Under the pieces are notes generated by a model that saw only the letters and a program-made list of their open reading frames with translations, had not been told where the DNA came from and made no database searches. Of a stretch of DNA of 64,000 nt, positions 1 to 64,000 are shown one piece after another. The DNA is taken from NCBI RefSeq assembly GCF_004342485.1, contig NZ_SMBU01000009.1, positions 35,761 through 99,760 on the forward strand. The letters run 5' to 3'. Every line of letters begins with the position of its first letter. The first letter of the stretch is position 1. The translations under genes were made by a program, and so were the position numbers. The stretch comes from Roseateles saccharophilus. GTDB lineage: Bacteria; Pseudomonadota; Gammaproteobacteria; Burkholderiales; Burkholderiaceae_C.

Positions 1-285
1 CCGCCGCCAAGAAGGCTGCCCCGGCGAAGAAGGCCGCTCCGGCCAAGAAGGCTGCGCCCGCCAAGAAGGCCGCCGCGACCCCGGTGAAGAAGGCTGCCGT
101 CAAGAAGGCTGCGCCCGCCAAGAAGGCCGCTCCGGCCAAGAAGGCTGCGCCCGCCAAGAAGGCCGCCGCGACCCCGGTGAAGAAGGCTGCCGCCAAGAAG
201 GCTGCCCCGGCGAAGAAGGCCGCTCCGGCCAAGAAGGCTGCGCCCGCCAAGAAGGCCGCCGCGACCCCGGTGAAGAAGGCTGCCG
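1..285 (+). repeat. 93-bp tandem repeat inside the histone-like gene
   Basis: Bases 75-167 and 168-260 are two near-identical 93-bp units, each starting GCGACCCCGGTGAAG. Bases 1-74 match 187-260, and a further unit starts at 261. The period is 31 codons, so copy-number change keeps the reading frame. Near identity at third positions indicates recent duplication rather than protein-level convergence. Confidence 0.9.
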
Positions 286-539
286 CCAAGAAGGCCGCCC
301 CCGCCAAGAAGGCCGCTGCACCGAAGAAGGCTGCTGCACCGAAGAAGGCCGCTGCGCCCAAGAAGGCTGCCGCCAAGCCCGCTGCGAAGCCTGCCGCCAA
401 GAAGGCCGCCGCGCCCAAGAAGGCCGCCGCCAAGCCTGCCCCTGCGGCCAAGCCTGCCGCTGCTGCGCCCGCTCCCGCGGCCAAGACCGCGCTGAGCCCG
501 CAAGCCGCCTGGCCCTTCCCGACCGGCAACAAGCCCTGA
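1..539 (+). CDS. Histone H1-like Lys/Ala/Pro-rich DNA-binding protein (5' end outside window)
   Basis: The reading frame is open from base 3 and stops with TGA at 537-539; the true start lies upstream of the window. The visible 178 residues are almost entirely Ala, Lys and Pro in AAKKAAPAKK-type repeats, with TPVKK punctuating every 31 residues, then a more alanine-rich tail ending in FPTGNKP. This composition matches bacterial histone H1-like and AlgP-type proteins, which bind DNA through lysine-rich disordered tails and influence nucleoid structure and transcription. A GTG at 84 is an internal Val codon, not a start. A strong terminator follows at 586-620. The family call is firm from composition; the physiological target is unknown. 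Confidence 0.85.
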   Translation, partial: AAKKAAPAKKAAPAKKAAPAKKAAATPVKKAAVKKAAPAKKAAPAKKAAPAKKAAATPVKKAAAKKAAPAKKAAPAKKAAPAKKAAATPVKKAAAKKAAPAKKAAAPKKAAAPKKAAAPKKAAAKPAAKPAAKKAAAPKKAAAKPAPAAKPAAAAPAPAAKTALSPQAAWPFPTGNKP

Positions 540-585
540 GCGTTTGTCTGAGCGGGCGGCTCGCGCTGCCCGTTCTGCAGTCGCG

Positions 586-620
586 AAACCCGGCCCGCTC
601 TGCGGTGCCGGGTTTTTTTT
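586..620 (+). terminator. Rho-independent terminator of the histone-like gene
   Basis: AAACCCGGC (586-594) pairs with GCCGGGTTT (607-615) and is followed by eight T residues (613-620). It lies 47 bases after the stop codon on the plus strand. On the minus strand the matching T-run is only three bases, so it is mainly one-directional. Confidence 0.9.
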
Positions 621-637
621 CTTGCCCTGCGTTCGGT

Positions 638-728
638 CGGTCCCGCCTCATGCCAGGCATGCCTGCATGCAGCCTGGCCTTCGGCGGGCGTCGCGAAGTC
701 CTCAAGGACTTCGCCCGGTCCCGCCTCA
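638..728. repeat. 13-bp direct repeats enclosing a palindrome
   Basis: CGGTCCCGCCTCA occurs at 638-650 and again at 716-728; the second copy contains the stop codon of the downstream minus-strand gene. Between them, 693-714 is a perfect inverted repeat (GCGAAGTCCT pairing with AGGACTTCGC). The arrangement looks like a short duplication or insertion at the 3' end of the DUF3426 gene. There is no T-run, so a classical terminator is unlikely. Confidence 0.6.
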
Positions 729-1679
729 GGGATAGAAGATGTTGACGCTGTAGCCGCTGACGCGCTGGTTGCCGGTGGTGCTGAAACTGAAGGACAGTGC
801 CTGCTCGGACTCGGCGCCGACCTGCCTGAGCATCGGGCTCAGCGCCTGCGGCCCGAGCACGCGGCGCGAGAAGGGCGTGCCACTCGCATCCGTCAGGCTC
901 AACTCAATCCAGGGCGGCGCCACCTCCACACCCGTCTTGTTGCGCAGCGACAGGTTGAGCCTGTAGCCGCTGTTGCCGATGGGGTTCAGCGATGTCGAAT
1001 CGATGCTCAGGGCCTCGATGTGTCGCCAGGGCTTGATCTCGCAGCCGAAGCTGCTGCACAGGGCCTGCAGCGGCCCGCGCATCGGCGGGTACAGGGCGGC
1101 GATGGCGTCGCGGAAGTGCAGCGTGATCTGCAAGGCCATCAAGGCCGCCAGCAGCAGCGAGGCAAGGGCGAGGGCGACGCGAACGCCCGGTCGGTTCCAG
1201 CGCGCATTGCTCTCGGCGCGGCGCATGAACTCGGGCACGACGACGCCTTGCGGCGCGGGCTCGGCAGCCACAGCAGGTGGTGATGCCGGGCCGGGCGCCT
1301 CATCTTCGACCCAACGCGGCTCCTGCCGCGTCACGTCCTCTGGCCAGCCGGTGGGCAGCGCGTCGACATGGGGCTCGGGCTCGGGGGGCGGCGTCCAGTC
1401 GGGCTCGAACACCGGTGGCGGCGGGGGCGGGGGCGGTGGCGGTTGAGGGGGCGGTGGAGGGGGCGGTGGAGGGGGCGGCGACTCGATGGCCGCTGCCGGC
1501 TGTGCGATGCTGGCGGGCCAGGGCGGCGGCGCGTCGCGTTCGATGTCGAACAGCAGTTCACGGGCATCGAAGATCTCGGCGCAACGGCCGCAGCGCACCC
1601 AGCCGTCGGAAACGCGCAGCTGGTCTTCGACGATCCTGAAGATCGTGCCGCAGGCGGTGCAGCGCGTCGCGAGGCTCAT
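726..1679 (-). CDS. Zinc-ribbon DUF3426 membrane protein
   Basis: 317 residues. The N-terminus carries an MJ0042-type zinc ribbon with two CxxC pairs (CTAC at residues 7-10 and CGRC near 30). A long proline-rich linker follows, including runs of 11 and 10 consecutive prolines split by one Gln. Then come a single membrane segment (near 165-190) and a C-terminal DUF3426 domain. Its ATG overlaps the prmA stop in an ATGA (1676-1679), so it is translationally coupled as the last gene of the accB-accC-prmA run. DUF3426 proteins are common beside prmA in betaproteobacteria; their function is not established. The proline runs predict a need for EF-P. Confidence 0.88.
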   Translation of the reverse strand: MSLATRCTACGTIFRIVEDQLRVSDGWVRCGRCAEIFDARELLFDIERDAPPPWPASIAQPAAAIESPPPPPPPPPPPQPPPPPPPPPPVFEPDWTPPPEPEPHVDALPTGWPEDVTRQEPRWVEDEAPGPASPPAVAAEPAPQGVVVPEFMRRAESNARWNRPGVRVALALASLLLAALMALQITLHFRDAIAALYPPMRGPLQALCSSFGCEIKPWRHIEALSIDSTSLNPIGNSGYRLNLSLRNKTGVEVAPPWIELSLTDASGTPFSRRVLGPQALSPMLRQVGAESEQALSFSFSTTGNQRVSGYSVNIFYP

Positions 1680-2572
1680 GCCGGGCGCCGGGCGGTCATC
1701 AGGATCCAGCCGTCCTCTTCATCGCTGACCTCCAGCGCCAGCCAGGGCGCGTAGGCGGCCTTCAGGTCGTCCGCCTGGCGCGACAGGATGCCGGCCAGGA
1801 TCAGGTGGCCGCCCGGCGCGACATGGGCGCTCAGCAGCGGCGCCAGCAGTTTCAGCGGCGTGGCCAGGATGTTGGCGATGACCAGCGGGTATTCGCCCTG
1901 CGCGAGCTCGGGCAGGCCGGGATTCAGCGTGACGCCATTGGCTGCCGCGTTGTCGCGCGACGAGGTCACGGCCGCCGGGTCGATGTCGACCGCGTCGATG
2001 TTCTTCGCGCCGTGCAGGGCCGCGCCGATGGCGAGGATGCCGGAGCCGCAGCCGTAGTCCAGCACGCGTGGCCAGGCCTGGTTCTGCCTGGCGATCCAGC
2101 GCAGGCACATGCGCGTGGTCGGGTGCGTGCCGGTGCCGAAGGCCAGGCCCGGGTCCAGGCGCATGATGCGCTGGGCCTGCGGCGGCGCCTCGTGCCAGCT
2201 CGGCACGATCCAGAACTCCGGCGTGATCTCGACCGGCGCGAACTGGCTCTGCGTGAGCCGCACCCAGTCCTGCTCGGGCACGGCCTGGATGGCCTGGACG
2301 TGCACGTCTTCGGCCCAGTCCTGGGCCAGGATCAGCGTCGCGGCCTCGGTGGCCTCGGGCTCGCTGGGGAAGAGGGCCTTGACGATGGAGCGGTCCCAGC
2401 CGGCCTTGGGAGCCGGCATGCCGGGCTCGCCGAAGAGCGCGTGCTCGGCATCGGTGTCGGCATCGGCGTCCTCGACGGACACCGCGAGGGCATCGATCTC
2501 CATCAGCGCGTCGCTGACGATCTCGACATCGGCCTCGCGGCAGACGAGGGCAAGTTCAAACAGATGACTCAT
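1676..2572 (-). CDS. prmA: Ribosomal protein L11 methyltransferase PrmA
   Basis: 298 residues from ATG at 2572 (MSHLFEL), the usual start for the family; the frame is open further upstream but without homology. PrmA trimethylates ribosomal protein L11 using S-adenosylmethionine. The Rossmann motif VLDYGCGSGILAIGA, the acidic motif DIDPAAV and the catalytic-loop-like motif NILATPL are all visible, and length is normal for the family (about 295). It sits 31 bases downstream of accC on the same strand and overlaps the DUF3426 gene by four bases. The accB-accC-prmA order is standard in many proteobacteria. Confidence 0.96.
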   Translation of the reverse strand: MSHLFELALVCREADVEIVSDALMEIDALAVSVEDADADTDAEHALFGEPGMPAPKAGWDRSIVKALFPSEPEATEAATLILAQDWAEDVHVQAIQAVPEQDWVRLTQSQFAPVEITPEFWIVPSWHEAPPQAQRIMRLDPGLAFGTGTHPTTRMCLRWIARQNQAWPRVLDYGCGSGILAIGAALHGAKNIDAVDIDPAAVTSSRDNAAANGVTLNPGLPELAQGEYPLVIANILATPLKLLAPLLSAHVAPGGHLILAGILSRQADDLKAAYAPWLALEVSDEEDGWILMTARRPA

Positions 2573-2603
2573 GCCTCGTATTGTCCCGCGAGACGCAGCA
2601 CGT

Positions 2604-3953
2604 TCAGCGCTTGTGCGCGGCCATCCAGCCTTCGAGGTAGTGGATGGACGTGCCGCCCTCGATGAACTTGGCATCGGCCATCAGCTCGCGGTGCAGCGGG
2701 ATGTTGGTCTGGATGCCTTCGACCACCGTCTCGCTCAGCGCGATGCGCATGCGGGCCAGGGCCTGCTCGCGCGTGTCGCCGTGCACGATGATCTTGCCGA
2801 TCATGCTGTCGTAGTTGGGCGGCACGAAGTAGTTCGTGTAGGCATGCGAGTCGACCCGCACGCCGGGGCCGCCGGGCGGGTGCCACATCGTGATGCGGCC
2901 CGGCGAGGGCACGAACTTGACTGGGTCTTCCGCGTTGATGCGGCATTCGATCGCGTGGCCGCGCATCTCGATCTGACGCTGCGTGAACGGCAGCTTCTCG
3001 CCGGCCGCGATCTTGATCTGCTGCTGCACGATGTCGATGCCGGTCACCAGCTCGGTCACCGGATGCTCGACCTGCACGCGCGTGTTCATCTCGATGAAGT
3101 AGAACTCGCCGTTCTCGTACAGGAACTCGAAGGTGCCGGCGCCGCGGTAGCCCATCTTCTTGCAGGCGGCGGCGCAGCGGTCGCCCACCTTCTCGATGGT
3201 GCGGCGGGGGATGCCGGGGGCCGGCGCCTCCTCGATGATCTTCTGGTGGCGGCGCTGCATGGAGCAGTCGCGCTCGCCCAGCCAGACGGCGTTCTTGTAG
3301 GTGTCGGCGAGGATCTGGATCTCCACATGGCGCGGGTTCTCCAGGAACTTCTCCATGTAGACCTCGGGGTTGCCGAAGGCCGCACCGGCCTCGGCGCGGG
3401 TCGTCTGCACCGCGTGCACCAGGGCCGCCTCGGTATGCACGACGCGCATGCCGCGGCCGCCGCCGCCGCCGGCCGCCTTGATGATGACCGGGTAGCCCAC
3501 CGTGCGGGCGATGCGGATGATCTCCTTCGGGTCTTCGGGCAGGGCGCCCTCGGAGCCCGGCACGCAGGGCACGCCGGCGCGGATCATGGCCTGCTTGGCC
3601 GAGACCTTGTCGCCCATCATGCGGATGGACTCAGGGCTGGGGCCGATGAAGGTGAAGCCGCTGCGCTCGACGCGCTCGGCGAAGTCGGCGTTCTCGCTCA
3701 GGAAGCCGTAGCCAGGGTGGATGGCCTCGGCATCGGTCACTTCGGCCGTTGCGATGATGGCCGGCATGCTGAGATAGCTCTGGGCCGAGGGCGCGGGGCC
3801 GATGCAGACGGCCTCGTCGGCCAGGCGCACGTACTTGGCGTCGCGGTCGGCCTCGGAGTAGACGACGACGGACTTGATGCCGAGTTCACGGCACGCGCGC
3901 TGGATGCGCAGCGCAATCTCGCCTCGGTTGGCGATAAGAACCTTCTTGAACAT
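2604..3953 (-). CDS. accC: Biotin carboxylase subunit of acetyl-CoA carboxylase
   Basis: 449 residues, the family length. AccC carboxylates the biotin on AccB with ATP and bicarbonate, the first half-reaction of malonyl-CoA formation for fatty acid synthesis. The start [16 protein letters not shown] is diagnostic. The glycine-rich ATP-grasp loop ([14 protein letters not shown]), [13 protein letters not shown] and RINAEDP motifs are intact. It lies 9 bases downstream of accB, so the two are surely co-transcribed. Confidence 0.98.
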
Positions 3954-3962
3954 CAGAAGTCC

Positions 3963-4430
3963 TTATTCGATGACGAACAGCGGCTGACCGAATTCAACAG
4001 CCTGGCCGTTCTCGCACAGGATCTTCGTGATCGTGCCGGACTTGTCGGCCTCGATCTCGTTCATGATCTTCATCGCCTCGATGATGCAGATGGCCTCGCC
4101 TTCCTTGACCTGTTGGCCGATGTCGGCGAAGGGCTTGGCGTTGGGGCTGGAGGCGCGGTAGAAGGTGCCGACCATGGGCGACTTGACGACATGGCCGGTT
4201 TCCACCGGGGCGGCGGCAGCGGCCGGTGCGGCGGCAGCGGCGGCCAGCGGGGCGGCAGCGGTCACGACCGGCATCGCGGGCGCAGCGGCATAGACCGGCT
4301 GCATGGCGACGGCGGCGGCCGGGTCGGACTTGACGATGCGGACCTTGCCGTCGGCCTCGGTGATTTCCAGTTCGGAGATGTTCGATTCCGAGACCAGGTC
4401 GATCAGGGTTTTGAGCTTGCGCAGGTCCAT
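3963..4430 (-). CDS. accB: Biotin carboxyl carrier protein
   Basis: 155 residues. The N-terminal helical region ([13 protein letters not shown]) is followed by a flexible Ala/Pro-rich thumb linker (about residues 40-77) and a biotinyl domain. EAMKIM carries the biotin-accepting lysine (K121). The protein shuttles carboxybiotin between AccC and the AccA/AccD transferase, neither of which is in this window. A GGAG ribosome-binding site precedes the ATG. It is the first acc gene after aroQ (56-base gap). Confidence 0.97.
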
Positions 4431-4486
4431 GGTGGCTCCAGGCTGTTGTTGTTTTGAGGGAAGGAAAAGGAAGACCGGCGACGCGT

Positions 4487-4933
4487 TCAGGCGCCTGCCG
4501 ATCCCAACGATTCGAGGGCGTGGCGCAGTGCGAGGCGGTAGCCGTTGGCGCCCAGGCCGCAGATGACGCCGACCGCCAATTCGCTCATATAGCTGTGATG
4601 GCGGAAGGCCTCGCGGCGGTGGATGTTCGAGAGGTGGACTTCGATGAAGGGCAGGGCCACGGCCGCCAGCGCGTCGCGGATGGCGACGCTGGTGTGGGTG
4701 TAGGCGGCCGGGTTGATGATGATGAAGCGCGTGCCATCGCCACGCGCAGCCTGGATGCGGTCGACCAGGGCACCTTCGTGGTTGCTCTGGAAACTGCTCA
4801 GCGTTGCGCCGGCATCTTGGGCGATCGTGCCGAGTTCGGCGTCGATCTGGGCGAGGGTCTGCGCGCCGTAGACCTCGGGCTCGCGGGTTCCGAGCAGGTT
4901 GAGGTTGGGGCCATGCAGGACGAGAATTTGCAT
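4487..4933 (-). CDS. aroQ: Type II 3-dehydroquinate dehydratase
   Basis: 148 residues using ATG at 4933; an in-frame TTG lies one codon upstream. AroQ converts 3-dehydroquinate to 3-dehydroshikimate in the shikimate pathway. Visible family motifs are [17 protein letters not shown] with catalytic Tyr22, the NHEG loop, [10 protein letters not shown], and [14 protein letters not shown] with catalytic His100. The position just before accBC is conserved in many proteobacteria. The 138-base gap upstream probably holds the promoter for the aroQ-accB-accC-prmA run, but I could not identify convincing -35 and -10 boxes. Confidence 0.97.
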
Positions 4934-5074
4934 CAAACGCGTGGCTGGGGACCGGGCCCGGAGACCTAGAGAGCCGCCACTAAATTGAGGAAGGGCGAAC
5001 TTTACGCGTTTTGGCGCTGATTTCCCGCCGGATAGGGAAATTCTCGGGGGTGGGGCGCTTTGCCGTGCGGGCGC

Positions 5075-5596
5075 CTAGCTTTTGGCCAGTTGGCGCAGCT
5101 CATCGAGGCGGCTGACGCCCAGGCGTCGCCAGCTGATCTCGCCCGTTTCGTCGAAGATGACGGAGAAAGGCAGGCCGCCGGCCGGGTTGCCGAGCTCGCG
5201 CACCAGGCCCAGGCCCTGCGGGCCGGCCAACGCGACGGCGAAGTCCAGCGGGGTTTTCTGCAGGAAGGCCTTGACCGGTTCGGCCTGGTCCACTGCCAGG
5301 CCGAGAACCTGCCAGCCCCGGCCTTTGGCTTCGCCGTAGAACTGATTGATCTCGGGCAGCTCCTTCACGCAGGGTGCGCACCAAGTGGCCCAGAAGTTCA
5401 CGAGCAGGGGCTTGCCGCGCCAGCGGGCGACGTCCAGCTCGCTGCCGTCCAGCGCGGGGAAGCGGTGGGCCCAGAAGGCCTGGGCGACGGCCGAGGCCAC
5501 CGGCGGGTTTGCCCGGCGCCAGGCGAAGGAAGCGCCCAGGGCCGCCGCGCCGACGGCGGCGCCGGCCAGCACGAGGCGGCGTGAGGTGGTGGTCAT
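5075..5596 (-). CDS. TlpA-family thioredoxin-like protein
   Basis: 173 residues from ATG at 5596. An N-terminal segment (MTTTSRRLVLAGAAVGAAAL) looks like a signal or membrane anchor with a weak twin-arginine flavour. A thioredoxin-fold domain follows with the redox motif WCAPC (C73 and C76) and the cis-proline region GGLPFS. Such proteins act in the periplasm as thiol-disulfide reductases, often for cytochrome c or oxidase maturation; the actual partner here is unknown. The start overlaps the stop of the upstream unknown gene by four bases (ATGA), suggesting coupled expression. Confidence 0.9.
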   Translation of the reverse strand: MTTTSRRLVLAGAAVGAAALGASFAWRRANPPVASAVAQAFWAHRFPALDGSELDVARWRGKPLLVNFWATWCAPCVKELPEINQFYGEAKGRGWQVLGLAVDQAEPVKAFLQKTPLDFAVALAGPQGLGLVRELGNPAGGLPFSVIFDETGEISWRRLGVSRLDELRQLAKS

Positions 5597-6177
5597 GCGT
5601 CGGAGTCCAGCAGGGTTTGCAGCGCGGCCAGGTCGCCGCGCTCGGTCTTGCCGCGGGCGTCGGGCTTCAGCGCGCCGCGCAGGTCGTCGAAGTCCAGGAT
5701 GGTCAGGCAGAGTGTGACGCGTTCGCCGAAGGCGGGGCAGGGCGCGTGGAGGATGAGCATGTCCACCGTCCGGCCTTTGCCGGCCGAGGTCTCGGCCACG
5801 TCGAAGCTCAGGCCGCGGTCCAGCAGCGCGATCTCGGCGGCCTTGCTGTCGTCGCAGTAGAGCTGCAGATGCAGGTTGGACAGCCTCGTTGCCGTGCCGC
5901 GCCAGACGGCGCCGCTCAGGTGGGGGCGGAACTCGGCCAGCCGCGCCATCCACTGCGCTGCGAGCTCGCGCAGCGCGCGCAGCTCGGCCGGCTGGGTGTC
6001 GGCGTGGAAGATCGCGATGTGCTCGCGCACGGCGTCTTCGACCTCGTCGTTGCCCGGCAGGGCGGCGCGCTGCAGGCCGAGGTCGCGCGCGGCGCGCTGC
6101 TTGGCCGGCCCCCAGTCCATGCCCTCGTCGACGATGAGGCGGGCGGCGGCGGCGGCGATTTCTTGGGTGCTGCTCAC
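5593..6177 (-). CDS. Conserved hypothetical protein coupled to the TlpA-like gene
   Basis: 194 residues from GTG at 6177 (VSSTQEIAAAAARLIVDEG). The open frame extends upstream only through the dispersed repeat, so longer starts are rejected. The first half is helical and charged, with the phrase EGMDWGPAKQRAARDLG; the second half is predicted beta-rich (GRTVDMLILHAP). No signal peptide, membrane segment or catalytic motif is recognised. It overlaps the TlpA-like gene by an ATGA, so the two are probably co-translated. Similar proteins occur beside tlpA/mpl-type genes in Burkholderiales under uninformative names; I do not assign a function. Confidence 0.75.
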   Translation of the reverse strand: MSSTQEIAAAAARLIVDEGMDWGPAKQRAARDLGLQRAALPGNDEVEDAVREHIAIFHADTQPAELRALRELAAQWMARLAEFRPHLSGAVWRGTATRLSNLHLQLYCDDSKAAEIALLDRGLSFDVAETSAGKGRTVDMLILHAPCPAFGERVTLCLTILDFDDLRGALKPDARGKTERGDLAALQTLLDSDA

Positions 6178-6200
6178 GGCAGGCAAATGAGGAAAATCGT

Positions 6201-6410
6201 GCGCGGCTTTCGGGCCGAGCGCCGGGCCGCCCCAAGCCGGCCCGCTGGGGCGATGTGCGAGTGGGGTATCCCCCGCAAGCATCGCCGTCCCCGCGGGGGC
6301 TGAGGCCGGACACAAGGCGCCCAGTGGGCGATTTGTGCCTGCCGAAGAGCTGCGGCGCAAGCCGCGGCGCGGTCTGCAAGACCGGCCAAGGTAATCCTTG
6401 GACGAGGGGC
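6201..6410 (-). repeat. Dispersed structured repeat, copy A (3' of mtgA)
   Basis: Read on the minus strand it begins 5 bases after the mtgA stop codon and ends about 25 bases before the GTG of the next gene. It matches copy B at 14289-14506 over most of its length. Hairpins: CCAAGG/CCTTGG (6386-6401), GCCGCGGC-TTGC-GCCGCAGC (about 6350-6369), and a double stem at 6249-6286 where GGCGATG pairs with CATCGCC around an inner variable stem. The distal end is the conserved GGGCCGGCTTGGGGCGGCCC block (6221-6244 region, reverse strand). Confidence 0.85.
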
Positions 6411-6415
6411 TTCAG

Positions 6416-7129
6416 TCATGGCAGTTCCGCGCTGTTCATGCGGCCGACGATCAGGCCCGCGCGCCCCATGACATAGGGCGAGCCGGGCTGGCGCTCGAAG
6501 CGCTTGGGCGCCGGCAGCATCACGGCCAGGCGCGCGGCCTCGAAAGGGCCGAGCCGTGCCGCGTCGACGCGGAAGTAGTGCCGCGCGGCGGCCTGGGCGC
6601 CGAACAGGCCTTCGCCCCACTCGACGTTGTTCAGATAGATCTCGAGGATGCGGCGCTTGTCCAGCAGGCCCTCCAGCATCAGCGTGATGACCAGTTCCTG
6701 GCCCTTGCGCAGCAGCGTGCGCTCGCCGGACAGGAAGAGGTTCTTGGCCAGTTGCTGCGTGATCGTCGAGCCGCCGACGACCTTGGCCACGCCCTTGCCG
6801 CGGGCCTCGACGCGGGCCTGCGCCTTCTCGTTCTTCTTCCAGGCGCCCTTGAGGGCATCCCAGTCGACGCCGCCATGTTCGGCGAAGCCGTCGTCCTCGC
6901 TGGCGATGACGGCGCGCTTGAGCGTGGCGGGCAGCTGGGCGTCGTCCACCCACTGCTGGCTCCAGCTGACCTGGTGCTTTTCGCCCAGCAGCCGCACGAT
7001 CTCGCTGCGCTGGAAGCTGGTGGATTGCGGCGCGACGAAGCGCATCAACAGGATGCGGCCCGCAAACCAGAGCTGCAGGCACAACAGGGCCAGCGCCAGC
7101 AGGGCGAGCAGACGGCCGACGTGGCGCAT
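6416..7129 (-). CDS. mtgA: Monofunctional peptidoglycan transglycosylase
   Basis: 237 residues from ATG at 7129, which overlaps the aroE stop by one base (TGATG); a GTG one codon upstream is possible. MtgA polymerises lipid II into glycan strands in the periplasm. One N-terminal membrane helix (about residues 5-25) anchors a GT51 domain with ASEDDGF (catalytic Glu), the GGSTITQQLAKNLFLS motif and LEIYLNNVEWG. Length is typical. The aroE-mtgA pairing is common in betaproteobacteria. A dispersed structured repeat starts 5 bases after its stop codon. Confidence 0.96.
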   Translation of the reverse strand: MRHVGRLLALLALALLCLQLWFAGRILLMRFVAPQSTSFQRSEIVRLLGEKHQVSWSQQWVDDAQLPATLKRAVIASEDDGFAEHGGVDWDALKGAWKKNEKAQARVEARGKGVAKVVGGSTITQQLAKNLFLSGERTLLRKGQELVITLMLEGLLDKRRILEIYLNNVEWGEGLFGAQAAARHYFRVDAARLGPFEAARLAVMLPAPKRFERQPGSPYVMGRAGLIVGRMNSAELP

Positions 7130-7944
7130 CACAGCGACGCCCTCAGGGCTGCGAGCACCGGCGCGGTGTCGGGGCGCACGCCGCGCCAGAAGAAGAAGGC
7201 CTCGGCCGCCTGCTCGACCAGCATGCCGAGGCCGTCGCGCGGCTCCGCACCATGGGCGGCGGCCCAGTCGAGAAAGCCCTGTGCCTTGGGGCCGTACATC
7301 ATGTCCAGCGCCAGCGTGCCGGGCTTGAGCACGCGGGCGTCGACGGGCGAGGCGGCGCCGGCCAGGCTGGTGCTCGTCGCGTTGATGACCACGTCCTGTG
7401 CGGCTGGCGCGTCCGGCAGCGTCGCGGCGCTCAGGGCCACGCCCAGATGGGCATGGCTCGCGACCAGGGCCTCGGCCTTGTCGACGCTGCGGTTCACGAT
7501 GGTGATCTGCGCCGGCTTCGCAGCGATCAGGCTGCCCAGCACGCCCGCGCCCGCGCCACCCGCGCCGACCAGCAGCACCTTCAGCCCCGCGAGCGGCCGG
7601 CCCGCGTTGTGCTGCAGGTCGTTGACCAGGCCGGCACCGTCGGTGTTGTCGGCCGCCCAGCCGTTGGCGTCGAAGCGCAACGTGTTGGCTGCGCCGGCCA
7701 GTTCGGCGCGTTCCGTGCGCACGGCGGCCAGCCCGAAGGCCTCGAATTTGAAGGGCACGGTGATGTTGCAGCCCTTGGCACCGCCGGCCGCAAAGGCGCG
7801 CAGCGAGGGCTCGAAGCCGTCAAGCGGCGCCAGCAGGCGCTGGTAGACGATGTCCTGGCCGGTCTGCTCGGCAAACATCGCGTGGATGGCTGGCGAGCGG
7901 CTGTGCTCGACCGGGTTGCCGACGACGGCGTATCTGTCTTTCAT
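7129..7944 (-). CDS. aroE: Shikimate dehydrogenase
   Basis: 271 residues. AroE reduces 3-dehydroshikimate to shikimate with NADPH. The substrate site motif [11 protein letters not shown], the catalytic-lysine segment [10 protein letters not shown], the NTDGAG loop and the nucleotide-binding [11 protein letters not shown] are all present. It lies downstream of the TonB-family gene across a 70-base gap and overlaps mtgA by one base. Confidence 0.96.
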
Positions 7945-8015
7945 CTTGCACCCTTCGCGCGTCGCGCTGTCCCGCCATGCGGGAGCTGAGCTCCTTCGGG
8001 CGGCCGCGCGGCGCT
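7945..8015 (-). repeat. Short intergenic repeat between TonB-like gene and aroE
   Basis: The 23-bp block at 7993-8015 (containing CCTTCGGGCGGCCGCGC) matches 19924-19946 with one mismatch, in the opposite orientation relative to the flanking genes. It abuts the TGA of the TonB-like gene and fills the whole gap to the aroE ATG. Small hairpins (GAGCTGAGCTC, CCCGCCATGCGGG) are also present. Confidence 0.6.
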
Positions 8016-8866
8016 CATTCCTGTCCCGTCAAAGTCGTCTCCAGCCCCTCGTCGCGCGTGAACTTGAAGCGCGACGTGATGACCAGCACCTCCGCGCCGC
8101 GCAGCATCTCGTGGCTGAAATTGCCGAAGGGCGAGGCGGCCTGCACGATGGCGATGGCACGGCGGTCCAGCGTCGGGTTGCCGCTGGAGGCCACGATCTC
8201 GGTCTCGATGACCCGGCCCCGCTGGTTGACGCTGATGTTCATGACCAGTTCGCCGTAGAGCTTCCTGCCGCGGTACTCGGGGAAGTTGCGCGTGCCGCGC
8301 TCCTCGATGCGGCGGCGCAGGCCGTCGTAGTACTGCGCGTAGACGACCTCTCTCACGGCAGGGCTGACGTAGCGCTTGCGCGGCCGGGCGCTCTCGTCGT
8401 TGACGCGCTTCTCGATCTCAGCGAGCAGCTCCACGAGCTGGCGGCGCTTCTCAGCCTGGGCGCGCTCGTTCGCGTCGGTCTTCTCACGCTTGGGGTCCGG
8501 CGGCGGCAGCAGGGCCAGTTCGCGGCGCACCACGGTCAGCAGTTGCTGCTGCTGCTCCTGCAGCTGCGCGATCTGGGTGTGCTGAGCCTCGGCCGCGTCG
8601 CCCGTCTCGTTGTGCCGCGCCGGCGGCAGCGGCGAGGTGGCTCGGCCGGTTTCCATGTTGCCGCCGCCGGCCAGATTGGCCTGGGCCAGTGCCGCGGCCT
8701 TGACCGGCGCCTCGTTGGAGCGGGTGTTGACGAGCACGACCTCCAGCGGCGTGTCCTGGAACACGCGGTTGAAGGAGTCGGGCGAGCCCGCGCGCCAGGC
8801 CAGCAGCACGCCGTGCACGCCGAGCGAGCACGCGAGCGCGATCTCCAGCGTGTTCGGCTTGCGCAT
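8015..8866 (-). CDS. TonB-family energy transducer protein
   Basis: 283 residues from ATG at 8866 ([19 protein letters not shown]), one base after the stop of the upstream exonuclease gene. An N-terminal membrane anchor is followed by a charged, Gln-rich coiled-coil-like middle (about residues 85-150) and a C-terminal TonB-like domain with the [17 protein letters not shown] pattern and [16 protein letters not shown]. TonB-type proteins span the periplasm and transmit proton-motive force to outer-membrane receptors. No exbB or exbD is adjacent, so this may be a variant with another envelope role. The fused coiled coil is longer than in classical TonB, which is proline-rich instead. Confidence 0.85.
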
Positions 8867-8867
8867 C

Positions 8868-10904
8868 TCAGTTCGATGGCGCGGGTTCGACCGGTTCGGA
8901 TTCGTCGACGTCGATGGCCAGCGCAATCGGTGCTGCGGCGGCCTCGAGTTCGTCGTCGTCGCCCTCGGGCTCCTCGGTGGCGGCCACCTCGTCCAGGCGT
9001 TCGACCAGCGTCGCGTGCACGTCCAGCGTCATCTCGTCCAGGCCGGTGATGCGCAACTTCACATGGCTGCCGCGCGGCAGGCTCTCGCAGCCCAGGGCCT
9101 TGAAGACCAGCGGCAGGTCATCGGCGCGCACCAGGCCTTCCTTCATGACGGTGGCGGTCAGCTCGGTGATGCCGTTCTGGGCCAGGTGGCGCAGCGTCCA
9201 GAAACGCTCGATGCCGTTCTGGAAGCCGTTGTAGGCCGCGTAGGCGGACTCGAAGGCCGAGATGATGGAGAAGAGCTGGGCATCCTTGGGCTTGAAGGGC
9301 GCCACCAGCGCCGCCGTCTTGCCGTGGCGGGCGGCCGCGATGATCTGCCACTGGTTGGCCAGGTCGACATAGCGGCGCAGCGGCGAGCTGGCCCAGGTGT
9401 AGCTGGCCACCCCCATGCCGGCATGCGGCAGGGCCTTGACGCCCATGCGCACCTTGATGCCGGGCGCCAGGCTGGCCTGGCTGCGGTAGATGCCGGGCAG
9501 GCCCAGTTCGGCCAGCCAGCCACCCCAGGCGGAGTTGGCCAGGATCATGGCCTCGGCCACGATCAGGTCCAGCGAGCTGCCGCGGGCGCGCACGCTGATC
9601 TCGACCGTCTCGTCGCCCTTGGGCGGCTCGTTGCGTTCGCCGGCGAGGCGGAAGTTGTAGTCGGGCCGGTTGAAGTTCTCCGGCTTGCCGCGCACGACCT
9701 CGCGCTGTGCCTTCAGCTGCCTGGCCAGGCGCCAGGCAAAGGCGAGCTCGGGCGCGAAGGCGTAGTCCGCCGGGGCCTGGCCCGACAGGCTGGCGTCGGT
9801 GACGATGCCGTCCAGCCGGTCGTGGCGCAGGTTGGCGGCGATGTGCACGCGCTCCAGCTTCGTTTCCTTCGCGCGGATTTCCAGCGTCGCCTCGTCCATC
9901 GTGAAGTAGATGGACACGGCCGGGCAGTCGCGGCCCTCGATCAGCGTGTAGGCCTGCACGACCTCGTCGGGCAGCATCGTGATCTTCCAGCCTGGCATAT
10001 AGACCGTGGACAGGCGCTCGCGGGCGACCTTGTCGATGGCCGAGTCCGGCGTGATGGCCAGGCCCGGCGCCGCGATGTGCACGCCGAAGACGACGGTGCC
10101 CGTGCCCAGGCCCTGCACGGACAGCGCGTCGTCGATCTCGGTGGTCTGCGAGTCGTCGATGGAGAAGGCCTGCACCGGGCTCAGCGCCAGCTCGTCCTTG
10201 ATCTCCGGCGCGGTCAGCGCGGGGAAGCCCACGCCCTTGGCGAAGTTCTCGAACAGGAAGCGCTTCCAGTGGAACTGGTAGGCGCTGGTGATGGCGCCCG
10301 CCCCCTGCAGCAGGTCCAGCGGCGCCTTGTGCGAACGCTTGGCCGCCTCGACGACGGCCTTGTACTCGGGGCCGTTCTTGTCGGGCTTGAACAGGATCTT
10401 GTAGATCTGGTCCTGGATGGGCTGGGGGCAGGCGCCCTGGACCAGCTCCTCGGCCCAGGCTTCGATCTGCAGCGCCTGCTGGCGCTTGCGCTCGATGCCG
10501 AGCAGCGCGGCCTTGACCGTCTCCTCGGGGGCCTTCTTGAACTGGCCCTTGCCGGCGCGGCGGAAGTAGTGCGGCGCGTCGAAGAGGCGCAGGAGCGCGG
10601 CGGCCTGCTGCACGACGCCGGCCTTGGCGTCGAAATAGTCGCGGGCCAGGTCGGCGAAGCCGAACTCGCCCTCGGGCGCGAACTCCCAGGCCAGGTCCAG
10701 GTCGATGTCGTCGGCCAGCGCGCGGGCGTCGGCCAGCAGCACGGCGGGCGCCGGCTGCTCGAACTTCAGCAGCACATTGGCGGCCTTGACCTTGACCCGC
10801 TTGCCCGAGTCGAGTTCCACCTGCATCGAGGCATCGGCCTCGCTCATCACACGGCCGGCGAGGAATTTCCCGGCGTCATCGAACAGCGCAAAGGTCACAG
10901 ACAT
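8868..10904 (-). CDS. RNB-domain exoribonuclease (RNase II family)
   Basis: 678 residues from ATG at 10904 (MSVTFALFDDAG); the frame is open far upstream through the esterase gene, but that part shows no homology. The N-terminal OB-like region is followed by the RNB domain with its metal-binding acidic cluster (AFSIDDSQTTEIDDALSV), VFGVHIA, YMPGWKITMLP and the late motif YTWASSPLRRYVDLANQ. A short S1-like C-terminal part ends in an acidic tail. RNase II enzymes degrade single-stranded RNA 3' to 5'. It is shorter than RNase R. It overlaps nothing but sits one base from the TonB-like gene. Confidence 0.93.
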   Translation of the reverse strand: MSVTFALFDDAGKFLAGRVMSEADASMQVELDSGKRVKVKAANVLLKFEQPAPAVLLADARALADDIDLDLAWEFAPEGEFGFADLARDYFDAKAGVVQQAAALLRLFDAPHYFRRAGKGQFKKAPEETVKAALLGIERKRQQALQIEAWAEELVQGACPQPIQDQIYKILFKPDKNGPEYKAVVEAAKRSHKAPLDLLQGAGAITSAYQFHWKRFLFENFAKGVGFPALTAPEIKDELALSPVQAFSIDDSQTTEIDDALSVQGLGTGTVVFGVHIAAPGLAITPDSAIDKVARERLSTVYMPGWKITMLPDEVVQAYTLIEGRDCPAVSIYFTMDEATLEIRAKETKLERVHIAANLRHDRLDGIVTDASLSGQAPADYAFAPELAFAWRLARQLKAQREVVRGKPENFNRPDYNFRLAGERNEPPKGDETVEISVRARGSSLDLIVAEAMILANSAWGGWLAELGLPGIYRSQASLAPGIKVRMGVKALPHAGMGVASYTWASSPLRRYVDLANQWQIIAAARHGKTAALVAPFKPKDAQLFSIISAFESAYAAYNGFQNGIERFWTLRHLAQNGITELTATVMKEGLVRADDLPLVFKALGCESLPRGSHVKLRITGLDEMTLDVHATLVERLDEVAATEEPEGDDDELEAAAAPIALAIDVDESEPVEPAPSN

Positions 10905-10921
10905 AGGGTCGTGATTGTCCC

Positions 10922-11512
10922 TTACGCCAGCAGGTGCGCCGCGACGCCGGGCAGGTGGGCCTCGAAGTCGCTCAAGCCGTGGTCGCTGCCGTCCAGCACC
11001 TCGCCGTCGCAGCCGCTGTAGCGGGCCAGCATCTCGCGCCAGTCCAGCAGTTCGTCGCCCTTGGCGATCAGCGCGTAGTAGCGCGCCGGGTTGGCCAGCC
11101 GCGCCGGCGGCGCCAGCGCGGCCAGTTCGGCCACATGCCGGGCCGTGAAGTCGAACTTCAGCGTCGGGTCGTGCCAGGCCGTCTGCGGGCCGATGTGGTG
11201 CGACAGGTCGCGGGCCGGGTCGACGGCCGGGTTCAGCACGGCCACGCGCCAGCCATGGTGGGCGGGCTGCTCGGCCAGCGAGGTCGCGTAGAAGCCGCCC
11301 AGCGAGCTGCCGATGACGGCCGATCCGGAGGCCGGCCAGCCGGCGACGAGTTCGGCCGTTAGGGCCATGGCCTCGCGCGGCGAGGGCGGCAACTGCGGGC
11401 AGGCGAAAACGAGGCCGGGTTGCCCGGCTGCCCAGGCGGCCATGCGGCGCGCCTTGGCCGAGTTCGGCGAGGAGCGGAAACCATGCAGATAGAGCAGATA
11501 CGTGAGGGCCAT
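10922..11512 (-). CDS. YqiA-like esterase (UPF0227, alpha/beta hydrolase)
   Basis: 196 residues from ATG at 11512 (MALTYLLYLHGF). The YLHGFRSSPNSAKA opening, the nucleophile elbow IGSSLGGFYAT, the acid-bearing segment LIAKGDELLDW and the C-terminal catalytic-His region DGSDHGLSDFE fit the YqiA/UPF0227 esterase family. The natural substrate is unknown. It ends 17 bases before the exonuclease start, so the two are probably in one transcript. The 112-base gap to the divergent metalloprotease gene must hold both promoters. Confidence 0.9.
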   Translation of the reverse strand: MALTYLLYLHGFRSSPNSAKARRMAAWAAGQPGLVFACPQLPPSPREAMALTAELVAGWPASGSAVIGSSLGGFYATSLAEQPAHHGWRVAVLNPAVDPARDLSHHIGPQTAWHDPTLKFDFTARHVAELAALAPPARLANPARYYALIAKGDELLDWREMLARYSGCDGEVLDGSDHGLSDFEAHLPGVAAHLLA

Positions 11513-11624
11513 GACGGAAGTTTTTGCGTGGGGTTTTGTGCGCCGCCGACGGGGGCGGGCGCCGATTGACGCGAGTGTCGCCGCCCGCCACAGTGGCCGC
11601 CTTTCGTTTCCCCTGGACACCTCA

Positions 11625-14288
11625 ATGATCCCGATGTCCCGCTCCGCGCTCGCCGTGGCCGCGTTGCTCGCCCTGTCCGCGCTGGCGCAGGCCCAGCCGC
11701 CCGCCGCACCCGGCGCTGCCGCGTCGGCGCCCGCGGCCCGCCCGCCCGTCGACCCGACCGCGCCCAAGCCCTTTGCCGACGTCATCAAGGGCGCGAAGGA
11801 ACAGCCGGGCCTGTTCCCGATCTGGCGCAAGGACGAAAAGGTCTGGATCGAGATCCCGAAGGAGTACTTCAACAAGCCCTTCCTGTTCAGCGTCAACGTC
11901 GCCAACGCGGTCGGCGAGCGCGGCCTCTACGCCAGCCAGATGCTGGGCGACGAGCTGGCCGAGTGGCGCCGCGTCGGCAACCATGTGCAGCTGATCGCGC
12001 TGAACACCAAGTTCCGCGCCGACAACGCGTCGAGCAAGCTTGCCGTCGAGCAGGCCTTCTCGCCCAGCCTGATCGCGGCCGGCCCGGTGGCCAGCGCCGA
12101 CCACCCGGACCGCAAGTCCGTGCTGGTGGATGCCAGCGGCCTGCTGCTGAACGACATCCCCGGCTACTCGACGCGCCTGGAGCTGGCCTACCGCCTGCCC
12201 TATGCGCCCGACCGCGCCAACTCCTTCATCGAGGCCAGCCGCGCCGACGCCCAGGTCTCCACGCTGACCGCGCGCGTGCATTTCGCGACGGCCCGCATCC
12301 CCGCGCCGCCGCTGATCCCGACGCCCGTGCCGATGCCGTCGCCGCCCCAGGCCACGCCCGATCCGCGCTCGATGTTCTTCAGCTTCGTCTACAGCCTCCG
12401 TGCGCTGCCCGAGGCGCCCGCGGCCATCCGCCTCGCCGACCCGCGCCTGGGCCATTTCTCCGAGACCTACAGCAACCTCGGCGACGATCTCAAGGCCAAC
12501 CCGCGCGTGCACATGATCGCCCGCTGGCGCCTGGAGAGGAAGGACCCGGCGGCGGCCCTGTCCGAGCCCGTGCAGCCCATCGTCTACTGGCTGGACAAGA
12601 ACATCCCGGCCAAGTACCGCGAGTCGGTCAAGGCCGGCATCCTGGAGTGGAACAAGGCCTTCGAGAAGATCGGCTTCAAGGACGCCGTCGTGGTCAGGCA
12701 GCAGCCCGACGACGCTGACTGGGACAACATGGATTCGACCCACGCGTCCATCCGCTGGTTCACCGGCGCCGACGTCGGCTTCGCCATCGGCCCGAGCAAC
12801 CGCGACCCGCGCACCGGCGAGATCCTGGACGCCGACATCGGCATGAGCGACGTCTTCGGCCGTGGCAGCCGCCGCTTCGCCGTGGACGACGTGCTGTCGG
12901 GGGGCCAGGCCCAGGCCCTCGGCGCCTGGATGGGCGAGCGCAGCAGCCAGGCCCTGGCCGAGCAGCAGTGCAGCTATATGGCCGACCAGGCCGACGAACT
13001 CGGCTTCGCGCTCGACCTGCTGGCCTTGCGCGATGGCATGGACATGAACGGCCCCGAGGCCGAGGCGCTGGCCCAGGCCGTCGTGAAGGACGTCGTCATG
13101 CACGAGGTCGGCCACACGCTCGGCCTGAAGCACAACTTCCGTTCGTCCACGACTGTCACCCAGGCCCAGCTCAAGGACAAGGCCTGGACCGAGGCCCACG
13201 GCATCTCCAACTCGGTGATGGACTACAACGCCTACAACCTGCCGCTCAAGGGCGAGCCGCGCGCCAGCCTGACGAACACGACGCTGGGTGCCTACGACTA
13301 CTGGGCCATCGAGTACGCCTACAGGACCCTCCCGGCCGAGCAGGAGGCGGCCGAGCTGGCCAGGATCGCCGCGCGCTCGACCGAGCCGCAGCTGGCCTAT
13401 GGCGACGACTTCGACCAGGGCGTCGGCGGCCCCTACGACGGCTTCGACCCGCGCACCAACCAGCGCGACCTCGGCGACGACCCGCTGGCCTATGCGAAGA
13501 AGCGGCTCAAGCTCAGCCAGGAGCTGTGGGAGCGTGTGCAGGGCCGCCCGGCCTCGGTCGGCGACGACCCGCTGCGCAACCGCCGCTCCGTCTTCGAGAG
13601 CTTCCGCCAGCTGGCGCTCACGGCCAACAACGTCAGCAAATACGTGGGCGGCATGTATGCCGAGCGCGTGGTGCCGGGCGTCACGTCGGGGCCGGCCTTC
13701 AAGCCGGTGGACAACGCCCAGCAGCGCGAGGCCCTGCGCTTCATCGCCACCGGCCTGCTGTCCAGCGACTCGTTCAGGTTTCGCCCCGAGTTCCTGACCA
13801 GCCAGACGCTGGACTACAACGAGTCGGACCGCGGCCTGCCGCTGTCCATCCCGGATGCCGTCGCCGCGCTGCAGGGCCGCGTGCTGGACCGGCTGATGTC
13901 GCCCAACACCGCGCGCCGCCTCATCGAGATGGGCGGCTACCTGCCCGAGGCCCAGCGCAAGGGCGCGGTGTCGCTCAGCGAGGTCTACGGCACGCTGCAG
14001 GCGGCCATCTTCAGCGAGGTCAAGGCCGGCGCCGAGGTCGACCGCATGCGCCGCAGCCTGCAGCGCGAATACATCAAGCGCCTGCAGGCCCAGCTGAACC
14101 GCTCGACCAATGGTGCAACGGTCTATGCCGACGCCTTCTCGATGGCCCGCTGGCACGCGAGTCAGCTCGCCAACGAGCTGCGCGCGGCGGCGGCCAAGCC
14201 GGGCCTGTCGGTCGAGACCCGCGCCCATCTGGCGGAGCTGCAGGACATGCTGAACAGCATGCTCAAGGCCTCGCTGGTGAGGAGTTGA
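11625..14288 (+). CDS. Secreted zinc-dependent metalloprotease (DUF5117/DUF4953 type)
   Basis: 887 residues from ATG at 11625 (a second ATG at 11634 is also possible). A Sec signal peptide (LAVAALLALSALAQAQ) precedes a proline/alanine linker. The catalytic domain contains the gluzincin-like motif HEVGHTLGLKHNF with His493, Glu494 and His497, preceded by a DUF5117-like N-terminal domain and followed by DUF4953-like C-terminal sequence. Expected location is the periplasm or outside the cell. The gene is solitary, with a dispersed structured repeat directly after its stop. Substrate is unknown. Confidence 0.93.
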   Translation: MIPMSRSALAVAALLALSALAQAQPPAAPGAAASAPAARPPVDPTAPKPFADVIKGAKEQPGLFPIWRKDEKVWIEIPKEYFNKPFLFSVNVANAVGERGLYASQMLGDELAEWRRVGNHVQLIALNTKFRADNASSKLAVEQAFSPSLIAAGPVASADHPDRKSVLVDASGLLLNDIPGYSTRLELAYRLPYAPDRANSFIEASRADAQVSTLTARVHFATARIPAPPLIPTPVPMPSPPQATPDPRSMFFSFVYSLRALPEAPAAIRLADPRLGHFSETYSNLGDDLKANPRVHMIARWRLERKDPAAALSEPVQPIVYWLDKNIPAKYRESVKAGILEWNKAFEKIGFKDAVVVRQQPDDADWDNMDSTHASIRWFTGADVGFAIGPSNRDPRTGEILDADIGMSDVFGRGSRRFAVDDVLSGGQAQALGAWMGERSSQALAEQQCSYMADQADELGFALDLLALRDGMDMNGPEAEALAQAVVKDVVMHEVGHTLGLKHNFRSSTTVTQAQLKDKAWTEAHGISNSVMDYNAYNLPLKGEPRASLTNTTLGAYDYWAIEYAYRTLPAEQEAAELARIAARSTEPQLAYGDDFDQGVGGPYDGFDPRTNQRDLGDDPLAYAKKRLKLSQELWERVQGRPASVGDDPLRNRRSVFESFRQLALTANNVSKYVGGMYAERVVPGVTSGPAFKPVDNAQQREALRFIATGLLSSDSFRFRPEFLTSQTLDYNESDRGLPLSIPDAVAALQGRVLDRLMSPNTARRLIEMGGYLPEAQRKGAVSLSEVYGTLQAAIFSEVKAGAEVDRMRRSLQREYIKRLQAQLNRSTNGATVYADAFSMARWHASQLANELRAAAAKPGLSVETRAHLAELQDMLNSMLKASLVRS

Positions 14289-14506
14289 CCCCTCGCCTGG
14301 CCTCGCGTCGCTGAACGCGAGCGAGTCTGGTCGGTCTTGCAGACCGCGCTGCGGCTTGCGCCGCAGCTCTTCGGCAGGCACAAGGCGCTCACTGGGCGCC
14401 TTGTGTCCGGCCTCAGCCCTCGCGGGGACGGCGATGTCCGCGGCATCGAACCGCGAACACATCGCCAGCGCGGGCCGGCTTGGGGCGGCCCGGCGCTCGG
14501 CCCGCA
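14289..14506 (+). repeat. Dispersed structured repeat, copy B (3' of metalloprotease gene)
   Basis: This fills most of the 304-base gap between the metalloprotease stop and the thioesterase start. Hairpins in order: CTCGCG/CGCGAG (14302-14321); GCTGCGGC-TTGC-GCCGCAGC (14348-14367); CACAAGGCGC pairing with GCGCCTTGTG (14379-14405); GGCGATG pairing with CATCGCC (14430-14466) around an inner CGCGG/CCGCG stem. It closes with the conserved GGGCCGGCTTGGGGCGGCCC block (14472-14491). It begins immediately after the stop codon. The remaining 86 bases (14507-14592) contain only a weak -10-like TAGGAT at 14561. Confidence 0.9.
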
Positions 14507-14592
14507 ATCCGAGGGCATGCGCCAGAGCAAGGCCGACTGCGATGCCGGTTTTTTGGTCGCTAGGATCGGCGCAGTTTCAACAGGAGAGATGC

Positions 14593-15003
14593 ATGGCCGA
14601 TGCGGCGCACTGCAATCAATCGGGAGTCGGCATGCTGCCGGGTCATCTGGGCATCGTCGTCACGCACGTGGGCAATGGCGAGGCGCATGCCGAGCTGGCC
14701 GTGCGGCGCGAGCTGATGGCGTCCAACGGCTTCCTGCACGCCGGCAGCGTCGTCACACTGGCCGATACCTGCGCCGGCTACGGCTGCCTGGACAACCTGC
14801 CCGAAGGCGCGGTCGGCTTCACGACCGTGGAGCTGAAGTCCAATTTCCTCGGCACCGCCCGCGAGGGCAGCATCGCCTGCGTGGCCAAGGCCGTGCACCT
14901 GGGCCGGACGACCCAGGTCTGGGACGCGGTCGTCACGAACCAGGACACGGGCAAGACCATGGCCTTGTTCCGCTGCACGCAGATGGTGCTTTACGGCAAG
15001 TGA
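14593..15003 (+). CDS. PaaI-family hotdog thioesterase
   Basis: 136 residues. AGGAGA at 14582-14587, five bases before ATG 14593, decides the start. The hotdog-fold signature SNGFLHAGSVVTLADTCAGYG and the strand ELKSNFLGTAREG fit the PaaI/YdiI group, which hydrolyses acyl- or aryl-CoA thioesters. The usual HGG motif reads HAG here. No CoA-pathway genes are adjacent, so the substrate cannot be inferred. It is convergent with mpl. Confidence 0.88.
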   Translation: MADAAHCNQSGVGMLPGHLGIVVTHVGNGEAHAELAVRRELMASNGFLHAGSVVTLADTCAGYGCLDNLPEGAVGFTTVELKSNFLGTAREGSIACVAKAVHLGRTTQVWDAVVTNQDTGKTMALFRCTQMVLYGK

Positions 15004-15007
15004 GCGG

Positions 15008-15046
15008 CTATCTGGCCAGTGCGGCCAGCAGCCTGTCGTGGATGCC
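15008..15046 (-). pseudogene. Fossil of a second mpl 3' end
   Basis: Read on the minus strand this gives GIHDRLLAALAR followed by TAG, closely matching the real Mpl C-terminus GIHDKLLQSLAARA, whose stop lies only 14 bases upstream. Codons differ at many third positions, so it is an older or foreign homologous tail, not a simple recent duplication. It could be left over from recombination that replaced the end of mpl. Confidence 0.6.
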
Positions 15047-15059
15047 GCTCTTCGGGCCT

Positions 15060-16427
15060 TCAGGCCCGGGCGGCCAAGCTTTGCAATAGCTTGTCGTGAA
15101 TGCCGCCAAAGCCGCCATTGCTCATGCACAGCAGATGGTCGCCCGGCTTCGCGGCCTTGACGACGGCTGCCACCAGCGCGTCCACATCCGCGCCGACCAC
15201 GGCCTGGGCGCCCATCGGCGCCAGCGCTTCCTTGGCGTCCCAGCTCAGCCCCTGCTGATTGCAGAAGGCCAGGTCGGCCTCCTCCAGCGCCCAGGGCAAC
15301 TGGGCCTTCATCGTGCCCAGCTTCATCGTGTTGGAGCGCGGCTCGAAGATGGCCAGGATGCGTTCGGCCGGCGCGATGCGGCGGCGCAGGCCGTTGATGG
15401 TCGTGCGGATGGCCGTGGGATGGTGGGCGAAGTCGTCGTAGACCTTGATGCCGCCCACCTCGCCGCGCAGCTCCATGCGGCGGCGCACGTTCTGGAATTC
15501 GGCGAGGGCCGCAGCCGACTGCTCGGGTGACACGCCCACATGCTCGGCCGCCGCGATGGCGGCCAGCGCGTTGAGCTGGTTGTGCTCGCCGATCAGGCCC
15601 CACTCCACGCGCGCGACCTTGAGGCTGCCGCGCAGCACGTCGAAGGCCTGCGGTTCGCCGCGGGCGCGCAGCATGCCAGCCTCTTCCTTCTTCGCGCCGA
15701 AGCGCTGCAGCCCGCTCCAGCAGCCGCGCGCGATGACGCGCTGCAGCGCCTCCTCGCGGGCGTTGACGACGAGCAGGCCGCTGGCCGGCACCGTGCGCAC
15801 GAGGTGGTGGAACTGGGTCTCGATGGCGGCCAGGTCCGGAAAGATGTCGGCGTGGTCGTGCTCGAGATTGTTCAGGACGGCCGTGCGCGGCCGGTAGTGC
15901 ACGAACTTGCTGCGCTTGTCGAAGAAGGCGGTGTCGTACTCGTCGGCTTCAATCACGAAGGCCTTGCCCTCGCCGAGCCGGGCCGACACGCCGAAGTTCT
16001 GCGGCACGCCGCCGACCAGGAAGCCGGGCTTCTGACCAGCGTGCTCCAGGATCCAGGCCAGCATGGACGTCGTCGTCGTCTTGCCGTGCGTGCCGGCCAC
16101 GGCCAGCACATGCCGCCCCTGCAGCACATGCTCGGCCAGCCACTGCGGGCCCGAGACATAGGGCAGGCCGGCGTCGAGGATGGCCTCCATCAGCGGGAAG
16201 CGCTCGCCGCGCGTGACGACGTTGCCGATGACGAAGACGTCGGGCTTGAGCGCCAGCTGCTCGGCGCCGAAGCCCTCGATGAGGGCTATGCCCAGCGCTT
16301 CGAGCTGGGTGCTCATCGGCGGGTAGCCGTTGGCGTCGCAGCCGGTGACCTTGTGGCCGGCCTCGCGTGCCAGCGCCGCCAGGCCGCCCATGAAGGTGCC
16401 GCAGATGCCGAGGATGTGCAGATGCAT
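15060..16427 (-). CDS. mpl: UDP-N-acetylmuramate:tripeptide ligase Mpl
   Basis: 455 residues from ATG at 16427 (MHLHILGICGTFMGGLAALAR), a start typical of Mpl. The enzyme reattaches the recycled tripeptide L-Ala-D-Glu-mDAP to UDP-MurNAc during peptidoglycan recycling. The Mur-ligase P-loop GTHGKTTTTSML, the acidic motif IEADEYDTAFFD and the late FEPRSNTMKLG are visible. It differs from MurC by the FMGGLA opening. It lies 28 bases downstream of hemL. A hairpin (CGGGCC-TTCA-GGCCCG, 15054-15069) overlaps its stop, and a fossil of a homologous tail follows. Confidence 0.95.
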   Translation of the reverse strand: MHLHILGICGTFMGGLAALAREAGHKVTGCDANGYPPMSTQLEALGIALIEGFGAEQLALKPDVFVIGNVVTRGERFPLMEAILDAGLPYVSGPQWLAEHVLQGRHVLAVAGTHGKTTTTSMLAWILEHAGQKPGFLVGGVPQNFGVSARLGEGKAFVIEADEYDTAFFDKRSKFVHYRPRTAVLNNLEHDHADIFPDLAAIETQFHHLVRTVPASGLLVVNAREEALQRVIARGCWSGLQRFGAKKEEAGMLRARGEPQAFDVLRGSLKVARVEWGLIGEHNQLNALAAIAAAEHVGVSPEQSAAALAEFQNVRRRMELRGEVGGIKVYDDFAHHPTAIRTTINGLRRRIAPAERILAIFEPRSNTMKLGTMKAQLPWALEEADLAFCNQQGLSWDAKEALAPMGAQAVVGADVDALVAAVVKAAKPGDHLLCMSNGGFGGIHDKLLQSLAARA

Positions 16428-16455
16428 GTCGGTCCGCCCCAAAGGGCGTGAGAGA

Positions 16456-17742
16456 TCAGCGCAAGGCGGTGCGCGCGGCCGCGAGGGTGGCGTCGATGTC
16501 GGCCTGGCTGTGCGCCGCCGAAACGAAACCTGCTTCGTACAAGGCCGGAGCAAGATAGATGCCCGCGTCGAGCATCGCGTGGAAGAAGCGGTTGAAGCGC
16601 TCCTTGTCCGTCGTCATGACGGTGGTGTAGTTCTGCGGCAGCTCGGGCAGCAGGAAGAAGCCGAACATGCCGCCTTCGCAGTCGGCGCTGAAGGGCAGGC
16701 CGTTCTCGGCCGCCACGGCCTTCAGTCCGTCGACGAGCTGCTGCGTCTTGGCGGACAGGGACTCGAAGAAGCCCGGCTTCTGGATCTCCTTCAGGGTCGC
16801 CAGCCCGCAGGCCGTCGCCACCGGGTTGCCGGACAGCGTGCCGGCCTGGTAGACGCCGCCCAGCGGCGCCAGGTGCTGCATGACCTCGCGCTTCGCGCCG
16901 AAGGCCGCCAGCGGCATGCCGCCGCCGATGACCTTGCCGAACACCGAGATGTCGGGCGCGAAGCCGGGGATGAGCCTGGCGTAATGGCCCTGGGCCGACG
17001 CGAGGCCGACGCGAAAGCCCGTCATCACCTCGTCCAGCACCAGCAGCGCGCCGTGCTGCGTGCACAGGCGGCGCAGCGCGGTCATGAAGGGCAGGGACGC
17101 GCGCACGAAGTTCATGTTGCCGGCAATCGGCTCGACGATGACGCAGGCCAGCTCGGCGCCGTGCTCGGCGAAGGCGGCTTCCAGCTGCGCGACGTTGTTG
17201 TATTCCAGGACCACCGTGTCCGCCGCCGCGCCGGGCGTGACGCCGGCGCTGGTCGGGTGGCCGAAGGTGGCCAGGCCCGAGCCGGCCTTCACGAGCAGGG
17301 CGTCGGTGTGGCCGTGGTAGCAGCCCTCGAACTTGATGAACTTGGGTCGACCGGTGGCGCCGCGAGCGAGCCGGATGGCGCTCATCGTCGCCTCGGTGCC
17401 CGAGCTGACGAGGCGGACCTGGTCGATGCTGGGCACGAGGTTCAGGATCTCCTCGGCCAGCTCGATCTCGCGCTCGGTCGGCGCGCCGAAGGAGAAGCCC
17501 TCGGTGGCGGCCTTCTGCACGGCCTCGAGCACGGCCGGGTGGCCGTGGCCCAGGATCATCGGCCCCCAGGAGCCGATGTAGTCGATGTAGCGCCGGCCTT
17601 CGGCGTCCCAGATGTAGGCGCCCTCGCCGCGGGCGATGAAGCGCGGCGTGCCGCCGACGGCGCGGAAGGCGCGCACGGGGGAGTTCACGCCACCGGGAAT
17701 GACGCGCGCGGCGCGCTCGAACAACTGCGAATTGGTAACCAT
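16456..17742 (-). CDS. hemL: Glutamate-1-semialdehyde 2,1-aminomutase
   Basis: 428 residues from ATG at 17742 ([26 protein letters not shown]). This PLP enzyme makes 5-aminolevulinate for heme and other tetrapyrroles. Class III aminotransferase motifs are intact: [34 protein letters not shown], and [11 protein letters not shown] with the PLP lysine. Spacing of 19 bases to thiD upstream and 28 bases to mpl downstream suggests one transcript. Confidence 0.97.
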
Positions 17743-17761
17743 CGGAAACGAATGAAGGGGT

Positions 17762-18703
17762 TCAGTGCATGCGCCGCGGCGACTTCGGCGGCTGCTCGGG
17801 CTCGGGTTCGTCGAAGGCGGGCTCGGCACCTTCCTCGTCCGCCGCGGGCAGGGCCCAGAAGAAGCGGTCGGGGATGACATTGCCCATGCCGGGGCGGAAG
17901 CCCGCGTCCAGCGACTGGTCGAGGAAGGACAGGGCCTCGCTGACGGCCGAGTGCAGCTCGGCGCCGACCGACAGCAGCGCCGCCAGCGCGGCCGACAGCG
18001 TGTCGCCGGCGCCGACGAAGGCGGTCTCGAAGCGCTCGAACTTCTCGCCCGTGATCGGGCCCTGGGAATTGGCCAGCACGTTGTCCACGTACTGGTTGGG
18101 CAGCTGGATGCCGGTCACCAGCACATGCTGGGCCCCGGCCTGGGCGGCGGCGACGGCCAGTTCGCGCGCGGAGGGGCTGCGCTCGCTGTCCCAGTCGGGC
18201 AGCAGGAAGTCGGTCAGCGTCTTGTGGTTGCCCACCAGCACGGCCGTCTGCGGCAGCACCAGTTCGCGCAGCGCGTCCAGGTATTGCTGCTGCTCGTCTT
18301 CGTCGATCCAGGCGACCGAGGGCAGGTAGGTGACCAGGGGCACGTCAGGGTAGTCGCTCAGCACCTCGGCGACCGCGCTGACGCCCTCGGCATTGCCGAG
18401 GAAGCCGACCTTCCAGGCGGTGATGGGCACGTCCTCGAGAATGTGGCGGGCCTGCTCGGCCAGCACGTCGGCGTCGAGGTTGTGGTGCTCGAAGACCTCG
18501 GCCGTGTCGCGCAGCACGATGGCGGTGACGACGGGCAGGCAGTGGGCGCCCATGGCGGCGATGGTGGACACGTCGCCGGCCAGGCCGCCGGCGCCGGAGG
18601 CGTCGCTGGCATTGAAGCTCAGCACGCAGGCCGGCGGCGGGCTCTCCTGCTCGTCTTGGGCTTGATCGACCTCGGGGTCGGCGGGGTGGGATGTTGGGCT
18701 CAT
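17762..18703 (-). CDS. thiD: Hydroxymethylpyrimidine/phosphomethylpyrimidine kinase
   Basis: 313 residues from ATG at 18703 ([11 protein letters not shown]). A short acidic N-terminal extension precedes the ribokinase-like core ([18 protein letters not shown]), and [16 protein letters not shown] carries the anion-hole/catalytic motif. ThiD phosphorylates HMP and HMP-P for thiamine synthesis. The C-terminus adds about 30 acidic, proline-rich residues ([11 protein letters not shown]) not needed by the family. The gene is divergent from rubredoxin. No TPP riboswitch was found in the 159-base upstream region. Confidence 0.92.
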
Positions 18704-18824
18704 GGGGGTCGTGGCGGTCGCGGCCAAAGAGCTGCCGCAAAGCGTGGAGTCTGCCGCTAAAAGGGTGCTCCTGAGGCCCTGGGCACAGGCGTTTGCCCTC
18801 AGCATTGCGCTCTCGGGCCCTGGC

Positions 18825-18830
18825 TAGAAT
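18825..18830 (+). promoter_or_regulatory. Candidate -10 box for the rubredoxin-pil cluster
   Basis: TAGAAT lies 32 bases before the rubredoxin GTG. No good -35 hexamer sits at 16-18 bases, so this is a weak call. Confidence 0.3.
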
Positions 18831-18862
18831 GATTCGATTGTAGTGAGCAAACTCTGAGCACC

Positions 18863-19036
18863 GTGAGCGAACCCAGTACCTGGATGTGCCTGATCTGTGG
18901 ATGGATCTACGACGAAGCCGCGGGAGATCCCGAGCATGGCATTCCCGCCGGCACCGCCTGGGCGGATGTCGACATGAACTGGGTCTGCCCCGACTGCGGC
19001 GCGCGCAAGGAAGATTTCGAGATGGTGCGCATCTGA
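18863..19036 (+). CDS. Rubredoxin
   Basis: 57 residues from GTG at 18863. Four cysteines in two CxxC(G) knuckles (C9, C12, C42, C45) with the WICGWIYDEAAGDPEHGIPAGTAW-like rubredoxin pattern bind one iron for single-electron transfer. The sequence is close to the canonical family length. Placement just before pilG is conserved in many beta- and gammaproteobacteria, but its functional link to pili is not known. It ends 48 bases before pilG. Confidence 0.95.
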   Translation: MSEPSTWMCLICGWIYDEAAGDPEHGIPAGTAWADVDMNWVCPDCGARKEDFEMVRI

Positions 19037-19084
19037 CTCGGCCCACCGGCCCGGCCCCGAGCTGAAGTTCCGAGGAGACAAGGT

Positions 19085-19474
19085 TTGAACGAGCAAGTTT
19101 CCGCAGCGGCGCCGACCCGCATCCTGGTCATCGACGACAGCAACACCATCCGCCGCAGTGCCGAGATCTTCCTGAAGCAGGGCGGGCACGAGGTGGCGCT
19201 GGCCGAGGACGGCTTCGATGCGCTGGCCAAGCTGGGCGACTTCCATCCCGATCTGGTCTTCTGCGACATCCTGATGCCGCGCCTGGATGGGTATCAGACC
19301 TGCGCCATCATCAAACGCAACCCGCAGTTCTCGGCGGTGCCGGTGATCATGCTTTCGTCGAAGGACGGCCTGTTCGACAAGGCCCGCGGCCGCATGGTGG
19401 GTTCGCAGGACTACCTGACCAAGCCCTTCACCAAGGACCAGTTGCTTCAGGCCGTGCTGCAGCACCGGCCCTGA
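19085..19474 (+). CDS. pilG: Twitching motility response regulator PilG
   Basis: 129 residues starting at TTG 19085, supported by AGGAGA at 19073-19078 six bases upstream. It is a single receiver domain: the DDS acidic pair, phospho-acceptor Asp61 (FCDILMPRLDG), the switch segment MLSSKDG and the KPF lysine are all present. In type IV pilus chemosensory systems PilG acts on the extension motor and cAMP signalling. First gene of pilGHIJ-chpA. Confidence 0.93.
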   Translation: MNEQVSAAAPTRILVIDDSNTIRRSAEIFLKQGGHEVALAEDGFDALAKLGDFHPDLVFCDILMPRLDGYQTCAIIKRNPQFSAVPVIMLSSKDGLFDKARGRMVGSQDYLTKPFTKDQLLQAVLQHRP

Positions 19475-19500
19475 CAAGCAGCCATTGAAAGAGAACTGCC

Positions 19501-19866
19501 ATGAGCATCCACAACATCCTGCTGGTTGACGACTCCAAGACCGAGCTGCACGCGCTGTCGGAGATGCTCGTCAAGCGCGGCTACAACGTGCGCACGGCCG
19601 AGAACGGCGAAGAGGCGATGAAGCGCCTGGCCGAGGCCAAGCCCGACCTGATCCTGATGGACGTCGTCATGCCCGGCCAGAACGGCTTCCAGCTGACCCG
19701 CGCGATCACGCGCGACGAGCGCTATGTCGGCGTGCCCGTCATCATGTGCACGAGCAAGGGCCAGGAGACCGACAAGGTCTGGGGTATGCGCCAGGGTGCC
19801 AGCGACTACGTCGTCAAGCCCGTCAAGGCCGAGGAACTGATCGCCAAGATCAAGGCTCTGGGCTGA
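19501..19866 (+). CDS. pilH: Twitching motility response regulator PilH
   Basis: 121 residues, a stand-alone receiver domain with phospho-acceptor Asp54 (LILMDVVMPGQNGFQ), CTSKGQETDKVWGMRQGA and KPVK. The GQETDKVWG segment is characteristic of PilH. It works opposite PilG, favouring pilus retraction or acting as a phosphate sink. It lies 26 bases after pilG. An 83-base structured repeat separates it from pilI. Confidence 0.94.
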   Translation: MSIHNILLVDDSKTELHALSEMLVKRGYNVRTAENGEEAMKRLAEAKPDLILMDVVMPGQNGFQLTRAITRDERYVGVPVIMCTSKGQETDKVWGMRQGASDYVVKPVKAEELIAKIKALG

Positions 19867-19949
19867 TATGACGAAGCCCCCACGCTCATTCCATTCACTG
19901 CCCCCCGAGGGGGTGCTTCAGCGCCTTCGGGCGGCCGGGCGGCGCTGAC
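19867..19949 (+). repeat. Short intergenic repeat between pilH and pilI
   Basis: It starts right after the pilH stop and ends at the pilI ATG. It contains ACGAAGCCCC resembling the start of copies A and C, the palindrome CCCCCCGAGGGGG, and a 23-bp block (19924-19946) shared with 7993-8015 in inverted orientation. Being inside an operon, it must be transcribed and read through. Confidence 0.6.
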
Positions 19950-20480
19950 ATGGCGAACCGGACGGCACTCCGTGAATTGCAGCAGCGCCTGGCCGAGCGC
20001 ATGCAGGCGGCGCGCGAGCAGACGCTGATCGCGACCTGGCTTGCCGTCGAATGTGCCGGCGTCGGGCTGCTGTTTCCGCTGAAGCAGGCCAGCGAGATCT
20101 TCGCGCCCGTGCCGATCAAGCCGGTGCCCTATGCCAAGCCCTGGCTGGCCGGCGTTGCCAACCTGCGCGGCGGCCTGTTCACGGTGGTCGACCTGGCCGT
20201 CTACCTCGGCCTGCGCGAGCCGGTGCATGGCCGCGGCTTCGCGCCGCAGAGCCGCCTGGTGTCGCTGGGTGCCGACCTGAACCTGAATTGCGCGCTGCTG
20301 GTGGACCGGCTCGCCGGCCTGCGCAGCGACGAGCAACTGCCGCTGGCGGCCCAGCAGCCCGCCGGCCCGCTGCCGCGCTTCGCCGGCGCGCTGCGCCGCG
20401 ACGAGGCCGGGCGTACCTGGCAAGAGATCAATCTCGAAGCATTGTCGCGCCAGGAGAACTTCCTGCATGTCGTCGCCTGA
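19950..20480 (+). CDS. pilI: CheW-like adaptor PilI
   Basis: 176 residues with a CheW fold: LAVECAGVGLLFPLKQASEI, then ANLRGGLFTVVDLAVYLG, the conserved NLRG core that docks receptor and kinase. It should link the receptor PilJ to the ChpA/PilL kinase at the cell pole. The N-terminal helix (about 25 residues) precedes the domain as in other PilI proteins. It lies 72 bases before pilJ. Assignment rests on domain and gene order. Confidence 0.9.
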   Translation: MANRTALRELQQRLAERMQAAREQTLIATWLAVECAGVGLLFPLKQASEIFAPVPIKPVPYAKPWLAGVANLRGGLFTVVDLAVYLGLREPVHGRGFAPQSRLVSLGADLNLNCALLVDRLAGLRSDEQLPLAAQQPAGPLPRFAGALRRDEAGRTWQEINLEALSRQENFLHVVA

Positions 20481-20552
20481 TGCGGACCGCATCAAGACTG
20501 ACAGCCCGCCGCCTGCGTGCGGACATCACGAACATTGAAGGACGAGGGTGAG

Positions 20553-22907
20553 ATGAACCTGCTGGACAAGATCAGGGGAAAGTCCGAAACCGAGGCGCTG
20601 GGGCCGACCCCGCCCGAGCCAATGGACACGACCATCGACACGCGCGGTCCGGGCTTCGACACGACGCGCGCCGCGGAGTCGACGCTGGCGGGTGTCGAGG
20701 GCATGGCCCACGGCGATGTGCCGACGTCCATCATTTCGCAGGCCCTTCCCACCGATCCGGGCCCGGCCAGCGAGTTCGCGCCCAGCACGATGAGCTTCGC
20801 GCCGACGACGCAGGCCGCCGACCCGACCACGGTGCTGGACGGGCAGTCGGCCACCGGTGCCGACAAGCTCGGCGAGCTGTTCGGCCGCCACCGGCAGCGC
20901 GTGCTGACCGGCCTCGTCGTGCTCGGCCTGGTCGGCACGGCCGTCTCGGTCAGCCTGGTGCTGGCGAGCTCCAGCCGCAGCGCGGCCCAGGTGCGCGCGG
21001 CCGGCCAGGCGCTGATGCATTCGCAGCGCATGGCCAAGTCCGTGTCCGCGGCCCTGGTGGGCAACCCGGCGGCCTTCGGTGAGCTGAGGGAGTCGGTGGG
21101 CACGCTCGGCAGCGTCGTCACCAACCTGCGCACCGGCGAGGGCCCGCTGGCCATCGCGCCGGCCGCCGTGCAGCCGACGCTGGAGTCCATCAAGCCCCTG
21201 GTCGAGCGCGCCGAGAAGAACGGCAAGGTCGTGCAGTCGCAGGAAAAGATCCTGACCCAGGTCGGCCAGGCGCTGCGCGCCATCAACCGCCAGTCCAGCG
21301 ACCTGCTGGAGTCCGCCGAGGCTGTGTCGTCGCAGGCGCTGCAGATCGGTTCCTCGGCGGGCGAGGTCTCCGCGGTCGGTCAGCTGGTCATGCTGACGCA
21401 GCGTATCGGCAAGAGCGCCAACGAGTTCCTGACGCAGGAAGGCGTCAGCCCCGAGGCCGTGTTCCTGCTGGGCAAGGACCTGAACTCCTTCAAGCTCATT
21501 ACCGAGGCCCTGATCAGCGGCAGCCCCGAGCTGCGCCTGAACGCCGCGAAGGACCCGCAGCTGAAGGAACGCCTGCAGACCCTGCTGAAGCAGTACGAGC
21601 AGACCCGCACCCAGGCTTCGGCCATTCTGGGCAATCTGCAGGGCCTGGTGTCGGCGCGCGAGGCGCAGACGGCCATCCTGAACGACTCCGAGCCGCTGCG
21701 CAAAGGCCTGGAGCAGGCCGCTGCCGACCTCGAAAAGTCCGGCGGCGCCGGCTGGGGCCTGATCGCCTTCATGGTGCTGTCGCTGATCGCGCTGGTCGCA
21801 GGCGCCATCGGCTTCCTGCGCCTGTTCGTGGCCGACCAGTCCGAACGCGCCGCGCACGCCGAAGCCCAGCGCCGCGAGGCCGAGGCCCAGGAGCAGGAGG
21901 CCAAGCGCGTCAACGACGCCAACCAGGCGGCCATTCTGCGGTTGATGAACGAGCTGTCCACGGTCGCTGAAGGTGACCTGACGCAGCAGGCCACGGTGAC
22001 GGAGGACATCACCGGCGCGATCGCCGACTCGGTGAACTACACGGTGGAGGAGCTGCGCAACCTCGTCGGCCAGGTGCAGACGACGGCGGCCCGCGTGACG
22101 GACACGACCGGAGCGGTGGACCAGACCTCCACCGACCTGCTGGCCGCGTCCAAGGAGCAGCTGCACGAGATCCGCGCGACCGGCGAGGCCGTGCTGGGCA
22201 TGGCGAGCCGAATCACCGACGTGTCCGCGCAGGCGCAGACGACGGCCGAGGTGGCGCGCCAGAGCCGTCAGGCCGCCGAACAGGGCCTGGCCGCGATGCA
22301 GAACAACATCGCCGGTATGAACACCATCCGCGACTCCATCCAGGAGACGTCCAAGCGCATCAAGCGCCTGGGCGAGTCCTCGCAGGAGATCGGCGAGATC
22401 ACGGAGCTGATCTCGGACATTACCGAGCAGACCAACGTGCTGGCCCTGAACGCCGCCATCCAGGCGGCGTCCGCCGGCGAAGCCGGCCGCGGCTTCTCGG
22501 TGGTTGCGGAAGAAGTGCAGCGGCTGGCCGAACGCTCCGGCGACGCGACCCGCCGGATTGCCGCCCTGGTCAAGACCATTCAGACCGACACCCACGACGC
22601 CGTGGCCGCCATGGAGCGCTCGACGCGCGGTGTGGTGGAAGGTACGCAGCTGTCCGACGCGGCGGGCAAGGCGCTGGAAGACATCGACAGCGTGTCGCGC
22701 CAGCTGGACGACCTGATCGTGCGCATCTCCTCGCAGGCCAAGCAGGAGGCCGACCACGCCAACGAGGTCGCGTCCAACATCCAGCACATCTTCGCGGTGA
22801 CCGAGCAGACTTCCGAGGGCACGCGCTCCACGGCCCAGATGGTGCATGAGCTGTCGCGTTCCGCCGAGGCGCTGCGCGCATCCGTGTCCCGATTCAAGGT
22901 CGCCTGA
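20553..22907 (+). CDS. pilJ: Type IV pilus methyl-accepting chemoreceptor PilJ
   Basis: 784 residues from ATG at 20553 ([12 protein letters not shown]), with GAGGG just upstream; an upstream GTG at 20517 is less likely. A cytoplasmic N-terminal stretch of about 110 residues precedes TM1 (about 113-140), a periplasmic PilJ sensing region, TM2 (about 399-427), a coiled coil/HAMP and the MCP signalling domain with the hairpin tip [16 protein letters not shown]. The receptor senses pilus or surface contact. The 110-residue cytoplasmic extension before TM1 is longer than in the Pseudomonas protein. A structured repeat starts directly after the stop. Confidence 0.95.
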
Positions 22908-22910
22908 TGA

Positions 22911-23047
22911 AGCGCCCCTCGTCCAGTCTTGCCGCGCTGAACGCGGGCAATCCCGACCGGTCCCCCGAGGGGACGGCGATGCATGCGGCGTTGAGCCGCA
23001 CGGACATCGCCTGCGGGCCGGCTTGGGGCGGCCCTGCGCCGGTCCGC
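22911..23047 (+). repeat. Dispersed structured repeat, copy C (shortened, between pilJ and chpA)
   Basis: It begins three bases after the pilJ stop and runs to within five bases of the chpA ATG. It retains both variable hairpins: TTGCC-GCG-CTGAA-CGC-GGGCAA (22929-22950), and GGCGATG/CATCGCC (22975-23011) with an inner TGCGGC/GCCGCA stem. The conserved GGGCCGGCTTGGGGCGGCCC block (23015-23034) is also kept. The middle module of copies A and B (about 85 bp with two fixed hairpins) is missing. Confidence 0.88.
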
Positions 23048-23051
23048 CGCA

Positions 23052-26000
23052 ATGCAACCGTTTCAGCCGCTCACTGACATGGACAGCTCCTTGCGAGACG
23101 CCGAACTCCCGGCCGACCTCAGCCCCCTGGCCTGGGTGCAGGAGGAATTGCGCCGGTCACTGGAATCGGTGCACAAGACCTTGCGCCGCCTCGTGCGCGA
23201 CGGCGCCGACAACCGGGTCACGGCCTTCGGTGCCGACACCCAGCCCAGCCCGCCGCTGCAGCAGGCCGCGGCCCAGCTGCACCAGGTCAGCGGCGTGCTG
23301 TCCCTCGTCGGCCTGCCGGCGGGCGCCAGCGTGCTGCGCGCCGCCGAGGTCGCGGTCGAGCGCCTGGCCCAGCATCCGCTGGAGGTCGAGTCCGGCACCG
23401 TCGACATCATCGAGCGCGCCGACTTCGCGCTGCTCGCCTATGTCGCCCGGCTGCTGGCCGGCAACAAGACCTCGCCGCTGGCCCTGTACCCGAGCTACCG
23501 CGACCTGCAGCAGCTCAACGGCATCGAACGCATCCACCCCGCCGACCTCTGGCCCTACGAATGGGCCTGGCGCAGCCTGCCGCTGGAGGCCGACGTCGCG
23601 CCGCGTTCCCCCGAGGCCGTGCGCGCGCCCTTCGAGGCAGCGCTGCTGCGTCAGATGCGCGAGCCCAGCCCGGCGCATGCCGCCAACCTGTCCGGCCTGT
23701 GCGCCGGCCTGGCCGCCGCATTGCCGGCCGGTAACGGCCGCACGCTGTGGCAGCTGGCCGCCGCCGTCTTCGAGGGCCAGGCCCTGAAGCTGCTGGGCAG
23801 CGACGCCTACACCAAGCGCCTGGGCTCCAAGCTGCTGCACGAGCTGCGCCTGGTGGGCCAGGGCGAGCAGGACGATCCGCAGCGCGACCGTCTTGCCCAG
23901 GACCTGCTGTTCTTCTGCGCGCAGTGCCGCGTCACGCCAGGTGTCGGCCCGCGCCTGACGGCTGTGCACGAGGCCTACCGCCTGACCGACGAGCAGGCCG
24001 GCAATTACGAGGATGCCAGCCTTGGCCGTATCGACCCCGCCTGGGTCGCCCAGGCCAAGCGCCGCGTGCTGGCCGCCAAGGACAGCTGGTCCAGCGCCGC
24101 CGAGGGCGACCAGCATCGCCTGGCCAGCCTGGACGAGCAGTTCGCCGCCCTCGCCGAATCCTTGACCCGCCTCTTCCCCAGTGGTGAGGTGCTGGCCCAG
24201 ACGCTGCAGCGCGCCGTCGTCGCGACGCTGCGCTCGCGCACCACGCCCCCGCCGGCCCTGGCGATGGAGGTCGCTACCAGCCTGCTCTATGTCGAGGCCG
24301 CGCTGGAAGACGCCGCCTTCGACCAGCCCGAGCAGGCCGACCGCGTGCGTCGCCTGGCGCGCCGTGTCGAGGCCGTCGCCCATGGCCAGCCGGCCGAGCC
24401 GCTGGAAGACTGGATGGAGGACCTGTACCGCCGGGTCTCCGACCGCCAGACCCTGGGCAGCGTCGTGCACGAGCTGCGCGCCAGCCTGTCCGAGGTCGAG
24501 AGGCAGTGCGACGAATACTTCCGCAATCCGACCCAGCGTGAGCTGCTGATCCCCGTGCCCGGCCAGCTGCAGGCCATGCGCGGCGTGCTCAGCGTGCTGG
24601 GCCTGGACCAGGCGGCCCTGGCCACCGTGCGCATGCGTGACGAGGTCGACGGCCTCGCCAATACCGAGATCGACTTCGAGCGCGCCGGCGCCAAGGGCGT
24701 CTTCGAGCGCCTGGCCAACAACCTCGGCGCCCTGGGCTTCCAGATCGACATGCTCAGCGTGCAGCCGGCCCTGGCCAAGCGCATGTTCCAGTTCGACGAG
24801 AGCACCGGGCGGCTGGACGCCGTCATGGGCCGCCGCGAAGGCGCCGTCGAGCTGCCCGACTTTGTGGCCAGCGGCTTCCAGGCCGACCTCGAACCCGAGG
24901 CGGCACCGGCGTTCGCGCACGAGGCGACCCAGCCTCTGCGCGTGGACCTGGGCTCGCTGGAGCTGCCCGACCTCAGCCTGCCCGACGTCGACCTGTCGCA
25001 GCCGGTGGCCGCGCCTGTGCCGGCTCCCGTGCCGCCAGTGCCAGCACCCGCTGCGCCAGCCGTCGCCGAGCCCAGCGTGGCCGACGACCCGGAGATGCGC
25101 GAGATCTTCCTGGAAGAGGCCGACGAGGTCATCGCTAACGCCCGCGCCGCGCTCGAGGCGCTGCGCTCGGAGCCGGCCGATCACGCCCAGCTCACCATCG
25201 TGCGCCGCGCCTTCCACACGCTCAAGGGCAGCGCGCGCATGGTCGGCCTGAACGACTTCGGCGAAGGCGCCTGGGCCTGCGAGCAGCTCTACAACGCCCG
25301 GCTCGCCGAGGCCCATCCCCACGCCGATGCGGCGCTGGCAGGCTTCACGGCCGAGGCGCTGGATTATTTCGCCCATTGGCGCGAGCAGATCGCCGGCACC
25401 GTGCCCGGCCACAGCCTGCCCGACCCGCTGCGCCGCAGCGCCGATTCGCTGCGCCTGCAGGGCCAGCCGCTGGCGCTGGACTGGCCGGCCGCCGAGGCAC
25501 CGGCCGAGCCGGTGCAGCCCGCCGAATCCCTGGCCGAGGCCCTGCCGGTGGCCGAGACCGTCGAGGCTGCCGCGCCGCTGGACCTCGGCTTCGCCGACAC
25601 GCAGCCGCCGCCGGTCGAAGAGGTGGTGCCGCTGGAGCCCGACTTCGTCCTCGAGCTCGCCGCGCCGGCCGCCGCGGCCAGCCCGGCCGAGCCCGCCCGC
25701 GCCGAGCCCGTGCTGTCGCTGGACTTCGGCGCCACCGAGCTGCTGCCGGACACCCACGCGCCGACCGAACCCCTGCCGCTGGCGCCGGCCGTCCCGCACG
25801 AGGAAGCGCCGCTGCCCAGCCTCGGCGTCGAGCTCGACCTCGGCGAGCTGCCCGAAGTGGCCGAGGTCATCGAGACCCCGGCCCTGCCCGACGACGAGCC
25901 GACGCTGCAACTGCACGTGCCGGAGCACGAGCACCTGCACGCGGCCGAGCCTGTTGCCGCGGCTGAAGCGGCGCCGCTGCTCAGCCTGGTCGAGCCGGTG

Positions 26001-29000
26001 GCGCCGACCGAGCCCGAGCCTGCGCCGGTCGACCCCGACGAGGGCTTCAAGCTCATCGGCCCGCTGCGCATCAGCATCGCGCTGTTCAACATCTTCCTGA
26101 ACGAGGCCGACGAGCTGTCGCGCCGGCTCTCCATCGAGCTGGCCGAATGGGCGTCCGAGCTCAGCCATCCCGTGCCTGCCAGCAGCGAGGCCCATGCCCA
26201 CAAGCTGGCCGGCAATGCGGCCACGGTCGGCTACGACGAGCTGTCGGCCCTGGCCCGCGAGCTGGAGCACACGCTGGGCCGCGCCCAGCGCGCCGTGCGC
26301 TACGAGGAGGCCGATGCCGAGCTCTTCCTGCGTGCCGCCGACGACATCCGCCGCCTGTTGCATCAGTTCGCCGCCGGCTTCCTGAAGCCGCACGACCCCG
26401 AGGTCATCGAGCGCCTGCATGCCTACGAGCCGCAGGAAGAGCCGCTGACCGCCGCGGCGCCGCTGGACGAGCTGTCGCTGCCCGCCGCCGCTCACGGCTT
26501 CCTTGCCGAAGAGCCCGCTCTGCCGGCCCACATCGTGGCGGCCGTGCCCGAGCCTGAACCCGAACCCGCGCTTGTGCCCGAGCCGGTCAGCCAGGCCGCC
26601 GCGCCCGCCGAGCCGCCCCCTGTGGCCGAACCGGTGGCGCTGCTCGAGGCGGCGGCCGAGGCCGAGCCCGAAGCGGGCCTGCCCGACAACATCGAGCCCG
26701 ACCTCTACCCGATCTTCGAGGAGGAAGGCCGCGACCTTCTGCAGCATCTGCACGGGGCGCTGCGCGAATGGCTGGCCGAGCCTGCCGACCTGGGCCGCTC
26801 CGACGCCTGCATGCGGGCCCTGCACACCTTCAAGGGCGGTGCCCGCCTCGCCGGCGCGATGCGCCTGGGCGAGCAGGCCCACCACCTGGAGTCGTCCATC
26901 GAGGCGCTGCTGCGCGCCGGCAGTGCCGACTTCGGCCAGGTCGAGGCCCTGCAGCACGAGGGCGACGCCCTCGAGCATGCCTTCGAGCAGCTCGGCCGCA
27001 GCCTGATGGCGCCGGCAGCTGCCGCGCCCGTGGCCGCACCGGTACCGGCGCCCGCCGTGGCCGCCGAACCCAGGCCCGAGCCGCTGGCCCGCTTCGCCAC
27101 GCCGGCCCCGGTGGCCGACGCGGCGGCAGCCGAGCCGAGCCGCGAGATCGACTGGAGCCGCTTCACCGACACCGCCGAGATCGAGCCCGGCAGCGACAGC
27201 CTCGCCATCGGCCAGGCCCAGGTCCGCGTACGCGGCAGCCTGTTGGAGCGCATGGCCACCCAGGCCGGCGAGGTCAGCATCCGCCGTGCGCGGATGGAGT
27301 CCGAGCTGACCCAGATGAAGGGCGCCCTGCTCGACCTGGACGACAACCTGGAGCGCCTGCGCGCCCAGCTGCGCGAGCTGGACCTGCAGGCCGAGGCCCA
27401 GATGCATGCCCAGCAGGAGCTGGCGCAGCAGGGTGGCCGCGAGTTCGACCCGCTGGAGTTCGACCGCTACACCCGCTTCCAGGAACTGACCCGCATGCTG
27501 ACCGAGTCGGTCGGCGACGTGGCCACGCTGCAGCGCGCGCTGGGCCGCAGCGTGCAGTCCGGCGAAGACGAGCTGGCCGCGCAGTCGCGGCTGACCCGCG
27601 AACTGCAGGACGACCTGCTGCGCACCCGCCTCGTGGAGTTCGACTCCATCGGCGAGCGCATGCACCGTGTCGTGCGCCAGGCCGGCCGCGACACCGGCAA
27701 GCAGGTCAGGCTGGAGATCAGCGGCGGCCATACCGAGCTGGACCGCTCGGTGCTGGAGCGCATGTCCGGCGCCTTCGAGCATCTGCTGCGCAACAGCGTC
27801 AGCCATGGCATCGAGACGCCCGAGCTGCGCACGGCGGCGGGCAAGGATGCGACCGGCACGCTGCGCATCGAGGTGCGCCAGCACGGCAACGAGGTGCTGC
27901 TGAACTTCGCCGACGACGGCGCCGGCCTCAACCTCGCCCGCATCCGCGAGCGCGGCCTGCAGTTGGGCCTGATCGCGCCCGACGCCGAGCCCGACGAGGC
28001 CCAGCTCAAGCGCCTGATCTTCGCGCCCGGCTTCTCCACGGCGAGCCAGATCACCGAGCTCAGCGGGCGCGGCATCGGCATGGACGTCGTGCGCGCCGAG
28101 GTCGGCACGCTCGGCGGCAGTATCGAGACGGCCTCCATGGCCGGCGAGGGCACCAACTTCCTGCTGCGCCTGCCGCTGACGACGGCGCTGACGCAGATCG
28201 TGCTGCTGAAGAGCGGCGACCAGGTCGTCGCCGTGCCGGCGGCGCTGATGGAGTCCGTCCAGCGCGTGCCGGTCGACGCGGTCGAGGCGGCCTATGCCAC
28301 CGGCAAGCTCAAGCATGGCGGCGCCGAGCTGCCCTTCTATTGGTTGGGCGGCCTGCTCGGCAGCCACGGCCGCGGCCACACGCATGGCAAGCACGCGCCG
28401 GTCGTGCTGGTGCGCAGCGCCCAGGCCGCGCTGGCCCTGCACGTCGACGAGGTCATCGGCAACCAGGAAGTCGTCGTCAAGAACCTCGGGGCCCAGCTCA
28501 ACCGCGTGCCGGGCCTGGCGGGCATCAGCTTGCTGGCCTCGGGCGATGTGGCGCTGATCTACAACGTCGTCGCGCTGGCCGACTGGTACGGCATCGACGC
28601 CCAGGCCCGCCTTGCGGCGGCCCATGCGCAGTCGCTGTCGGCCCAGCCGGTCGCGCCGGTGGCCGAGGAGGTCGCGCAGGCGCCGCTGGTGATGGTGGTC
28701 GACGATTCGCTGACCGTGCGCCGCGTCACCCAGCGCCTGCTGGAACGCGTCGGCCTGCGCGTGATGCTGGCCAAGGACGGTCTCGATGCGATGGAGAAGC
28801 TGGCGGGCGACGAACTGCCGGCCGTGGTGCTGTCGGACATCGAGATGCCGCGCATGGACGGTTTCGACCTGGTGCGCAATATGCGCGCCGACTCGCGCCT
28901 GGCCGGCCTGCCGGTCATCATGATCACGTCGCGCATCGCACAGAAGCACCGCGACTACGCGGCCCAGCTCGGCGTCGAGCATTACTTGGGCAAGCCCTAT

Positions 29001-29060
29001 GACGAGGAACACCTGCTGGGCCTGATCCAGCAGTTCACCCGTCACGCGGCGAGGGCCTAG
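23052..29060 (+). CDS. chpA: Hybrid CheA-type kinase of the pilus chemosensory system (ChpA/PilL)
   Basis: 2002 residues; ATG 23052 is used, with a second in-frame ATG at 23079; neither has a clear ribosome-binding site. The N-terminal 600 residues are helical, probably with degenerate phosphotransfer modules. Three recognisable Hpt domains follow with His722 (HTLKGS), His1050 (HKLAGN) and His1258 (HTFKGG). Then come the dimerisation and HATPase regions (HLLRNSVSHGIE, GRGIGMDVV), a CheW-like domain and a C-terminal receiver with Asp1929 (LSDIEMPRMDG). Ala/Pro/Glu-rich linkers separate the Hpt domains. It should phosphorylate PilG and PilH in response to PilJ-PilI. Confidence 0.95.
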   Translation: MQPFQPLTDMDSSLRDAELPADLSPLAWVQEELRRSLESVHKTLRRLVRDGADNRVTAFGADTQPSPPLQQAAAQLHQVSGVLSLVGLPAGASVLRAAEVAVERLAQHPLEVESGTVDIIERADFALLAYVARLLAGNKTSPLALYPSYRDLQQLNGIERIHPADLWPYEWAWRSLPLEADVAPRSPEAVRAPFEAALLRQMREPSPAHAANLSGLCAGLAAALPAGNGRTLWQLAAAVFEGQALKLLGSDAYTKRLGSKLLHELRLVGQGEQDDPQRDRLAQDLLFFCAQCRVTPGVGPRLTAVHEAYRLTDEQAGNYEDASLGRIDPAWVAQAKRRVLAAKDSWSSAAEGDQHRLASLDEQFAALAESLTRLFPSGEVLAQTLQRAVVATLRSRTTPPPALAMEVATSLLYVEAALEDAAFDQPEQADRVRRLARRVEAVAHGQPAEPLEDWMEDLYRRVSDRQTLGSVVHELRASLSEVERQCDEYFRNPTQRELLIPVPGQLQAMRGVLSVLGLDQAALATVRMRDEVDGLANTEIDFERAGAKGVFERLANNLGALGFQIDMLSVQPALAKRMFQFDESTGRLDAVMGRREGAVELPDFVASGFQADLEPEAAPAFAHEATQPLRVDLGSLELPDLSLPDVDLSQPVAAPVPAPVPPVPAPAAPAVAEPSVADDPEMREIFLEEADEVIANARAALEALRSEPADHAQLTIVRRAFHTLKGSARMVGLNDFGEGAWACEQLYNARLAEAHPHADAALAGFTAEALDYFAHWREQIAGTVPGHSLPDPLRRSADSLRLQGQPLALDWPAAEAPAEPVQPAESLAEALPVAETVEAAAPLDLGFADTQPPPVEEVVPLEPDFVLELAAPAAAASPAEPARAEPVLSLDFGATELLPDTHAPTEPLPLAPAVPHEEAPLPSLGVELDLGELPEVAEVIETPALPDDEPTLQLHVPEHEHLHAAEPVAAAEAAPLLSLVEPVAPTEPEPAPVDPDEGFKLIGPLRISIALFNIFLNEADELSRRLSIELAEWASELSHPVPASSEAHAHKLAGNAATVGYDELSALARELEHTLGRAQRAVRYEEADAELFLRAADDIRRLLHQFAAGFLKPHDPEVIERLHAYEPQEEPLTAAAPLDELSLPAAAHGFLAEEPALPAHIVAAVPEPEPEPALVPEPVSQAAAPAEPPPVAEPVALLEAAAEAEPEAGLPDNIEPDLYPIFEEEGRDLLQHLHGALREWLAEPADLGRSDACMRALHTFKGGARLAGAMRLGEQAHHLESSIEALLRAGSADFGQVEALQHEGDALEHAFEQLGRSLMAPAAAAPVAAPVPAPAVAAEPRPEPLARFATPAPVADAAAAEPSREIDWSRFTDTAEIEPGSDSLAIGQAQVRVRGSLLERMATQAGEVSIRRARMESELTQMKGALLDLDDNLERLRAQLRELDLQAEAQMHAQQELAQQGGREFDPLEFDRYTRFQELTRMLTESVGDVATLQRALGRSVQSGEDELAAQSRLTRELQDDLLRTRLVEFDSIGERMHRVVRQAGRDTGKQVRLEISGGHTELDRSVLERMSGAFEHLLRNSVSHGIETPELRTAAGKDATGTLRIEVRQHGNEVLLNFADDGAGLNLARIRERGLQLGLIAPDAEPDEAQLKRLIFAPGFSTASQITELSGRGIGMDVVRAEVGTLGGSIETASMAGEGTNFLLRLPLTTALTQIVLLKSGDQVVAVPAALMESVQRVPVDAVEAAYATGKLKHGGAELPFYWLGGLLGSHGRGHTHGKHAPVVLVRSAQAALALHVDEVIGNQEVVVKNLGAQLNRVPGLAGISLLASGDVALIYNVVALADWYGIDAQARLAAAHAQSLSAQPVAPVAEEVAQAPLVMVVDDSLTVRRVTQRLLERVGLRVMLAKDGLDAMEKLAGDELPAVVLSDIEMPRMDGFDLVRNMRADSRLAGLPVIMITSRIAQKHRDYAAQLGVEHYLGKPYDEEHLLGLIQQFTRHAARA

Positions 29061-29068
29061 GCGCCGCC

Positions 29069-30109
29069 ATGTCCCAGGTTGTCGACCATCTCGCCGAGCT
29101 GACGGGCTTCCGTGACCGCGACGTCATGGACGTCACCCTCGTCATGGCCTTGCGCGACCTGCTGGAGCCGGAGTCGGTGGCCATCTACCGCACCGTCGGC
29201 GAGCCGGACCAGGAGCGCTGGCTGACGCGGGCGCATCTGCGTGCCGGCGATGCCGTGGCCTCGGCCGACCCGCTGTGGGCCAAGCCCGAGGCGCTGCCGC
29301 TGGTGAGCGCGCATCCGCTGCGGCTGGAGGCCATGCGCAGCCGCAGCGTGACCCAGGTCGCCCAGGGCGGGCAATGGCTCTACCTGTTCCCGATCGCGAC
29401 CGACCGCGACGTCGTCGGCGTCATCGAGATCCTGTCCACGCGCCGCCTGGGCGCCGGTTCGCAGCGCATGGTCAGCAGCGTGCTGCGGATCTATCACAAC
29501 TTCCAGGGCCTGCTCGACTACTCCGAGCGCGACACGCTGACCGGCCTGCTGAACCGCAAGACTTTCGACGAGAGCTTCCTGAAGGTGCTCGGCGACATCC
29601 CGGCCAAGCATGCGCTGCCTGAGCATGGCGCCGAGGACCGCCGTCACGAGGCGGCCGTGCCGCACTACGTGCTGGGCGTCATCGACATCGACCACTTCAA
29701 GTCCGTCAACGATCGCTTCGGCCACCTGATCGGCGACGAGGTGCTGCTGCTGCTGTCGCGGCTGATGCGCGGCTCCTTCCGCTTCCACGACCTGCTCTAT
29801 CGCTTCGGCGGCGAGGAGTTCGTCGTGCTGATGCGCTGCGACGAGGAGATCCACGCCGGCGAAGCCTTCGAGCGCCTGCGCCTGAACACCGAGCGCTACG
29901 CCTTCCCCCAGGTCGGCCGCATCACGGTCAGCATCGGCTTCACCGAGGTGCGGGCCGGCGATGCGCCGGCCGCGGCCTTCGAGCGTGCCGACAAGGCCGT
30001 CTACCACGCCAAGGCCCACGGCCGGAACCAGGTGCACAACTACGCGGCCCTGGTGGCCAGCGGCCTGATTCAGGAAATCGCCCAACTGTCCGACATGGAG
30101 CTGTTCTGA
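29069..30109 (+). CDS. GAF-GGDEF diguanylate cyclase
   Basis: 346 residues. The first 150 form a GAF-like sensor; the second half is a GGDEF domain with DTLTGLLNRKTFD, DIDHFKSVNDRFGH and the active-site loop GGEEF, so it should make c-di-GMP from two GTP. An RxxD inhibitory site is not evident five residues before GGEEF. It lies 8 bases after chpA on the same strand, so c-di-GMP synthesis is probably expressed together with the pilus chemosensory proteins. No membrane segment is seen, so it is cytoplasmic. Confidence 0.93.
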   Translation: MSQVVDHLAELTGFRDRDVMDVTLVMALRDLLEPESVAIYRTVGEPDQERWLTRAHLRAGDAVASADPLWAKPEALPLVSAHPLRLEAMRSRSVTQVAQGGQWLYLFPIATDRDVVGVIEILSTRRLGAGSQRMVSSVLRIYHNFQGLLDYSERDTLTGLLNRKTFDESFLKVLGDIPAKHALPEHGAEDRRHEAAVPHYVLGVIDIDHFKSVNDRFGHLIGDEVLLLLSRLMRGSFRFHDLLYRFGGEEFVVLMRCDEEIHAGEAFERLRLNTERYAFPQVGRITVSIGFTEVRAGDAPAAAFERADKAVYHAKAHGRNQVHNYAALVASGLIQEIAQLSDMELF

Positions 30110-30140
30110 GCCGGCTGCTTCAGGCTGCCCCGCCGGCCGG

Positions 30141-31571
30141 CTAGGCCCGTTTCTTCACGACGGCATAGCGCGCCAGTGTGCGTTCGCGCGCCAGCGCATG
30201 ATTGACGACGGGCTGCGGGTAGTCCATGCCCGGCATCGCCAGCGGCGCGCGCTCCCAGGGCGCGTGGATGGCCTTGGCATCCAGCCCGGCCAGTTCGGGG
30301 CAGTAGCGTCGGATGAAGCGACCCTCGGCATCGAACTTCTCGCTCTGCGTGGTCGGGTTGAAGATGCGGAACCAGGGCTGGGCGTCGCAGCCACTGCTGC
30401 TCGCCCACTGCCAGCCGCCGTTGTTGGCGGCGAGATCGAAGTCCAGCAACTGCTCGGCGAACCAGGCCTCGCCGCGCCGCCAGTCCAGCCCCAGGTCCTT
30501 GCACAGGAAGCTGGCCGTCACCATGCGCAGTCGGTTGTGCATATAGCCGGTCTGGCGCAGCTGGCGCATCGCGGCGTCCACCAGCGGGAAGCCGGTGCGG
30601 CCCGCGCACCAGGCCGCGAACAGCGCATCGGCCTGCTCGCCCGTCTCCCATTGGATCGCGTCGTACTCGGGCCGGAAGGCGGCCGTCATCGCGCGTGGGT
30701 GGTGGTGCATGAGCTGGTGGTAGAAGTCGCGCCAGATCAGCTCCGACAGCCAGGCCTCGGCGCCGCGTTCGCCGCCCTGCATGCGCTCGTGGGCGAGGCG
30801 GGCCAGCCGGCGGATGGAGACGGTGCCGAAGCGCAGGTGCACGCTGAGGTAGCTCGGCCCCTTGGTGGCCGGGAAATCGCGCCTCGCGTGGTATTGGTCG
30901 ATGCGCTCGAGAAAGTCGGCCAGCAAGGCCTCGGCGCCGCGGCTGCCCTGGCCGACGAAGGCGCTCAGGCCGGCCGGCAGGAAGCCGATGTCCTGTAGTG
31001 TGGGCACGCCGTGCGCCAGCGGGCTGGGGGCCAGCGCCGCGGCGTGGCGCTCGACCGGGTAGCTGCCCAGGTAGAAGGCATCCAGCTTGCGCAGCCAGGC
31101 GTTCTTGTAGGGCGTGAACACGCCGTAGGGGCCGCCTACGGCCGTCATCAGCTCGCGGCGCTCGAAGACGATGTGATCCTTGAAGCTGTGCAGCGCCACG
31201 CCGAGGCCGGCCAGGCGCTGGGCCACGAGGGCGTCGCGCGCCAGCGCCTGGGGCTCGTCGTCATGGTTGCAGAACACCGCCTGCACGCCCAGCTCGGCCG
31301 CCAGGCGCGGGATCTCGTCCGTTGCGCTGCCGAGGCGCACGATCAGCGCGCCGCCCCGGGCACGCAGCTCCTCGTCCAGCACCTGCAGCGCGCCGAGGAT
31401 GAACTCGACGCGCCGGTCCGCGCGAGGCAGGACGTCGAGGATGTCGCGGTCCAGCACGAAGGCGCAGAACACCTGTCGGGCGCCGGTCAGGGCCCGGTAC
31501 AGCGCGGCCTGGTCGTCCACGCGCAGGTCGCGGCGGAACCAGACGAGTGCGCGGTCGAGATCGGGATTCAT
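30141..31571 (-). CDS. phrB: Deoxyribodipyrimidine photolyase
   Basis: 476 residues. The N-terminal antenna domain opens with LVWFRRDLRVDDQAAL. The C-terminal FAD domain shows LSELIWRDFYHQ, AWCAGRTGFPLVDAAMRQL, MHNRLRMVTASFLCKDL and FDLAANNGGWQW, all typical of class I CPD photolyases that repair UV dimers with blue light. The stop lies 31 bases beyond the convergent diguanylate cyclase, and the start faces yqgE. Confidence 0.96.
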   Translation of the reverse strand: MNPDLDRALVWFRRDLRVDDQAALYRALTGARQVFCAFVLDRDILDVLPRADRRVEFILGALQVLDEELRARGGALIVRLGSATDEIPRLAAELGVQAVFCNHDDEPQALARDALVAQRLAGLGVALHSFKDHIVFERRELMTAVGGPYGVFTPYKNAWLRKLDAFYLGSYPVERHAAALAPSPLAHGVPTLQDIGFLPAGLSAFVGQGSRGAEALLADFLERIDQYHARRDFPATKGPSYLSVHLRFGTVSIRRLARLAHERMQGGERGAEAWLSELIWRDFYHQLMHHHPRAMTAAFRPEYDAIQWETGEQADALFAAWCAGRTGFPLVDAAMRQLRQTGYMHNRLRMVTASFLCKDLGLDWRRGEAWFAEQLLDFDLAANNGGWQWASSSGCDAQPWFRIFNPTTQSEKFDAEGRFIRRYCPELAGLDAKAIHAPWERAPLAMPGMDYPQPVVNHALARERTLARYAVVKKRA

Positions 31572-31684
31572 GCCCGCAGATTAAGGTCTTTGCGCCTGCC
31601 ACGAAGCGGCCTGATCCGGCCAAATGCCCACCTCCCAGGCGATCAGGGACCGGAGCGCAAAGAGCCCAGAATAAAATGCCGGCC

Positions 31685-32263
31685 ATGCCCGCCGACCGGA
31701 TCGTCCTGACCAACCAGTTCCTCATCGCCATGCCCGGCATGGCCGACGAGGCCTTCGCAGGCACGGTGGTCTACCTCTGCGAGCACAACGACAACGGCGC
31801 CCTCGGCCTCGTCATCAACAAACCCATCTCGCTGACGCTGGGGAATCTGTTCGAGAAGGTCGAGCTCAGCCCGCCCTCCGACTCGCTGGCCGAGACGCCG
31901 GTCTTCTACGGCGGCCCGGTGCAGACCGACCGCGGCTTCGTGTTGCACGAGCCGCTGGACGAGGAGGGCGGCCACTACAACGCCACGCTCGCGGTGCCCG
32001 GCGGCCTGGAGATGACGACCAGCCGCGACGTGCTGGAAGCGCTGTCCAACGGCGCCGGCCCGCGCAAGATCCTCGTCACGCTGGGCTACAGCGGCTGGGC
32101 CGCCGGCCAGCTCGAGGAGGAAATCGGCCGCAACGGCTGGCTGACGGTGGACGCCTCGCCGGCCATCATCTTCGACACGCCGGTGGAGCAGCGCTACGAG
32201 AAGGCCCTGGGCCTGCTGGGTATCGACCCGCGCATGCTCAGCTCGGATGCTGGACACGCATGA
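31685..32263 (+). CDS. yqgE: YqgE/AlgH family protein (UPF0301)
   Basis: 192 residues from ATG 31685 (MPADRIVLTNQFLIAMPGM); another ATG at 31676 would add three residues but sits inside an AATAAAATG stretch resembling a -10 box. FLIAMPGM, VVYLCEHNDNGALGLVINKP and VFYGGPVQTDRGFVLH are family signatures. Its molecular function is unsettled; it is commonly paired with the Holliday-junction resolvase-like ruvX, as here (ATGA overlap at 32260-32263). Confidence 0.93.
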   Translation: MPADRIVLTNQFLIAMPGMADEAFAGTVVYLCEHNDNGALGLVINKPISLTLGNLFEKVELSPPSDSLAETPVFYGGPVQTDRGFVLHEPLDEEGGHYNATLAVPGGLEMTTSRDVLEALSNGAGPRKILVTLGYSGWAAGQLEEEIGRNGWLTVDASPAIIFDTPVEQRYEKALGLLGIDPRMLSSDAGHA

Positions 32264-32667
32264 GGCCTGACGTGGCCTCCGCCGATCCCGCCCGACTTCA
32301 TTCCTTTCTCGCTTTTGATTTCGGCCTGCGCCGCATCGGCGTGGCCAGTGGCACGCGCCTGCTCGGCGCGGCCGAGCCGCGCGGCACGATCCGGGGCGGC
32401 GACTTCGACGCCATCGCCGCCCTCATCAAGACCTGGCAGCCCGACGCCCTCGTCATCGGCGTGCCGCGCCACCCCGACGGTGCGCCGCACGAGATGACGG
32501 CCAAGGCGCAGAACTTCGGCCGCCGCCTGTGCGGGCGCTACCACCTGCCCGTCTTCGAGGTGGACGAGCGCTACACCAGCGTCGAAGCTGAAGCCGAAGG
32601 CGCCCATGACGTGGATGCCGCCGCTGCCGCCCTGATCCTGGAACAGTTTTTTAGAGAGCACCCATGA
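32260..32667 (+). CDS. ruvX: RuvX/YqgF RNase H-fold nuclease
   Basis: 135 residues with [27 protein letters not shown] and [11 protein letters not shown], the RNase H-like YqgF fold with acidic catalytic residues. The family functions in 16S rRNA 5'-end maturation and was once annotated as a Holliday-junction resolvase. It overlaps yqgE and pyrR by four bases each, so the three are translationally coupled. Confidence 0.94.
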
Positions 32668-33149
32668 GCGACCTCAAGCTGGATGCCGAGGCCCTGTACC
32701 TCGAGCTCAAGAAAGGCGTGCAGCGACTGCTGAGCGCCGACACCGCCCTGGTGGGCATCTGGAGCGGCGGCGCCTGGCTGGCCGAGCGCCTGGCGGCCGA
32801 TCTCGGCCTGCCCTCCGGCACCATCTCCAGCGCGCTGCACCGCGACGACTTCGGCTCGCGCGGCCTGGCCAAGGCGGACCACACGACGCTGCCCTTCGAG
32901 GTCAACGGCCGCGACATCCTGCTGATCGACGACGTGCTCTACACCGGCCGCACGACCCGCGCCGTCCTCAACGAGCTGTTCGACTTCGGCCGCCCGGCGC
33001 GCGTGCAGCTCGCCGTGCTGGTGGACCGCGGCGGGCGCGAGCTGCCCATCGAGCCGGCCTTCTCGGCCGCGCGCGTGACGCTGGGCGCCGAACAGAAACT
33101 CCGCCTGGCCCGCTCGGAGGCCGGCACCTTCAGCTTCGAGGTGAAGTGA
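32664..33149 (+). CDS. pyrR: PyrR bifunctional regulator/uracil phosphoribosyltransferase
   Basis: 161 residues. The type I PRTase fold shows the PRPP motif [20 protein letters not shown] and [16 protein letters not shown]. In Gram-positive bacteria PyrR controls pyr mRNA attenuation; here it overlaps ruvX by four bases and pyrB by one (TGATG), leaving no room for an attenuator directly in front of pyrB. It may therefore act mainly as a uracil phosphoribosyltransferase or through the upstream transcript. Confidence 0.93.
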
Positions 33150-34111
33150 TGCTGTCCAAACGAAATCCCCAGCTGAACAAGCATGGCGAGCTGATCCACC
33201 TGCTGTCCATCGAGGGCCTGCCGCGCGCGGTCGTCGAGCAGATCCTGGACACCGCCGGCAGCTTCCTGTCCGTCAACGACCGCGAGGTCAAGAAGGTGCC
33301 GCTGCTGCGCGGCAAGTCGGTGTTCAACCTGTTCTTCGAGAACAGCACCCGCACCCGCACCACCTTCGAGATCGCCGCCAAGCGCTTGTCGGCCGACGTC
33401 ATCAACCTCGACATTGCGCGCTCCTCGACGGCCAAGGGCGAGACCCTGCTCGACACGGTCGCCAACCTCAGCGCCATGCATGCCGACATGTTCGTCGTGC
33501 GCCACAGCGAGAGCGGTGCGCCCCACCTGATCGCCCAGCACTGCGCGCCCCATGTGCACGTGGTGAACGCCGGCGACGGCCGCCACGCCCACCCGACGCA
33601 GGGCCTGCTGGACATGTACACGATCCGGCACTTCAAGAAGGACTTCCGCAACCTGACGGTGGCCATCGTCGGCGACATCGTGCACTCGCGCGTGGCCCGC
33701 AGCGACATCCATGCGCTGAACATCCTGGGCGTGCCCGAGATTCGCGCGGTCGGCCCCAAGACCCTGGTGCCCGGCGACCTGCGCGACATGGGCGTGCGCG
33801 TCTGCCACGACATGGCCGAGGGCGTGCGTGACGCCGACGTCGTCATCATGCTGCGCCTGCAGAACGAGCGCATGAATGGCGGCATGCTGCCCAGCAGCGG
33901 CGAGTTCTTCAAGCATTTCGGCCTGACGCCCGACAAGCTGGCCCTGGCCAAGCCCGATGCCATCGTCATGCACCCGGGGCCCATCAACCGCGGCGTGGAG
34001 ATCGCGTCCGAGGTGGCCGACGGCAAGAGCAGCGTGATCCTGCCCCAGGTCACCTTCGGCATCGCGGTGCGCATGGCCGTCATGGCCATCCTGGCCGGCA
34101 ACGAGGCTTGA
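33149..34111 (+). CDS. pyrB: Aspartate carbamoyltransferase catalytic subunit
   Basis: 320 residues from ATG 33149. The carbamoyl-phosphate site [13 protein letters not shown], the aspartate-loop region [14 protein letters not shown] and [12 protein letters not shown] are intact. The enzyme makes carbamoyl aspartate, the committed step of pyrimidine synthesis. No pyrI follows; the next gene is a dead dihydroorotase homologue, as in the Pseudomonas-type PyrB-PyrC' dodecamer. Confidence 0.97.
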
Positions 34112-34115
34112 GAAC

Positions 34116-35420
34116 ATGAAGATCCTGATCAAAGGCGGCCGGCTGATCGACCCGGCATCCAATCTTGACCGCATCGGCGATCTCGCCGTCGCCAACGGCC
34201 GCATCGTCAAGCTCGGCGATGTCGGCGAGTTCGCCGCGGAGCGCACCGTCGATGCCACCGGCCTCGTCGTTGCCCCCGGCCTCGTCGACCTCTGCGCGCG
34301 GCTGCGCGAGCCCGGCCACGAGCACGAAGGGCTGCTGGAGAGCGAGCTCGCCGCGGCGGCAGCCGGCGGCGTGACCAGCCTGGTCTGCCCGCCCGACACC
34401 GACCCGGTGCTGGACGAGCCCGGCCTCGTCGAGATGCTGAAGTTCCGCGCTCGCAAGCTGAGCCGCTGCCGGCTCTTCCCGCTCGGCGCGTTGACCCGCA
34501 ACCTCGAAGGCAAGGCGCTGACCGAGATGGCCGAGCTGACCGAGGCCGGCTGCATCGGCTTCTCGCAGGCCGAGGTGGCGATCAAGGACACCGTCGTGCT
34601 CAGCCGCGCGCTGCAGTACGCCGCCACCTATGGCTACACCGTCTGGCTGCGCCCGCAGGACGCCTGGCTCGGCGGCGGCGTGGCGGCCAGCGGTTCGGTC
34701 GCGACGCGACTGGGCCTGTCCGGCGTGCCGGCCGCGGCCGAGACGATTGCACTGCACACCATCTTCGAGCTGGTGCGCGCCACCGGCGCGCGCGTGCACA
34801 TCTGCCGCCTCTCCAGCGCCGCCGGCGTGGAGCTGGTGCGTGCGGCCAAGCGCGATGGCCTGCCGGTCACGGCCGACGTGTCTATCAACTCCCTGCACCT
34901 CAGTGACGTCGACATCGGCTACTTCGATTCTGCGATGCGGCTGACGCCGCCGCTGCGCCAGGGCCGCGACCGCGACGCGCTGCGCGCCGGCCTGGCCGAT
35001 GGCGCCATCGACGCGCTGGTGTCCGACCATATGCCCGTCACCGTCGACGAGAAGGCCGTGCCCTTCGCCGAGGCCACGCCGGGCGCGACCGGCCTGGAGC
35101 TGCTGCTGAGTCTGGCGCTGCGCTGGGCTCGCGATGCCGAGCTGCCGCTGGCGCGCGCGCTGGCCGTCGTCACCGCCGAGCCGGTGCGGGTGCTGGGCGC
35201 CGCGCTGGGCTCGCTGTCGGCCAGCGCCGGCCGCCTGGTGGAGGGCGGTGTCGCCGACGTCTGCGTGTTCGACGCCGGTGCCAGCTGGGCCGTCACGCCG
35301 GAACTGCTGGCCAGCCAGGGCAAGCACACGCCCTTCGAGTTCTCGCGCAGCGGCTTCGAGCTGCCGGCGCGCGTGCGCACGACGCTGGTCGCCGGGCATA
35401 TCGCCTACGAGGCTGAATGA
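34116..35420 (+). CDS. pyrX: Non-catalytic dihydroorotase homologue (PyrC'/PyrX)
   Basis: 434 residues, full amidohydrolase length. The overall sequence matches class I dihydroorotases (GRLIDPASNLD, LREPGHEHEGLLESE, LTPPLRQGRDRD). However, the zinc-binding HxH before LREPG reads C60-A-R62, and the later histidine positions are Arg or other residues (WLRPQD, HICRLSS). It should therefore lack dihydroorotase activity. In Pseudomonas such a protein is a structural partner holding PyrB catalytic trimers together; the position four bases after pyrB supports that role here. A working pyrC must lie elsewhere. It overlaps plsC by an ATGA. Confidence 0.9.
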   Translation: MKILIKGGRLIDPASNLDRIGDLAVANGRIVKLGDVGEFAAERTVDATGLVVAPGLVDLCARLREPGHEHEGLLESELAAAAAGGVTSLVCPPDTDPVLDEPGLVEMLKFRARKLSRCRLFPLGALTRNLEGKALTEMAELTEAGCIGFSQAEVAIKDTVVLSRALQYAATYGYTVWLRPQDAWLGGGVAASGSVATRLGLSGVPAAAETIALHTIFELVRATGARVHICRLSSAAGVELVRAAKRDGLPVTADVSINSLHLSDVDIGYFDSAMRLTPPLRQGRDRDALRAGLADGAIDALVSDHMPVTVDEKAVPFAEATPGATGLELLLSLALRWARDAELPLARALAVVTAEPVRVLGAALGSLSASAGRLVEGGVADVCVFDAGASWAVTPELLASQGKHTPFEFSRSGFELPARVRTTLVAGHIAYEAE

Positions 35421-36151
35421 AGCAGGCGCTGGTCGCCAGCTGGCGCCTCTTGCGCCTGGTGCCCCATGTGCTGCATGGCCTCTGGCTCGTCAGGCGCCGC
35501 TTCGAGCTGCTGACGGCGGCCGAGAAGCACCAGCTCATCCAGTGGTGGTCGCTGAAGACGTTGGCCATCCTCGGCATCGAGTTGAAGGCCGCGGGCGCGG
35601 CCCTGCCGGACGGCCATCTGCTGGTGGCCAACCACGTCTCCTGGCTGGACATCGCGGCCGTGCATGCCGTGCTGCCGCAGGCGCGCTTCGTGTCCAAGTC
35701 CGACGTGAGGCACTGGCCGCTGGTCGGCGCTCTGGTCGAGGGGGCTGGCACGCTGTTCATCGAGCGCAGCAGCAAGCGTGACGCGCTGCGGGTCGTGCAC
35801 CAGACGGCGGCGGCCCTGCGGGCGGGCGACTGCGTGGCCGTCTTCCCCGAGGGCACGACCGGCGCCGGCCCCGCGCTGCTGCCCTTTCACGCCAACCTGC
35901 TGCAGGCCGCGGTGTCCACCGAGGCGCCGGTGCTGCCGGTCGTGCTGCGCTGGCACGAGCCGGGCGAGCGCTTCAGCAGCGCGGCGCAGTTCATCGGCGA
36001 CACGACGCTGGCGCAGAGCCTTTGGCGCATCGCGTCGGCGCGGGGCCTGGGCATAGACCTGCAGATCCTGTCGACGGTGACGCCCGATGGCCGGGACCGG
36101 CGCGCGCTGGGCGACTCCCTGCGCGAGACGATCAGCCTGAGGCTGGGCTGA
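35417..36151 (+). CDS. plsC: 1-acyl-sn-glycerol-3-phosphate acyltransferase (PlsC family)
   Basis: 244 residues. One N-terminal hydrophobic segment precedes the acyltransferase domain with NHVSWLD (the HxxxxD catalytic motif), FIERSSKRDA and VAVFPEGTTG. The enzyme adds the second acyl chain to make phosphatidic acid on the inner membrane. The start overlaps the pyrC' stop (ATGA). Its 3' end overlaps the 3' end of the convergent isomerase gene by 20 bases. Confidence 0.92.
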   Translation: MKQALVASWRLLRLVPHVLHGLWLVRRRFELLTAAEKHQLIQWWSLKTLAILGIELKAAGAALPDGHLLVANHVSWLDIAAVHAVLPQARFVSKSDVRHWPLVGALVEGAGTLFIERSSKRDALRVVHQTAAALRAGDCVAVFPEGTTGAGPALLPFHANLLQAAVSTEAPVLPVVLRWHEPGERFSSAAQFIGDTTLAQSLWRIASARGLGIDLQILSTVTPDGRDRRALGDSLRETISLRLG

Positions 36152-36902
36152 GCCAGGACAGGCCGGTCGAGGTGCTGCCGCGCGGCCGGTATTCGAGGCC
36201 GACGGCGCCCGGCCAGCCGCGCGCGCCCAGCAGCGCCAGCTCGGCCGAATACTCCTGCGCGCCGGGCTCGTGCCGGCCATCCACGCCCGCGACCTGCACA
36301 TGGCCGAGCAGGCCGAGGTCCAGCGTGCGCGCCAGGTGGCTCAAGGATTCGCCGCCTTCCGTGACGCGGCAGTGGTAGAGGTCGAGCTGCAGCAGCACGC
36401 GCGGCGAGGCCAGCGTGGCGAGCAGGGCCAGTGCCTGGGCCTGGCGGTGCAGGAAATAGCCGGGCATGTCGCGGCGGTTGATGGGCTCGACGGTCAGCAC
36501 CAGGCCCGCGGGCGCCTGGTTCGCGGCCCAGGCCAGGTTGGCCAGCCAGGCCGCGCGGGTCTCGGGGCCGTCGTCGGCCAGGCCCGACATCAGGTGCAGG
36601 CGCGGCGCACCCAGGCGCGCTGCCAGCGCCATGCCGCGCAACGCCGCCGCGCGGAACTCGGCCTCGCGGCCAGGCAGGGCCATCAGGCCGCGCTCGCCCG
36701 CGGCCCAGTCGCCGGCCGGCGCATTGATGAGGGCGACGCGCAGGCCCGCCAGCCGCTCGGCCAGGGCCGCTTCGTCCTGCAGATGCGGCTGCAGCATCTC
36801 GACGGCCTGGAAGCCGTCCGCCCGTGCCGCGTCGACGCGGTCGAGATAGGCCAGCTCCGGGTAGAGCCAGTCGAGATTGGCGGCGAAGCGGGCCGGGATC
36901 AA
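36132..36902 (-). CDS. hyi: Hydroxypyruvate isomerase-like TIM-barrel protein
   Basis: 256 residues from TTG at 36902, 7 bases after the gpmA stop; the start is chosen because homologues begin at RFAANLDWL. The AP-endonuclease-2/xylose-isomerase-like barrel contains LYPELAYLDRVDAARADGF, LTVEPINRRDMPGYFL (metal-binding Glu) and LQLDLYHCRVTEG. The family interconverts hydroxypyruvate and tartronate semialdehyde, or related sugars (OtnI). No glyoxylate genes are adjacent, so the substrate is inferred only from family. Confidence 0.85.
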   Translation of the reverse strand: MIPARFAANLDWLYPELAYLDRVDAARADGFQAVEMLQPHLQDEAALAERLAGLRVALINAPAGDWAAGERGLMALPGREAEFRAAALRGMALAARLGAPRLHLMSGLADDGPETRAAWLANLAWAANQAPAGLVLTVEPINRRDMPGYFLHRQAQALALLATLASPRVLLQLDLYHCRVTEGGESLSHLARTLDLGLLGHVQVAGVDGRHEPGAQEYSAELALLGARGWPGAVGLEYRPRGSTSTGLSWLSPASG

Positions 36903-36909
36903 CGGGCGC

Positions 36910-37653
36910 TCAGGCCTTGCCCTGGGCGGCCACCGCGGCGGCGGCCTTGGCTGCGGCCTCGGCGTCGCCGAGGTAGTAGCTCTTGATGGGCTTGAGGTCG
37001 GCGTCCAGCTCATAGACGAGCGGGATGCCGTTGGGGATGTTGACGCCGACTATTGCCGAGTCCGCGATGTTGTCGAGGTACTTCACCAGCGCACGGATGC
37101 TGTTGCCGTGCGCGGCGATCAGCACGCGCTCGCCGCCCTTGATGGCCGGCGCGACGGTGTCGTTCCAGAACGGCAGCACGCGGGCGACGGTGTCCTTCAG
37201 GCATTCGGTCAGCGGCACGTCGGCCTCGTCCAGGCCGCGGTAGCGGCGGTCGCTGCGTTCGCTGCGCGGGTCGGTCGCTTCGAGCGCCGGCGGCGGCGTG
37301 TCGTAGCTGCGGCGCCAGATCAGCACCTGCTCGTCGCCATACTGCTTGGCCATGTCGGCCTTGTTCAGGCCCTGCAGCGCGCCGTAGTGGCGCTCGTTCA
37401 GGCGCCAGGCGTGTCGCACCGGCAGCCAGGTGCGGTCCATCTGGTCCAGGCAGTGCCACAGCGTCCAGACGGCGCGCTTCAGGACCGAGGTGTAGGCGAT
37501 GTCGAAGTCGTAGCCGGCTTCTTTCAGCAGCCGGCCGGCCGTCTTGGCCTGCTCGACGCCGGTGGGCGTCAGGTCCACATCGGTCCAGCCGGTGAAGCGG
37601 TTTTCCAGGTTCCAGGTCGATTCGCCGTGGCGGATGAGGACGAGCTTGTACAT
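36910..37653 (-). CDS. gpmA: 2,3-bisphosphoglycerate-dependent phosphoglycerate mutase
   Basis: 247 residues from ATG at 37653 ([15 protein letters not shown]). The phosphohistidine motif [30 protein letters not shown] and the late [15 protein letters not shown] are all family-specific. It interconverts 3- and 2-phosphoglycerate in glycolysis. An Ala-rich tail of about 15 residues ends the protein. It is divergent from the rhodanese gene. Confidence 0.97.
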
Positions 37654-37686
37654 GGGGCAGGGCGCACAGGTGGTGGAAGGCGGGGG

Positions 37687-37707
37687 ATTATCGGACGCGG
37701 CGATAAT
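37687..37707. promoter_or_regulatory. Candidate divergent -10 boxes for gpmA and the rhodanese gene
   Basis: GATAAT occurs on the plus strand at 37702-37707 and on the minus strand at 37692-37687, nine bases apart in the 87-base divergent gap. Neither has a good -35 partner, so the call is tentative. Confidence 0.35.
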
Positions 37708-37740
37708 CACCGGCTTCGTTGAATCTCACGGGATGCTTGC

Positions 37741-38151
37741 TTGAACTTCCTGCTCCAGAACTGGTATTTGGTCGTCGCCGCCCTTGTCTCCGGCGGCATG
37801 CTGCTGTGGCCCCTGCTGGTGTCGGGCTCGCAGGGCTCGGCCATCAGCACCGCCGAGGCGGTGCAGCTCATCAATCGCGAGAAGGGCGTGTTGATCGATG
37901 TCAGCGAGCCCGAGGAGTTCGCCAAGGCCCATGCGGCCGGTGCGCGCAACATCCCCTTCGGCCAGATCGAGGGCCACAAGTCGCTGCCGTCCAACAAGGC
38001 CCTGCCGCTGGTGCTGGTGTGCCCGTCGGGCGCGCGCGCCGGCCGTGCCGCGGGCATGCTGCGCAAGCTGGGCTACGAGAAGGCCCAGGCGCTGGCCGGT
38101 GGCCTGAAGGCCTGGCGCGAAGCCAGCCTGCCGGTCGAGAAGACCGCCTGA
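37741..38151 (+). CDS. Membrane-anchored rhodanese-like protein
   Basis: 136 residues from TTG 37741. An N-terminal membrane helix (about residues 6-28) is followed by a rhodanese domain with active-site Cys94 (LVCPSGARAGRA). Rhodaneses carry persulfide sulfur; the physiological acceptor here is unknown. The gene is 10 bases before grxC and upstream of secB, the widespread rhodanese-grxC-secB-gpsA order of proteobacteria. Confidence 0.92.
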   Translation: MNFLLQNWYLVVAALVSGGMLLWPLLVSGSQGSAISTAEAVQLINREKGVLIDVSEPEEFAKAHAAGARNIPFGQIEGHKSLPSNKALPLVLVCPSGARAGRAAGMLRKLGYEKAQALAGGLKAWREASLPVEKTA

Positions 38152-38161
38152 GGGGACGACG

Positions 38162-38422
38162 ATGGCGACCGTCAAGATGTACACGACCCTGGTCTGCCCC
38201 TACTGCGTGCGCGCCAAGGCACTGCTGAAGCAGCGCGGCGTCGAGCAGATCGACGAGGTGCGTGTCGATCTGGACCCGGCCGAGCGTGCGGCGATGATGA
38301 GCCGGACCGGCCGCCGCACCGTGCCGCAGATCTTCATCGGCGACACCCATGTCGGCGGCTGCGACGACCTCGTCGCGCTGGACCAGAAGGGCGGCCTGAT
38401 GCCGCTGCTGCAGGCCGCCTGA
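38162..38422 (+). CDS. grxC: Glutaredoxin 3
   Basis: 86 residues. The redox motif CPYC (C12, C15) near the N-terminus, TVPQIFIGDTHVGGCDDL with the cis-proline, and the overall length fit GrxC. It reduces protein and low-molecular-weight disulfides with glutathione. The second GGCDD cysteine is a family feature. Confidence 0.96.
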   Translation: MATVKMYTTLVCPYCVRAKALLKQRGVEQIDEVRVDLDPAERAAMMSRTGRRTVPQIFIGDTHVGGCDDLVALDQKGGLMPLLQAA

Positions 38423-38491
38423 GCACGCTTCGGGCGACCGCCCCGATTTCAAGGCCGGGCAAGCCCCACCGGGCTGTCACGGCCGAGCGCA

Positions 38492-38531
38492 GATAATGCG
38501 CCGCCGCCCGCAGCAAGCCGCTCGCGGGCTT
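38492..38531 (+). promoter_or_regulatory. Candidate secB promoter -10 and leader hairpin
   Basis: GATAAT at 38492-38497 lies 56 bases before the secB ATG. Between them an AAGCC/GGCTT hairpin (38515-38531) is followed by CTTGTTT. This could be a leader structure or a weak terminator of grxC. No clear -35 is seen. Confidence 0.3.
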
Positions 38532-38552
38532 CTTGTTTGAAAGAACTGCCCC

Positions 38553-39035
38553 ATGGCCGACGAGCTCCAAACCGCCCAAACCGCCGACAGCGGCACGCCC
38601 GTGTTCCAGATCCAGCGCATGTACCTGAAGGATCTGTCGCTGGAGCAGCCCAATGCGCCGCAGATCCTGCTCGAGCAGCAGCAGCCCCAGGTCGACATCA
38701 ACCTGACCCTGTCGGCCGAGAGCGTCACCGACGGCATCTACGAGGTCTGCGTGACCGCGACGGTCAACACCAAGGTCGGCGACAAGACGCTGTTCCTGGT
38801 CGAGGCCAAGCAGGCCGGCATCTTCGAGATCCGCAATGTGCCGCAGGACCAGGTCGAGGGCATCCTCGGCATCGTCTGCCCGCAGATGGTCTACCCCTAT
38901 CTGCGCGCCATCGTGTCCGACGTCTGCACCCGCGCCGGCTTCCCGCCCGTGCTGCTGACCGAGGTGAACTTCCAGGCCATGTTCGAGGCCCAGCAGGCCC
39001 AGCGCGCGGCCCAGGGCGGCCAGGCCGTCAACTGA
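38553..39035 (+). CDS. secB: Protein-export chaperone SecB
   Basis: 160 residues. [34 protein letters not shown] and the [21 protein letters not shown] block are hallmark SecB sequences. The tetramer keeps preproteins unfolded for SecA. It is followed by an intrinsic terminator at 39057. Confidence 0.98.
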
Positions 39036-39056
39036 AGCGACTCGCCTCGGCAACGA

Positions 39057-39085
39057 CGCCCCGCCTCGAGCGGGGCGTTTGCTTT
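39057..39085 (+). terminator. Intrinsic terminator after secB
   Basis: CGCCCCGC (39057-39064) pairs with GCGGGGCG (39070-39077) around a CTCGA loop, followed by TTTGCTTT. It separates secB from gpsA. Confidence 0.75.
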
Positions 39086-39102
39086 GGGGGACACTTCTCC
39101 GC

Positions 39103-40110
39103 ATGACGACGATGAAGATCAGCGTGCTCGGCGCCGGGGCCTGGGGCACGGCGCTGGCAGTGCAGGCCGCCCATGCCGGCCATGACGTGAGCCTGTGGGG
39201 GCGGGACGTCGCGGCCGTCGACGCGATGCGCGCGACCCGCCGCAACACGGCCTATCTGCCCGACAGCGAACTGCCCGCGGCGCTGGCTCTGACGGCCGAT
39301 CGCGACGCCGCCATCGCCCACGCAGCCAACGGCCTGAGCATCGTCGCGACACCGATGTCCGGCCTGCGCGAGACGCTCGCCGCCCTGCCGCCGACGCAGC
39401 GCGTGCTGTGGCTGTGCAAGGGCTTCGAGGCCGGCACGGGCCGTCTCGGCCACGAGATCGCGCGCGAGCTGCAGCCCGCGATGCGGGTGGGTGTGCTGTC
39501 CGGCCCGAGCTTCGCGCAGGAGGTCGCCGCCGGCCGGCCGACGGCCCTGGTCGCGGCCAGCGAGGACGCCGGCCTGGCCCGCGCGGCCGTCGAGGCCTTC
39601 CACGGCGAGCGGCTGCGCGTCTACACCTCCAGCGACCCGGTGGGCGTCGAGGTCGGCGGCGCGGTGAAGAACGTGATGGCCATCGCCGTCGGCGTCTGCG
39701 ACGGCCTCAGCGGCTCGGCGCCCGATGCGCCCGGCTTGAATGCGCGCGCCGCGCTGATTACGCGCGGCCTGGCCGAGATGCTGCGCCTGGGCCTGGCCCT
39801 GGGCGCGAAGGCCGAGACCTTCATGGGCCTGTCGGGCCTGGGCGACCTCGTGCTGACGGCCACCGGCGACCTGTCGCGCAACCGCCGCGTCGGCCTGCTG
39901 CTGGCCCAGGGCCTGGGCGTGCCGGAGATCCTCGCCCAGCTCGGCCATGTGGCCGAGGGTGTCTACAGCGCGCCGACCGTGCTGGCGCGCGCCCGCGGCG
40001 CCGGCGTCGAGATGCCGATCACCGAGGCTATGGTGGCGCTGCTGGACGGCCGGCTGCGCGCCGGCGAGGCGGTCGAGCGGCTGATGAGCCGCGACGCGCG
40101 CGCCGAGTAG
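39103..40110 (+). CDS. gpsA: NAD(P)-dependent glycerol-3-phosphate dehydrogenase
   Basis: 335 residues from ATG 39103 ([19 protein letters not shown]); ATG 39112 is also possible. The Rossmann motif [30 protein letters not shown] with the catalytic lysine, and [16 protein letters not shown] are present. The enzyme supplies glycerol-3-phosphate for phospholipids. Its stop at 40110 directly abuts the stop of convergent trmL with no spacer. Confidence 0.97.
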
Positions 40111-40581
40111 TCAGACGCTGCCGGCGTAGCCGTTCTGCCGCCAGGCCTCGAACACGGCCACGGCGACCGCATTGCTGAGGTTGAGGCTGCGCTGGCCCTC
40201 GCGCATCGGCAGGCGCACGCGCTGCTGTGCCGCGAAACCGTCGCGCAATGCCGGTGGCAGGCCGGCCGTCTCGCTGCCGAAGACCAGCCAGTCGCCCGCC
40301 TGCCAGGCCACCTCGCCGAAAGGGCGGCTGCCGCGCGTCGTGAACGCGAACATGCGTGCCGGGTCGGGCGATTCGGCGGCGAGGAAGGCGGCCCAGTCGG
40401 CATGGCGCTGCACGCGGGCGTACTCGTGATAGTCCAGGCCGGCGCGCTGCAGCAGCCGGTCCTCCATCGAGAAGCCCAGCGGCTCGATCAGGTGCAGGGC
40501 GCAGCCGGTGTTGGCCGCGAGCCGGATCACATTACCCGTGTTGGGCGGGATTTCGGGGTGGACAAGGACGATCTGGAACAT
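40111..40581 (-). CDS. trmL: tRNA (cytidine34-2'-O)-methyltransferase TrmL
   Basis: 156 residues of SPOUT fold. MFQIVLVHPEIPPNTGNVIRLAANTG, VFGSETAGLPP and LPMREGQRSLNLSNAVAV, forming the trefoil-knot SAM site, are diagnostic. It methylates the wobble base of tRNA-Leu isoacceptors. It lies 21 bases downstream of comF. Confidence 0.95.
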   Translation of the reverse strand: MFQIVLVHPEIPPNTGNVIRLAANTGCALHLIEPLGFSMEDRLLQRAGLDYHEYARVQRHADWAAFLAAESPDPARMFAFTTRGSRPFGEVAWQAGDWLVFGSETAGLPPALRDGFAAQQRVRLPMREGQRSLNLSNAVAVAVFEAWRQNGYAGSV

Positions 40582-40602
40582 GGGCGGGATTGTCCCCGCG
40601 GC

Positions 40603-41358
40603 TCAATCCTCGTCCGGCGCCGGCGTGCGCGCGATGACCCAGGCCTGCACGCTCATCACGCCGGCCTGCAGCAGCACGCGGGCCAGCTCGAACAGCGTGG
40701 CGCCGCTGGTCATCACGTCGTCCAGCAGGGCCACGTTGCTGCCGCGCAGCACGCCGGCGCGCAGCGGTTCGACGGCGAAGACGCCGCGCACATTGGCGGC
40801 GCGGGCTTCCAGCTTGAGGCCGGCCTGGGCGGCGTTTTGGCGTACGCGCAGCAGCATCTCGGGCTCGCAGCGCAGGCCGCGCCGCCTTGCCAGCGCCTTG
40901 GCCAGCTCATGCGACTGGTTGTAGCCGCGCTCGCGCAGCCGCCCGGGGGACAGGGGCACGGGCAGCAGCCAGTCGGGCTCGACGACCTCCGCCGCGTTCA
41001 GCGCCGAGTTCAGTCGCTCCAGCAGGCTCTCGCGCAGGTCCAGGGCCTGGTGGTATTTGAAGTGCTGCAGCAGGCCGTCCCAGGGGAAGCGGTAGTCCAG
41101 CGCGGCCACCGCGCGGTCCAGTGGCGGCGGCTCGGTCAGGCAGCGCCCGCACTGCGGCTGCGGGCGACCCATCAGCTCGGGCGGCAGCCGGGCCGCGCAG
41201 GTCCAGCAGCGCGGCTGGGGGCGGGCGTAGAGGCCGAGGCAGCTTTCGCAGATGGTCCGGTGGCTCCAGCTGCGGCAGACCGAGCACTGCCCGGTGCAGC
41301 GCATCAGCACCTTCTCGACCAGTGCGGGCTTGGCGGCCGCCAGGGAGCGTTCGGGCAT
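40603..41358 (-). CDS. comF: ComF-family phosphoribosyltransferase-like protein
   Basis: 251 residues. The N-terminus has several CxxC/CxxxC pairs forming a zinc finger (CSVC, CESC, CWTC, CGRC). The C-terminal PRTase-like domain carries the PRPP motif NVALLDDVMTSGATLFEL. ComF assists DNA uptake for transformation in competent bacteria, which is consistent with the type IV pilus genes elsewhere in the window. The gene is divergent from the methyltransferase across a 23-base gap. Confidence 0.94.
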   Translation of the reverse strand: MPERSLAAAKPALVEKVLMRCTGQCSVCRSWSHRTICESCLGLYARPQPRCWTCAARLPPELMGRPQPQCGRCLTEPPPLDRAVAALDYRFPWDGLLQHFKYHQALDLRESLLERLNSALNAAEVVEPDWLLPVPLSPGRLRERGYNQSHELAKALARRRGLRCEPEMLLRVRQNAAQAGLKLEARAANVRGVFAVEPLRAGVLRGSNVALLDDVMTSGATLFELARVLLQAGVMSVQAWVIARTPAPDED

Positions 41359-41381
41359 CGGCTCAATATACTGACCGGCCC

Positions 41382-42305
41382 ATGAGTGAGCCGGTATCGA
41401 CCCCTAGTTCAAACAAGGGGTCGCGCCCCCAGGACATCGACCCCGCCGCGTCGCGCCATCAGGCGCGGCGCCTGGCCGCCGCGGCCGAGCCGCCCTGGCT
41501 GCACGCCGAGGTCGCGCGACGCATGGCCGAGCGCCTGCCCTTCATCAAGCTGCAGCCCGCGCGCGTATTGGACGCCGCGCCCGCCCTGGGCGCGAGCGCG
41601 GAGCTGCTGCGCCAGGCCTATCCCGGCGCCGAGATGCTGTGGCACGAGGCCGATCCGGCGCTGGCCGAGCGTGCCGCCCGGGCCCGGCCCCAGGGCTGGT
41701 GGCAGAAGCTGCGCGGCGCGTCGTCCGGCCGTGTCGATGCGCTGCCGGCCCGGCCAGAGGTCGAACTGCTCTGGTCCAACATGGCGCTGCACGCCGGCGC
41801 CGACCTTCCGGCCCTGCTGGCCGGCTGGCAGGCCAGCCTGGCGGTGGGCGGCTTCGTCATGTTTTCCTGTCTGGGGCCGGACAGCTTCCGCGAGTTGCGT
41901 CCGCTCTACACCCGCCGTGGCTGGGGCCGGCCGGCGCCGGACTGGTGGGACATGCACGACGTCGGTGACCTGGTGCTGAAGGCCGGCTTTGCCGATCCGG
42001 TCATGGACCAGGAACGGCTGACGCTGACCTGGGCCAGCCCCCAGGCCTTGCTGGCCGACCTGCGCGCATTGGGTGGCAATCTGGCGCCGGCGCGCTTCGC
42101 CGGCCTGCGCGGCGGTGTCTGGCGGCAGCAGTTGCTGGCCGAACTGGAGACGCTGCGCGATGCCGACGGCCGGCTGGCGCTGACGGTGGAACTGGTCTAC
42201 GGCCATGCCTTCAAGGCCGCGCCGCGGTTGACGGTGGCGGCGCAGACCGAAGTGTCGGTGGACGCGATGCGCGCGCAACTGCGCAAGGCACGGCCCGGAG
42301 CCTGA
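41382..42305 (+). CDS. BioC-like methyltransferase-fold protein
   Basis: 307 residues from ATG 41382. The arrangement (RRMAERLPFIKLQPARVLD, then LLWSNMALH, then MFSCLGPDSFRELR) is that of BioC-type class I methyltransferases. Motif I, normally a GxGxG loop, reads DAAPALGAS, so SAM binding may be altered. Linker and C-terminus are normal length. Biotin genes are absent, so either malonyl-ACP methylation or another role is possible. It starts 23 bases from comF in the opposite direction. Confidence 0.75.
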   Translation: MSEPVSTPSSNKGSRPQDIDPAASRHQARRLAAAAEPPWLHAEVARRMAERLPFIKLQPARVLDAAPALGASAELLRQAYPGAEMLWHEADPALAERAARARPQGWWQKLRGASSGRVDALPARPEVELLWSNMALHAGADLPALLAGWQASLAVGGFVMFSCLGPDSFRELRPLYTRRGWGRPAPDWWDMHDVGDLVLKAGFADPVMDQERLTLTWASPQALLADLRALGGNLAPARFAGLRGGVWRQQLLAELETLRDADGRLALTVELVYGHAFKAAPRLTVAAQTEVSVDAMRAQLRKARPGA

Positions 42306-42433
42306 GTCCGCGGCCTGCGGCGGAGCGCCGTCCTAGGTGATTCCGAGGGGCTGGCCCGGGCCAGGGCCATGGGATCGCTGGGCTAAACTTTCGGGCCGCG
42401 AAGCAAGCCTAGGGCAAAACCCGAGGTCGCCCC

Positions 42434-42447
42434 TTGAGCGGCGTCAA
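42434..42447. promoter_or_regulatory. FNR/Anr-like palindrome upstream of coxB
   Basis: TTGA-GCGGCG-TCAA matches the FNR/Anr consensus TTGAT-N4-ATCAA in the outer four bases of each arm but not the inner T/A. It lies 60-73 bases before the coxB start. A -10-like TAAACT is at 42384-42389. The rest of the 189-base gap holds only a GC palindrome (42351-42364). Confidence 0.4.
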
Positions 42448-42506
42448 ATTCGGCCTTTCTGGCGGATTGCAAGCCCCGCTCCTCAAAGAACCAAGTGACG
42501 ACAACC

Positions 42507-43697
42507 ATGACGATGATGAACGCACGAGTGCATAGCGCCTCACGCGGCTGGGCCCAGCGGGCCGCCGTGGCGGCGACGGCGGCCCTGGCTACGGGTTCGG
42601 CCCTCGCGGTGAACGATCTCAAGGGCGGCCCTGGCGTCAATCAGCTCAACCTGCCCGAGCCGGTGACGCGCATCGCGGCGGATCAGATCTGGCTGCACAA
42701 CTTCATGCTGATCATCTGCCTGGCGATCTTCATCGCCGTGTTCGGCGTGATGTTCTATTCCATCTTCAAGCATCGCAAGTCCAAGGGCGCGGTGTCGGCC
42801 AACTTCCACGAGAGCGTGGCGGTCGAGATCGCCTGGACCGTCGTGCCCTTCCTGATCGTCATCGGCATGGCCCTGCCGGCCACCAAGGTCGTCGTCGCGA
42901 TGAAGGACACGACCAATGCCGACCTGACTATCAAAGCCACCGGCTACCAGTGGAAATGGGGCTACGACTACCTGAAGGGCGAGGGCGAGGGCATCGGCTT
43001 CCTGGCGACGCTGGACGCCGAGCAGCGCGAACAGTCCAACTCCGGCCATCCCGAAAAGGTCGACAACTACCTGCTGAAGGTGGACAACCCCGTCGTCGTG
43101 CCCGTGGACAAGAAGGTCCGCATCATCACGACGGCCAACGACGTCATCCACTCCTGGATGATCCCGGCCTTCGGCGTGAAGCAGGATGCCATCCCCGGCT
43201 TCGTGCGGGACACCTGGTTCCGTGCCGAGAAGGTCGGCGACTACTATGGCCAGTGCGCCGAGCTCTGCGGCAAGGAGCACGCCTACATGCCCATCCACGT
43301 CAAGGTGGTGTCCGCCGAGGACTACACCAAGTGGGTCGACGGCAAGAAGAAGGAAATGGCCGCCAAGGCCGATGACCCGAGCAAGGTCTGGGAGCAGGCC
43401 GCGCTGATCGCCCGCGGCGAGAAGGTCTATGCCAACAACTGCGCCGTCTGCCACAAGCCCGACGGCAAGGGCGCCGGTCCGATCAAGCCGCTCGACGCCT
43501 CGCCCGTCGTGACCGCCGAGGACAAGCTGGCCCAGGTCGCCGTCGTGCTGAGCGGCCGCATGGACAAGGGCATGCCCTCCTGGAAGCAGCTCAGCGACAC
43601 CGAGATCGCCGCCGTCGTGACCTACACGAAGAACAGCTGGTCCAACAAGACGGGCCAGACGGTGCAGCCGTCCGAAGTCGTCGCCGCCCGCAAGTAA
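42507..43697 (+). CDS. coxB: Cytochrome c oxidase subunit II with fused cytochrome c domain
   Basis: 396 residues from ATG 42507; GTG 42495 and ATG 42516 are alternatives. A signal peptide precedes two membrane helices (about 50-75 and 90-115). The CuA domain has the ligand set GQCAELCGKEHAYM, and a C-terminal class I cytochrome c domain has the heme motif CAVCH (C312, C315, H316). The subunit receives electrons from cytochrome c at CuA. The fused heme c gives a caa3-like subunit, common in this order. First gene of the oxidase operon. Confidence 0.96.
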   Translation: MTMMNARVHSASRGWAQRAAVAATAALATGSALAVNDLKGGPGVNQLNLPEPVTRIAADQIWLHNFMLIICLAIFIAVFGVMFYSIFKHRKSKGAVSANFHESVAVEIAWTVVPFLIVIGMALPATKVVVAMKDTTNADLTIKATGYQWKWGYDYLKGEGEGIGFLATLDAEQREQSNSGHPEKVDNYLLKVDNPVVVPVDKKVRIITTANDVIHSWMIPAFGVKQDAIPGFVRDTWFRAEKVGDYYGQCAELCGKEHAYMPIHVKVVSAEDYTKWVDGKKKEMAAKADDPSKVWEQAALIARGEKVYANNCAVCHKPDGKGAGPIKPLDASPVVTAEDKLAQVAVVLSGRMDKGMPSWKQLSDTEIAAVVTYTKNSWSNKTGQTVQPSEVVAARK

Positions 43698-43724
43698 ACC
43701 GAACGCCGAATCAGAGGAAATCAC

Positions 43725-45371
43725 ATGAGTGCAGTTCTCCCCCCCCACGGCGTTCATGGTGGCCATGACGGCGACCACGCCCACGACGACCATCATGACC
43801 ACCACGCACCCACCGGCTGGCGCCGCTGGGTGTTCGCGACCAACCACAAGGACATCGGCACGCTCTACCTGCTGTTCAGCTTCACGATGCTGATGATCGG
43901 CGGCATCCTGGCCTTGTGCATCCGTGCCGAGCTGTTCCAGCCCGGCCTGCAGTTCTTCAACCCCGAACTCTTCAACCAGTTCACGACCATGCACGGTCTG
44001 ATCATGGTGTTCGGCGCGATCATGCCGGCCTTCGTCGGCTTCGCGAACTGGATGATCCCGCTGCAGATCGGCGCCAGCGACATGGCCTTCGCGCGGATGA
44101 ACAACTTCAGCTTCTGGCTGCTGATCCCGGCGGCCATCATGCTGGTGGCGAGCTTCTTCATGCCCGGCGGCGCGCCCGCAGCGGGCTGGACGCTGTACGC
44201 GCCGCTGACGCTGCAGATGGGCCCGTCGATGGACGCCGGCATCTTCGCGATGCACATCATGGGCGCCTCGTCCATCATGGGCTCGATCAACATCATCGTG
44301 ACCATCCTCAACATGCGCGCCCCCGGCATGACGCTGATGAAGATGCCGATGTTCGCCTGGACCTGGCTGATCACGGCCTATCTGCTAATCGCGGTCATGC
44401 CCGTGCTGGCCGGCGCCATCACGATGACGCTGACCGATCGCCATTTCGGCACCAGCTTCTTCAATCCGGCGGGCGGCGGCGACCCGGTGATGTACCAGCA
44501 CATCTTCTGGTTCTTCGGCCACCCCGAGGTCTACATCATGATCCTGCCGGCCTTCGGCATCATCAGCCAGATCGTGCCGGCCTTCGCCCGCAAGCGCCTG
44601 TTCGGCTATGCGTCGATGGTCTACGCGACGGCCTCCATCGCCATCCTGTCCTTCATCGTCTGGGCCCACCACATGTTCGCCACCGGCATGCCGGTGACGG
44701 GCCAGCTCTTCTTCATGTACGCGACCATGCTGATCGCGGTGCCCACCGGCGTGAAGATCTTCAACTGGCTGGCGACGATGTGGCGCGGCTCGATGACCTT
44801 CGAGACGCCGATGCTGTGGGCCGTGGGCTTCATCTTCGTGTTCACGATGGGCGGCTTCACCGGCCTGATCTGCGCGATGGCGCCGATCGACATCCAGATC
44901 CAGGACACCTACTACGTCGTCGCCCACTTCCACTACGTGCTGGTGGCCGGCTCGCTGTTCGCGCTGTTCGCCGGCGTCTACTACTGGGGTCCGAAGTGGA
45001 CCGGCGTGATGTATTCGGAGACGCGCGGCAAGATCCACTTCTGGGGCTCGCTGATCTTCTTCAACCTGACCTTCTTCCCGATGCACTTTCTCGGCCTGGC
45101 CGGCATGCCGCGTCGCTATGCCGACTACCCGATGCAGTTCGCCGACTTCAACATGGTGGCGTCCATCGGTGCCTTCGGCTTCGGCTTCATGCAGGTCTAC
45201 TTCTTCCTGGCTGTCGTCGTGCCGATGATGCGCGGCAAGGGTGAGAAGGCCCCGCAGAAGCCTTGGGAAGCCGCCGAAGGCCTGGAATGGGAAGTGCCGT
45301 CGCCGGCGCCCTTCCACACCTTCGAGGAGCCGCCCAAGCTGAACGCTTCGGCCACCAAGATCGTCGGCTGA
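43725..45371 (+). CDS. coxA: Cytochrome c oxidase subunit I
   Basis: 548 residues with the twelve-helix heme-copper oxidase core. [30 protein letters not shown] (CuB ligands), [12 protein letters not shown] and [17 protein letters not shown] are intact. The N-terminus carries a His-rich stretch (residues 5-27, about ten histidines) before the first helix. Together with CoxB and CoxC it reduces oxygen at heme a3-CuB. 27 bases after coxB. Confidence 0.98.
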
Positions 45372-45381
45372 GGACTGCGCA

Positions 45382-45495
45382 ATGACACCCGAGCAGCGCA
45401 AGGCCAACCGCCGACTGGCGTTGATCCTGTTCACCGTGGCCTTCGCCTTCGGCATCGGCTTCATGGTGAAGATGACGCTGTTCGCCCACCACTGA
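45382..45495 (+). CDS. Small cytochrome oxidase assembly membrane protein (37 aa)
   Basis: MTPEQRKANRRLALIL begins a 37-residue protein with one membrane helix (about 12-33) ending in FAHH. It sits between coxA (10-base gap) and cox11 (1-base gap), the conserved place of the small oxidase assembly protein found in many Burkholderiales. The charged N-terminus predicts an N-in topology. It is easily missed by size filters. Confidence 0.8.
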   Translation: MTPEQRKANRRLALILFTVAFAFGIGFMVKMTLFAHH

Positions 45496-45496
45496 C

Positions 45497-46111
45497 ATGC
45501 CGTTCCGCTCCTTCGCCGCCGCCCTGCATCGCGACAACCGCCACCTCTTCGTCAAGCTGGCGGTGGTGGCGGCGCTGATGTTCGGCTTCGGTTATGCGAT
45601 GGTTCCGCTCTACAAGGCCATCTGCAATGCGCTCGGCATCAACGTGCTGTCGCTGGCGGAGAAGCAGACCCTGCTGGCCGAGAAGGGCGAGGCCAACGGC
45701 AACGGCCAGATCGACTACAGCCGCAGCATCACGGTCGAGTTCGACACCAATGCGCGCGGCCCCTGGGACTTCAAGCCCGCCGTGCGCCACCTGACCGTGC
45801 ATCCGGGCGAACTGACCCAGGTCATGTACGAGTTCAAGAACGTGCAGGACCGCACGATGGCTGCCCAGGCCATCCCGAGCTATGCGCCCATGCAGGCAGC
45901 GGCGCATTTCAACAAGCTCGAATGCTTCTGCTTCAACGAATACACGTTGAAGCCGGGCGAAAGCAAGCAGTGGCCGGTCGTCTTCGTCATCGACCCCAAG
46001 CTGCCCAAGGACGTGAAGACCATCACGTTGTCCTACACCTTCTTCGAGGTGGCCGGCAAGGGCGGGGTCAAGCTGGGCGAGGCTCCACGGGGCGCGGGAG
46101 CCGCACTGTGA
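45497..46111 (+). CDS. ctaG: Cytochrome c oxidase assembly protein Cox11/CtaG
   Basis: 204 residues. A single N-terminal helix (about 15-40) precedes a periplasmic domain with the copper-binding CFCF motif (KLECFCFNEYTLKPGESKQWPVVFVIDP). Cox11 delivers copper to CuB of subunit I. It overlaps the next gene by GTGA. Confidence 0.96.
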   Translation: MPFRSFAAALHRDNRHLFVKLAVVAALMFGFGYAMVPLYKAICNALGINVLSLAEKQTLLAEKGEANGNGQIDYSRSITVEFDTNARGPWDFKPAVRHLTVHPGELTQVMYEFKNVQDRTMAAQAIPSYAPMQAAAHFNKLECFCFNEYTLKPGESKQWPVVFVIDPKLPKDVKTITLSYTFFEVAGKGGVKLGEAPRGAGAAL

Positions 46112-46350
46112 ACGAGCCGGGCCAGGATCTGAAGGACGCCGTGAACCGCAAGGCCTCGCTGGCACAGACGATCTCGGCCGTGGCCTGGAGTTTTTTCGGC
46201 GTGCGCCGGGGCCGGGACCATGAGAAAGACATGGCCAGGCTCAACCCGGTGCATGTGGTGATTGCGGGCCTGCTCGGCGCAGCCCTGTTTGTGTTGATGC
46301 TGGTGCTGCTGGTCCGCTGGGTCATCGGCAGCGGCGTGGCCGGGTCCTGA
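46108..46350 (+). CDS. DUF2970 small membrane protein
   Basis: 80 residues from GTG 46108, overlapping the cox11 stop by four bases. The N-terminal half (SLAQTISAVAWSFFGVRRGR) and a membrane helix (about 50-75) are DUF2970. Found inside aa3 oxidase operons of betaproteobacteria; function is not known. Confidence 0.88.
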   Translation: MNEPGQDLKDAVNRKASLAQTISAVAWSFFGVRRGRDHEKDMARLNPVHVVIAGLLGAALFVLMLVLLVRWVIGSGVAGS

Positions 46351-46398
46351 GCGCCCCGGCGCAGATCAGTCAGAACGAGCGAGAACTAGGAGAACGAC

Positions 46399-47283
46399 AT
46401 GTCGGCAGCGACCACCTCGGGCAAGGCCCCGTACTACTTCGTCCCGGCGCCCTCCCGGCATCCGGTGATGGCCGCGATCGGCCTGTTCTTCGTCATCCTG
46501 GGCGCCGGCCAGTGGGTCAACGACCACCACTGGGGCATGTACTCGCTGTTCGGCGGCCTGGCGCTGTGGGCATTCGTGCTGCAGCAGTGGTTCCGCCAGG
46601 CCATCGGCGAGAGCGAGGGCGGCCTCTACAGCGACCGCATCGACCTCTCCTTCCGCTGGAGCATGGGCTGGTTCATCTTCTCGGAGGTGATGTTCTTCGC
46701 CGCCTTCTTCGGCGCTCTGTACTGGGCCCGCGTGTTCTCCGTGCCGTCGCTGGGCAGCATCGAGAACGCGCTGCTGTGGCCCGACTTCAAGGCCATCTGG
46801 CCCAGTTCCGCGCCCGGTTTCACCGGTGCGCCGGCCGGCACGGTCGAGGCCTTCAGCACGATGGGCCCCTGGCCCATCCCGACGCTGAACACCGCGCTGC
46901 TGCTGACCTCGGGCGTCACGCTGACCATCGCCCACCATGCGCTGATCGCCGGCAACCGCGCCCGCACCATCGCCTTCATGTGGCTCACGGTGCTGCTGGG
47001 CGCGACCTTCCTCGGCTTCCAGGCCTTCGAATACCACCATGCCTACACGGAGCTCAACCTCAAGCTCAGCTCCGGCGTCTACGGCTCGACCTTCTTCATG
47101 CTGACCGGCTTCCACGGCTTCCACGTCTGCGTGGGCGCGCTGATGCTGCTGTTCATCACCATCCGCCTGATGAAGGGGCACTTCACGCCCGAGCGCCACT
47201 TCGGCTTCGAGGGCGCGGCTTGGTACTGGCACTTCGTCGACGTCGTCTGGCTCGGCCTCTACGTCATCGTCTACTGGTTGTGA
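46399..47283 (+). CDS. coxC: Cytochrome c oxidase subunit III
   Basis: 294 residues with seven predicted helices. YYFVPAPSRHPVMAAIGLF, FRWSMGWFIFSEVMFFAAFF, FQAFEYHHAY, and the C-terminal GAAWYWHFVDVVWLGLYVIVYW are typical. Last gene of the structural cox operon; a bidirectional terminator follows 22 bases later. Confidence 0.97.
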   Translation: MSAATTSGKAPYYFVPAPSRHPVMAAIGLFFVILGAGQWVNDHHWGMYSLFGGLALWAFVLQQWFRQAIGESEGGLYSDRIDLSFRWSMGWFIFSEVMFFAAFFGALYWARVFSVPSLGSIENALLWPDFKAIWPSSAPGFTGAPAGTVEAFSTMGPWPIPTLNTALLLTSGVTLTIAHHALIAGNRARTIAFMWLTVLLGATFLGFQAFEYHHAYTELNLKLSSGVYGSTFFMLTGFHGFHVCVGALMLLFITIRLMKGHFTPERHFGFEGAAWYWHFVDVVWLGLYVIVYWL

Positions 47284-47304
47284 CGCGACCCGCCCCGCAA
47301 TAAC

Positions 47305-47330
47305 AAAGCGCCGCAGTCGCGGCGCTTTTT
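47305..47330. terminator. Bidirectional terminator between coxC and the twin-TM gene
   Basis: AAAGCGCCGC (47305-47314) pairs with GCGGCGCTTT (47319-47328), loop AGTC, followed by TT on the plus strand; the minus strand reads GCGGCGCTTTGTT. It serves both convergent genes. Confidence 0.85.
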
Positions 47331-47340
47331 CGTTGCCGCT

Positions 47341-47559
47341 TCAGGACTTCAACGGCAGGCCGGTCGGGTGGATCCAGCCCAGCTTCCAGCACAGCAGGAT
47401 GATCAGGAACAGCGCCACCGACACGCCGACCCGCACCGCCAGCGCCCGCGCCATATTCGGGCCGCGCCCGCTGCGGCTGCCGTTGCGCAGCATGAAGAAG
47501 CCCGCTGCCGCCAGCGCGCCGAGGATGCCGATGAAGGCGATCAAGATCACGAATTTCAT
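47341..47559 (-). CDS. Twin transmembrane small protein (DUF2909-like)
   Basis: 72 residues with two membrane helices (about 2-24 and 42-63) linked by a basic loop (RNGSRSGRGPN). It sits between coxC and surf1 on the opposite strand, a placement conserved in Burkholderiales. Function is not known. Confidence 0.85.
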   Translation of the reverse strand: MKFVILIAFIGILGALAAAGFFMLRNGSRSGRGPNMARALAVRVGVSVALFLIILLCWKLGWIHPTGLPLKS

Positions 47560-47589
47560 GACCGCAAATTATCCGCTCGGGGTTGTCGC

Positions 47590-48294
47590 ATGACGCGCCG
47601 TGGCTGGCTGGTTCTGGCGGCGGCGCTGCTGGGCGCCGCGCTGACCGCGCGGCTGGGCATCTGGCAGCTGGACCGTGCCGCGCAGAAGAATGCGTTGCAG
47701 GTCGCCGACGAGGCCGAGGCTGCTCGCCCGGCCCTCGGCAATGCGGAACTCGGCAGCGACCGGCAGTTGCACCGGCGCGTCGTGCTGCGGGGCAACTGGG
47801 TCGCCGAGCGCAGCGTCTGGCTCGACAACCGGTCGATGGACGCCCGCGCCGGCTTCTTCGTCGTGACGCCGCTGCGCCTGGCCGGGCGCAGCGAGGCCAT
47901 CCTCGTGCAGCGCGGCTGGGCGCCGCGCGATCCTGTCGAACGCACCCGGTTGCCGCCGCTGGCCACGCCGACGGAAGAGGTCGAGGTGCAGGGCCGCCTG
48001 GCCGCCTCGCCGTCGCGGCTTTTCGAGCTCGGCACCGGCTCGGCCGGGCCGATCCGGCAAAATCTCGATGCTGCGGCCTTCGCCGTCGAATCCGGCCTCG
48101 TGCTGCTGCCGCTCACCGTCGTGCAGACCGCGCCAGCCGGCGCCGACGACGGCTTGCTGCGCCACTGGCCGGCGCCCGACCTAGGTCTGCAAAAGCACTA
48201 TGGCTACGCCTTTCAATGGTTCGCGCTCTGCGCGCTGATCGTCGGTCTCTATGTCTGGTTCCAACTCATCCGCCCCCGGCTCCACAAGTCCTGA
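47590..48294 (+). CDS. SURF1-family oxidase assembly protein
   Basis: 234 residues from ATG 47590. Two flanking membrane helices (about 5-22 and 208-226) enclose a periplasmic domain. LGIWQLDRAAQKNAL, VVLRGNWV, VLVQRGWAPRD and HYGYAFQWFAL are SURF1 signatures. It helps insert heme a into subunit I. Its last 44 bases overlap the following gene in another frame. Confidence 0.93.
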   Translation: MTRRGWLVLAAALLGAALTARLGIWQLDRAAQKNALQVADEAEAARPALGNAELGSDRQLHRRVVLRGNWVAERSVWLDNRSMDARAGFFVVTPLRLAGRSEAILVQRGWAPRDPVERTRLPPLATPTEEVEVQGRLAASPSRLFELGTGSAGPIRQNLDAAAFAVESGLVLLPLTVVQTAPAGADDGLLRHWPAPDLGLQKHYGYAFQWFALCALIVGLYVWFQLIRPRLHKS

Positions 48295-48943
48295 ACCGCT
48301 GAGCTTCGCGGTGCACAGCCTGCCCGACCCGCGCGTCGCCACCCGGCAGCGCGCCGGCCGCTGGAAGATGCTGCTGGTGCTGGCGCTGTGCGCGGCGCCG
48401 GTCGTCGGCTCCTACTTCACCTTCTACGTCATCAAGCCGCACGGCTCGGCCTATGGCGAGCTGATCACACCGGCCGTCGAGATGCCGGCCGACCTGCCGC
48501 TGAGCGACCTGCAGGGCCATGCCGTCGCGGCCGAGTCGCTGCGCGGCCAGTGGTTGCTGGCGGTCGTGCAGCCCGCGGCCTGCGATGCCGCCTGTGAACG
48601 CCAGTTCTATGTGCAGCGCCAGTTGCGCGAGATGCTGGGCAAGGAGCGCGACCGCGTCGACAAGCTCTGGCTCATCCCGGACGACGCCCAGCCACGCGCC
48701 GAACTGCTGGCCGCGCTGTCGCAGAAGGGCGCCGAGGTGACCGTGCTGCGCGTGCCTCGCGAGCGCCTGGCCGCCTGGCTCAAGCCGGCCGCGGGCAAGA
48801 CCCTGGCCGACCATTTCTATGTCGTCGACCCGATGGGGCGCTGGATGCTGCGCGCGCCGGGCGAGCCCGAGCCCAAGAAGTTCAAGGCCGACCTCGACAG
48901 GTTGCTGCGCGCGAGTGCGGGCTGGGACCAGGCCGGCCGATGA
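48251..48943 (+). CDS. Membrane-anchored thioredoxin-fold protein with CxxxC (SCO-like)
   Basis: 230 residues from ATG 48251, overlapping surf1; GTG 48311 just after the surf1 stop is an alternative start. One membrane helix (about 40-62) is followed by a thioredoxin-like domain whose CDAAC (C111, C115) is a CxxxC pair like that of SCO copper chaperones. The usual distal SCO histidine is not obvious, although DHFYVVDP aligns where the domain normally has it. It sits between surf1 and ctaA, so an oxidase assembly role (copper or thiol chemistry) is inferred. Confidence 0.75.
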   Translation: MSGSNSSAPGSTSPEPLSFAVHSLPDPRVATRQRAGRWKMLLVLALCAAPVVGSYFTFYVIKPHGSAYGELITPAVEMPADLPLSDLQGHAVAAESLRGQWLLAVVQPAACDAACERQFYVQRQLREMLGKERDRVDKLWLIPDDAQPRAELLAALSQKGAEVTVLRVPRERLAAWLKPAAGKTLADHFYVVDPMGRWMLRAPGEPEPKKFKADLDRLLRASAGWDQAGR

Positions 48944-50028
48944 ACGAGTTGTTGTTGCCGCTGGGCCAGGTCGCCGCCATCGGTGGCGCGGTCGCGCTGG
49001 GTCCGCTGATCTGGTGGCGCCAGCGCTCGCGCGCGGGCACGCCCACCGCCCGGCTGCGGGCGCTGACGCTGCTGGCCCTGTTCCTGACCTTCGACCTCAT
49101 CGTCTTCGGCGCGTTCACGCGCCTGACCGACTCCGGCCTGGGCTGCCCGGACTGGCCCGGCTGCTACAGCGCCGCCAGCCCGGTCGGCGCGCATGGGCAT
49201 ATCGAGGCGGCGCAGGCGGCCATGCCTACCGGCCCGGTCACGCACACCAAGGCCTGGATCGAGATGCTGCACCGCTACCTCGCCAGCGCCGTGGGCCTGC
49301 TCATCCTCACGCTGGCCGTGTTGAGCTGGCGCCTGAAGCGCCAGGATGGCGAGGCCGCACCCTCGCCGTGGTGGCCGACGGCCTCGCTGGCCTGGGTCTG
49401 CGTGGTCGGCGCGTTCGGGCGGCTCACCGTCACGATGAAGCTCTTCCCGATCATCGTCACGGGTCATCTGCTGCTGGCCATCGGCCTGCTGATGCTGATG
49501 GCCTGGCAGCGCGAGGGCTACGAGCCACGCCCGCTGGCCGCGCCGGCGTGGCTGCGCGGCGCCGTCGCCGGCCTGCTGCTGCTGGTTCTCGCCCAGGTGG
49601 CGCTCGGCGGCTGGGTCAGCACCAACTACGCGGTGCTGGCCTGCGACGAGTTCCCCAGCTGCCACGGCGGCCAGTGGTGGCCACATCTGGACTTCGCCCA
49701 GGGCTTCCAGCTCTGGCGTGAACTCGGCCAGCGAGCCGACGGCGGCTACCTCGGCTTCGAGGCGCTGGCGGCCATCCACATGGCCCATCGCATCGGCGCG
49801 GCCCTTGTCTTCGCGGCCGTCATCGCCATGGTCCTCGCGTTGCGCCGGCATGCGCCGGCCTGGTCGCGTTGGCTGCTGGCTGCCGCCGGCTGGCAGCTGG
49901 CCACAGGCCTGTCCAATGTCGTGCTCGATTGGCCCATCGCCGCCGCCCTGGCCCACACCGGCGGTGCCGCCGTGCTGCTGGCCCTGCTCATCACCTTGCT
50001 TGCGCGCCTCTCGAAGGCGCAGCCCTGA
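48940..50028 (+). CDS. ctaA: Heme A synthase CtaA/Cox15
   Basis: 362 residues with eight predicted helices. [35 protein letters not shown], and [13 protein letters not shown] carry the heme-binding histidines. It oxidises heme O to heme A. The start overlaps the previous gene by four bases. Loop cysteines (GCPDWPGC and CDEFPSCHG) are present in pairs as in type 1 CtaA. Confidence 0.95.
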
Positions 50029-50030
50029 CC

Positions 50031-50936
50031 ATGGCTTCCACGTCCACCGCCAGTGCCCTGGTGCACAGCCCGCGCTGGCAGCAGTTCTACCAGCTGACCA
50101 AGCCGCGCGTCGTCCAGCTCATCGTCTTCTGCGCCGCCATCGGCATGGCCCTGGCCGTGCCCGGCCTGCCGTCGGCTAGCCAAGCCCTGACCATGCTCGT
50201 GGCGGTAGCCGGCATCTGGCTGGTCGCCGGCGCGGCGGCCGCCTTCAACTGCCTCATCGAGGACGGCATCGACGCCCGCATGAAGCGCACGGCCTGGCGC
50301 GCCACCGCCAAGGGCGAGCTGAGCCGCACCCAGACCCTGGCCTTCTCGGCCCTGCTGTGCAGCATCGGCATGGCCGTCCTGGGCGTTTATGTGAACCTGC
50401 TGACGATGTGGCTGACCTTCGCCACCTTCGTCGGCTATGCGGTCATCTACACCGTCATCCTGAAGCCGATGACACCGCAGAACATCGTCATCGGCGGCGC
50501 CTCGGGCGCGATGCCGCCCGTGCTGGGCTGGGCCGCGCTGCGCGGCGACCTCGGCCCCGAGCCCTGGCTGCTCTGCCTGATCATCTTCCTGTGGACGCCG
50601 CCGCACTTCTGGGCGCTGGCCCTGTACCGCGCCGAGGACTACGCCCGCGCCGGCCTGCCCATGCTGCCCGTCACCCACGGCAGCGACTACACGCGGCTGC
50701 AGATCCTGCTCTATACCTGGGTGCTGTTCGCGGCCACGCTGCTGCCCTTCCTGACCGGCATGAGCGGCTGGTTCTACCTGGTTTGCGCGGTCGCGCTGGG
50801 CCTGGGCTTCTGCGGCTATGCCTTTCGCCTCTGGCGCTCGTATTCGGAGATGCTCGCGCGGCGGACCTTCTGGTTCTCCATCTGGCATCTGTCGCTGCTC
50901 TTCGCAGCCTTGCTGATCGACCATTACCTGCCATGA
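50031..50936 (+). CDS. ctaB: Heme O synthase (protoheme IX farnesyltransferase)
   Basis: 301 residues from ATG 50031, two bases after ctaA. UbiA-type prenyltransferase with several helices. The first acidic motif [16 protein letters not shown] and the second [15 protein letters not shown] bind farnesyl diphosphate with Mg. LTKPRVVQL and [10 protein letters not shown] are family-specific. It overlaps the SCO gene by ATGA. Confidence 0.96.
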
Positions 50937-51529
50937 GCACTCGCCGTTTCGCCCTTGCCGCGCTGGCCGCGCTCGCCCTCGCCGGCTGCCAGAAGGCCGA
51001 CCCCGACCGGCCCGCCTTCAAGGGCATCGATCTGACCGGCGCCGAATACGCCCGCGGCCTGAACCTGACCGACCAGGACGGCCGAGCGCGGTCGCTGGCG
51101 GATTTCAAGGGCAAGGTGCTGGTGGTCTTCTTCGGCTACACCCAGTGCCCCGACGTCTGCCCGACGACGATGGCCGAGGTGGCCGAGGTCAAGCGCAGCC
51201 TGGGCGCCGACGGCGACAAGGTGCAGGGCATCTTCGTCACCATCGACCCCGAGCGCGACACGGCCGCGCTGCTGAAGGCCTATCTCGCGAGCTTCGACCC
51301 CAGCTTCGTCGGCCTGCGCGGCAGCGAGGAACAGACCCAGGCCGCGGCGAAGGAGTTCAAGGTCTTCTTCGCCAAGGTGCCGGGCAAGACGCCCGAGACC
51401 TACACGATGGACCACACGGCCGCGAGCTTCATCTTCGACACCGAGGGCCGCGTGCGTGTCTACGCCCGCTACGGCGCCGGCGCCCAGCCACTGGCCGACG
51501 ACATCAAGCTGCTGCTGGCCGGGAAATAG
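50933..51529 (+). CDS. SCO1/SenC-family copper chaperone lipoprotein
   Basis: 198 residues from ATG 50933. The lipobox LALAGC (Cys19) predicts a lipoprotein. The thioredoxin fold carries the copper motif CPDVC (C72, C76) and DHTAASF with the third ligand His. SCO proteins load CuA of subunit II. It overlaps ctaB by four bases and closes the oxidase cluster. Confidence 0.95.
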
Positions 51530-51530
51530 C

Positions 51531-51605
51531 CCACCCCCTACCGGCTTCGCCGGCCCCCTCAAGGGGGCGCACCCGAAGGACCGGCGGAGCCGGATCCTTG
51601 GGTGC
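51531..51605. repeat. Palindrome-rich intergenic repeat after the SCO gene
   Basis: It starts two bases after the SCO stop and holds CCGGC-TTC-GCCGG (51541-51553), CCCCCTCAAGGGGG, and an imperfect 37-bp palindrome GCACCC...GGGTGC (51569-51605). Its GC palindromes and position resemble the other stop-codon-anchored repeats in the window, but the sequence is a different subtype. Confidence 0.55.
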
Positions 51606-51615
51606 CGCTGGATGA

Positions 51616-51643
51616 ACAAAGCCCCGGCGTGCCGGGGCTTTGT
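51616..51643. terminator. Bidirectional terminator between the SCO gene and rpoH
   Basis: ACAAAGCCCCGGC (51616-51628) pairs with GCCGGGGCTTTGT (51631-51643). The stem has 12 or more pairs and short T-runs on both strands, between convergent genes. Confidence 0.8.
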
Positions 51644-51662
51644 GCTGGAAGCAGGCCGAATC

Positions 51663-52580
51663 TCAGGCTGTTTCGGTCAGGGCCTTCTTCATCTTCTTCA
51701 TCGCGGCCACCTCGATCTGGCGGATGCGCTCGGCCGACACGCCGTACTCGGCTGCCAGCTCGTGCAGTGTCATGCCGCCCGAGGTGTCGTCGTTCACCTT
51801 CAGCCAGCGCTCCTCGACGATGCGGCGGCTGCGCGGGTCCAGCACTTCGAGGGCGCGCTGGATGCCGTCGCCGGCGAGCGCGTCGCGCGAGCGGGCCTCG
51901 ATGACGCGGGTCGGCTCATGACTGTCGTCGGCCAGGTAGGCAATGGGGGCGAAGCTCTCGCCGTCGTCGTCGGTCTGCGGCTCCAGGGCCACGTCGCCGC
52001 CCGACATGCGGGTCTCCATCTCCAGCACTTCCTCGCGCTTCACGTTCAGCTCGCGGGCCACATGGGCGACCTCGGCCTCGGTCAGCGTGTTGCGGTGCGT
52101 GGCGGCATCGTCCTGGCCGGCCTTGAGCTGGTGCTTCATCGAGCGCAGGTTGAAGAACAGCTTGCGCTGGGCCTTGGTCGTCGCGACCTTGACCATGCGC
52201 CAGTTCTTCAGGATGTACTCGTGGATCTCGGCCTTGATCCAGTGCATCGCATAGCTGACCAGGCGCACGCCCTGGTCCGGGTCGAAGCGCTTGACGGCCT
52301 TCATCAGGCCGACATTGCCTTCCTGGATCAGGTCGCCCTGGGGCAGGCCGTAGCCGACGTACTGGCGCGAGATGGACACCACCAGGCGCAGATGCGACAG
52401 CACCATGCGGCCGGCGGCTTCAAGGTCGCCGTGCTCGCGCAGGCGGCGCGCGGCCGAGCTTTCCTCCTCGGCCGTCAGCAACGGCAGGCGGTTGACGGCA
52501 GAGATGTAGGCGTCCAGATTGCCCAGCGAGGGCACCAGGGCCCAGGGGTCGCGGACGGCAATGGCGGAAGAGGCAGACAT
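51663..52580 (-). CDS. rpoH: Heat-shock sigma factor RpoH (sigma-32)
   Basis: 305 residues from ATG 52580. Region 2 (GLPQGDLIQEGNVGLMKAVKRFDPDQGVRLVSYAMHWI), the RpoH box QRKLFFNLRSMK and region 4 (ELAAEYGVSAERIRQIE) identify it as RpoH. It directs RNA polymerase to heat-shock promoters. A GAAGGA ribosome site precedes the start. The promoter carries an exact CIRCE operator, implying HrcA control. Confidence 0.97.
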   Translation of the reverse strand: MSASSAIAVRDPWALVPSLGNLDAYISAVNRLPLLTAEEESSAARRLREHGDLEAAGRMVLSHLRLVVSISRQYVGYGLPQGDLIQEGNVGLMKAVKRFDPDQGVRLVSYAMHWIKAEIHEYILKNWRMVKVATTKAQRKLFFNLRSMKHQLKAGQDDAATHRNTLTEAEVAHVARELNVKREEVLEMETRMSGGDVALEPQTDDDGESFAPIAYLADDSHEPTRVIEARSRDALAGDGIQRALEVLDPRSRRIVEERWLKVNDDTSGGMTLHELAAEYGVSAERIRQIEVAAMKKMKKALTETA

Positions 52581-52627
52581 CGTGTCGAATCCTTCGAAAC
52601 CGCCGCGTGGATTGCGGCGGCGATGGA

Positions 52628-52657
52628 ATATTAGCACTCTGCTTTGTCGAGTGCTAA
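52628..52657 (-). promoter_or_regulatory. CIRCE operator over the rpoH promoter
   Basis: TTAGCACTC-N9-GAGTGCTAA occupies 52631-52657, the exact CIRCE consensus for the heat-shock repressor HrcA. On the minus strand, TTAGCA (52657-52652) could be a -35 and TAATAT (52633-52628) a -10 with an 18-base spacer, so the operator covers the whole promoter. The -10 is 48 bases before the rpoH ATG. Confidence 0.92.
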
Positions 52658-52746
52658 GTCTGATGAGGCTGCCGCCGGAATGCAGTGTTTCTGCAGTTGA
52701 AACAGTGTGCGACTGCTAACTTCAGGCCTCCCGGCCGGCAGAGTCT

Positions 52747-53247
52747 TCAGTCGACGAGGCCGAAATCGGGGCTTTTGATCATGGCTTCGATGTCCAGCAG
52801 GATCAGCATGCGGTCGCCGATCTTGCCCAGGCCGGTGATGAAGCGGGCGTCCATGGCCGCCGGTACCTCGGGGCGGGCCTTGATCTCGTCAGCGCTCAGT
52901 TCCAGCACGTCGGACACCGAGTCGACGACGATGCCCACCACGCGGCCGGCCACGTTCAGCACGATGACGACGGTGAAGGCGTTGTATTCGCCCGCCTGCC
53001 CCAGGCGCAGCCGCAGGTCCAGGATGGGCACGATGACGCCGCGCAGGTTGACCACGCCCTTGATGTAGGCCGGCGCGTTGGCGACCCGTGTAGGGGCCTC
53101 GTAGGAGCGGATCTCCTGCACGCGCAGGATGTCCAGGCCGTATTCCTCCTCGCTGATGCGGAAGGTCAGGAACTGGCGGCCTTCGGTGTGGGACAGGGCC
53201 TGCACGGCCTGGGCGCCGGTGCTGGGAACGAGGTCGGTGGAGCTCAT
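52747..53247 (-). CDS. Chemotaxis adaptor CheW-like protein
   Basis: 166 residues with a CheW domain: FLTFRISEEEYGLDILRVQEIRSY, INGVVNLRG-like YIKGVVNLRGVIVPILDLR, and VVDSVSDVL. It should couple receptors to a CheA kinase. No cheA, cheY or flagellar genes are adjacent; it lies between rpoH and a hybrid kinase, so the partner array is elsewhere or is the pilus system. Confidence 0.92.
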   Translation of the reverse strand: MSSTDLVPSTGAQAVQALSHTEGRQFLTFRISEEEYGLDILRVQEIRSYEAPTRVANAPAYIKGVVNLRGVIVPILDLRLRLGQAGEYNAFTVVIVLNVAGRVVGIVVDSVSDVLELSADEIKARPEVPAAMDARFITGLGKIGDRMLILLDIEAMIKSPDFGLVD

Positions 53248-53278
53248 CGGACGCTGCGCGGGGGGAAGGAGGAAAGCC

Positions 53279-56200
53279 TCATTCTGCCCGCTCCGAGGCG
53301 GCCGGCCCCGCCAACAATTCGTCGACCAGGGCCAGCAGTTCGCGCACGTCCAGCGGCTTGGTCAGGTAGTGGCGGGCGCCGGCCGTGCGGGCCAGCGCGA
53401 TCTGCTCCGGCTGGGCGTTGGCCGAGACGACGACGACGGGCGGCGCCGTGTGGCCCAGCTCGCGCAGCCGGCCGAGCACGGTCTGGCCGTCGCCGTCGGG
53501 CAGCTGCCAGTCCAGCAGCAGCAGGGCGGGCGGGCGCTCGCGCAGCGCACGCACACCGGCCTCGACCGTCGTCGCGACTTCCAGCTCCAGGCCCGGGCGC
53601 TGTTCGAGGATGCCGCGCATGACCTCGGCGTTCAGCGGGTTGTCCTCGATATAGAGCAGGCGCCGGTGCGGACCGGCCCGGGGGGCGGCCGGCTCGTCGG
53701 GCCGGCCCTCAAGGGCGGCCGGCGTGGCCGCGCCCGCGGCGGGCAGCCTCAGCACGAAGCAGGCGCCCTGGCCCTGGCCGGGGGCCGGGGCCTCGGCGCG
53801 CAGGCTGCCGCCCATCATCTCGGCCAGGCGCAGGCTGATGACCAGGCCGATGCCTGTGCCCGGCAAGCCGCTGTGCTCGCGGCCCAGGCGATTGAAGGGC
53901 TGAAAGAGGGCGGCGCGCTGCGCCTCGCTGAGGCCCAGGCCGGTGTCGCGCACGGCGACCTCCACCCAGCCCGGCTCGGGCGCGCTGGCCTGGATGCTGA
54001 TGCTGCCGCCGGGCCGGTTGTACTTGACGGCGTTGCTGAGCAGGTTGGTCAGGATCTGCGTGACCCGCGTCGGGTCGCCCTGCAGCTGCACGGCGCCCGG
54101 GTCGATGCGCTGGCTGAGCGCCAGCCCGCGCTCGGTCGCACTGTGCTGCACCAGGGCCAGCGCGCGCGCCAGCAGCGGCGGCAGCTCCAGCACGGCCGGC
54201 TCCAGGCGCAGCGAGCCGGCCTCGATGCGTGACAGGTCCAGCGTGTCGTTGATCATCTCCAGCAGGTGCCAGCCGGCCTGGGCGATCTGTTGGGCCCGGC
54301 CGCGCTGGGCGGGCGCGAGCGGCTCGGCCGCGTCCATCTGCATCAGCTGCGTGAAGCCGAGGATGGCGTTCATCGGCGTGCGCAGCTCATGGCTCATGCG
54401 CGACAGGAAATCGTTCTTGGCCTGGTTGGCCGCCTCGGCCGCCTCGCGCGCGCGGTCCAACTCCTCCATGCGCAGCTGGTCGGTGATGTCCTCGACGACG
54501 CCGACGAGCCGGTGCGGCCGGCCGTCGGGGCCGCGCAGCAGGCTGACGAGCACACGGGCGTGGGCGATGCTGCCGTCCGGCCGGACATAGCGCTTGTTGC
54601 GGCGGTAGAAGGGGATCTCGCCGCGCAGCATGCGGTTGGCCAGGCGGATGTCCTCGCGGCGGTCGTCCTCGTGGGTCACGTCGATGGAGCGGCGCCCCAT
54701 CAGCGACTCGGCCGGGTAGCCGACCAGCTTGCAGAAGTGGCTGTTGACTTCCTGGAAGCCGCCGTTCAGGTCGGTGAAGGCGATGCCGATGGGCGCCGTC
54801 TCGAAGATGCTGCGAAAGCGCTCCTCGCTCTGGCGCAGCGCCTGCTCGCCGAGCGTGCGGTTGCCGATCTCGCGCTCGAGCGCCGCTGTGCGCTCCCTTA
54901 CCTGGGCCTCGACATGCTGGGTGCGGCCCGACATCAGCAGCAGCAGCGCGCCGACCATGGCGGTGGACATCAGGCCCACCAGCGCAAAGGCCCAGCTGCG
55001 GCCAGGCTCCTGCACGAGGCCCGGCAGGTCGTAGACGTGCACCTCCCAGTGCCGGCCGCCGAACTCCAGCGGCATCTTGACCAGGGGCAGGTCGGCGCCT
55101 TCGCCACGCTGCACCGCCTCGCAGCCGGGCCGCCCGCCCAGGCGCCGGTAGGTGGCGTCGGGGCCCAGGTCGACGAGGCAGACGCCCAGTTGCTCGGGCC
55201 AGCCGGCGGCCAGGTGCGACATCAGCAGGTCAGGCCGCAACGTCGCGAAGACCACCCCGTCCAGCGCCTGCTCGCCCGGCACGGCATTGCGGCGGTACAG
55301 GGGCTGGTAGACGACGACGCCGACCGCGCCCTCCTTGTCCTGCGACAGCTGGAAGCCCGCCGACGCGACCGGCCGCCCCAGGGCCGCGGCCTGGGCGATG
55401 GCCGCGCGCGCGCCGGGGATGGTGCGGACGTTGATGCCCAGGGCGCCCAGGTTGCGCGACAGCGGCTCGATGAGGCGGATGGCCATCATGTCCTCGTCGG
55501 CCGGCACCTGCAGGTCGCCGGCGCGGTTGCGGTCGCGCGCCTGGTAGCCGCCGGGAAAGTTGTCGGCCGCGGCCGCGGCGTTGAAGCGGTCGACGTCGGC
55601 GCGCGCCACGCGCAGCGTCAGCCCCAGGGCCAGCAGCGGGGTGTCTTCGCCCAGAAAGGCGCTCGTCGCGCGGGCGAACTCCTCGCGTGTGGGCAGCGGC
55701 TTGACCTTGATGAGGCCATGCACGCCTTCCAGCGCCAGCAGCGGCTCGCGCAGCCGGCCGGCCAGGTCCTGGGCCGCGCCGTTCGCTTCGCGGGCGAAGT
55801 CGGCGCGATTGCGCTGGCGGTCCCAGTCGACCGTCACGGCCACGCCCAGGCCGACGAGCAGCGTCGTCAGCAGCATCGGCAGCCCGACGCTGAAGCGCCG
55901 CGGCGCCCAGGCCGAGCGGGGCTGGCCGATCAGCGCGAGCGTGATCGGCGTCGCGATGAGCACGCCCATCAGGTCGCCGGTCCACCAGATCGTCCAGACC
56001 AGGGGCATCTGCGCCGCCGTGATGACGCCCAGAGTTTTCAACACCAGCGTCGCGCAGCTCGGGCTGACGAGGCCGGCCAGCGCCGCGGCGGCCAGGTAGC
56101 CGCCGATCTCGCGCGGCGAGGTGAGCAGCGGTGGCCGGCCGCACCAGCGCCGCACCAGCAGCGTGCCGGCGGCGGCCTGGGCCGCCGCGCCGCAGCCGAT

Positions 56201-56479
56201 GCCGGCGGCCAGCAACAGCGCGCTGGCGCCCATGTCGGCCATCGCCGTCGCCTGCACGATGGCGGAGCCCAAGGCCACGGCCGGCAGATGGCGCAGGCCC
56301 AGCACCAGCAGTACCGCCAGGCCCCAGCCCGCGGCCGGGTAGATGGGCGCCACATGGTAGGGCGGCAGCACCATCAGCAGGCCGAGCCGGCCCAGCAGGT
56401 AGTAGACGAGGGTGATGCCCGCCGACAGCACCAGGTAGCGACCGACGCCGCGGACCGACACCGGGCTGGCCTGCTTCAT
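53279..56479 (-). CDS. MASE1-CHASE-PAS hybrid sensor histidine kinase
   Basis: 1066 residues from ATG 56479. MASE1 membrane domain (about 1-215, seven or eight helices), a CHASE extracytoplasmic domain (about 235-430), a helix near 500, PAS (about 555-675), then HisKA with His697 (MSHELRTPMNAILGF), HATPase (NLLSNAVKYNR, DTGLGLS, GTGIGLVIS) and a receiver with LLLLDWQLPDGDG. The start overlaps the stop of the FtsX permease by four bases. No cognate output regulator is beside it. Confidence 0.94.
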   Translation of the reverse strand: MKQASPVSVRGVGRYLVLSAGITLVYYLLGRLGLLMVLPPYHVAPIYPAAGWGLAVLLVLGLRHLPAVALGSAIVQATAMADMGASALLLAAGIGCGAAAQAAAGTLLVRRWCGRPPLLTSPREIGGYLAAAALAGLVSPSCATLVLKTLGVITAAQMPLVWTIWWTGDLMGVLIATPITLALIGQPRSAWAPRRFSVGLPMLLTTLLVGLGVAVTVDWDRQRNRADFAREANGAAQDLAGRLREPLLALEGVHGLIKVKPLPTREEFARATSAFLGEDTPLLALGLTLRVARADVDRFNAAAAADNFPGGYQARDRNRAGDLQVPADEDMMAIRLIEPLSRNLGALGINVRTIPGARAAIAQAAALGRPVASAGFQLSQDKEGAVGVVVYQPLYRRNAVPGEQALDGVVFATLRPDLLMSHLAAGWPEQLGVCLVDLGPDATYRRLGGRPGCEAVQRGEGADLPLVKMPLEFGGRHWEVHVYDLPGLVQEPGRSWAFALVGLMSTAMVGALLLLMSGRTQHVEAQVRERTAALEREIGNRTLGEQALRQSEERFRSIFETAPIGIAFTDLNGGFQEVNSHFCKLVGYPAESLMGRRSIDVTHEDDRREDIRLANRMLRGEIPFYRRNKRYVRPDGSIAHARVLVSLLRGPDGRPHRLVGVVEDITDQLRMEELDRAREAAEAANQAKNDFLSRMSHELRTPMNAILGFTQLMQMDAAEPLAPAQRGRAQQIAQAGWHLLEMINDTLDLSRIEAGSLRLEPAVLELPPLLARALALVQHSATERGLALSQRIDPGAVQLQGDPTRVTQILTNLLSNAVKYNRPGGSISIQASAPEPGWVEVAVRDTGLGLSEAQRAALFQPFNRLGREHSGLPGTGIGLVISLRLAEMMGGSLRAEAPAPGQGQGACFVLRLPAAGAATPAALEGRPDEPAAPRAGPHRRLLYIEDNPLNAEVMRGILEQRPGLELEVATTVEAGVRALRERPPALLLLDWQLPDGDGQTVLGRLRELGHTAPPVVVVSANAQPEQIALARTAGARHYLTKPLDVRELLALVDELLAGPAASERAE

Positions 56480-59037
56480 TCCGCCTGCGCCTCCCGCAGC
56501 GTCTGCACGACGGGCCGCTGCAGCACGCCGCGCAGGCTCCACCAGCCGGCGCTCCAGGCCAGCAGCGCGCCGCAGGCCGCGCCCACCAGGGGCACCCAGG
56601 GCTTGATCTGCCAGTCGAACTCGAACACGAAGTGCGCCAGCAGCGCCGCCAGCACCAGGGCCACGCCGCCGGCCAGCAGGCCGGCCAGCGCGCCCACGCC
56701 GAGCAGTTCGGCGCGCTGCACCCGGGCCAGCAGCGAGGACGGCGCGCCCAAGGCCCGCATCAGCGCGAACTCGCGCGTGCGGGCCTCGCGCGTGCTGCCC
56801 ACGGCCGCCAGCAGCACGACCAGGCCGGTCGCCAGCGTGAAGCCGAACAGGAACTGCACGGCCTGGATGACCTGGTCCAGCACGCCCTGCACCTGGTTGA
56901 GCTGGGCCGACACGTCGATGACGGTCAGGTTGGGGAAGCGCCGCGCCAGCTCGCGGTCCAGCTTGGCTCCCGCCGGCGTGCGGTAGGCGGCGATCTGCGT
57001 GGACGGCAGCTCGGGCAGCGCGGCGGCCTCGAACAGCACGAAGAAGTTGACCCGCATCGACGACCAGTCCACCTTGCGCAGGCTGGTGATGCGGCCCTGC
57101 ACCGGCTGGCCGCCGATGTCGAAGGCCAGCTGGTCGCCGAGCTTGAGGCCGAGGTTCTTGGCCAGCCCTTCCTCGACGCTCAGGCCCATTTCGCCTGGCC
57201 TTGCGCCGCCCCAGCGGCCGGCCACGATCTGGTTGTGCGCGGGCACGTCGGCGGCATGGCTGAGGTTGAACTCGCGCTCGGCCAGGCGCTGGGCGCGCTC
57301 GTCGGCGAAGCGCCCGGCCTGTACGGCCTCGCCGTTGATGGTGGTGAGGCGGCCGCGGATCATCGGATACCAGTCGAAGCCCGCGACGCCGGCATCCTTC
57401 AGCACCTTGCGGAAGTCCTCGCCCTGGTCGGGCTGGATGTTGATGACGAAGCGGTCCGGCGCCGCGGCCGGCGTGGCGCGGCGCCAGCTGTCGATGAGGT
57501 CGGTGCGCAGCAGCACCAGCAGGGCCAGGGCCAGCAGGCCGACGGCCAGCGACGCCACCTGCATGACGGCAAAGCCCGGCCGCGCCGCGACCTGGCGCGT
57601 GGCCAGCAGCAGCCAGCGCGGCAGGCCAGCGCCGCTGACATTGACCGGCACCAGGCGGCGCAGCAGCCACACGGCGGCCCAGGCCAGCAGCGCGAACAGC
57701 AGCACCGCGCCGGCAAAGCCGGCCGCCGCGATGGCGCCCAGCTTCAGGTCGCCCGCCAGTACGACGAGGATGGCCGCGAGACCCGCGACGCCCGCGCCCA
57801 GCACCAGCAGGGAGCCGGCCTTGGGCGCGCCGAGGTCGCGGCGGATCACGCGCAGCGGCGGCACAGCGGCCAGTTGCAGCACCGGCGGCAGGCCGAAGCC
57901 CAGCAGCAGCGACAGCCCCAGGCCCAGGCCCAGCAGGGCCGGCCAGATGCTGGGCGGCGGCAGGCTCACGTCGATGAGGCCGGCCAGCAGCGACACGAAG
58001 ACTTGGTGCAGGGCCAGGCCGCCCAGCACGCCGGCCCCGCTGGCCGCTAGGCCCGCGAGCAGGAACTCCAGGCCATAGGCCCAGGCGATGCGCCGCTGCG
58101 GCTGGCCCAGCACGCGCAGCATCGCGCAATCGTCCAGGTGGCGGGCCGCGAAGTCGCGCGCGGCCAGGCCCACGGCGACGGCGGCGAGCAGGGCCGACAG
58201 CATCGCCACGAGGCGCAGGAAGCGGGCCGCGCGGTCCAGGGTCTGGCGCATCTCGGGCCGGCCCGATTCCAGCGACTCCAGGCGCACGCCGCGCAGCTGC
58301 GTCTCGCCGACGAGCTGCTCGGCACTGGTGACGAACTTCTTCACGGCGTCGGGAGCCGCGCCGGGGCCGGGCACCAGGGCCAGGCGATAGGTGATGCGGC
58401 TGGCCGGCTGCACGAGGTGGGTGGCTTCGAGATCACTCTCGGACAGCATGACGCGCGGCGCGAAGTTCATGAAGCCGGCGCCGCGGTCGGGTTCGGTCGC
58501 TATGAGGGCGGCGAGCCTGAGGCGGGCATCGCCGAGCAGCAGCGTATCGCCGAGCTTGAGGCCCAGGCCGTCGGCCACGGCCGCGTCGACCCAGGCCTCG
58601 CCCGGTGCCGGCGCACCGCCGCGGCCGGGCAGGGCCTCGCGCAGCGCGATCCGGCCGCGCAGCGGGTAGCCGCTGCCGACCGCCTTGACCGCGACGAGCC
58701 GGCTCTCGCCGCCTTGGGCCTCGTCGGCTCGCGCCATGCTCGCGAAGGTGGCGCTGCGCACGCCGGTCAGCTTCAGCTCGGCCGCGAGGCTGACGAGGGG
58801 CTGGGGCGTGGGCTGGTCGCTGGCGACGACGGCGTCGCCGCCCAGCAGCTGGGCCGCGTCGCGCCGCAGGCCCTGGTCGAGCCGGTCGGACAGGAAGGCC
58901 ACCGCGCACAGCGCCGCGACGGCCAGCGCCACGGCCAGCATCAGCAGGCGCAGCTCGCCGGCCCGCCAGTCCCGCAGCAGCTGGCGCCAAGCGATCAGCA
59001 ACGTGGCGGGCGGACGCGAAACAGCTGGGGACGTCAT
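56476..59037 (-). CDS. FtsX-family ABC transporter permease (YbbP-like)
   Basis: 853 residues from ATG 59037. Two FtsX/MacB-type repeats: an N-terminal helix, a large periplasmic domain, then helices near 260-420 and 430-490, a second periplasmic domain, and three C-terminal helices with FALMRALGAPSSLLARVQ. YbbP proteins pair with the ATPase YbbA and are linked to envelope esterase or lipoprotein functions. No ATPase gene is adjacent here. The 3' end is coupled to the hybrid kinase. Confidence 0.9.
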   Translation of the reverse strand: MTSPAVSRPPATLLIAWRQLLRDWRAGELRLLMLAVALAVAALCAVAFLSDRLDQGLRRDAAQLLGGDAVVASDQPTPQPLVSLAAELKLTGVRSATFASMARADEAQGGESRLVAVKAVGSGYPLRGRIALREALPGRGGAPAPGEAWVDAAVADGLGLKLGDTLLLGDARLRLAALIATEPDRGAGFMNFAPRVMLSESDLEATHLVQPASRITYRLALVPGPGAAPDAVKKFVTSAEQLVGETQLRGVRLESLESGRPEMRQTLDRAARFLRLVAMLSALLAAVAVGLAARDFAARHLDDCAMLRVLGQPQRRIAWAYGLEFLLAGLAASGAGVLGGLALHQVFVSLLAGLIDVSLPPPSIWPALLGLGLGLSLLLGFGLPPVLQLAAVPPLRVIRRDLGAPKAGSLLVLGAGVAGLAAILVVLAGDLKLGAIAAAGFAGAVLLFALLAWAAVWLLRRLVPVNVSGAGLPRWLLLATRQVAARPGFAVMQVASLAVGLLALALLVLLRTDLIDSWRRATPAAAPDRFVINIQPDQGEDFRKVLKDAGVAGFDWYPMIRGRLTTINGEAVQAGRFADERAQRLAEREFNLSHAADVPAHNQIVAGRWGGARPGEMGLSVEEGLAKNLGLKLGDQLAFDIGGQPVQGRITSLRKVDWSSMRVNFFVLFEAAALPELPSTQIAAYRTPAGAKLDRELARRFPNLTVIDVSAQLNQVQGVLDQVIQAVQFLFGFTLATGLVVLLAAVGSTREARTREFALMRALGAPSSLLARVQRAELLGVGALAGLLAGGVALVLAALLAHFVFEFDWQIKPWVPLVGAACGALLAWSAGWWSLRGVLQRPVVQTLREAQAE

Positions 59038-59067
59038 GCGCGCGACTGTAGCCGCGGCCGTCAAGCC

Positions 59068-60015
59068 CTAAGGTGCGTTTGTGGCCGCAAGTGTGGCGCG
59101 TGCCGCATCGCGCCAGGCGGCCTCGGCCGTTTCAGTGCGCTGCACGGCGCGTTCGGCCGCTGCCCGCGCGCCGGCGCGGTCGCCGGCATCCAGGCGCAGC
59201 CGGGCGAGGTTGATCCAGGCCACGGCGCTGTCGTGGCGCTGCGCCGCGGCCTCGAAGGCCGCACTTGCGCCGGCCGCATCGCCGGCGGCATTCAGCGTGT
59301 TCCCCAGGCCGATGCCGGCCAGCAGATTGCCCGGCCAGCGCGCCAGCAGCGTGCGCCAGGCCAGCGCCGCCCGGGCCGGCGGCGCCGCGCGCTCGAAGCC
59401 GATGGCGGCTTCCTGCGCGTCGGCCTCGGTCGCCGTGGCCGGCAGGCGGTCCGGTGGCAGTACGGTGATGGCCCAGCGGCCACCGCGGGCCCAGGTGTAT
59501 TCGAAGGTGCGTAGCGGCAGCGTCTCGCGCGCCGTCGTGCCGCTGCGCAGGATCAGTTCATGCGCGGCCAGGTCGTAGCCGACGACGACGGCGTAGTGCC
59601 AGCGCGGCAGCCAGTCCAGGCCGAGGTTCTGCAGCACGACGACGGCGTGGTCGGCCGCCACCTCGCGCAGCAGTGCCTCCAGCTCGCGCGGCAGCCGGGT
59701 CGCGACGGCGCCCTGGCGGCGCGCGCCACCCAGCATCTCGATCTGCAGGCTGCCGGCCCGCGAGGGCAGGAAGACGGCGTCGGCCAGGCGGTCGGGGTCG
59801 GCGGGCAGTTGCACGTCGGCCAGCGCGGTCGCGAGTGCGGCCGGGCCGCAGTGGTCGCGGGTCTGGGCGAAGAACGGCACGTCGGCTCGCTCGGCCCGCG
59901 GCGGCAGGCCGGCGGGCGGCGCGGCCAGCAGTGCAGCCGTCTGCGGCGGCGTGGCCAGCGTCGCGCAGCCGCCCAGCAGCAGCGCGGCGCAGGCGATGAG
60001 CTGCCGGGCGATCAA
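59068..60015 (-). CDS. PA2778-family cysteine peptidase lipoprotein
   Basis: 315 residues from TTG 60015. A lipobox (LLLGGC, Cys17), a C39-like peptidase domain with HCGPAALAT (catalytic Cys56) and RWHYAVVVGYD (catalytic His), followed by a TPR-like repeat region (LARWPGNLLAGIGLGNTLNAAGD and after). The start overlaps the stop of the PA2779 gene by TTGA, so the pair is co-translated. The substrate is not known. Confidence 0.88.
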   Translation of the reverse strand: MIARQLIACAALLLGGCATLATPPQTAALLAAPPAGLPPRAERADVPFFAQTRDHCGPAALATALADVQLPADPDRLADAVFLPSRAGSLQIEMLGGARRQGAVATRLPRELEALLREVAADHAVVVLQNLGLDWLPRWHYAVVVGYDLAAHELILRSGTTARETLPLRTFEYTWARGGRWAITVLPPDRLPATATEADAQEAAIGFERAAPPARAALAWRTLLARWPGNLLAGIGLGNTLNAAGDAAGASAAFEAAAQRHDSAVAWINLARLRLDAGDRAGARAAAERAVQRTETAEAAWRDAARATLAATNAP

Positions 60016-60410
60016 CGCACCGAGCGCGTGAACGGGAAGACCTTGGTCAGGCCGAGGATGTCGGTCACCAGCAGGATGATGAAGATGGTGAAGAGCACGC
60101 CGACGACGTCGCCGCCCGCTGGCGCCTGGTCGACCTGCTGCAGCATCTGCTGGGCCTCGGCATCGGTCAGCGCGTCGACGCGGGCGCGCATCTCGTCGGT
60201 GGACACGCCGCGGGCCTGCAGCATCGCGGCCAGGTCGGCGCGGTCCAGCGCGGCCTGCAGCCGGGCATGGGCCTCACTGCGCGCAGCGGGCTGCAGCGCG
60301 GCGGCGGCCTGCTCGGTGCTGATCAACGCCGTCGGCGCTGCCTGCGCCATGCCGCTGAAGACGAGGGAGGCGGTGATGAGGGAAATGAGGGTGCGCCGGA
60401 CTTGGGTCAT
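60012..60410 (-). CDS. PA2779-family membrane protein
   Basis: 132 residues from ATG 60410. A signal peptide (TLISLITASLVFSGMAQA) is followed by a helical region (LDRADLAAMLQARGVSTDEMRARVDALTD-type) and one C-terminal helix (VVGVLFTIFIILLVTDILGL). It always accompanies PA2778-type genes, and the function is unknown. Confidence 0.88.
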   Translation of the reverse strand: MTQVRRTLISLITASLVFSGMAQAAPTALISTEQAAAALQPAARSEAHARLQAALDRADLAAMLQARGVSTDEMRARVDALTDAEAQQMLQQVDQAPAGGDVVGVLFTIFIILLVTDILGLTKVFPFTRSVR

Positions 60411-60535
60411 GTCGGTCTCCTGTGGGGGAGGGTTGGGAACGGCCGACATGCTAGGGCGGGCGGCCGTTACAAATCCGCCGTGGCCGCCATGTCGCGGCCT
60501 TGTCCTACAGGTTCCGTGGCGCCGGCGAGCCGGGT

Positions 60536-60541
60536 CATAAT
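60536..60541 (+). promoter_or_regulatory. Candidate -10 box for tRNA-Gly
   Basis: CATAAT lies 11 bases before the mature 5' end of the tRNA. A TTCCGT element at 18-base spacing could be a weak -35. Confidence 0.35.
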
Positions 60542-60552
60542 CCGCTCCCAAC

Positions 60553-60626
60553 GCGGGCGTCGTTCAATGGTAGGACCTGAGCTTCCCAAGCTCATGACGT
60601 GGGTTCGATCCCCATCGCCCGCTCCA
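60553..60626 (+). tRNA. tRNA-Gly (anticodon CCC)
   Basis: Acceptor GCGGGCG (60553-60559) pairs with CGCCCGC (60616-60622); anticodon loop TTCCCAA with CCC at 60585-60587 and stem TGAGC/GCTCA; TpsiC arm GGGTTCGATCCCC; CCA encoded at 60624-60626. The cloverleaf is complete. Confidence 0.97.
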
Positions 60627-61180
60627 CTTCTGTCTAAGAGATTGATTCCAGAGAGGGAATCATCGCTGTGCCTCCTCCAGGACAGCCGACTGGTACAACC
60701 AGAGGCCGAAAATGGACGGAGTCCCACTGACAACGCCTCCGCGTTTCGGTCAATGGAAGTTCCCGCCGTGCGCCCGACGCAAAGGGCGTGCCTCTATATC
60801 CGGGGCGGATAACCGAGGTGCCAAACCGGCGGGTGGCAGGATCCCCCGCGAGAAGAGATGATGCGGTCGAACGGTCATGGAAAGACTTCCAGGACTTATG
60901 GGACCGGGCGATGGAGAGCCGCAAGCCAAGGCCATTTGGCAGCCGGCCACGAGGCTGCAAAAGCATCACGACGACTCGTGACGAACACAAGTCATCTGCA
61001 GCCCTCCAGGCGGCGGGCGTTTTCGCCGACCAGTCCTGGCATGAGAGATCCCCTCAAGCTAGCAGCTCGAAAATGCGCGTGCGAACTTCCGAAACGACTT
61101 CGCGCGCTCTGCGGAACGTCCGAATGGGCCGCATGTTTGGCGGTCAGTCCGCGCTCACGCGGCGGGTATCTCGACCGGAA
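60627..61180. other. 554-base gene-free block downstream of tRNA-Gly
   Basis: The sequence is less GC-rich than its neighbours. Only short open frames occur (for example 60788-61234), with no recognisable motif or ribosome site. A small GATTCC/GGAATC hairpin lies at 60644-60661. I see no integrase, repeat of the tRNA 3' end or transposon end. It may be decayed accessory DNA. Confidence 0.5.
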
Positions 61181-62569
61181 TCAACGTGTCGCCGCAGTCT
61201 GAATCTGCAGGCCCAGCTTGCCGATCGCGTCTGACACCGGGACGAAAAAATTCATCCCGGCGATCCCCTTGGCGCCCAGCCCGAGGACGGTGATGCCGAT
61301 CACCTGTCCGGACTTGTCGAGCAGCGGGCCACCGCTGTTGCCGGGCAGGATGGCCACATCGCTCTGAAGGTATTGCTGCGAGCTGATTTCGCGCACACCG
61401 CTGAGGATGCCGCGCGTCAGCGTGGTGTTGAAGGCGTCGCCCAATGGCGAACCCAGCGCATACACATCCTCGCCGATCGCCGGGTCGGTCAGGCGGATCG
61501 GCATCGGCGGCACGCCGGCCGGCTCGGTCTTCACCAGCGCGACATCGCGCAGCGCCGCCGTGCGTTGCACCTCTCCGACCAGCTCGCGCCCGGTCGCCAG
61601 CCGCACCTTGACGAACTTGGCACTGCCGACGACATGCTGATTGGTCAGCAGCCAGCCGCTGCGTCCAATGAAGAAGCCGCTGCCCGAGCCGGCGTCGCCG
61701 AAGACAGTCGCGACCGCAGTGCGCAGCAGCGTGATGTTCTTCGACAGCGCGTCGTTGTCCGCTGTCGCCACGCCGTCAATGGTGAGCTTGGCGTTGTCTG
61801 CCGGCGCAGAAGCCGCAATGGCGCCGGCAATGCCTGCCAACACTGTCGTGTCGGCAGGCGTGGACACGGCGGTCAGGAAGCCGGGCTCGGCCAGCAGGTT
61901 TCTCGCCGCTGCCACGAAGGCTTCGACGGGAATCGCCGAGACTTGGCCGTCCAAGGCCTTGTCCGCAGTATGGAAGCGCCCTTCGGTGGTGGTTTCGAAG
62001 ACGACCTTCTGCTGCTCGGGCGCAAACACCTGCCAGAACAGCTTCAAATAGGCCTCGCCGGTCCAGGAGTTGGTGCTCTTGCTGCACAGATTCGTCGAAA
62101 CCTCCTTGATCAGCACACCGACATGGAGCTCATCTTTGCGCTCCTTGCTGGCGCCGACGTTCGCCTTCTCCTCGAACAGCGCATCTGACGGCGTGGGAAC
62201 TGGAAAATTGGCCTGCTGCAGCAGTTGCTTGAAGCGCGCCGTAATTTGCCCGTTCGGCAAGATGGCCTCGGAGGTTTTGTTGTTCCACTGGATATCGCCG
62301 CGTCGCCCACAAAACCAGCCACCCTGCAATTCCCCGATCGGGCCCGCGCCAGCGTCGAAGCGCCGCTTGACGGTGCGTAGATAGGTTGGGCGGCCGGGCT
62401 TGCCGTCCGGAAAATGCAGGGCCGCCTTGAGTTCCACCGCCGGGATCTGTGCGGGTGCCGCCTGTGCCACGCCTGCCGCGGTGCTCAGAACCAGGCTGAA
62501 AAGCAGGCAATGAGCGAGCGCTGGGCCGGGCATCTTCGGGTGTGTATCGGAATTCATCGGGTCCACCAT
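61181..62569 (-). CDS. Secreted trypsin-like serine protease (S1C fold) with novel N-terminal domain
   Basis: 462 residues from ATG 62569; ATG 62557 is an alternative. A signal peptide (about 18-38) is followed by about 210 residues of unrecognised sequence containing several cysteines (WFCGRR, NLCSKST), then a trypsin-like domain with His312 (TNQHVVG), Asp342 (RDVALVK) and Ser412 (LPGNSGGPLL). No PDZ domain follows, unlike DegP. Activity is likely in the periplasm or outside the cell. The gene stands in the accessory region after tRNA-Gly. Confidence 0.85.
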   Translation of the reverse strand: MVDPMNSDTHPKMPGPALAHCLLFSLVLSTAAGVAQAAPAQIPAVELKAALHFPDGKPGRPTYLRTVKRRFDAGAGPIGELQGGWFCGRRGDIQWNNKTSEAILPNGQITARFKQLLQQANFPVPTPSDALFEEKANVGASKERKDELHVGVLIKEVSTNLCSKSTNSWTGEAYLKLFWQVFAPEQQKVVFETTTEGRFHTADKALDGQVSAIPVEAFVAAARNLLAEPGFLTAVSTPADTTVLAGIAGAIAASAPADNAKLTIDGVATADNDALSKNITLLRTAVATVFGDAGSGSGFFIGRSGWLLTNQHVVGSAKFVKVRLATGRELVGEVQRTAALRDVALVKTEPAGVPPMPIRLTDPAIGEDVYALGSPLGDAFNTTLTRGILSGVREISSQQYLQSDVAILPGNSGGPLLDKSGQVIGITVLGLGAKGIAGMNFFVPVSDAIGKLGLQIQTAATR

Positions 62570-62782
62570 CGGGATTCAGGGCACTGGATTCAAACGCGGG
62601 CGATGCTGCCACACGTTTCTGCGCGCTTCGCTTGGGTGGCGGTGATCTTTCACAAAGCGGGCAGTGTTTCTTGGGCACGACATGGGCCGTGCGCGGCGGC
62701 GACCGGGCTCGTCGGCAATCGTCACGGCCGCCGGCGCAGCGGTGCTCGGCCGCTGGTTCTGCCGCTGCAGTAAGCCGGTCTC

Positions 62783-63292
62783 TCAGCCGTCACGCGGCCC
62801 TTCTGCGCCGCTTACGAGGATGTGGTCGGTGCGCAGGTCCTGGTTCCCTGTGGAGGCGAGGTTGCGATAGCCCCGCCAGGTCCAGCTATGGGGCGGCTGC
62901 TCTAAGTGGCGGAGACCGACTAGCTGCTGGAACTGCGCGTGTTCCTTGGGCGTGTGGTGGATCTGGCCGGTCAAGGCGATGGGGTCGTAGAAGTCGCGGC
63001 CTTCGGGCACGATGTTGGCGTCGTCCATCAGCACGATCAGCACGAACTGCTCGTGCGACTTCATCTGCCCGCCGACCCAGCCGTCCAGCGCGTCAAGCCA
63101 GCCGAATTTGTAGACGAACTCGTCACAGCCCGGTGCCTGGCTGTTGGGGAAGTGGCCGGCGATGACGAGGGCCTGTCGGTCGCCGACGCGCGGGCCCAGT
63201 TGCGGTGGATGCAAGCGTTCTGGGAAACGAGGTCGCCCTGCGGAAGAACGCTGCTGGTCTACCGCCGCTTGCGCTTTGGGCGGCGCCGACAT
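62783..63292 (-). pseudogene. Broken exodeoxyribonuclease III (xthA) fragment
   Basis: The frame encodes about 120 residues matching the middle and late part of XthA: AGHFPNSQAPGCDEF, YKFGWLDALDGW, ANIVPEGRDFYDP and RTDHILVSG. The first half, including the catalytic Glu, is missing, and the end is cut off before the SDHxP catalytic-His motif. An unrelated stretch precedes it from ATG 63292. A full enzyme has about 255-270 residues. It is therefore a remnant, probably non-functional. Confidence 0.75.
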
Positions 63293-63450
63293 CAGTCAAT
63301 GCGTCGCATCCTCACGCGTCCGAGAGGCGATTCGCCGCAGGCCCTTGGAGGCGCGCAACGCCGGACCTCATGCTCCAACCATCTGGAACGGACCGGCATT
63401 CCAGGGAGTGGGCGGGGCTTGATCAGTACCTCAGACTGCCCCTTCTCGAT

Positions 63451-64000
63451 TCAACCCTCCACCCAGCTCACCCGCCCGCGCCCGGCCGCTTTGGCGAGGT
63501 AGAGGGCCTTGTCCGCGGCCTCGACCAGCCCCTGGGCCTGCGCAGCGGCCGACACGCCGAGGCTGATCGTCACGATGCCGTCGATGCCCGGGTGCGGCAG
63601 GGCCAGCGCCCGCACGCTGTCTTCCATCAGCTGGGCCACGCCGATGGCGCCGGCCAGGTCGGTGTCGGGCAGCAGGCAGATGAATTCCTCGCCGCCGTAG
63701 CGCGCCAGCAGGTCGGTGGGCCGGCGCAGGCAGCTGCGCAGCGTGGCGGCGATGCGGCGCAGGCAGTCGTCGCCGGCGAGGTGGCCCAGCGCGTCGTTGT
63801 AGCGCTTGAAGTGGTCGACATCGGCCAGCACCACGGCCAGCGGCGAGCGCGTGCGCTGGGCGCGGCGCGTCTCGGCAAGGAAGCGCTCGTCGAAGTGGCG
63901 GCGGTTGTGCACGCCGGTCAGGCCGTCGATGAAGGCCAGCTCGCGCAGCAGGTCGGACTGGTGCTTGAGCGTCAGCTGGGTGCGCACGCGGGCCCGCACG
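63451..64000 (-). CDS. GGDEF response regulator (5' part outside window)
   Basis: The visible 183 residues begin RARVRTQLTLKHQSDLLREL, the linker that follows a receiver domain in PleD-like proteins, then a GGDEF domain with DGLTGVHNRRHFDERF, LADVDHFKRYNDALGH and RYGGEEFICLLP. An intact GGEEF loop predicts c-di-GMP synthesis. The receiver is presumably just outside the window. Confidence 0.88.
   Translation of the reverse strand, partial: VRARVRTQLTLKHQSDLLRELAFIDGLTGVHNRRHFDERFLAETRRAQRTRSPLAVVLADVDHFKRYNDALGHLAGDDCLRRIAATLRSCLRRPTDLLARYGGEEFICLLPDTDLAGAIGVAQLMEDSVRALALPHPGIDGIVTISLGVSAAAQAQGLVEAADKALYLAKAAGRGRVSWVEG

Follow-up and report, generated by a model that had tools for sequence, protein, structure and literature searches.

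Hairpin-array repeats of a probably mobile, modular family lie mostly directly behind stop codons in Roseateles and Pelomonas

The three repeats A, B, and C found in the window (the whole stretch of DNA analysed, 64 kb) are best read, with a probability of roughly 0.6, as copies of a non-autonomous, modular hairpin-array mobile family that works like REP/BIME mosaics. An earlier note on this DNA had described three related elements, each close behind a stop codon and in the sense of the upstream gene; all three exist, their coordinates were right, and their orientation was confirmed. With the element core taken to run from CCCCTCG through the whole 3′ module, the refined cores start 6, 0, and 7 nt after the respective stops. 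Copy C does lack a middle module, as had been claimed, this module being an 81-nt cassette that is present in A and B. The copies and the genes upstream of them are as follows.

6209-6409, minus strand: core of copy A, full form, with a 29-nt type-a first hairpin
6381-6409, 6300-6380, and 6209-6299, minus strand: parts of copy A, i.e., P1/first hairpin, 81-nt cassette, and 3′ module (P1′, P2, P3)
6416-7132, minus strand: mtgA, monofunctional peptidoglycan transglycosylase (TIGR02070), stop 6 nt before copy A
11625-14288, plus strand: Met-zincin protease gene (PF16313), its TGA ending at 14288, directly before copy B
14289-14506, plus strand: copy B, full form, 0 nt after the stop
14289-14335, 14336-14416, and 14417-14506, plus strand: parts of copy B, i.e., P1/first hairpin, cassette, and 3′ module
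14430-14466 and 14472-14491, plus strand: hairpins P2 and P3 in the 3′ module of copy B
20535-22907, plus strand: PilJ-type methyl-accepting chemotaxis (MCP) gene (PF13675/PF00015), stop 7 nt before copy C
22915-23049, plus strand: copy C, short form without cassette, with P1/first hairpin at 22915-22961 and 3′ module at 22962-23049

The predicted RNA folds of the three copies were better than those of shuffled sequences (z of -5.1 for B, -3.0 for C, and -2.7 for A). Among Rfam families, only tRNA matched in the window at gathering thresholds, and a relaxed search around copy B returned six matches with E values of 1.5 to 7.7, all far below gathering scores. HEARO/OMEGA RNA was considered and rejected, RF02033 being found in 0 of 21 genomes at E≤1 and TGA stops not being enriched (see below). 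At the window edge (3-470), direct repeats with a spacing of 18 and 21 nt were also seen.

The family belongs to the Roseateles/Pelomonas clade and is far larger than three copies. A blastn search with copy B, in which 40 of 219 candidates were scored, matched at least 40 places in its own genome, itself included; they fall into two forms, with or without the cassette (query positions ~49-128). R1, a covariance model built from the 3′ modules of 27 copies and 90 positions long, gave 76 matches in this 5.77-Mb genome (150 candidates scored) and matched in 20 of 20 same-genus genomes (Roseateles/Pelomonas, own genome included), with 17 to at least 108 matches each. None of 20 genomes outside the genus was matched, and among 399 genomes of the order, searched with strict filters and 10 candidates scored per genome, R1 matched only the own genome and one other (two weak matches). 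Named records carrying the short form, among the matches listed, are mostly Pelomonas and Roseateles; the others listed comprise one Paucibacter, one record labelled Methylotenera, and unclassified Burkholderiales or Comamonadaceae. The P3 hairpin core, as an exact 27-mer, was found in 39 of 200 genomes and in 28 of 141 genera of the taxonomic family, own genus included, and its reversed control in none. No match to the element was found in the plasmids and phages searched, and no described Roseateles/Pelomonas repeat family in the openly accessible literature.

From 5′ to 3′, an element consists of a short leader (frequently ATGAAG or ATGGAG), CCCCTCG, a first hairpin, an optional cassette of ~81 nt, CCCCCGNGGGG, P2, and P3; the P3 loop can hold an optional insert of ~75 nt, and some copies have a tail whose end resembles GGATAACTGAC and which abuts the following ATG. 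The first hairpin occurs in about three types and differs between copies A and B (29-nt versus 47-nt type). Among the 76 own copies, 18 have the cassette by length (16 by a counter with a motif cut-off), and string matching finds the P3-loop insert in 13. An alignment of 45 of the 74 distinct short-form copies had 93.2% of its cells paired, and 15 pairs were altered on both sides, with 99 cells of compensatory change versus 31.9 in shuffles, none of 500 shuffles being as high. The covarying hairpins are the first hairpin (P1b) and P2. A long-range P1 pairing of CCCCTCG with CGAGGGG finds no support in covariation, since 0 of 7 pairs changed on both sides and one pair was unpaired in 10 of the 45 rows. 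The constancy of P1 and P3 in this alignment is partly a matter of choice, because the row patterns fix the CCCCTCG end and the P3 loop; in a fairer alignment of 27 copies, from which copies with a P3-loop insert were left out, 6 of 6 P3 pairs were unchanged in 27 of 27 copies. P3, the conserved 27-mer hairpin, is thus conserved almost base for base, which is what one would expect of a site that a protein or enzyme recognises; a constant tetranucleotide head was not identified. In one genome (L223, G005 C12), unrelated DNA, perhaps an insertion sequence for which the repeat served as target, splits the P3 loop of one copy.

The question raised in the earlier note, whether matches cluster after stop codons in fixed orientation, was answered in the affirmative by the covariance-model search of the own genome: 61 of the 76 copies, against 3.1 expected, start 0 to 12 nt after a stop on their own strand, most often at 2 or 7 nt, and 64 of 76 lie on the strand of the preceding gene. 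Gene calls were made with our own script, i.e., a codon-usage model trained on the fetched DNA rather than a published caller. The background is given by the intergenic strand-positions outside elements, of which 2543 of 61516 (4.1%) lie at 0 to 12 nt, so that the binomial P is 6e-70; P values are merely a guide here, because copies within and between genomes share ancestry. For the 60 anchored copies with both neighbours called, the next gene is on the same strand in 44 cases and convergent in 16. In other genomes, 102 of 115 pattern matches among those listed lie 0 to 13 nt after a same-strand stop, the 115 being drawn from all 114 stretches listed, the first batch of 81 included. The 15 own copies that depart from the rule include four P2-less, antisense copies within 29 nt of start codons, several without a called upstream gene on their own strand, and one doubtful match inside a gene. 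Purely selfish repeats landing anywhere between genes could produce such a picture if the anchoring were what purifying selection leaves; the window is ~92% coding, so that tolerated space is small, and REPIN doublets are random in extragenic space according to the available description (PMC3116915). We nevertheless consider this unlikely, as just 4.1% of the intergenic strand-positions lie at 0 to 12 nt, yet 61 of 76 copies do, and the stop is the place taken even at sites where a stretch of spacer or a native terminator originally followed it, with tens of bases of spacer free at, for example, sites 5, 8, 21, and 23.

Clustering of 216 gaps yielded three further families, which, read by eye, are likewise set against stops; apparently unrelated families beside family 1, the one described so far, seem to use the same position. 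Their representatives in the window are as follows.

540-725, no strand assigned: family-4 repeat gap, between two convergent genes
7945-8014, minus strand: family-3-like repeat gap, after the stop at 8015
19867-19976, plus strand: family-3 repeat gap, after the stop at 19866
51530-51662, plus strand: family-2 repeat gap of different sequence, directly after the TAG stop at 51529 of an SCO1/SenC gene

Family 2 (CCCACCCCCTACCGGCTTCGCCGGCCCCCTCAAGGGGGCGC...) starts directly after stops, with further copies at L071, L117, L088, L070, and L075. Family 3, which reads AAGCCCCCACGCTC...CCCCCCGAGGGGG...GGGCGGCCGGGCGGCGC and is also found at L101, is likewise positioned behind stops, and family 4 is palindromic (GGCGGGACC...GGTCCCGCC), lies between convergent stops, and is flush with both in L066 (C12:83879-83958). 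Modules move in these repeats. Within family 1, the 81-nt cassette is present or absent exactly: L417 and L432 have 59 identical bases from the stop, an 81-nt gap, and 53 identical bases, with two substitutions further on, and L391 and L426 show a similar, less clean cassette difference. In family 2, a homologue of the family-1 cassette is present in copies L071 and L117. The reversed cassette aligns with the P3-loop insert and with the cassette within family 2 at local scores of 27 to 66, against maxima of 21 to 23 over 300 letter shuffles (unreversed, 16 versus 25). Homologues of the cassette thus occur in further contexts and, inverted, within a second family.

The position of the element relative to genes varies with P2 in other genera, from which one locus each was taken in 23 of the 36 genomes with the 27-mer (L481-L503; 24 copies, of which L486 was left out). 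Specifically, 6 of the 7 P2-containing copies lie in sense behind a stop and 1 is antisense, whereas only 1 of the 16 P2-less copies is in sense and 15 are antisense. The P2-containing form is found immediately after stops, in the sense of the gene. The association of P2 with orientation has a Fisher p of 5e-4, which is overstated, because L488, L495, and L496 look orthologous and one locus was counted twice. In 13 of the 15 antisense copies, the CCCCTCG end lies next to a predicted start codon, at a distance of 4 nt in nine, 5 nt in two, 8 nt in one, and ~22 nt in one; the other two are the second copy of a tandem and a copy without the CCCCTCG end. Read in the sense of the gene, the start-abutting copies give GAGGGGC-NNNN-ATG, a spacing that is Shine-Dalgarno-like. 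The proposal of the earlier note, a mobile REP-like family that targets 3′ ends, thus stands as regards the clustering, the occupied and empty sites (see below), and the absence of an Rfam family; its restriction to 3′ ends is too narrow, because the P2-less variant elsewhere is antisense and abuts start codons.

Stop codons could also be hit because the DNA target is NTGA, a specificity of HEARO/IsrB-type elements that is comparable to the target tetranucleotides of IS200/IS605, with stop-codon TGA being the only tolerated sites. TGA precedes 54 of the 61 anchored copies, the leader often reads ATGA or ATGG, and in 11 of 13 start-abutting P2-less copies, judged by eye, the start reads TCAT on the element strand. 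This explanation appears doubtful, however: TGA is not enriched over the background stops (299 TGA, 35 TAG, and 27 TAA; n = 361; Fisher p 0.35), the other 7 of the 61 copies follow TAG (4) or TAA (3), and a TGA-only null model places 27% of copies at stops, versus 54 of 69 seen. A more speculative possibility, to which we give rather little weight, is that the system targets coding-sequence boundaries as such, given several unrelated hairpin families behind TGA, TAG, and TAA, perhaps via R-loops or ribosome-free nascent mRNA at termination. P2 would then set the polarity, elements with it landing in sense after a stop and those without it in antisense, with GAGGGG in Shine-Dalgarno position a few nt ahead of a start; the copy L442, P2-less yet in sense behind a stop, speaks against a strict P2 rule.

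Comparison of orthologous sites showed that copies are gained or lost as units. The family-1 element is absent behind the mtgA stop in 16 of 16 relatives and behind the protease stop in 18 of 18 (one of which is just 71% alike). Within 150 nt of the stop, the closest relative (G005) has an element at 5 of 23 comparable sites and lacks one at the other 18; these 23 were drawn from 27 sites, after site 6 (77% match, no matching stop) and sites 3, 18, and 47 (no ortholog) had been dropped. Two further genomes, G013 and G018, are 94.8% identical over one 3.9-kb locus, and 18 of 34 G013 loci have flanking DNA in common with G018 element loci. The unpartnered loci of this pair were readable in 18 of 27 cases (8 lacked a left match, and L397 was uninformative), and at 13 of the 18 there was no such repeat in the 80 nt examined. 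For the remainder, the other genome has an older copy (L399), a different repeat family at the same stop (L419 and L430), a decayed reverse copy (L421), or an apparent remnant (L386), so that some occupied/empty differences are losses or replacements rather than fresh insertions. At one site (L397/L399; G018 C12:1505961-1506180), two copies stand in tandem behind one stop. By eye, the mtgA stop is followed by a family-3-like repeat in G012 and by an antisense-looking one in G008; with stops re-occupied by differing repeats in this way, the position behind a given stop appears to be used again and again. Alleles without the element frequently have the stop overlapping the following start or almost adjacent to it, or a hairpin terminator after the stop. 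By eye, most relatives have a hairpin with a T-run ~20 to 40 nt beyond the protease stop, and a terminator scan of two of them called it; the own genome has a like but partly decayed sequence behind copy B, and the scan calls no terminator there.

That orthologous sites can carry the element in one species and lack it in another argues that the family is mobile. An improbable alternative is that homologous recombination or conversion exchanges entire intercistronic spacers, repeats included: spacers have indeed diverged far more than the coding sequence beside them, and one family can take the place of another at the same stop (L419/L462, L430/L465), yet similarity of the upstream coding flanks stays at 88 to 99% right up to the stop, and at several empty sites the genes simply overlap, without donor homology (L404, L435, L410, and mtgA in several relatives). 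An inherited functional 3′ untranslated region (UTR) element, a terminator or RNA regulator lost in some species, would fit the covarying hairpins, the sites common to species with stepwise decay by loss of P2 or P3 (site 24), and the at least one empty site keeping an apparent remnant (L386/L466), but it is very unlikely, being largely refuted by the empty sites (all relatives at the two window stops); different repeat families at the same stop in different species and the missing T-run behind the element also speak against it.

The ends of the element, CCCCTCG.. and ..GGCCCGCA, are, by reading, not inverted repeats, so that it lacks the terminal inverted repeats of a MITE. The earlier note had seen no flanking direct repeats, and across 85 copies there was no pair-specific junction signal, the true junction pairs being no more alike than shuffled ones (mean best 10-mer match of 5.85 versus 5.86; z of 2.0 for the best aligned shift). 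ATGA duplications were suspected at mtgA, a suggestive single case, and at L404, L435, and L410; given the lack of signal in this pair-shuffle test, a target-site duplication, the other hallmark of a MITE, is not claimed. No autonomous copy was found. The own genome has one Y1 transposase, a RAYT (NF047646, 88.4 bits, cut-off 80; locus L238, G000 C29:44865), located between genes that we take to be dgt and gltB; the junction is conserved in the relatives' loci (L232-L243), and at least one Y1 match was found in every one of the 13 genus genomes searched. The motif GGGGTCGGAGTC and its inverse flank the RAYT in 12 of 13 loci examined, L244 being different. The flanking pair was also read as AATGGGGTCGGAGTCGATTA and its inverse, the motif itself lying shortly behind the upstream stop in many genomes. 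Within 23 Y1-type loci of the genus, R1 found nothing better than E 0.2. The RAYT was considered as the mobiliser, but the gene, although present, is flanked by its own inverted motif, with the element absent there, so that any link between element and RAYT is a guess.

In the preferred reading, a mobile family working like REP/BIME mosaics, a trans-acting enzyme, perhaps of Y1/RAYT type, would recognise P3 on single-stranded DNA and copy the element into gene junctions, and selection would retain those copies that leave stop and start codons intact. By its position, the element is best read as coming to lie in the 3′ ends of mRNAs and in the space separating cistrons, where transcription would make it the beginning of the 3′ UTR or an intercistronic spacer. 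The elements do not qualify as intrinsic terminators, since TTTT occurs within 12 nt after the element in 0 of 76 copies and TTTTT within 60 nt in 1 of 76, and the terminator scan called none at A, B, and C. By analogy with REP elements, a precedent for both effects, the element would most likely protect the 3′ end of the upstream cistron, its stable hairpins shielding that cistron from 3′-5′ decay, and uncouple the cistron that follows. The family thus offers a natural system for studying by what means mobile DNA locates the ends of genes, and how the 3′ ends of mRNAs and the junctions of operons can be rewired without breaking genes: dozens of copies per genome keep a fixed orientation and a few-base rule relative to stops, yet turn over between species. 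The P2-linked switch from sense after a stop to antisense before a start is, moreover, a testable structure-position rule.

Several described repeat systems invite comparison. To our knowledge, ERIC and Correia (NEMIS) elements are unrelated to the Roseateles element in hosts, sequence, and ends; they are described as structured repeats that insert into transcribed spacers and, once transcribed, influence the mRNA (PMC2229807, PMC3049150). Pneumococcal BOX, RUP, and SPRITE repeats resemble it in being small, modular (BOX A/B/C), structured, and of narrow host range, and SPRITE is described as enriched near the 3′ ends of genes (PMC3049150). BOX and RUP, however, have terminal inverted repeats and target duplications, none of which is shown in the Roseateles element, and SPRITE is terminator-like with A/T ends, whereas the Roseateles element has no T-run. 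The nearest described betaproteobacterial repeat found, compared by description alone, is BRE (Hot et al. 2011, PMC3110155), which the available text gives as ~90 bp, GC-rich, usually intergenic, present in Bordetella and Comamonadaceae, and suspected to be mobile. According to the same text, BRE is sometimes arranged in tandem arrays (PMC3110155), and this description sets it apart, as does its host range, R1 having found nothing under strict filters in 398 other genomes of the order but two weak matches in one. Units of REP/BIME are 20 to 60 nt long and the hairpin array here ~120 to 220 nt; no constant tetranucleotide head was identified here, and the RAYT lacks a flanking element, although RAYTs are described as always flanked by two REPs (PMC2817692). 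Membership in REP/BIME is therefore not proven, and the family is classed as one that works in the manner of REP/BIME mosaics. With REP, BIME, and REPIN it shares dispersed, intergenic, palindromic repeats, mosaic modules, hairpins in likely transcribed spacers, and one RAYT in the genome. Unlike REPIN doublets, for which the accessible description gives random extragenic placement (PMC3116915), it has a fixed sense and lies 0 to 12 nt from stops, a stop-anchoring rule that is tighter than described for comparable bacterial repeats.
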